From positions 1 to 22,812 of IMG/VR virus record IMGVR_UViG_3300032315_000497: 22,812 nucleotides of DNA, one strand, 5' to 3'. A model generated the notes under the pieces. It was not told the origin of the DNA and made no database searches. It saw only the letters and a list, made by a program, of their open reading frames with translations. This DNA is from a virus. Of this stretch, positions 1-22,812 are shown piece by piece. A program made the translations under genes and the position numbers. How positions within the stretch are numbered: the first letter of the stretch is position 1; the number at the start of each line of letters is the position of its first letter.

Positions 1-1129
1 GACCATTAAATGTGAATATAGAATTGTTTGTTGAGCTGTTTGCTATAATTCTAACATTTCTTGTTAGGTTAATTATCTCAACCTCAGTCCCTGCATGAAT
101 TGTTTTTGCATTTGTTAAACCTGCGGAAATTGTAATACCTGTTCCAACTGCGTTAGCGTTTAGTGTTCTTAAGTCAAAAGCCGCTACGGATGCTGTAGTT
201 GGTGCTATACATATATTATCACCATTTAACCAGCCTGTGCTTGTCGTTGTGGTTAAAGAAGTTGCTCCCACAATAGCGTTTGCACCTAATGTTTCTCTAC
301 CTGTTTTAGCCGCACCACATGTTTGGAATGTATGTAACATTCTTAAATTTAATTGAATTTGGTTTGCAGAAGCACAGTTAAATTGAAGCAAAGCAGAAGA
401 TGTTGAAGGAATAGGAGTTCCAGCCGTTCCAATGGTAAATGTTCCACCGCCACCAACATTGACATTTCCACCAACAATAAGCTGATATGCTGTGCTAGCA
501 GCAACGCCATAAGCTAAAGTTCCTCTTGTGCCTATCTCAACCGCATTATTGGCAACTGTTCCGTAAACTGTAGCAGCTGTTTCATTCATTGTAACTGTAT
601 AAGCTGCAAATGTAGCAGCGGCAGTATGTTCACCACCAATTAACATCGTATCGCCAGCAGCAGGAGCGCCTGTTGTTGTTGTAAGTAAAGCTCTTGACCA
701 GTTATTTACAGTAGCGTTTCTATATACAGTAACCGCACCAGCAACAGATGAAACAATTTCAAAAGTGTAAGATGTGGCTACAACAAGAAGAACAGGGGCA
801 GCAAATTTAAAATATAACCAAAAACCACCTGTAGAAGTTACAGCAGGAACATCAGAGGCATTTATTGTCACAGTAGTTCCAGGAACCGCAACACCAGCAA
901 TAGCAAGCCTAACAGATATAGTTCCACTTGGAGATGCAGTTCTATTCGCTAACTTAACCGCCATTCCTTCGATAGTAATAGCGCCTGGAATAAAAGCCGA
1001 AGATGATACAAAAGATGTAGTAGTTGCTGTTGAAGCGGCTTCACTGTTTAAATACGAAGTTGCATCAACAACACGCCAAGTTCCTGCCGCTGTCCAATTA
1101 CCTGTTTGTCCACTAAATAATATCGCCAT
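1..1129 (-). CDS. Large beta-rich tail fibre / beta-helix protein with G8/CEMIP-like motif (partial, 3' end outside window)
   Basis: Reading the minus strand from the ATG at 1129 gives 376 codons with no stop, so the gene runs off the window edge and only the N-terminal part is seen. The product is rich in Thr, Ala, Gly and Val, with alternating beta-strand patterning. Residues 1-150 look like a jelly-roll or sandwich domain. Further on there is a ladder-like stretch, then G299-W-L-N-G-D304 followed by A-P-T, and about fifty residues later H-A-G-T-E-V and L-T-R-N-V (T356-V359). A W-x-x-G-D then H..EV..LTRN arrangement is typical of G8-domain/CEMIP-type right-handed beta-helix proteins. By position it is a receptor-binding fibre or surface-glycan-acting protein. 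The start overlaps the 68-aa gene by 17 bases. Enzymatic activity is not shown, because any active site would lie beyond the window. Confidence 0.75.
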   Translation of the reverse strand, partial: MAILFSGQTGNWTAAGTWRVVDATSYLNSEAASTATTTSFVSSSAFIPGAITIEGMAVKLANRTASPSGTISVRLAIAGVAVPGTTVTINASDVPAVTSTGGFWLYFKFAAPVLLVVATSYTFEIVSSVAGAVTVYRNATVNNWSRALLTTTTGAPAAGDTMLIGGEHTAAATFAAYTVTMNETAATVYGTVANNAVEIGTRGTLAYGVAASTAYQLIVGGNVNVGGGGTFTIGTAGTPIPSTSSALLQFNCASANQIQLNLRMLHTFQTCGAAKTGRETLGANAIVGATSLTTTTSTGWLNGDNICIAPTTASVAAFDLRTLNANAVGTGITISAGLTNAKTIHAGTEVEIINLTRNVRIIANSSTNNSIFTFNG

Positions 1130-1319
1130 CTAACTCACTCCAATAATTACTAGCTTCTAATTCTGTTTCACTTAACATCTCTGCTAATCTTGTTTCTGTT
1201 GCGTCAATCTCTGGTATTGAAAACTGCTTAAAATAAGGCTCTCTGCTTTCTTCAGTTACCTTTACATAACACTCAAAAACACCATATTGAATTAACTGTG
1301 ATGAAATTTCACTTATCAT
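1113..1319 (-). CDS. Small protein between fibre genes (68 aa), possible fibre accessory
   Basis: The ATG at 1319 forms an ATGA overlap with the stop of the preceding fibre gene, and an AGG lies just upstream. The 68-residue product is acidic and mostly soluble in character, with a helical C-terminal half (residues 35-62, E/L/A-rich) and no signal peptide or membrane segment. I do not recognise a family. Its tight coupling to a fibre gene on each side suggests a role in fibre assembly, folding or attachment, comparable in position to the small tail-fibre assembly proteins of other phages. That role is inference from position only. It overlaps the next fibre gene by 17 bases. Confidence 0.6.
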   Translation of the reverse strand: MISEISSQLIQYGVFECYVKVTEESREPYFKQFSIPEIDATETRLAEMLSETELEASNYWSELDGDII

Positions 1320-1900
1320 GACCTATTCCCTACTAAATAAACATTTGTATCACTTGCAATAAATGAAAGTAAAGTTACCTCATTTGCACCAAGATTAATA
1401 TCCGTATCAACGCCGCCCAAGTTATAAGAACCGCTGAAAGCTAAAGTCCTTCCGCCAGTTCCATCTTGCACTACCTCAATTATATATCCTTGCCTGTTAC
1501 CTGCACTTGGAAGGTTAGTTGGAAAAGCTAAAGTTCTGTTTCCAGCCAACACAACCCTATAGTAATTGTTATCATTTAAACTTATGTTAATTGTAGCTGC
1601 ATCTGTTAATGTAGTTAGCGTTCTTTCATAAGAGCCATTTAAGGTATCACCTGTATCGTTTACCTTTGCATCTAAAGCAGTTTGTAAATCAGTTTGCGCT
1701 GATAATGTTCCTGTGATACCACCCCATGTTGGATTAGGGACGCTTGTAAGATAACCAGCATCATTCGTAAAATAAGAGTTGCCAAGAGTTCCTGAGGCAT
1801 AGCCTACTGTTTGCATTAAAGAACTATCCCAAGCTAACAACTGACTAATAGTATCATCTACTATCGTTACTTCGCCTAATATTAAGCTATATGCTGGCAT
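1316..1900 (-). CDS. Short tail-fibre protein (194 aa)
   Basis: The start chosen is the ATG at 1900, which overlaps the upstream stop as TAATG and has GGAGGG nine bases upstream. A TTG at 1915 would add five residues but has no such support. The product has a central segment with the fibre-like motif LSAQTDLQTALDAKV (residues 66-80), common in phage fibre shafts. A C-terminal domain (about 95-194) contains I-E-V-V-Q-D-G-T-G-G-R-T-L-A-F and ends in beta-strand-rich sequence. The QDGTG-R-TL-F pattern recurs in C-terminal tip domains of many phage fibres. It lacks the head-binding N-terminus seen in the fibre gene at 4815-6086, so it probably assembles onto another fibre or baseplate part. Receptor specificity cannot be read from the sequence. 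Confidence 0.7.
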   Translation of the reverse strand: MPAYSLILGEVTIVDDTISQLLAWDSSLMQTVGYASGTLGNSYFTNDAGYLTSVPNPTWGGITGTLSAQTDLQTALDAKVNDTGDTLNGSYERTLTTLTDAATINISLNDNNYYRVVLAGNRTLAFPTNLPSAGNRQGYIIEVVQDGTGGRTLAFSGSYNLGGVDTDINLGANEVTLLSFIASDTNVYLVGNRS

Positions 1901-2514
1901 TACAAAGCCCTCCAAATTCCAGTTACACTCTGACAGTTAAGGCGATTAGAAAGTATACGAACAGTTAACCCCGAAGAAGGAACATCGCTTTGTATCTCAG
2001 AAGTGTATTGAATACCATTAATCCATATAGAAGGATTGATTAAACGTATCAATGCAGGATTTCTAGCATCAACATGAAACTTACAAGTAAAATTTTCTGA
2101 TACAGAGGAAAAATCATAATCACAAGGCGTAGAGCCATCTGTTATAAATGTTTTATAAATATCACTATCTTGCAAACTATACGCTAAGTTACCTTGAACT
2201 ATAACATCTTCATTGTATCTAAACTCATCTCCTGCAACACCAGTTCCAAGTATTGTTAGGTTTGGGTCAGATTGTCCTGAAGATGCAACAACTGGATTGG
2301 CTGGGTCAGTATTATCAACTGTGATGTTTTCGCCAGCTACAATACTTTCCACCGCACCACTTACTGTATGGTTATCATTCCAATCCGAAGGAAGAACAAT
2401 ATCCGCTAATAAAGTTCCGGGCGCAAAATTACCTAAAGCTATTTGAGCATCTAACTGCGCCTGCGTCCAATCAGTTACAGTATTCGTTTTATTATGTGTT
2501 ACTGTTATTGCCAT
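1900..2514 (-). CDS. Tail-fibre-associated structural protein (204 aa)
   Basis: The ATG at 2514 follows the upstream stop directly (TAAATG), and the ribosome binding site is weak, so translational coupling is likely. The N-terminal region (residues 1-50) includes D-I-V-L-P-S-D-W-N-D-N-H (38-49), a motif seen in many phage fibre and tail proteins. A beta-rich linker follows (G-E-N-I-T-V-D-N-T-D-P-A-N-P-V-V, about 61-76). The C-terminal half (90-204) is a beta-rich globular region with two closely spaced aromatic-rich segments and three cysteines. This looks like a short trimeric fibre or fibre-tip component. Its stop overlaps the next fibre gene by one base. The fibre assignment is well supported by motif and context; its exact location in the virion is not. 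Confidence 0.65.
   Translation of the reverse strand: MAITVTHNKTNTVTDWTQAQLDAQIALGNFAPGTLLADIVLPSDWNDNHTVSGAVESIVAGENITVDNTDPANPVVASSGQSDPNLTILGTGVAGDEFRYNEDVIVQGNLAYSLQDSDIYKTFITDGSTPCDYDFSSVSENFTCKFHVDARNPALIRLINPSIWINGIQYTSEIQSDVPSSGLTVRILSNRLNCQSVTGIWRAL
1908..1913 (-). promoter_or_regulatory. Ribosome binding site deciding the start at 1900
   Basis: GGAGGG on the minus strand sits nine bases before the ATG at 1900 and inside the last codons of the upstream gene. It supports translation from 1900 rather than from the TTG at 1915, which lies upstream of the site. Confidence 0.65.
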
Positions 2515-2739
2515 TTACAAAGTATATAAATTAGGAAACTTTTTATTTATCTCTCCCCATATAGCTTGCTTTGCAGTATCTTCATATCCAGTTATGATAT
2601 CATCAAAAGTTTGCCCGTTTATTGCAAAATCCATCTGGTGATAACATAAATGAGAAATTTCCTCATTTAACAATACCCATTTTATACTAATATTATTAGC
2701 ATCGAGCAATAGTTTTTCTGTTTTAAATTCTAGTTTCAT
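2515..2739 (-). CDS. Small acidic protein between fibre genes (74 aa), function unknown
   Basis: The ATG at 2739 lies one base after the stop of the 626-aa fibre, and the gene ends directly before the next fibre start, so it is embedded in the fibre operon. The product has an N-terminal strand-like part (K-L-E-F-K-T-E-K-L-L-L), a central W-V-L-L-N-E-E-I-S-H-L-C-Y-H segment and a helical C-terminus ending F-P-N-L-Y-T-L. There is no signal peptide or membrane segment. I recognise no family. It is one of three 64-74 aa genes each following a fibre gene, which makes a fibre chaperone or connector possible, but no motif proves it. Confidence 0.6.
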   Translation of the reverse strand: MKLEFKTEKLLLDANNISIKWVLLNEEISHLCYHQMDFAINGQTFDDIITGYEDTAKQAIWGEINKKFPNLYTL

Positions 2740-2740
2740 A

Positions 2741-4621
2741 TTATTGATATGTTATAATTCCCATAATTGAATAAGCCATAGTAATTGCCGAAGCTGTGGC
2801 GGCGTTATCAACATAAGCCCTTGCTGTTAGAGATAAGTTATTAGCAGGTAAATTAGTTGAAATAGTGCCAGATGCTTCGTTTCCTGTGTTTAATCTTCTT
2901 ACAAAATAACCTACATCTGAAGAATTTGGAGTTGCTGTAAATTTAATATAATACATATCTATTGCAGATGTGTTTGCTGGGAAATTAACTCCTAAATCTA
3001 TTTTAGTGCAAGTGCTAGTTCCATCATTGTGCATAATCTGTAAAGTTGTATCTGCTGCGTCCCAGCCTGCAAAAACGCAATTAGTAAACGTAGAAGGCTC
3101 TGCGCTTCCGGGTGCGGCATTGTTATTAAATAATCCTATACCAGCTCTTGAACCGCTTACGTTAACCTCTATCCCGCCTATAAAACCAAATTCAAAACCA
3201 CCCTCACCAGAAGCAGCACCTCTTAAACAATGATATGTGTTTAATCTAAATCCTGTAACCGAACCAGCGCCAGCCGCAGAAACATAATTTAATCTACGAG
3301 TTCCTGTAAATAAATTTGTTGAAGCTATATCTATTGCTGTTGCAGTTCCAGAGCCAACTGTAGTGCAACCAACGTTAGAGCTTCCTGTTGCGTTTGGCAC
3401 AACCCTATTAAACGCAACACCTGTTTGAAATATATTTTGCTGAAGTGCCTTTGCTGTAACCGCTGTAAACGGAGTAGTAAAAGTATTAATTGAAGTTGCT
3501 GTTGCCGCCCCTAAAGTTGGAGTTACTAACGTAGGTGATGTTGCAAATACCAACGAGCCGCTACCTGTTTCATCTGTTACCGCTGATATTAAGTTAGCAC
3601 TTGAAGGAGTTGCTAGAAATGTTAATATTCCTGTGCCTACCGCAGAAGAAGTAAGGTTTTTAGAAGCATCTGTTGTAACTAGCTGTGATGCAGTTAATCC
3701 CGATATTTGAACATCGCCAGTAACTTTAAACTTACCTGTTCCTTTAGGAACGGCAGTTAAATCTATATTAGAACTAGAACCTGTAGCTGTTAATGTGCTT
3801 GCACCAGTTCCACCTGCTATCTGAACATAATCAGCACTTGCAGAGCCTATATTTGTTGTGCCTACAAGAGAAGTTCCAGTTGAACCACCTGCACCAAATA
3901 AAGCAACTTGAGTTCCTGCATTATTATGCACATCAACACCACCTGCACCTGTTGCTCTTATTTCTGGTGAGTTTATCCTTGTGGTAAAAGTAGGCGCATC
4001 TGTCATCGCCACATTACCAGTTCCGCTAATAGAATACTCACCAACTATACCAGAGTTATTAAACAAAACTCTTGTATTCGAACCACTTGTTATAGTTGTA
4101 GTTCCAATTGTTATTCCGCCACCCGAACCAGTTGAAGCTGCAGTTATCAATCCCTTCGCATTTACTGTAATGTTAGCGTTTGTAAACGAACCAACATTCG
4201 CATTTACTGTTGCAAGCGTTAAAGCTGTTGCCCCTGTTGCATCACCTGTATGATTTGCGTTTGAAACCAAACCTGAATATAATGAGTTAACAGCGTTATC
4301 GCCTGTGTTTGTTCCTGAAAGGTTAGAACCTGTTACAGAACCAGAAGCCGCAACAGAAGTTGGGGTTATTGCACCAAGAGTTAAACTTATTGCCGGAGTT
4401 GTTGTTGGGTTAGATACCGAACCAGAAACGCCGTTAGCTGTAGAAACTGAAACTGTAGTTACTGTTCCCGAACCACCACCACCTATTGCAATTCCGCCTG
4501 CCGTTGTGCCATCGCCCAAATAAGCGGCGTTTAAATCAGTATCAAATATAATCTCGGATTGAGCAGGAGTGTTTGCCGTTCTGTTTGCTGTTGTTGTTCT
4601 TGGAAGTTTAAATGTAGCCAT
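2741..4621 (-). CDS. Long Gly/Thr/Ser-rich tail fibre (626 aa)
   Basis: The ATG at 4621 overlaps the upstream stop by one base (TAATG), and GGGAG lies upstream. The N-terminus (residues 1-45) has the pattern R-T-T-T-A-N-R ... Q-S-E-I-I-F-D-T-D ... Y-L-G-D-G-T-T-A-G-G, typical of the attachment end of many phage fibres. A long low-complexity shaft rich in T, G, S, A, V and N follows to about residue 400, including the phrase S-G-T-N-T-G-D, which recurs in phage fibre shafts. The C-terminal 200 residues are more complex, with aromatic residues and Cys, and probably form the receptor-facing tip. It works with the 423-aa fibre upstream and the shorter fibres downstream. Long antisense reading frames inside it reflect its biased codon composition. 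Confidence 0.8.
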   Translation of the reverse strand: MATFKLPRTTTANRTANTPAQSEIIFDTDLNAAYLGDGTTAGGIAIGGGGSGTVTTVSVSTANGVSGSVSNPTTTPAISLTLGAITPTSVAASGSVTGSNLSGTNTGDNAVNSLYSGLVSNANHTGDATGATALTLATVNANVGSFTNANITVNAKGLITAASTGSGGGITIGTTTITSGSNTRVLFNNSGIVGEYSISGTGNVAMTDAPTFTTRINSPEIRATGAGGVDVHNNAGTQVALFGAGGSTGTSLVGTTNIGSASADYVQIAGGTGASTLTATGSSSNIDLTAVPKGTGKFKVTGDVQISGLTASQLVTTDASKNLTSSAVGTGILTFLATPSSANLISAVTDETGSGSLVFATSPTLVTPTLGAATATSINTFTTPFTAVTAKALQQNIFQTGVAFNRVVPNATGSSNVGCTTVGSGTATAIDIASTNLFTGTRRLNYVSAAGAGSVTGFRLNTYHCLRGAASGEGGFEFGFIGGIEVNVSGSRAGIGLFNNNAAPGSAEPSTFTNCVFAGWDAADTTLQIMHNDGTSTCTKIDLGVNFPANTSAIDMYYIKFTATPNSSDVGYFVRRLNTGNEASGTISTNLPANNLSLTARAYVDNAATASAITMAYSIMGIITYQ

Positions 4622-4815
4622 TAGTATCTATCTCCCATATCTATTGTTGTTGAGCCTGTTAGCCAATCCCCCATATCTATTGAGCCGCCTGTTCCGCTAA
4701 CGCTTGTAATAATCCCATTAACAGTTGAAACAATAGAGTTAAACCAAATTAACCATTGAGGCGTTACTAGTTTATCAGTTATTGGTTGCTGTGCTGGAGT
4801 TGATTGAAGTGTCAT
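4621..4815 (-). CDS. Small fibre-linked protein (64 aa)
   Basis: The start is set at the ATG at 4815, which overlaps the upstream fibre stop as TAATG with GGGG just upstream. A TTG at 4845 would add ten residues inside the upstream gene and lacks support. The product opens with T-L-Q-S-T-P-A-Q-Q-P-I-T-D-K and has an aromatic motif P-Q-W-L-I-W-F-N. It ends in two copies of I-D-M-G-D (one ...IDMGDW, one ...IDMGDR), encoded by a 13-base direct repeat. Its small size, aromatic centre and beta-like tail suggest a small structural connector or a cap for the fibre upstream. I know similar short proteins between phage fibre genes, but none with an assigned function. Confidence 0.6.
   Translation of the reverse strand: MTLQSTPAQQPITDKLVTPQWLIWFNSIVSTVNGIITSVSGTGGSIDMGDWLTGSTTIDMGDRY
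4634..4682. repeat. 13-base direct repeat encoding the IDMG motif twice
   Basis: The plus-strand string cccatatctattg occurs at 4634-4646 and again at 4670-4682, offset by 36 bases (12 codons, in frame). It codes for the duplicated I-D-M-G at the C-terminus of the 64-aa protein. The flanking bases are also similar, consistent with a small in-frame duplication. Confidence 0.7.
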
Positions 4816-6086
4816 TATTGATCCCCAAAAGCTATAAATGTGCAATAAGTTCCATCATTACCACCACCATCATCTGTTTTAAAGAATATTCTACAAGCTG
4901 AAGCTGTCGGTGCGGCAGTTGTGCTTATACCAGCCATTGAACCTTGCGCTCCCATAGCTACAGCAGCGTAGTTTGCAGAGGAAAAAGGTGTAGTAAAATT
5001 TACTGTAAAATCACCTGCTCCGTTATCTCCTATAGTAGAAACATTGTAACTAGCTAAAATATTTGGAGTTCCTGTTCCATTAAATACAACCCACGCTTTA
5101 GCTGCCGCAGGGTGAAATTGTTGCCTGCCTGGTGATACATAAGTTGTAGTTGAAGATGCGGCTTCTTGTTGCGCTTGAGATGCGGCTGCAGGTGAACCAT
5201 CAATAATAGGAAGCCCACTTACTTTAGTATATTGCAAAACTTTCCAGTTGCTTGAACCTAAATATTGAACAATAGCCGTATCGCCGTTCGCTGTTGTGAT
5301 ATTCGCACTTCCCGGTATTATTAAGCTTGTTCCGTTATGCGTTAAAGTTAAAACACCTGAGAACCTAATAAAGTATATCGGTTGAGTAGTTGAGGCTGCG
5401 TTACCAAAACCTGTGATAGTTGCTGTTCCTGTAATCAAAGCTGTGTTTGTAGATAAAGTGCCTAAATCCGTTGTTGTAGCTGAAGATATACTTTGTTCTG
5501 TTCCAAAAGTTTCGCTTCCAGGATTAAGAAGTTCCCAACGAGTATTAGCTGAATTATATTCAAGTAAACAAGCAGCCAACGCACCTGGTATATCACCTGC
5601 CCTAAGTGCAACACCACCCTTTTTAGTTATAGTTCTTGCCGTAAGCCCATCAGGTGCAAATGTTGGAGTTGTTGAGGTGTTAGCACCTAAAGCCACAAAA
5701 CCAACTGTAGTTAAATTTGAAAGCGTAACATTCGGTGAATAATCTGCCGTAATAGCATCAACTGTTCCGCCTGCTGTTGCCATTTGAAAAGTTCCTGCTG
5801 GCCCTGTAGCACCCGGCTCATTAGAGATGTTATCTATCGGATAATCATTTTGCTGAACATCGTTCTGGTCAAATAAATCTATTTTATATGTTCCGCTTAA
5901 CCATATCGGTGCTGAACCTTCTGCGTCAAGTATAACTGGGTTTGTGTTTTGAGTCATTAATGATGATGTTGTGTAAGTAGGTTTTGGAGTTGAAGTTCCT
6001 GCCTCATAAGTATACACCTTACCAAAAGCCAGCGGATTTCCGTTGCTATCAAACGCCCTAAATACTGGCACAAATAAAACACCCAT
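4815..6086 (-). CDS. Tail fibre with head/tail-binding N-terminal domain (423 aa)
   Basis: The ATG at 6086 has AAAGGA upstream in the 19-base gap after the large ejection gene. Residues 1-88 match the adaptor-type N-terminus of podovirus fibres and tailspikes (F-V-P-V-F-R-A-F-D-S-N-G-N-P-L; G-K-V-Y-T-Y-E-A-G-T; Y-K-I-D-L-F-D). This part should dock the fibre on the tail hub. A very short collagen-like piece, G-A-T-G-P-A-G (92-98), follows. The middle (100-190) has the common phage-fibre segment ending W-E-L-L-N-P-G. The C-terminal domain (about 315-423) has K-A-W-V-V-F-N-G-T-G-T and A-S-Y-N-V-S-T-I, a frequent fibre-tip fold. This is the only gene in the array with a clear head/tail-binding domain, so it is probably the anchor on which the other fibres assemble. 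No tailspike-type enzymatic beta-helix is visible here. Confidence 0.85.
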   Translation of the reverse strand: MGVLFVPVFRAFDSNGNPLAFGKVYTYEAGTSTPKPTYTTSSLMTQNTNPVILDAEGSAPIWLSGTYKIDLFDQNDVQQNDYPIDNISNEPGATGPAGTFQMATAGGTVDAITADYSPNVTLSNLTTVGFVALGANTSTTPTFAPDGLTARTITKKGGVALRAGDIPGALAACLLEYNSANTRWELLNPGSETFGTEQSISSATTTDLGTLSTNTALITGTATITGFGNAASTTQPIYFIRFSGVLTLTHNGTSLIIPGSANITTANGDTAIVQYLGSSNWKVLQYTKVSGLPIIDGSPAAASQAQQEAASSTTTYVSPGRQQFHPAAAKAWVVFNGTGTPNILASYNVSTIGDNGAGDFTVNFTTPFSSANYAAVAMGAQGSMAGISTTAAPTASACRIFFKTDDGGGNDGTYCTFIAFGDQ

Positions 6087-6105
6087 AATCTATCCTTTAT
6101 TAATG

Positions 6106-8391
6106 TTAAAATGGAATATCCGAACTTTCTGCACTTTCTATTTCTTTAAGCGCAGCCTTAATATCTTTATTACTCATAGATTTTACATCTAAGCCATAAT
6201 CAGATAATACTCTTTCTAAATCATAACTATCAGCTTGCATATATTCTTGAGCCTTAGCTTTAATTGTATCATAAGTAGCTTTTTCCTTAGATGCTAGTTT
6301 CTCACCTCTTTTAGCTTTTGCAACTACATCTTGGATATATTTTTTACTTAATCCAGCACCTTCTTTATTAGCTTGTGTAAACCATTCAGGATAATTTCCT
6401 TTAAATCCTACAACTTCCGGCGCACCGCCGATCTCAGCTTCTCTGAAAAACCTTTCGCCTTTTTGAGCTTCATCTAACTCTGTCATTACCATATCAATAT
6501 AACCTTTAAATGTAGGGCTTTTTTCAATTTCATTAATATTTGTTAATCTGCCAGTTCTTAAATCATCTAACATAGCACCAACCTTATCAACCTCAGAAGG
6601 CTTAACTATAACAGGGTTAGATTTAGATATAATTGTAGCCGCAGATGTTGGAGTAACAGCAGTTTTTGCTTTTTCTGCTCCTAATAATCTTCTAATTATA
6701 GCTTGGTTTCTATTAATTCCCGATTGAACCGCACGATTACCAGCCAATGCACCAGCAATAGCTGGGGCAACTGCAGGATTAGCGTATGAAGCATAACCAG
6801 CACCAGCAAATAAACCTTTCTGAAATGTATCAGATCCACCTAACTCAGGTAACAATTGTTTACCTACACGAGCCAACTCACCTAACTCACCAGCTTTGCC
6901 ACGATAAAACTGCCTATTATAAACAGCGGCCATTCTATTACTTAACAATACTGGATTTATAACACCACCCTTTTCGCTTTTAAGTAATGGCTCTATAGCT
7001 AGTAAGTTTTTATATTGGTTTTTTAATTCAGTAAATCCTTTCTTTGCCGCTTTATCAGGGAGTAAATTATCTATTATCTCACTTTCAAAATTATGATATA
7101 AAGTTTTGCTATCAAAATTATTAGAATTGCGAGCTGTAGCGTTTGCCTTTGCTCTTATTTTATTTAGTGTTTCACCCTTAATAGTTCCATCAGGGTTTAA
7201 ATTCCCGCTAACTTCTCTTTCAACAAAGTTTCTAAATCCATCAGTTGCTTCTCTTGAAGCTCCAGCATCAACTGCATCTTGAACAATAGAATTAACTTTA
7301 GAAGTTAAAATCTCAGGATTGTAATTCTGCCCCTTACCTAAATCGTTAAATTGGTTTCCGAGTGCTTCAAATCTTCTATCTATAAACTCCGGCGTTATTC
7401 TATCACTTTCTTCGCCTAGAGTTTTTGTTACCGCTCTATTCCAAGCCGCAACTTGTTTATCTCTAAATCCTGATTGCCCTGAAAATGGTAATTCTTGGCT
7501 TGCTTTTTGTGCAGTTTTAATTGCTTTAGAATTCGTAAGCTGATCTATTGATAATGGTATATTATACTTTTGAGCCAATCTACCAACTTCTTTAATACCT
7601 TCATCAACAGTTGGAATTGCAGCTTTTACAGCAGCCCTGCCCGCTGCAGGCACAAGTATAGTAGCGGCACCAATACCACCGCCAGGAAGTGCAAATTCTG
7701 CTGCATTATCCATTCTTTCGTCAACACCACCTTCTCCTGTTGTGAAGCCGTAAGCCCCACCCGAAACGGCAGCCGCACCACCAGCTTGCGTTGCTTTAGT
7801 TCCCAAGTTCGCACCCCTTCCAATGATGGTTTTTGCGTTCGGTAATAAGCCACTCCTAATGCTATCATTAATTGCTTTTGCGGTTTTTGTTCCTGCTGCT
7901 TTGATGCCTGTTCCAATTAATCCTCCAACTTCCCCTGCGCCATAAGCGATAGGGTTTTCTTGTTTTGCTAAATTTTCTCTTGCTCTTGCATTTTCTAATG
8001 CTGCGTTATAATTCTGTGAAATACTTGGCTCGTTGCCATAAGCTATATCTGCCGCAGTTCCAACTAACGCTCCGCCTGCCGCTTGTATTTCATCTATTGT
8101 GCCACCGCTTGCGCCTTGCAATCCACCTTTGATAATTGCGTTTAAAGGTTTGCCAATTTCTTCTGGCCCTTTCGCAACTTCACCCATGAACATTTGGCTA
8201 TAGCCTTGAGGTTGCTGAATAGGCTTTTGAACTTCTTTCGGTTGTTCTAATGGCGTATCTTCAAGTGGTATTCTTTCCCACTCACTTTCATTAGTATCTA
8301 AAGGCACTCTTTCCCATTCATCTTCAAATGAAGTTAAAGCCTCATCTTGTTGAGGAAAGTTTTGTGCAAATTGTTGTTCTTTTGTTCCCAT
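6106..8391 (-). CDS. Large DNA-ejection (internal virion) protein, 761 aa
   Basis: The ATG at 8391 overlaps the preceding stop by one base. The N-terminus is acidic and holds a duplicated motif, E-W-E-R-V-P-L (25-31) and E-W-E-R-I-P-L (37-43). Residues 85-255 are Gly/Ala-rich with amphipathic or hydrophobic stretches that could insert in a membrane. A long helical, charged region (255-520) follows, then another Ala/Gly-rich stretch (about 525-560) and a lysine/glutamate-rich helical C-terminus. Size, composition and position last in the ejection cluster fit the role of P22 gp16-type proteins, which leave the virion with the DNA and help form the trans-envelope channel. I see no lysozyme or transglycosylase active-site motif. 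Sequence-level homology to a named protein is not certain. Confidence 0.7.
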   Translation of the reverse strand: MGTKEQQFAQNFPQQDEALTSFEDEWERVPLDTNESEWERIPLEDTPLEQPKEVQKPIQQPQGYSQMFMGEVAKGPEEIGKPLNAIIKGGLQGASGGTIDEIQAAGGALVGTAADIAYGNEPSISQNYNAALENARARENLAKQENPIAYGAGEVGGLIGTGIKAAGTKTAKAINDSIRSGLLPNAKTIIGRGANLGTKATQAGGAAAVSGGAYGFTTGEGGVDERMDNAAEFALPGGGIGAATILVPAAGRAAVKAAIPTVDEGIKEVGRLAQKYNIPLSIDQLTNSKAIKTAQKASQELPFSGQSGFRDKQVAAWNRAVTKTLGEESDRITPEFIDRRFEALGNQFNDLGKGQNYNPEILTSKVNSIVQDAVDAGASREATDGFRNFVEREVSGNLNPDGTIKGETLNKIRAKANATARNSNNFDSKTLYHNFESEIIDNLLPDKAAKKGFTELKNQYKNLLAIEPLLKSEKGGVINPVLLSNRMAAVYNRQFYRGKAGELGELARVGKQLLPELGGSDTFQKGLFAGAGYASYANPAVAPAIAGALAGNRAVQSGINRNQAIIRRLLGAEKAKTAVTPTSAATIISKSNPVIVKPSEVDKVGAMLDDLRTGRLTNINEIEKSPTFKGYIDMVMTELDEAQKGERFFREAEIGGAPEVVGFKGNYPEWFTQANKEGAGLSKKYIQDVVAKAKRGEKLASKEKATYDTIKAKAQEYMQADSYDLERVLSDYGLDVKSMSNKDIKAALKEIESAESSDIPF

Positions 8392-9446
8392 TAGTTCCCC
8401 GCTATTATTTCTTCTGTTCCATCATCATATATTAATTTTATCTCACCAGTTGCCTTGCTCCTAAACTTATCTATAACTTTTTTAGTACTAGGCTGTTGTA
8501 TGGTATTGTTTAAATTTGGTTTTTCTGGCAAGTTAGGAGTTCGCCCTATTTCATTTCCCATAGCTTCAAGGGTAGAATATTTACTATCAATGAAAGCTTT
8601 TAAAGTAGCTTTTTTCTGCGCTGGAGTAAGATTATCACCGCCCAATGTTTCTCTTAAGTTATCGCCTTCTGCAACTGTAAATGCCGCACCAAATGTATCT
8701 CTTAACAAAGGCAACACCACATTATCAACTGTTTTTCTATATTCAGCCCTTGCCGTTGCACCAGAAGTTTCATAACCTAACTGATTAACCATAAAGTCCG
8801 TAGCTTTGCCGCCTTTTGTAAATGTAGCCTCATCTGCTAATTTATCTAATTTATTAACAACCCTATTTAATCCAGGAAGCTTAGAAAGCGCAGAATTATA
8901 AAGCGATGTTTTTTCCCCAATATCTTTGCCCTCTGTAGCGGCTTGAGCTTGTTCTTTTTTCACTTTAGGCTCTTCACCCGGCTTTAAATTTATATCAAAC
9001 TGATTTTTAACTTCACCAGTCGGCGTAGGCTGAACAAATCTATCGCCTAAATTTAAATAAGAAGTGGCTCTTTTAACATCTATATATCTTGGTTGTTCTT
9101 CTGGTGGTAAGTTTTTATAAAAATTATACTCTTGAACCGCAGATGGCATAGTTGATGCTGAACCGCCAAATTGTTTTCTAATCTGCTCTATTACTGGTGC
9201 TGCGCTTTCATAATCAGTTGGAGCATCTTGTTCACCCCATAAACCTTTTTGTATTCCTTCTGCTCTTACGCTAGAATAGTTTTCTGGCGTAACAATAGAA
9301 ACTAATCTTTTAATTTCTTCTGCTCTTATATCTTGGTTGCCCATAGCAGCTTTTTGGTTATTACTATATATTTGTTGCCCCTTCATAAACTGATCAGCTA
9401 CATTCTCTTGCTGTGAGTAAGGGTTACCTAAATATTGATATGCCAT
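8391..9446 (-). CDS. Ejection/internal virion protein (351 aa)
   Basis: The start is placed at the ATG at 9446 because AAAGGAGA lies five bases upstream. The longer frame from a GTG at 9536 would add 30 residues inside the upstream gene and has no such site. The product is hydrophilic and helix-rich, with a Q/N-rich N-terminus, P-S-A-V-Q-E-Y-N-F-Y-K-N-L-P-P-E-E-Q near residue 100, and R-E-T-L-G-G-D-N-L-T-P-A-Q-K-K in the C-terminal third. These patterns recur in proteins encoded next to phage DNA-transfer genes. It lies between the 273-aa and 761-aa ejection genes and so corresponds in position to P22 gp20. It has no signal peptide or transmembrane helix. The ejection role rests mainly on gene order. 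Confidence 0.65.
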   Translation of the reverse strand: MAYQYLGNPYSQQENVADQFMKGQQIYSNNQKAAMGNQDIRAEEIKRLVSIVTPENYSSVRAEGIQKGLWGEQDAPTDYESAAPVIEQIRKQFGGSASTMPSAVQEYNFYKNLPPEEQPRYIDVKRATSYLNLGDRFVQPTPTGEVKNQFDINLKPGEEPKVKKEQAQAATEGKDIGEKTSLYNSALSKLPGLNRVVNKLDKLADEATFTKGGKATDFMVNQLGYETSGATARAEYRKTVDNVVLPLLRDTFGAAFTVAEGDNLRETLGGDNLTPAQKKATLKAFIDSKYSTLEAMGNEIGRTPNLPEKPNLNNTIQQPSTKKVIDKFRSKATGEIKLIYDDGTEEIIAGN

Positions 9447-9450
9447 TTTA

Positions 9451-9458
9451 TCTCCTTT
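9451..9458 (-). promoter_or_regulatory. Strong ribosome binding site deciding the start at 9446
   Basis: AAAGGAGA on the minus strand precedes the ATG at 9446 by five bases (TAAA plus one) and overlaps the stop of the upstream gene. It is near-consensus and fixes the start of the 351-aa gene. Confidence 0.8.
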
Positions 9459-10278
9459 ATATTCTTCTTGATAATGTATAAGGCGTGCCGTTATCCCTAT
9501 AAGCATACGGATTATAATAACTTGAAGCCATACCACCTATCGTGTTTAATGCGCCACTATAGATATTACCTTGATTAATAGCCGCATCTGCTCTGTTCTG
9601 CCCTTGAGCCGCATAGATACTACCTTGCGCCCCTGCATAGCCTTGATTTAATTGTGCTTGAGTTGTGTTAGCACCTTGCCCTGCGCTAGATACCGCTTGC
9701 AGTTTGTTAAATTTGTTATTCTGGTTGTTTGTCCATCTATCATAAGCCGAGCCGTATTCTTGCGAAGCCATATTTGAGTTATACTTGTTCGCTTCCTTAA
9801 GTGCTGCGCCTGAGTAGAAGTTTCCTCTTGCTGCTTGCGCTGCGTTTATAGCTTTATTGCCTTCACTTAAACGGAATTGATAACCAGGATCTTGCTCATA
9901 ATCATTAATAGTAAAACTTCTGCTTAGCGAGCCATAATCACGAGATGAATTTAATCTTGAAATCTCTGCATCAATTTGAGCGTTCTGTGCAGGAGTATAA
10001 TCTTCTTGGTTCTCACCTAATTTTATACCAAGTTGCTCTGCAAGTTTATCTCTGTTGTAAGAGCCTAAACCTAAGCCTTGAGAAATAGCATTACCTGCTG
10101 CATATCCTTGTTCTCTGTAAGGTGATAAATCAGCACGAGATTGCTGATACATCTTTTCCTCAGCGTTCAATGCTGCTTGTGATGCTGCCGCCTGTGCCTT
10201 TGATGCTTTACTTGCGGCTTTTGATTGCAACGCACCGCTTACTACTGTTGCGCCTACTACTGCTGCTATTGCTGGCAT
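9457..10278 (-). CDS. DNA transfer / ejection protein (273 aa), P22 gp7-like
   Basis: The ATG at 10278 directly follows the previous stop and has AAGGAGAT upstream. The protein starts with a hydrophobic Ala/Val/Gly segment (residues 2-17), then an Ala/Lys-rich helix (18-45). The conserved-looking A-D-L-S-P-Y-R-E-Q-G-Y (49-59), D-P-G-Y-Q-F-R-L-S-E-G and A-R-G-N-F-Y-S-G-A follow. The last third is Q/N/G/A-rich with repeated A-Q-G-type units and ends in a Tyr-rich tail. This layout is characteristic of small DNA-transfer proteins of podoviruses. They are packaged in the capsid and delivered to the cell with the genome, where the N-terminal hydrophobic part is thought to engage the membrane. The family assignment is fairly confident. 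Confidence 0.8.
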   Translation of the reverse strand: MPAIAAVVGATVVSGALQSKAASKASKAQAAASQAALNAEEKMYQQSRADLSPYREQGYAAGNAISQGLGLGSYNRDKLAEQLGIKLGENQEDYTPAQNAQIDAEISRLNSSRDYGSLSRSFTINDYEQDPGYQFRLSEGNKAINAAQAARGNFYSGAALKEANKYNSNMASQEYGSAYDRWTNNQNNKFNKLQAVSSAGQGANTTQAQLNQGYAGAQGSIYAAQGQNRADAAINQGNIYSGALNTIGGMASSYYNPYAYRDNGTPYTLSRRI

Positions 10279-10707
10279 TTAAATCTCCTTTTCCATTAAA
10301 ATATGTGTTTTCTTCCAACCTGCTTCGGTAAACATTCCCTCAAATCCTAAATGAATATTTGATTGAACTCCCTCGCAGTTATATTCTTCTTTAGCCCATT
10401 TTTCAAATTGAGCTAAAAATTCTAAATTCTCTAAAGGCTTAAAGCCCATTCCAACTGTAATTCTTCCTATTCTTTTATTTGGAAACTGTAAAATATCAGT
10501 AAATATTCCAAACTCTTTTTTTCCCTCTCTAGTTCCTAACCAGAGTTGCATTTTATCTTCTAGTATTAAATTTTTTAAATCTTCTGGAGTAAATTTATTA
10601 AAATCTTTATTGCAAGCTTTTTTAACATAAGGCAGAAGCCAATCCCAAACTTCATCAAGTTCATCAAAACCAACTATGTGATATTCTCTAGAAGGCATAA
10701 GCTCCAC
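10279..10707 (-). CDS. GNAT-like small virion-region protein (142 aa)
   Basis: The longest frame starts at a GTG (10707). An ATG at 10698 is also possible, but its GGAG is only three bases away, so the start is uncertain; both overlap the gp10-like gene. The fold pattern resembles a GNAT acetyltransferase: an N-terminal helical part, strands near I-G-R-I-T-V-G-M-G, a helix F-E-K-W-A-K-E-E, then H-L-G-F ... F-T-E-A-G-W-K-K and a terminal strand with M-E-K-E-I. Such short GNAT-like proteins are found among tail and internal-virion genes of T7-like and related podoviruses. A clear acetyl-CoA R/Q-x-x-G-x-G/A loop is not obvious, so catalysis is doubtful. It takes the place where P22 encodes its tail needle and gp14. 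Confidence 0.6.
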   Translation of the reverse strand: MELMPSREYHIVGFDELDEVWDWLLPYVKKACNKDFNKFTPEDLKNLILEDKMQLWLGTREGKKEFGIFTDILQFPNKRIGRITVGMGFKPLENLEFLAQFEKWAKEEYNCEGVQSNIHLGFEGMFTEAGWKKTHILMEKEI

Positions 10708-12091
10708 ATATCGCTCGTTTAACTGGATCTGTTATGGTAATTCTAAATGTCATTTGGTTTTCGGTATATCCTAGTTTGTTCCAATAAGCTCGCCATTTAT
10801 AAGCACCCATCTTTCCTATTGTAGCAAGTAATTCTGAACCCCATGTTCTACCGCCATCTACGGATATTTCCAACCAAACTACTGGATCGGAACCCTGTCC
10901 TGATACTAACCCAACTCCATACTCAAAGTCAATCTGAATTGTGTTAACGGAGAAACTTTTTCCTTCATTGTTTAAATGTGTAAAAGTTCTTTGCGCTCTT
11001 ATCTCATTTCCAGCATCGCTATAAAATTCTTCACTCATTTCATAGATGTTGCCGTTAGTTTTATCACCCGCTAAATGCTTGTTAAAAACAAACATACAAG
11101 TTGAAGCTTTATGAGTAGTGTAAGTTCCATCATCTTCTAAATTCGCTCTTTCGTGCCATAACTGAATTGCAGCATCATAACAAATTGTAGTTTCTAAATT
11201 CCCACCTGTAAGAACATAAAATAAATGCCCATCTTGCTGGTAAGTATATCCTCTTATCCCAGATAAATCTTCATCTGTGTTAATATATCTCTCAATTGCA
11301 AAAGTGCTTATTCTTAACGGAGTATAACCAGAAGCTCTATAAACTATTCCTTGCCCATCTTTCGAAGTTCCTAGCCAGAATATAGTATTATCTGCACTCA
11401 CTACTGAGAAGGCAGCAGCGCAACCAACTTCCATTCTTGCACCTTGAACCCTTGCAAACGGAAAATCAACATCAGCACTATTTAACCAAATCTCAACAGT
11501 TCTTGAACCTAATAACCAAAGCTGCCCTTGTGTTGAGAAAACCCTTACCAATCCATCTGGCGAACTTTCAGCAGTTGCGAAATCTAAAGCGTTCCAGCTT
11601 AACCCATCTTGCAAACCTGAAATGTAAAACTGCCCTGCGTTAGTGTTATATACGAAGTAACCATCTAACTGAGTTACTGTTAATGCCGGAGATGCAGCCA
11701 AAGTTGGAGTTGCAAACGCATTTGAAGCATAAGTTAAAATGTATATTGAAGCACCATCACAAACCGCTAACTGTGTTGTGTTCTCATCAAACGAAACACT
11801 ACCAACATCTGAGGTTAATGTTCCTCTTAATGTTGTAACACCTGCACTTGATATTTCAAATAACTGCGTCGCTGAAACCAAGAAGGCTCTGCCATTTGTA
11901 GAACTAAAAACTCCTCTTATCGGGCCAATACCTGCCGTTGCAAACAAACTCAACCCAGGTGTTCCATATAATGCAGAAACTTCTTTCCCTTCTCCAGTTT
12001 CGTCAATAGTTGGATAAAAGTTTATCGTTCTCTGTGCATCAAATGGAAGTGAACGCTCTTGATATGATGGCCCAACTAATCCTAATTTCAT
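10688..12091 (-). CDS. Tail hub / packaged-DNA stabilisation protein, P22 gp10-like (467 aa)
   Basis: The ATG at 12091 shares an ATGA overlap with the gp4-like gene. Length (467 aa) is close to P22 gp10 (472 aa). The N-terminus G-L-V-G-P-S-Y-Q-E-R-S-L-P-F-D-A-Q-R-T-I, with N-F-Y-P, is the typical opening of this family. The body shows repeated beta-propeller-like blades with W, G and D, including W-L-L-G-S-R-T-V-E-I-W near residue 195, F-W-L-G and L-W-H-E-R. The C-terminal part (W-L-E-I-S-V-D-G-G-R-T-W-G, then R-I-T-I-T-D-P-V-K-R-A-I-C-G-A) completes the hub fold. It binds below the gp4-like adaptor at the portal, closes the packaged head and provides the platform for fibres and ejection proteins. 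Identification is strong by sequence and position. Confidence 0.9.
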   Translation of the reverse strand: MKLGLVGPSYQERSLPFDAQRTINFYPTIDETGEGKEVSALYGTPGLSLFATAGIGPIRGVFSSTNGRAFLVSATQLFEISSAGVTTLRGTLTSDVGSVSFDENTTQLAVCDGASIYILTYASNAFATPTLAASPALTVTQLDGYFVYNTNAGQFYISGLQDGLSWNALDFATAESSPDGLVRVFSTQGQLWLLGSRTVEIWLNSADVDFPFARVQGARMEVGCAAAFSVVSADNTIFWLGTSKDGQGIVYRASGYTPLRISTFAIERYINTDEDLSGIRGYTYQQDGHLFYVLTGGNLETTICYDAAIQLWHERANLEDDGTYTTHKASTCMFVFNKHLAGDKTNGNIYEMSEEFYSDAGNEIRAQRTFTHLNNEGKSFSVNTIQIDFEYGVGLVSGQGSDPVVWLEISVDGGRTWGSELLATIGKMGAYKWRAYWNKLGYTENQMTFRITITDPVKRAICGAYAF

Positions 12092-12783
12092 CTTAGATAC
12101 CCATCGTAAATGTTGCCCCAGCCTGTAGCAGTAATTGGAATAAACTTAATCGGGCGGTTCTTAGCTATTGCTAAACTTATCGCCTGTTTAGATTGCCCTG
12201 CTATCGCTACTACCGCTGCAGAAGGTTCTTTCCCATACTCAGGAGCTAAATCAACTGCTAGGTTATATCTTAAAGCACGAACCCAACCTTGTGGGAGTGA
12301 AGCTTCGGTAAATAATGTTGTGAATTCTGTTAATGGTTTTTCGCTTAATATATTTAGTGTAGCACTTGAACCTAAAGCTGGATAAACCTTAATCGTTCCT
12401 AAAGGAAAGGCGTTTGTATATGTAAAATATTGTGGAAATGGAGATGTAATTGTTTTTAGTGTGATGTTAGCGTATTCTTCTTCTGAGATATACTCCATCG
12501 GATAATCAATACCACCTGAAGAAAAATAAGCCGAAATAATCTTTGTTGGCCTTGTTGTGTTTAAAACTCCACCTGTTCCCATTGTGTAAGATACGGCAGA
12601 TGATACCGAGAAACTCTCAGTAACTCTTGAAGGAACAAGCAAAGCACTATTCCCCCAAGAGCCTATCATTTCATTTAAAGCTGATAAGCCTTCTTGCCCT
12701 TCGCCAGCTGATAGTGTTTCACCTTTGCGAAGAACTTGTAAAAGCCTACAAGCTCCGGTTATTATTTCAAGTGCGTTGGTCAT
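12088..12783 (-). CDS. Head-to-tail adaptor / head completion, P22 gp4-like (231 aa)
   Basis: The ATG at 12783 has ACAGG upstream and lies three bases after the previous stop. The N-terminal helix (A-L-E-I-I-T-G-A-C-R-L-L, residues 4-15) and A-G-E-G-Q-E-G-L-S-A-L-N-E-M-I-G-S-W (26-43) are hallmarks of the gp4-type adaptor that plugs onto the portal ring. A beta-rich middle follows with P-T-K-I-I-S-A-Y-F. The C-terminal helical part, with R-A-L-R-Y-N-L-A-V-D-L-A-P-E-Y-G, is also family-typical. P22 gp4 is shorter (166 aa), so the extra beta-rich middle is a difference; longer homologues are common in environmental podoviruses. P22 gp4 also has muramidase activity, but no catalytic site can be recognised here. 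Confidence 0.85.
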   Translation of the reverse strand: MTNALEIITGACRLLQVLRKGETLSAGEGQEGLSALNEMIGSWGNSALLVPSRVTESFSVSSAVSYTMGTGGVLNTTRPTKIISAYFSSGGIDYPMEYISEEEYANITLKTITSPFPQYFTYTNAFPLGTIKVYPALGSSATLNILSEKPLTEFTTLFTEASLPQGWVRALRYNLAVDLAPEYGKEPSAAVVAIAGQSKQAISLAIAKNRPIKFIPITATGWGNIYDGYLR

Positions 12784-12786
12784 TTT

Positions 12787-13821
12787 TTACCTGTAAAATT
12801 TAGCAGAAATAATTGGAGTAGTGGCAGAAACTACTGCTATTGTAGAAATGTTACCTGTGTTACCATCGCCTAAGTAATAACCAGTAGGATTAAGATCAGC
12901 GGCAGTTCCTAAAGTTACATCACCCGGCACTACAGCAGCAGGCACTATAGTTACGTTATCTATTGTTCCTGTGAAGCCTGTTGTGGCAAATGATATTGCT
13001 TGAGTAGAGCCAGCGGTAAAGTTTTCAACAAATGTCGCTGATGTGCTTCTTGCTGTTCCTGCCGTTCCACCAACACTTAAAGTTATCGAACCGGCAGAGC
13101 GAGTTGCTGTAAATGATACTTGATAAGATTCACCTTCTACAAGCGGATAATTAAAATTAGCAGTTTGTGAAAGAGTAGTTGAAATAGCACCAGTTGCAAT
13201 AGCCGTTGAACCATCTGTTGTCCAACCCGTTCCTAATATCCAACCAGATATAGTTACGTTATCTATCGAACCAGTAAATCCAGCTGTGTTAAATCTTAAA
13301 ATACCATCAGATCCTGCAACAATAGTTTCAATGAAAGTTGCCGCAGAAGCTCTAGCTGTTCCTGCTGTGCCACCACCTAACGATACAGATATTGTGCCTG
13401 CGCTAAATGAAGTTACAGTAAAAGTAACAGTATAAGAATATCCCGGTATAAATGCTATAGCAGGAGTTTGAGATAATGTTGTAGATATCGCACCAGTAGC
13501 CGTTGCAACGCCAGCAGCTATTGTCCAGCCCGTGCCTTTTGTCCAGCCTGTATCAGAAGCAAATGTTCCGTTAGTTACATATTCAGCATAAGTTCCGTTT
13601 GTAACTCTATCAGTAGCATCTTGTGCATTGTAAGCTTGAGCATAGAAATCAGCCGCAGTTGCACCTGTTTTAGTAAAAGTTACATATCTTGCTTTAAGCC
13701 CATCTTGTGCAGTTGGAACTGTAAATATCTCTGGCACGTTTGCCACAAGAAGAACTGAATTAACAAAGCTTGAAGGATTAGGTAATCCGTTCACCAATTT
13801 ATAATCGTTTAAGATAGGCAT
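12787..13821 (-). CDS. Candidate head-decoration protein with two tandem CBM-like repeats (344 aa)
   Basis: The ATG at 13821 is preceded by AAAAGGAAAT. Residues 1-77 (V-P-E-I-F-T-V-P-T-A-Q-D-G; R-Y-V-T-F-T-K-T; D-F-Y-A-Q-A-Y) and 298-344 (G-T-A-A-D-L-N-P-T-G-Y-Y-L-G-D-G; I-S-A-K-F-Y-R) look like two halves of one small beta domain. Between them lie two similar beta-sandwich units, about 92-192 and 194-292. Each contains a G-T-G-W start, A-T-G-A-I-S-T-T-L-S-Q-T, G-T-A-R and G-F-T-G-(S/T)-I-D-N-V-T-I. That plan (W near the start, DNVTI at the end) matches CBM_4_9-type carbohydrate-binding modules. Lying between coat and the gp4-like gene, it is probably a virion surface protein that contacts glycans. 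Function is inferred. Confidence 0.6.
   Translation of the reverse strand: MPILNDYKLVNGLPNPSSFVNSVLLVANVPEIFTVPTAQDGLKARYVTFTKTGATAADFYAQAYNAQDATDRVTNGTYAEYVTNGTFASDTGWTKGTGWTIAAGVATATGAISTTLSQTPAIAFIPGYSYTVTFTVTSFSAGTISVSLGGGTAGTARASAATFIETIVAGSDGILRFNTAGFTGSIDNVTISGWILGTGWTTDGSTAIATGAISTTLSQTANFNYPLVEGESYQVSFTATRSAGSITLSVGGTAGTARSTSATFVENFTAGSTQAISFATTGFTGTIDNVTIVPAAVVPGDVTLGTAADLNPTGYYLGDGNTGNISTIAVVSATTPIISAKFYR
12946..13548 (-). repeat. Two tandem CBM-like protein repeats (about 100 codons each)
   Basis: The codons at 13246-13548 and 12946-13242 encode two similar units. Shared landmarks are the string ATGAISTTLSQT near the beginning, GTAR in the middle and GFTG-x-IDNVTI at the end. The DNA copies have diverged at many third positions, so this is an old rather than a recent duplication. 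Confidence 0.75.
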
Positions 13822-13838
13822 ATAATTTCCTTTTGAAA

Positions 13839-13860
13839 GTGAGGGCTGTTACACCCTCAC
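13839..13860 (-). terminator. RNA hairpin after the 177-aa gene (weak terminator or processing site)
   Basis: A perfect 7-bp stem (gtgaggg / ccctcac) with an 8-base loop lies just after the stop at 13867. On the minus strand it is followed by TTTC and then AAAAGG, the ribosome binding site of the next gene, rather than a long U run. Full termination is therefore unlikely. Partial attenuation, 3'-end protection or mRNA processing is more plausible. Confidence 0.55.
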
Positions 13861-13866
13861 ATAGTG

Positions 13867-14400
13867 TTAAACAATAGCATTAGCTAATGGAGTTGTAGAA
13901 CCAATTGGTGTGAAAGTCATAGTTGAACCAAGAGCAACTGTAGTAGCTGTAGCATCAGAAGCATTCTGAGCTACTTGCAGCTGTAATGTTCCTGCAAGAG
14001 CAACAGTAATTCTACCCTTTATAGTAACATTAACATAAGCAGTTGTAGCAGCGATAACAGAAGCGGCATCAGTTGATGTAGTGAATGTAGTAGCTGCTAT
14101 AGCTGAAGCGGTAATACCTACTACAGAAAGTGCTGTAGCAGTTATCATCGAAGCAGTTCCCCATTTAAGGGCAGCCTTAACACCACCAGAAGCACCAGCA
14201 GTTGTAATTAGATTAATATCAACTTCGTAATCACCTGGTTGTAGTGTTCCAGTAACCATACCAACTACATCAGCAAGTGTTGTATTAGCTGAGGTGGTAA
14301 AAGCTGTAGTGCATTGTGAAACATCACGAAAGTTATCATTTATTCTTTTTCTAGCACCCGCATCTAAGGCACCTTCAAATCTTATTCTATTTATAGGCAT
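13867..14400 (-). CDS. Candidate capsid decoration / virion surface protein (177 aa)
   Basis: The ATG at 14400 has AAAAGGAAAT upstream. The start M-P-I-N-R-I-R-F-E-G-A-L leads into a short basic helix, A-R-K-R-I-N-D-N-F-R. The remainder is beta-rich: T-T-L-A-D-V-V-G-M-V-T-G-T-L-Q-P-G-D-Y-E, G-G-V-K-A-A-L-K-W-G, I-K-G-R-I-T-V, then G-T-L-Q-L-Q-V-A-Q-N-A-S and G-S-T-M-T-F. That strand order resembles the jelly-roll (C1q/TNF-like) modules of phage surface proteins. It is flanked by hairpins and lies directly after the coat gene, consistent with a high-copy virion protein. P22 has no gene here. Whether it decorates the head or belongs to a fibre cannot be settled from sequence. Confidence 0.6.
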   Translation of the reverse strand: MPINRIRFEGALDAGARKRINDNFRDVSQCTTAFTTSANTTLADVVGMVTGTLQPGDYEVDINLITTAGASGGVKAALKWGTASMITATALSVVGITASAIAATTFTTSTDAASVIAATTAYVNVTIKGRITVALAGTLQLQVAQNASDATATTVALGSTMTFTPIGSTTPLANAIV

Positions 14401-14417
14401 AAAATTTCCTTTTGAAA

Positions 14418-14439
14418 GGGGCTAAGTTTCCCTAGCCCC
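14418..14439 (-). terminator. RNA hairpin after the coat gene (weak terminator or processing site)
   Basis: A perfect 7-bp stem (ggggcta / tagcccc) with an 8-base loop begins a few bases after the coat stop at 14446. On the minus strand it is followed by TTTC and then AAAAGGAAATTTT, the next gene's ribosome binding site. The stem is GC-rich in an AT-rich region. With no proper U tract, it may stabilise the abundant coat mRNA or reduce read-through rather than stop transcription. Confidence 0.6.
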
Positions 14440-14445
14440 AAGTTA

Positions 14446-15693
14446 TTAAGCTGTAATACGGCAAGCCCATTCTGGACGCACTGGAGCTAAACCACCTAAG
14501 AAATCTAAACGCATAATTAGTTTATCTGTTAGAATATCGTAATCTCTAACAACACGAACTGTTATACCTTTGTAAGTTTCTTGTGCAGCCATATCCAAAC
14601 CATCTGGTAATACTAGAGGAACTGAAGCCATTCTGAACGCAGATTTAGCAAAAGCTAAGTTCTGAGTTAAAGAAGTAGAAGCAGGCCCTACAAATACCAA
14701 TGCACCAGTTTCATCAACAGGAGCAGCAGTAACGTTCTGACGAGCATCAGTTGTAGTGTAGTAGATTGCTGGAGAGATAGCTAAAGTAACCGAGTTACCA
14801 GAAGTTTCAGTAACAGATGAAGTTACTGTAAACTGTTGAAGGTAACCTAAATCAGTTTTAGTTATCGGGTGAACCGCATTAACACCAGAGATAGTGAATA
14901 CTGTTCCAGCTGTTATTGTAGCACCTGAAGTAACGCCATCAACACCTAGAGTAGCCATACCATTAGTGATAGGAACTACAGAAGCTTCAACCGCAATACC
15001 AGTTACATCTACGCCGTTAGCGTGAGATTTAAGTAGGTTGTTACGAAGATAAGTGAAACCATCAGCTAAACCAATAACGCCATTTTTATACTGTTTAGAT
15101 ATTTCTTCCGAGCTTTGGAATAAACCTTTGCGAGCATTAACAGCAGAACGATTAGCAGCTGGGTTTAATAGCGCAAATCTTTCATCTGACATTGGAGCTA
15201 GATATTCATCTAACTTTTGACCAGCAGCAAGCATAGTATCTGTATCAAATACAGTTGAACCAGCAGTTCCTACTGAGTTGTTAGTGAAGTTTGTAGCCTT
15301 TTGAAGCATAGCACGTTCAATGTATTGAGCCATAGAAGATACCGCAGGCTTTAATACACGATTAGCCCAAGATTTAAGAGCTAAATCAGTTGCTATTTCA
15401 GTAGAAGTAAGAGCAACTGGCACCACATAACGAATATCTAGTGGTAAAGCTACTTTTTCTTCAACTACATCTTGAATTGAAGATGTAACATCAGCTGTAG
15501 TTCCAGGAATGAAACGAGTTGGCTTAGAGATAAAAATTGTATCACCAGCATTGTATCCGTTCTTTCCTTCGAAATCAGAAGCATCAGCTTTATCTATAGA
15601 TTTACAGAATTGAAGTTGATCTTCCAACATTCCAGCAGCTAGCTTGGCAATAATACCAGGAGCCGCTTTGTTAGTATTAATTGAGTTAACCAT
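14446..15693 (-). CDS. Major capsid (coat) protein, P22 gp5-like with I-domain (415 aa)
   Basis: The ATG at 15693 has AAAAGGAAAA upstream. Length is close to P22 gp5 (430 aa). The N-terminal arm and E-loop region includes G-Y-N-A-G-D-T-I-F-I-S-K-P (46-58). The P-domain helix carries K-P-A-V-S-S-M-A-Q-Y-I-E-R-A-M (115-129), and L-N-P-A-A-N-R (176-182) follows. Residues about 228-335 form a beta-rich insertion (G-T-V-F-T-I-S-G-V-N, then Y-L-Q-Q-F-T-V-T) in the same place as the P22 I-domain. The end (Y-K-G-I-T-V-R-V-V-R-D-Y-D; R-L-D-F-L-G-G-L-A-P-V-R-P-E-W-A-C-R) is typical of P22-type HK97-fold coat proteins. It assembles on the scaffold encoded just upstream. Confidence 0.9.
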   Translation of the reverse strand: MVNSINTNKAAPGIIAKLAAGMLEDQLQFCKSIDKADASDFEGKNGYNAGDTIFISKPTRFIPGTTADVTSSIQDVVEEKVALPLDIRYVVPVALTSTEIATDLALKSWANRVLKPAVSSMAQYIERAMLQKATNFTNNSVGTAGSTVFDTDTMLAAGQKLDEYLAPMSDERFALLNPAANRSAVNARKGLFQSSEEISKQYKNGVIGLADGFTYLRNNLLKSHANGVDVTGIAVEASVVPITNGMATLGVDGVTSGATITAGTVFTISGVNAVHPITKTDLGYLQQFTVTSSVTETSGNSVTLAISPAIYYTTTDARQNVTAAPVDETGALVFVGPASTSLTQNLAFAKSAFRMASVPLVLPDGLDMAAQETYKGITVRVVRDYDILTDKLIMRLDFLGGLAPVRPEWACRITA

Positions 15694-15712
15694 AATATTT
15701 TCCTTTTAATTG

Positions 15713-16528
15713 TTAATCAGTAACCCATTTAAGGAGTTCTGAGGTTGTTTTATTCTCAACAGCCTTAGTGCCTACTGTGTTACCCCTAGATGGTGTAAGT
15801 GGAGCAGGTGCTTTAGTTGTTGGTTTTTTTGAAAGTGCCAATCCCTTATCCTCATAACGTGAAATCATCATCGCTGCTTTGGTAGGAGATAACTCATTAA
15901 GTTCTTCAATCATTCCTTCTTTAACCAGAGCATACAGAGCAAACGCTCCGTTATCGGCTTCTAGGAATACATCGTGTAACTTTGGATCAAGTTCTGAAAA
16001 TGCTGTATCGGTAACTTTATCAAAATCAGGAAACGCTTTCCTTGCTTGTTCGCCGTTTTCACGAGCGGCATCTTGGCGTTCCGTTTTCCAATCATTTTTA
16101 CTTTCTTCAACTTTTTCCTCAACTTGCTTGAGTTGGCTTTCATTAAATAACTGCTTAGCTTCCCACTTAGCAACAGCCTTTAAATAATCACCATAAGGTT
16201 TACCCTCGAAATCACTTTCTTGTGGCTCGCCTTCTTTGATGGTTACTTGTTTGCTTTTTAAAGCTTCTAGCTCTTGTTTAAGTTGGTATTTCTCAGCAGT
16301 AAGTTTACCTATTTTTCTGTTTTCTCGTGAAAGCTTATTAAGTAGTTTGGTTTTTTCCGCTTCTGGATCAAGTGTAACCTTCTCCTCTGCAACCTCTTCC
16401 TTACTTTCAACAACAGTTTCTTCCGCCTCAACTTTCGTTTCAGCTTCTTTAGTTTCTGTTTCTGCGGCTGGTGCTGAAGCTTTCGCCTCTGCAACTATTG
16501 CATCAAACATTACATCAGTATCACTCAT
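15713..16528 (-). CDS. Scaffolding protein (271 aa)
   Basis: The ATG at 16528 has a near-consensus AAGGAGAAAACT upstream. The protein is highly charged and predicted helical. Residues 15-60 are a very acidic A/E/K/T-rich tail, followed by a coiled-coil stretch (62-95) and E-P-Q-E-S-D-F-E-G-K-P-Y-G-D-Y (101-115). Then come K-W-E-A-K-Q and a Lys/Glu helix (130-165). The C-terminal 40 residues are basic and Pro/Thr/Lys-containing, ending L-L-K-W-V-T-D. This is the usual plan of podovirus scaffolds: helical body with a small basic C-terminal coat-binding end. Position directly before the coat gene supports it. Scaffold is expected in procapsids and is released during DNA packaging. Confidence 0.85.
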   Translation of the reverse strand: MSDTDVMFDAIVAEAKASAPAAETETKEAETKVEAEETVVESKEEVAEEKVTLDPEAEKTKLLNKLSRENRKIGKLTAEKYQLKQELEALKSKQVTIKEGEPQESDFEGKPYGDYLKAVAKWEAKQLFNESQLKQVEEKVEESKNDWKTERQDAARENGEQARKAFPDFDKVTDTAFSELDPKLHDVFLEADNGAFALYALVKEGMIEELNELSPTKAAMMISRYEDKGLALSKKPTTKAPAPLTPSRGNTVGTKAVENKTTSELLKWVTD

Positions 16529-16570
16529 AGTTTTCTCCTTGCCATCTGCATTTCTGCGCTTGGCTAATGG

Positions 16571-16987
16571 TTAAACAACTCGGAAACGCCTGCGCTTCAT
16601 CATTAATAAAATAATGAGTATCGCTTCTTCTTCCTTAATGAGTTGTATCAACGCTGCCTGCTGTTTAAGCAGTAGGTTAATTTCCGCTAGAAGCTCCGCC
16701 TCTAGTGCCGCCTGTTCTGCAGCAAATTCTTTAGCACGAAGTAAGGCAATTTCTTCTTTTCTCTTGCGCTCTACTTCGGCAATTCTTTTCTGTATTTCAG
16801 CAAGCTTTGCATTTTCCCTTGCAATCTTCTTGCGCTGATAATCTATCTCTTTCTGCTGTTGTGCAGGAGTTTTATACGAGTATTTATCTAAAGGAACATA
16901 AGCCCCTCTATCTGGCTCGCCCGCTGTTCTCTTTATTTGAAACGCATTACTTTGAAACGATGAACTTTGAAAACCTGAATAATACAT
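16571..16987 (-). CDS. Small coiled-coil protein between portal and scaffold (138 aa)
   Basis: The ATG at 16987 overlaps the portal stop (TAATG). The N-terminus repeats an F-Q pair every five residues (6-7, 11-12, 16-17). Residues about 44-120 form a long charged helix rich in K, E, R, A and Q, almost certainly a coiled coil. The end is a short hydrophobic stretch (A-I-L-I-I-L-L-M-M, 122-130) followed by a basic tail, K-R-R-R-F-R. Short proteins of this kind accompany portal genes in many environmental phages, but I know of no proven function. A minor head or portal-associated protein, or a membrane-linked assembly factor, would fit. Antisense frames here are shadows. Confidence 0.7.
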   Translation of the reverse strand: MYYSGFQSSSFQSNAFQIKRTAGEPDRGAYVPLDKYSYKTPAQQQKEIDYQRKKIARENAKLAEIQKRIAEVERKRKEEIALLRAKEFAAEQAALEAELLAEINLLLKQQAALIQLIKEEEAILIILLMMKRRRFRVV

Positions 16988-19197
16988 TACTCAGCTCCAG
17001 TTATAACTCCGTTCTCATCACGAATTACTTGTATCGGTGCACTTACAGCAGCTATCAAACCTTGAATTGTTTGCTGTATCATCATTAATTGTTGGTTAGT
17101 TTGAGCCTTTTGCTCCATTTCAACCATATCTTCCATTTCTTCACCATCTTCACCCATTTCTTTAGGCTCTGAACCTTGAGTAGCTTTAATTGCATCTAAC
17201 TGTGCTTGCTGTGCTTTTAGTGCAAACTCTGCTTCCTTCAATCTCATTTCTCTTTCTTTTAATTCACGCTCTTGGCTATCATCAATAATTGGAGTTTCTT
17301 TAAAAGTTTGCCTTGCATCTAAATCCAAACGCTGCCTTTCAAGTTCCAATTTAGCTATTTCTAATTGGTTCTTGTTCTGCTCGTTAATAGCTTTTAATTC
17401 TAGTTCAGCTTGTTTAGTTTGCTGCTCCATTATCTTAGCCTGTTCTTCGCCTTGCTTACTTTGAAGCTCTGCAACCATTTGTTGCATTTGAGCATTCATC
17501 TGTTCTAATTGTTGAGCCATCAATTCTTTCTCAGGATCTACCGCTTGTTGACCTTTCTCAACTTCTTCATCAGCTATTAATTCTTTTGGTATTGTTTTAC
17601 GAACCCTAGCAGCGATAGCTTCCGCTCCGGCTACATCTAAGTTCTTAAAGTATAAATCACCCATAACACCCATAAGTGCAGGGTTAGCAGCTAAAGCATC
17701 GCCTAACAACGCAGCAGCTTCTTGGCGTTTTGTAGTATATGAAGCTCCCGTAGACACTCGAACATCATACTGGCCTGTTCTCAAATCAAACAAGGCCTCT
17801 TGCCCTTCTTGCATCGGCGCACCATTCACACCAACAGTAACGGCGTTATCTTCTTCGCCTATAATTCTTATAATTCTATCTGTATCGTAAATCTCAGGTA
17901 TAGCTGAAACTAAAATCCTTCCAACTTGCTCTATCGCTTTATTTCTGTTATCCGCAAAGTGATAAGTAGCAACCTCCCCTTCAATCTTTCTAGCATTAAT
18001 TGCAACACCAGAAGTTTCATTTGAACGCTGACCTATCGAAGCGTTATACATACCAAGAGCAGCTTTAACATCTTCAACCGCACCAATCCTTGCGTTAGCA
18101 AAGCCAGTAGGAATAGGTGGTGGTGGTAATCTTTCCGGCTTATTTAAAGGATTGCCGTTATCATCAAACATTTTATAACGCATCACATTCACTGAACCAG
18201 GTGAACCCCATTCGTCCATGAAATCCTCAACAGAACCAACTGGAGCTTGAACTGGTGATATTGGAGCCATATCCAATAAATCACTTTCCTTAGTAGCCCA
18301 TTTATTTAATCTTCTTTGTGCATCCATCGCCAATGAGATCAAGCTTAAAAGCTTTCTATCGCCATCAACCCAAACTTCCTCGCCATAACAAGGAACAACA
18401 GGAATAAACTTTCCAGGAAATGTTGTTTCTTCTAACAAATCACCGCCAGAAAATTTATATCTGTAAATTTTAGTTTTCTTTATCTTGCGAGTTTTTCTAA
18501 CTTCTTCTTCTTCAGCATCAACCATACCAGTAACATCTAAAGCTTTTGTTACCATCTCATACTTTTTAACAAAAACCTCACAAATGTTAATCACATCAGC
18601 TGTTGTTTCTTTCGGATCACCATCAAACGAAATAAACTGTTTACCTGGATATTTTTCCTCGAAATCAGCTTTAGTTATTTCCTCTAATACGAACGCTATC
18701 TCAGCATCAGAACCATCTATCTCAACCGAGTTCATATCTATATAAACTGATTGAGGGTTTTGGAACCTTCTTAACTTCAATTCCTGCAGGAAACTTTCAT
18801 CACTTATGTAATCATGATCTACACCAATAAACCCAAAGCCACCTCTTACAGCGTAATCGCCAGCAGTATCATATACGCTATCTGATTTACTCTTATACTC
18901 GATGTTACGAATTAAACCTTTAAGTATCTTAGCAGTTTCTTTATCGCCACCACCTTCACCTGGCAATACATTGATAGAAGGAGTATTCATCTTCATATCA
19001 TTAACTACTTGGTGGATATACTGAGGCAGAACCGGAACGCTTAAACAGTTAGCAATACCGCCACGCAATCTAAGCTCTCTATCCGTCCACTGATCCAAAC
19101 CAATAGAAAAACGAGTTGATACTCTATGAGCTTCGTAAATATTAGCCCAGTAGCTTTTCGTTTCTGTAAACTTTTCTAATGCTTCTTGATAATCCAT
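16987..19197 (-). CDS. Portal protein, P22 gp1-like (736 aa)
   Basis: The ATG at 19197 follows AGAGATAGAG. Length is near P22 gp1 (725 aa). The N-terminal part has Y-W-A-N-I-Y-E-A-H-R ... L-D-Q-W and L-P-Q-Y-I-H-Q-V-V-N-D-M-K-M-N-T-P-S. The clip and wing regions follow, with D-A-Q-R-R-L-N-K-W-A-T-K-E and P-P-P-P-I-P-T-G-F. Then come A-L-G-M-Y-N-A-S-I-G-Q-R-S-N-E-T-S-G and A-I-P-E-I-Y-D-T-D-R, strong P22-portal signatures. Residues about 556-672 are a Q/E/K/L-rich coiled coil, like the helical barrel of P22. The dodecameric ring at one vertex passes DNA from the terminase and later docks the gp4-like adaptor. Confidence 0.93.
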   Translation of the reverse strand: MDYQEALEKFTETKSYWANIYEAHRVSTRFSIGLDQWTDRELRLRGGIANCLSVPVLPQYIHQVVNDMKMNTPSINVLPGEGGGDKETAKILKGLIRNIEYKSKSDSVYDTAGDYAVRGGFGFIGVDHDYISDESFLQELKLRRFQNPQSVYIDMNSVEIDGSDAEIAFVLEEITKADFEEKYPGKQFISFDGDPKETTADVINICEVFVKKYEMVTKALDVTGMVDAEEEEVRKTRKIKKTKIYRYKFSGGDLLEETTFPGKFIPVVPCYGEEVWVDGDRKLLSLISLAMDAQRRLNKWATKESDLLDMAPISPVQAPVGSVEDFMDEWGSPGSVNVMRYKMFDDNGNPLNKPERLPPPPIPTGFANARIGAVEDVKAALGMYNASIGQRSNETSGVAINARKIEGEVATYHFADNRNKAIEQVGRILVSAIPEIYDTDRIIRIIGEEDNAVTVGVNGAPMQEGQEALFDLRTGQYDVRVSTGASYTTKRQEAAALLGDALAANPALMGVMGDLYFKNLDVAGAEAIAARVRKTIPKELIADEEVEKGQQAVDPEKELMAQQLEQMNAQMQQMVAELQSKQGEEQAKIMEQQTKQAELELKAINEQNKNQLEIAKLELERQRLDLDARQTFKETPIIDDSQERELKEREMRLKEAEFALKAQQAQLDAIKATQGSEPKEMGEDGEEMEDMVEMEQKAQTNQQLMMIQQTIQGLIAAVSAPIQVIRDENGVITGAE

Positions 19198-19267
19198 CTC
19201 TATCTCTTTTTAAAAGTGTTTTCCCGTGATTTTGGGTATTAACCTATTGATTTATAATAAACCGAAA
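19198..19267. other. 70-base gap between terminase and portal genes
   Basis: This gap is AT-rich and holds the portal ribosome binding region (AGAGATAGAG) at its downstream end. A TATAAA-like string is present, but I find no convincing -35 partner and no stable hairpin. It may simply be a leader. It is one of the two longest intergenic gaps in the window. Confidence 0.5.
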
Positions 19268-20530
19268 TTATCTAAATCTGTTGTTATTTGCTAGTGGCTT
19301 TATCTCTTTATTCACTGGCTTCTTAAAATACTGTGCAAAGCATAAAAAGGCATCTGAACCATGCGACCAAATATCGTGTTTAGGCTCTTTACTTACCTTG
19401 CCTGTAGCCTCATCTCTTGCATAAGCGTAATGCCTTAAGCATTGTAGCCCATCAGCTGTTTTCTCTTTATCAAACACGCATTGTTCAAATATCGCCCTTG
19501 CAGCTTCTATTCCTAAAGCTTTTTTAGGTATTCTCGGAACTATCCTTACCGCAGTTCCTAAGCTAGGGTTGTTGTTTATTGCATCTACTAACTGCTTCTT
19601 AATACTTGCGTTAGCTGCCATTTGTTCATGTTCAGCATCATGTGGTAAACAATGCTCACCATATTTATAAGCTCGTTTATCAAGTAATTCTATGTAATGT
19701 GGTAACTTATGCCCAGATGCTTGGTAGTAATCAACTATCCTATACTCCATGCCTATTATCTGAACAAACCATATAGCCGTATTATCTGATTGCCCTAAAT
19801 CCCAGAAGGTATGAACTGGAATACCTACTTGAATAGGAACCTTAGTTAACCTGTGGCTTTCAGCGGCCTTTCTTAATTCTTCTGCAAATATCGCACCTTC
19901 AACAGCTTGTTTACACTGCCCTTGCCAAACATGAAGATATTGTTGGTAATTCTTTCTTTTATCGCTTTCCATTTCTTTACGGAGAACCTCTGGAAAGAAA
20001 GGATTATCATCGTAATTAATCTTAATAACTAAAGCATCATCAGGCGGAGTAACGACATATTCTTGATAAACAGGATCATCTTCTAAATCTGGATTGAACG
20101 AAAGCCAAACCTCAGAGTTAGGCGCACGAACTGTCAACGCTAGTGTTTTAATATTTGAAGCACTTGCACTCTGCGCTTCCTCTATCCATGCCCTAGTTAT
20201 ATTCGGTATTGACTTCACATTCGCTATGTTAGAGCGTAGCCCTGCAAATATAAACTCTGTGCCGTTCTTACCTAGTATCGTGGATTTCTGAACCTCGTAA
20301 AAGCCTTGCAAGCCCATTTCTTCAATTTGCTCTTTTAACAAACTGTGAACACTATCCTGAATTGATTTTTGTATTTCCCTTGCACAAAGTATTTTATGTT
20401 TTTGTTCTGTGCCTTGTAGTAGTAATACCCTAGCTATTGACTGGCTCTTAGCTCCACCCCTTCCCCCGTAAAGTATCTTATACCTATGTGGCTCGGTTAA
20501 TGGCTTAAGCTTACTCGGTAGGTTTATCAC
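19268..20530 (-). CDS. terL: Terminase large subunit, Sf6 gp2/PBSX type (420 aa)
   Basis: The start is a GTG at 20530 with AAGGTG seven bases upstream, and it overlaps the small subunit by 20 bases. The ATPase domain opens with P-H-R-Y-K-I-L-Y-G-G-R-G-G-A-K-S, whose Walker A is residues 22-29. I-L-C-A-R-E-I-Q-K-S-I follows (47-57). Walker B is A-W-I-E-E-A (114-119), with E117/E118 supplying the catalytic glutamate. Motif S-F-N-P (144-147) follows. The nuclease domain has F-W-D-L-G (D244), L-P-H-D-A-E-H (D298) and H-G-S-D-A-F-L (D393), the expected acidic metal-binding set. Sequence similarity to Shigella phage Sf6 gp2 is evident by eye around Walker A. It powers DNA translocation and makes the packaging cuts, probably by a headful mechanism. 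Confidence 0.95.
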   Translation of the reverse strand: MINLPSKLKPLTEPHRYKILYGGRGGAKSQSIARVLLLQGTEQKHKILCAREIQKSIQDSVHSLLKEQIEEMGLQGFYEVQKSTILGKNGTEFIFAGLRSNIANVKSIPNITRAWIEEAQSASASNIKTLALTVRAPNSEVWLSFNPDLEDDPVYQEYVVTPPDDALVIKINYDDNPFFPEVLRKEMESDKRKNYQQYLHVWQGQCKQAVEGAIFAEELRKAAESHRLTKVPIQVGIPVHTFWDLGQSDNTAIWFVQIIGMEYRIVDYYQASGHKLPHYIELLDKRAYKYGEHCLPHDAEHEQMAANASIKKQLVDAINNNPSLGTAVRIVPRIPKKALGIEAARAIFEQCVFDKEKTADGLQCLRHYAYARDEATGKVSKEPKHDIWSHGSDAFLCFAQYFKKPVNKEIKPLANNNRFR

Positions 20531-20900
20531 ACCAATTCACCTTAAGGTTTAATGGAACGCCTTCTGCTTGGCCGCCCATGTTTACATCTTGAGCATCTTT
20601 CCAACCGAAGTTGTTTTTAAGGTTAAATATAACCCCTGTTACTTGCCCTGTTCTGTAAAGCTGTTCCTCGTTAAACTTCTCTACTAAAGCCTTAGCCTTT
20701 TTTATTGTGTTACCAAACTCATCGCTTTTATTTGAGTAATCTATTAAGCCTTTCCTCGTTAAATCAAGCGCACAAGCCAATCCTGTGATAGTTAATGGCT
20801 TTTCTTTTAGTTCACAATCTGCATAGTAAGCGTTTATAGCTTCTTGCATTAATTCTGGCGTTTCCCATTTAACTGCTGGGCCACCTTTTTCAGTTGTCAT
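20511..20900 (-). CDS. terS: Terminase small subunit, P22 gp3-like (129 aa)
   Basis: The ATG at 20900 has AAAGGA upstream. The family signature is clear: K-P-L-T-I-T-G-L-A-C-A-L-D-L-T-R-K-G (34-51), an N-terminal DNA-binding helical region, then I-K-K-A-K near residue 67, and G-V-I-F-N-L-K-N-N-F-G-W-K-D (89-102). This matches the gp3-type DNA-packaging proteins. The C-terminal tail is short, Gly-rich and acidic, and should touch the large subunit. It recognises the packaging site on concatemeric DNA and delivers it to the large subunit encoded immediately downstream. A pac site is often inside this gene in P22-type phages, but I could not identify one here. Confidence 0.9.
   Translation of the reverse strand: MTTEKGGPAVKWETPELMQEAINAYYADCELKEKPLTITGLACALDLTRKGLIDYSNKSDEFGNTIKKAKALVEKFNEEQLYRTGQVTGVIFNLKNNFGWKDAQDVNMGGQAEGVPLNLKVNWCDKPTE
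20538..20543 (-). promoter_or_regulatory. Ribosome binding site supporting the GTG start of terL
   Basis: AAGGTG on the minus strand lies seven bases before the GTG at 20530, inside the small-subunit gene. It supports a non-ATG start for the large terminase. Confidence 0.6.
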
Positions 20901-20936
20901 AACTTAATCCTTTTGGCATAGTTTCCTAGCCTGCTG

Positions 20937-21152
20937 TTAGTTAATTTTGGCAAGCTCAAAATAGTTGCCTGTGTTATCAATTACTATGTTACCTTGAACT
21001 TCTAATTCTATTTCTTGCCCTACTGTTAGAGCTTCGTTTATAGTTTCTATCGTGCCAGCTCTAGCAATCATGTTTGTGAAATTAGCTTTTCTGTGTTTGT
21101 TGTTTGCACCAGCTAGATTTCCAAAAGTTCTGAATACTTTGTAAGTTAGCAT
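20937..21152 (-). CDS. Small unknown protein upstream of terminase (71 aa)
   Basis: The ATG at 21152 follows an AT-rich leader without a recognisable Shine-Dalgarno sequence, which is unusual in this operon. The product is basic at the N-terminus (Y-K-V-F-R-T-F-G; N-K-H-R-K-A-N-F-T-N-M-I-A-R) and strand-rich at the C-terminus (E-I-E-L-E-V-Q-G-N-I-V-I-D-N-T-G-N-Y-F-E-L). This suggests a compact, possibly OB- or SH3-like beta fold. I do not recognise a family. A role with DNA packaging, or as a small nucleic-acid-binding protein, is possible but unproven. Confidence 0.55.
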   Translation of the reverse strand: MLTYKVFRTFGNLAGANNKHRKANFTNMIARAGTIETINEALTVGQEIELEVQGNIVIDNTGNYFELAKIN

Positions 21153-21230
21153 TTTATAAAAATTTTAGGGGGAATTGTAAATTATTGATAAAACCTTAAC
21201 ACATCGTTTACCGAATTTCAAGAACTATTT
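21153..21230 (-). promoter_or_regulatory. Intergenic leader before the packaging genes, possible promoter
   Basis: This 78-base AT-rich gap is the longest in the window. On the minus strand it holds TTGAAA (21216-21221) and TACAAT (21174-21179), which resemble -35 and -10 elements but are too far apart to pair. Weaker partners exist at better spacing. A late-gene promoter here is plausible by position, before terS, but the sequence does not prove it. Confidence 0.25.
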
Positions 21231-21452
21231 TTAATTTATTTGCAATGCGTGTTTCAATGAACTAATTGCAGGTTTTAAAATCCTATCTACTACTTGTTCT
21301 TCTTTCATGTTTTCTGGTATTTCTAACCTAACAATATGAGTTGAGCAAACCAAAGCATATACTTCATTTCCCATTATATCTTTATCACCAATTATTTTAA
21401 AATCTGGCGTTTCTTTTTCTACTTCTGTTTTTAGTATATTTAAATATTTCAT
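21231..21452 (-). CDS. Small unknown protein (73 aa)
   Basis: The ATG at 21452 has AAGAG upstream and lies seven bases after the preceding stop. The product begins with a charged helix (K-Y-L-N-I-L-K-T-E-V-E-K-E), continues with strands (F-K-I-I-G-D-K, then V-Y-A-L-V-C-S-T-H-I-V-R-L-E-I-P) and ends in a helix (I-L-K-P-A-I-S-S-L-K-H-A-L). There is no signal peptide or membrane segment. No family is recognised. Its position between a putative regulator and the terminase suggests a role late in the pre-packaging programme, but nothing more specific. Confidence 0.55.
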   Translation of the reverse strand: MKYLNILKTEVEKETPDFKIIGDKDIMGNEVYALVCSTHIVRLEIPENMKEEQVVDRILKPAISSLKHALQIN

Positions 21453-21459
21453 ATTACTC

Positions 21460-21933
21460 TTAATTATTTTTATAATGGTGAATTAATTCGTTTAATGTTT
21501 CCCTTAAAAGCCCCGATGCAAACATCTTGTTATCTGAAAATTTGTTAAGCGGCTCATCAAAAATACATACATGCCATAAAATATCTTTTTGTATTCTCCC
21601 CAATTCTTTTGAGTTTATAGCATTTGAAAAGTTATGATGTTTTTCTGCTTGGTTAGAACTCATCTCGTATTTCTTCGTAGAACCTATCTGCTTGGCCTTT
21701 GTGTAATCTAACGCTTTAATCTGTGATAATACTCCGCCATAATAAGCATCTGAATATAACCTTGTTCCGGCGTGGTATTGTGGCTCTGAGATAATTCCAG
21801 TGCAGTAATATTTTTCTAAAATTGTTGCGTATTTCTTTCTATACTTTCCATCTGTAATAACAAACATCGCTTTGCGTATCTGTTCAATTGCCGGCAGTTC
21901 TATCATTTTTTTATCGTTAGGCTGATCGTTCAT
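21460..21933 (-). CDS. DUF6456-like protein, possible regulator (157 aa)
   Basis: The ATG at 21933 shares an ATGA overlap with the preceding gene. Two blocks resemble the DUF6456 family, found mainly in Alphaproteobacteria and their phages and linked to helix-turn-helix regulators. They are Y-H-A-G-T-R-L-Y-S-D-A-Y (53-64) and a C-terminal block with N-F-S-N-A-I (101-106), I-L-W-H-V-C-I (118-124) and L-L-R-E-T-L-N-E-L-I-H-H-Y (142-154). The spacing of the A-G-x-x-L-x-x-D motif and the C-terminal L-x-x-x-L-x-x-L-x-x-H-Y fits. A DNA-binding role controlling late genes, comparable in position to phage late regulators, is possible but inferred. The call is by eye and should be treated as tentative. 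Confidence 0.5.
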   Translation of the reverse strand: MNDQPNDKKMIELPAIEQIRKAMFVITDGKYRKKYATILEKYYCTGIISEPQYHAGTRLYSDAYYGGVLSQIKALDYTKAKQIGSTKKYEMSSNQAEKHHNFSNAINSKELGRIQKDILWHVCIFDEPLNKFSDNKMFASGLLRETLNELIHHYKNN

Positions 21934-22142
21934 AGATACCTCAATTTAATTTCAATGCGTATATCATCACAATCCCTAGCAAGCTCAAATCTATCCATGT
22001 TTAGCTTTTCCATTATATCTTCTAAATTGCTGTGCGAAAGGAATAACAATATGTTATCAACTAAAGCGTTACCTGTTAAAGCTAGTTGTGTTTTTATCTT
22101 ATCAACCTTTTCTATTTCTGGGAAGTTTAATATCTCAGCCAT
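21930..22142 (-). CDS. Small acidic unknown protein (70 aa)
   Basis: The ATG at 22142 has GAGG just upstream and overlaps the VRR-NUC gene by eight bases; its stop overlaps the next start (ATGA). The product is helical and acidic (E-I-L-N-F-P-E-I-E-K-V-D-K-I-K; N-L-E-D-I-M-E-K-L-N-M-D-R-F-E-L-A-R-D) with no membrane segment. A weak helix-turn-helix-like end cannot be excluded. No family is recognised. Tight overlaps on both sides show it is translated with the nuclease and the possible regulator. Confidence 0.55.
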   Translation of the reverse strand: MAEILNFPEIEKVDKIKTQLALTGNALVDNILLFLSHSNLEDIMEKLNMDRFELARDCDDIRIEIKLRYL

Positions 22143-22425
22143 AAATCCTCAAAAAGTTTTTTATATCTTCATCATTTTTAAAAATAAATAAAGGATAATC
22201 TTTCCATTTCTCATGAAATTTCTTTTGTGGCTCTGTTAAAACTCTTGCACTTGGTGGCTTGCTTCCATCTTTAATTTCCACCAAATATAAACGCCCTCTG
22301 TAACCCACGAATAAATCTGGGCAACCTTCACCCACCCTAGATAAATCCAACACAAGGCAACCAGCTTTTTCAAGATACTGAACTATCTCGTTGTGGTTAT
22401 CATCTTTCTTTGCTGCCCTTCTCAT
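22135..22425 (-). CDS. VRR-NUC-type endonuclease (96 aa)
   Basis: The ATG at 22425 overlaps the upstream gene (ATGA). The compact protein has the full PD-(D/E)XK set of small VRR-NUC nucleases: E13 in the first helix, P36-D37 in G-E-G-C-P-D-L-F-V-G, E50-I-K52 in L-Y-L-V-E-I-K-D-G, and Q67 in L-T-E-P-Q-K-K-F-H. This order and spacing are typical of stand-alone phage VRR-NUC proteins, which are thought to cut branched DNA such as replication forks or Holliday junctions. With the preceding PD-(D/E)XK gene it forms a two-nuclease unit before the packaging genes, where it may resolve branched concatemers. Confidence in the family is high; the substrate is not known. Confidence 0.88.
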   Translation of the reverse strand: MRRAAKKDDNHNEIVQYLEKAGCLVLDLSRVGEGCPDLFVGYRGRLYLVEIKDGSKPPSARVLTEPQKKFHEKWKDYPLFIFKNDEDIKNFLRIYG

Positions 22426-22812
22426 TTATAATCGTAATTTCTTCGGTTGTGTTTTTTTAACTCAATAACATCATCTTCAGTTAAATTTGCAAAATGTTTC
22501 ATTTTACTTAAAGGCCACATTACTACTTTTTTATTATACTTTGTGATTATCTCATGTGGATAAATTTGCCCATCTTCTACACATTCTTTTTCAAGTTCTT
22601 CTAAGGTATTACCATAAATTCTTTTTTCCATTTCATCTACAAACACAAGCCAAAACGGCATAGAATACTTTAAACTAAAATTCTTATATTCTTCATATTG
22701 GCTTTTATCTATTCCTGTTTCGGCTCTTTTTTTCATTCTAGCCTTTGCCTTCACATCTAACACTAAAGCTTTTTCTTTATCCTTCACAGCTAAAATATCA
22801 AATAAATGTGGC
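22422..22812 (-). CDS. PD-(D/E)XK nuclease-like protein (partial, 5' end outside window)
   Basis: The frame stays open to the window edge. A GTG at 22787 is in frame, but starting there would remove the first catalytic part, so the gene most likely begins outside. The visible start reads P-H-L-F-D-I-L-A-V, then L-V-L-D-V-K-A-K-A, a D ... D-V-K core typical of PD-(D/E)XK nucleases. Then come R-A-E-T-G-I-D, Y-E-E-Y and P-F-W-L-V-F-V-D with a further Y-G strand. The arrangement resembles phage nucleases of the Holliday-junction-resolvase superfamily. The last 60 residues are Lys/Glu-rich. It overlaps the VRR-NUC gene by four bases (ATGA), so the two are probably made together. Confidence 0.7.
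   Translation of the reverse strand, partial: PHLFDILAVKDKEKALVLDVKAKARMKKRAETGIDKSQYEEYKNFSLKYSMPFWLVFVDEMEKRIYGNTLEELEKECVEDGQIYPHEIITKYNKKVVMWPLSKMKHFANLTEDDVIELKKHNRRNYDYK

Follow-up and report, generated by a model that had tools for sequence, protein, structure and literature searches.

This study identified, in a P22-like podovirus recovered from a metagenome, a 344-residue protein (p344) in which two modules are inserted into a loop of a small beta domain; relatives of p344 carry two modules, one module, or none at this site. The same module moves among virion proteins of this phage group and was found in coat-adjacent proteins, in gp10, and in tail fibres. The modules are predicted to adopt a CBM-like beta-sandwich fold, and the most likely role of p344 is that of an accessory adhesin exposed on the particle.

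Gene neighbourhood and domain organisation of p344

The window, that is, the whole stretch of DNA analysed here, comprises 22,812 nt (22.8 kb) of the metagenomic virus record IMGVR_UViG_3300032315_000497. Its minus strand encodes a terminase, portal, scaffold, coat protein, a 177-aa protein (p177), p344, gp4-like and gp10-like proteins, ejection-type proteins, and fibres (Table 1). Comparison with P22 revealed that terL, portal, scaffold, coat, gp4, and gp10 follow the P22 order. The reading made earlier from the sequence only had stated that P22 has no gene between coat and gp4; this proved incorrect, as P22 has orf69 (69 aa) between genes 5 and 4. The corresponding interval of ST64T contains a 186-aa ORF, and the record annotations give no function for either ORF. 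Given these two ORFs, the interval between coat and gp4 is already known as a site of small variable genes.

Table 1. Coordinates of p344, its parts, and neighbouring features in the window
Feature	Position	Strand	Evidence
p344 (344 aa), small coat-adjacent beta protein bearing two CBM-like insert modules	12787..13821	minus	ORF and translation, ATG start; same-position homologues
Host beta domain, N-terminal half (residues 1-71)	13609..13821	minus	aligns with contiguous domain in L246, L247, L248
First motif copy, RVTNGTYAEY (residues 72-81); probable first strand of module 2	13579..13608	minus	motif score, structural matches
CBM-like module 1 (residues 82-193)	13243..13578	minus	profile matches; own clade 95/84; structural rows 81..204, Z 9.8
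CBM-like module 2 (residues 194-296), without N-terminal motif	12934..13242	minus	profile match from position 10-12; own clade 85/86; Z up to 11.8
Host beta domain, C-terminal half (residues 297-344)	12790..12933	minus	aligns with contiguous domain in L246, L247, L248
P22-like coat protein	14446..15693	minus	PF11651 1.7e-33, phrog_283 1.1e-67
p177, second coat-adjacent protein	13867..14400	minus	same-place homologues in L009, L012, L013, L165, L181
gp4-like head completion protein	12088..12783	minus	phrog_637 7e-7; PF11650 0.0024 (under its cut-off)
gp10-like head closure protein, without module	10688..12091	minus	phrog_578 6.5e-114; L187 homologue has module
Tail-fibre-like protein, without module	4815..6086	minus	relatives sharing first ~80 residues have module
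Hairpin (13839-13860) and leader box TTTCAAAAGGAAATT (13824-13838), ahead of p344	13824..13860	minus	RNA fold -15.3 kcal/mol, z -2.3
Hairpin (14418-14439) and leader box TTTCAAAAGGAAATT (14403-14417), ahead of p177	14403..14439	minus	RNA fold -17.7 kcal/mol, z -2.6

The p344 ORF was confirmed with exactly the limits first proposed, and its strand was corrected to minus. The two similar units of about 100 residues that had been noticed within it are 57% identical over 103 aa (BLASTP 3e-30), with an alignment score of 262 against 51 +/- 8 in 1000 shuffles. The 15-base leader TTTCAAAAGGAAATT occurs free of mismatches only directly ahead of p344 and p177, in both cases with a stable hairpin before it, and the P22 record has an annotated stem-loop immediately past the coat gene. 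The hairpin and leader possibly set the expression or mRNA stability of the coat-adjacent genes.

The coat-gp4 interval of sister phages was also inspected and contained many unrelated small genes (L009:1812-2570, L006:6557-6907, L002:4548-4868). A 107-aa family was observed there in L002-L005 and L020, together with 253-aa and 117-aa ORFs having hydrophobic, signal-peptide-like starts; an ORF that by eye resembles an HNH-type endonuclease lies directly downstream of the coat gene at L007:7887-8369. The N-terminal motif of p177, EGA[FL]D...R..[IV]N.NF, recurs in same-place proteins that otherwise differ (L007:8521-8841, L016:9293-9601, L071:2-892); it resembles a common anchor, and the C-terminal parts are variable. 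Within the genome collection, a close coat relative (54%) was found on one contig only, from Dyadobacter sp. CY261 (L077); this may hint at a Bacteroidota host for the phage group.

Module copy number and carriers

Relatives of p344 were searched for by using a query in which both terminal parts were joined in silico, and further homologues were obtained by using the module itself. Eight distinct two-module homologues were identified, three with the joined halves (L002, L071, and L073) and five with the module (L165, L170, L174, L176, and L181). These proteins, approximately 52-68% identical to p344, are encoded on separate contigs and have an identical arrangement. A p344 homologue of 222 aa with a single module (L171/L172) likewise lies between coat and gp4, as do all homologues with enough flanking sequence. 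In L191 and L196, which are distantly related to the host domain, a single module occupies the same loop, and in L246, L247, and L248-250 the host domain is uninterrupted and contains no module.

With the full profile, L246, L247, and L248 each gave one contiguous match (E 2e-14 to 3e-12). Since the insert-free relatives had come from joined queries, they were retested with a profile built from the inserted coat-adjacent family only, in a space of 40,000 ORFs. They still matched contiguously across both halves (E 5e-8 to 2e-7), whereas the separate halves matched them more weakly (E 1e-4 to 1.4 for the N-terminal half and 2e-4 to 110 for the C-terminal half). The results revealed that the host domain exists without interruption in relatives and that the copy number varies at one site, as in a domain inserted within a domain; the modules are inserted into a loop of a small beta domain, in a series of zero, one, and two copies. 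The proposal that the ends of p344 are two halves of one beta domain was borne out by the insert-free relatives, with the borders refined from 1-77/298-344 to 1-71/297-344. Shorter forms with no or one module were thus found upon comparison with homologues, and the contrary outcome, in which homologues would always have the length of p344, did not occur.

The distant insert-free and one-module relatives are encoded within head or packaging gene modules, with Phage_connect_1 near L246, capsid GP7 upstream of L248, and terminase genes beside L247 and L191. No match to p344, the joined halves, the module, or the short forms was obtained by tblastn against 50,697 phage records; this is not evidence of absence, because the low-complexity filter may hide matches. 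The joined halves matched no genome-collection contig, and a sequence search of the PDB with p344 returned no relative, only two antibody chains at E 0.2-0.7. Two sets of candidate short forms were rejected: the 110-117 aa coat-gp4 ORFs of L006 and L013 and the ORFs of L158/L160 gave no convincing alignment, and a 112-aa ORF family downstream of gp10 matched the host profile at E 0.06-1, which was taken as a chance match.

We further examined where else the module occurs. The gp10 and the fibre of the window itself contain no module. In L187, a module lies inside a gp10 homologue (PF11134), after the position equivalent to approximately residue 123 of the window gp10, and the two gp10 proteins are 44-46% identical on either side of it. 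In 11 further loci (L014, L016, L173, L175, L177, L183, L185, L190, L198, L199, and L214), the module follows an N-terminal part homologous to the fibre encoded at 4815-6086. One contig, IMGVR 3300020045_003272, carries the module in both a coat-adjacent two-module protein (L170) and a fibre relative (L190). These findings show that the module moves among virion proteins. The modules of L191 and L196 fall in another part of the module tree than the coat-adjacent modules, which fits a second, separate entry into this host loop. Elsewhere, the module was observed in three tandem copies beside a weak CBM_5_12 match (L202:2940-4514) and as a single copy beside strong Laminin_G_3 lectin-like repeats (L188:2634-6425).

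Predicted fold and arrangement of the two modules

We employed AlphaFold2 to model p344. A model built from 16 natural rows had a mean pLDDT of 80.6, with low values around residues 71-90 (62 and 50). An earlier model from 4 rows was poor (pLDDT 56), and only this poor model gave a structural row spanning both host halves (5gu5 16..344, Z 6.6). When the 16-row model was compared with the PDB by using VIA-align, 134 chains were found at Z >= 8, and nearly all of the top 18 rows were glycan-binding modules or glycan-active enzymes with such a module. The best row was a porphyran-binding CBM (8xmz, Z 11.8, 115 residues aligned, 2.4 A), followed among others by CBM16 (2zex, Z 11.6), a hyaluronan-binding module (4d0q, 11.3), CBM61 (2xom, 11.2), and CBM4-2 (2y64, 10.7). 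Over the porphyran-binding CBM, CBM16, CBM61, CBM4-2, and the Xyn10A/B CBMs, the predicted model gave Z 11.8-10.0 with 111-117 residues. The structure prediction therefore agrees with the earlier reading of the units as carbohydrate-binding-type beta-sandwiches, the opposite outcome not having occurred, and assigns the modules a beta-sandwich fold of the CBM4/CBM16/CBM61/CBM22 type. Sequence libraries gave only sub-threshold matches, Pfam CBM_4_9 (PF02018) reaching 19.7 bits against a cut-off of 25.9. Meprin MAM domains and Vip3 toxins appear among the lower VIA-align rows; because these match too, the shared fold does not by itself prove sugar binding or indicate a ligand.

The pentapeptide VTNGT was found, as first noted, at residues 73-77 and 82-86 of p344. 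The doubling alone is weak evidence, because 892 of 20000 shuffled forms of p344 contained some 5-mer twice within 20 residues. More weight falls on its conservation: the position is the same in every one of the nine two-module proteins, and eight of these retain the motif sequence. We then considered the original interpretation that the insertion had duplicated the host loop. The motif [VT]TNGTFASDTGWTKG (VTNGTF) forms the start of the module in unrelated carriers, and in the one-module protein L171 it occurs once, at the module start, with the host loop (DFFALEGLE) lacking it. The doubled VTNGT is therefore module sequence and not a duplicated host loop, and that interpretation was abandoned.

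The extra copy precedes module 1, and it is module 2 that lacks roughly the first 10 profile positions. As a module motif, the first copy (72-81) scored 6.5 bits, with a best score of -2.0 elsewhere; in eight of the nine two-module proteins, the extra copy was the best module-start match outside module 1. The structural matches to module 2 begin at residues 64-72, and alignments to single CBM chains run over 68..296 with 112-117 aligned residues. Since this count exceeds the 103 residues available in 194-296, the model appears to build the module 2 sandwich with residues that precede module 1. These findings support, but do not prove, a predicted arrangement in which module 1 interrupts the N-terminal segment of module 2. 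Module 1 would have been added inside this segment of an older module 2, and the first VTNGT would thereby have been left as strand 1 of module 2.

A competing explanation, to which we give somewhat less than even weight, is plain tandem duplication within the host loop, with the first VTNGT being a separate 27-bp duplication of the module 1 start. The motif copies are 9 residues apart, and modules 1 and 2 formed one unstarred clade in a reduced tree (77/55). The sequence test of nesting was neutral, as the first motif copy joined to module 2 scored no better in the profile than random 11-mers from p344. Against a tandem duplication, module 2 is exactly the module without the motif, and the predicted structure places residues from approximately 68 onward in its sandwich. 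In the tree of 79 modules, all module 1 sequences formed one clade (95/84) and all module 2 sequences another (85/86), so the two modules predate the split of the two-module homologues. The L171 module was placed beside module 2 (86/91), and its grouping with module 1 was not rejected (p 0.21).

Proposed role and relation to known systems

On balance, we favor the view that p344 is a head or neck beta-sandwich protein of a P22-like podovirus that displays loop-borne, mobile, CBM-like, glycan-binding modules. The host domain (1-71 and 297-344) would anchor p344 in the particle, and the modules, looped out from the middle of this domain, would be displayed on the particle exterior. There they may bind glycans of the host surface, the capsule, or the surrounding matrix, and this weak multivalent attachment would precede engagement of the fibres. 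The module is a mobile building block, which this phage group places in gp10 and tail fibres as well. The proposed virion location is based on the gene position in the window and on the distant relatives, which are encoded next to genes for capsid, connector, or terminase. A head protein is not proved by gene order alone, since the decoration gene of ST64T lies upstream of the terminase. The putative glycan binding is suggested by the predicted fold and by analogy with 936 phages. A more elaborate version, a Russian-doll glycan-binding appendage in which the mobile module of coat-adjacent protein, gp10, and fibres has nested within itself to give a head-displayed adhesin, is tentative, and we put it forward as a possibility only.

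Rather unlikely, in our estimate, is that p344 belongs to the tail or neck fibres and its gene lies out of order, with the modules serving as accessory receptor-binding domains near the tail. The same modules do occur in tail-fibre relatives, the neighbouring gene 4 and gene 10 products are neck proteins, and the joined host domain of L002 weakly matches the minor tail protein phrog_17345 (PHROG, E 0.009). However, the gene follows coat and precedes gp4 in all homologues with enough sequence, and the insert-free relatives adjoin capsid, connector, or terminase genes.

We regard as unlikely a purely structural role for the modules, as spacers or cementing domains that lend the capsid stability or lift the protein clear of the shell without binding glycans. 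Many non-lectin proteins use the same beta-sandwich, the Pfam CBM_4_9 score lies under its cut-off, and decoration proteins often cement capsids according to a review (PMC7602432). A copy number of zero, one, or two and turnover among three unrelated virion proteins are nonetheless unlike a fixed cementing part, and other carriers pair the module with Laminin_G_3 repeats (L188) or a weak CBM_5_12 match (L202). Finally, although the window is a metagenomic virus record, mis-assembly as the source of the module repeat is refuted for practical purposes by the eight other two-module homologues, which show the same arrangement on independent contigs.

The preferred reading of p344 as a displayed adhesin has several parallels. 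In lactococcal 936 siphophages, CBMs are present in evolved Dit, MTP-TpeX, and the neck passage structure, and two bound host cells (PMC6669499). As in the present phages, CBMs there occur as common bricks on several virion proteins of one phage group, with an internal insertion in Dit (PMC6669499). The 936 carriers are siphophage tail and neck proteins with BppA-like modules, and their cell binding was tested (PMC6669499), whereas ours, in P22-like podoviruses, are the coat-adjacent protein, gp10, and fibres, and the module is a different one. T4 Hoc and Ig-like head domains are similarly optional beta-sandwich domains proposed for surface or mucus attachment (PMC10385173; Fraser et al. 2006, as cited in PMC13320782); they form strings or end additions, whereas p344 has CBM-type modules inside the loop of a small domain. 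Dec of phages L and ST64T is, as p344 would be, a small accessory protein of a P22-type particle (PMC6449081; NC_004348), but it is described as an OB-fold trimer with a C-terminal spike (PMC6449081). Its gene in ST64T lies upstream of the terminase (NC_004348) and that of p344 between coat and gp4; the idea that the L-type Dec gene occupies the interval from coat to gene 4 proved wrong when checked in ST64T. PF02018 and the CBM16, CBM61, and CBM22 structures share the predicted beta-sandwich of the modules at Z of about 10-12, with the sequence under the Pfam cut-off.

Both the use of CBMs as interchangeable bricks of virion proteins (PMC6669499) and the presence of accessory adhesion domains on phage particles are established, and domain shuffling is documented in phage receptor-related proteins (PMC10684548). 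The p344 finding overturns nothing in this knowledge of adhesion domains. In the open-access literature, we found no description of the p344 host domain, of the module in coat-adjacent P22-like proteins, or of the nesting; the carrier, its gene position, and the proposed nesting appear novel. The presence of zero, one, or two modules in one loop of one protein offers a clean natural series on how virions gain adhesins and identifies an insertion-tolerant loop in a small phage protein. A single module type occurs in three different virion proteins within one phage group. The finding also widens CBM decoration, known from the tails and necks of siphophages, to the coat-adjacent gene of metagenomic podoviruses.
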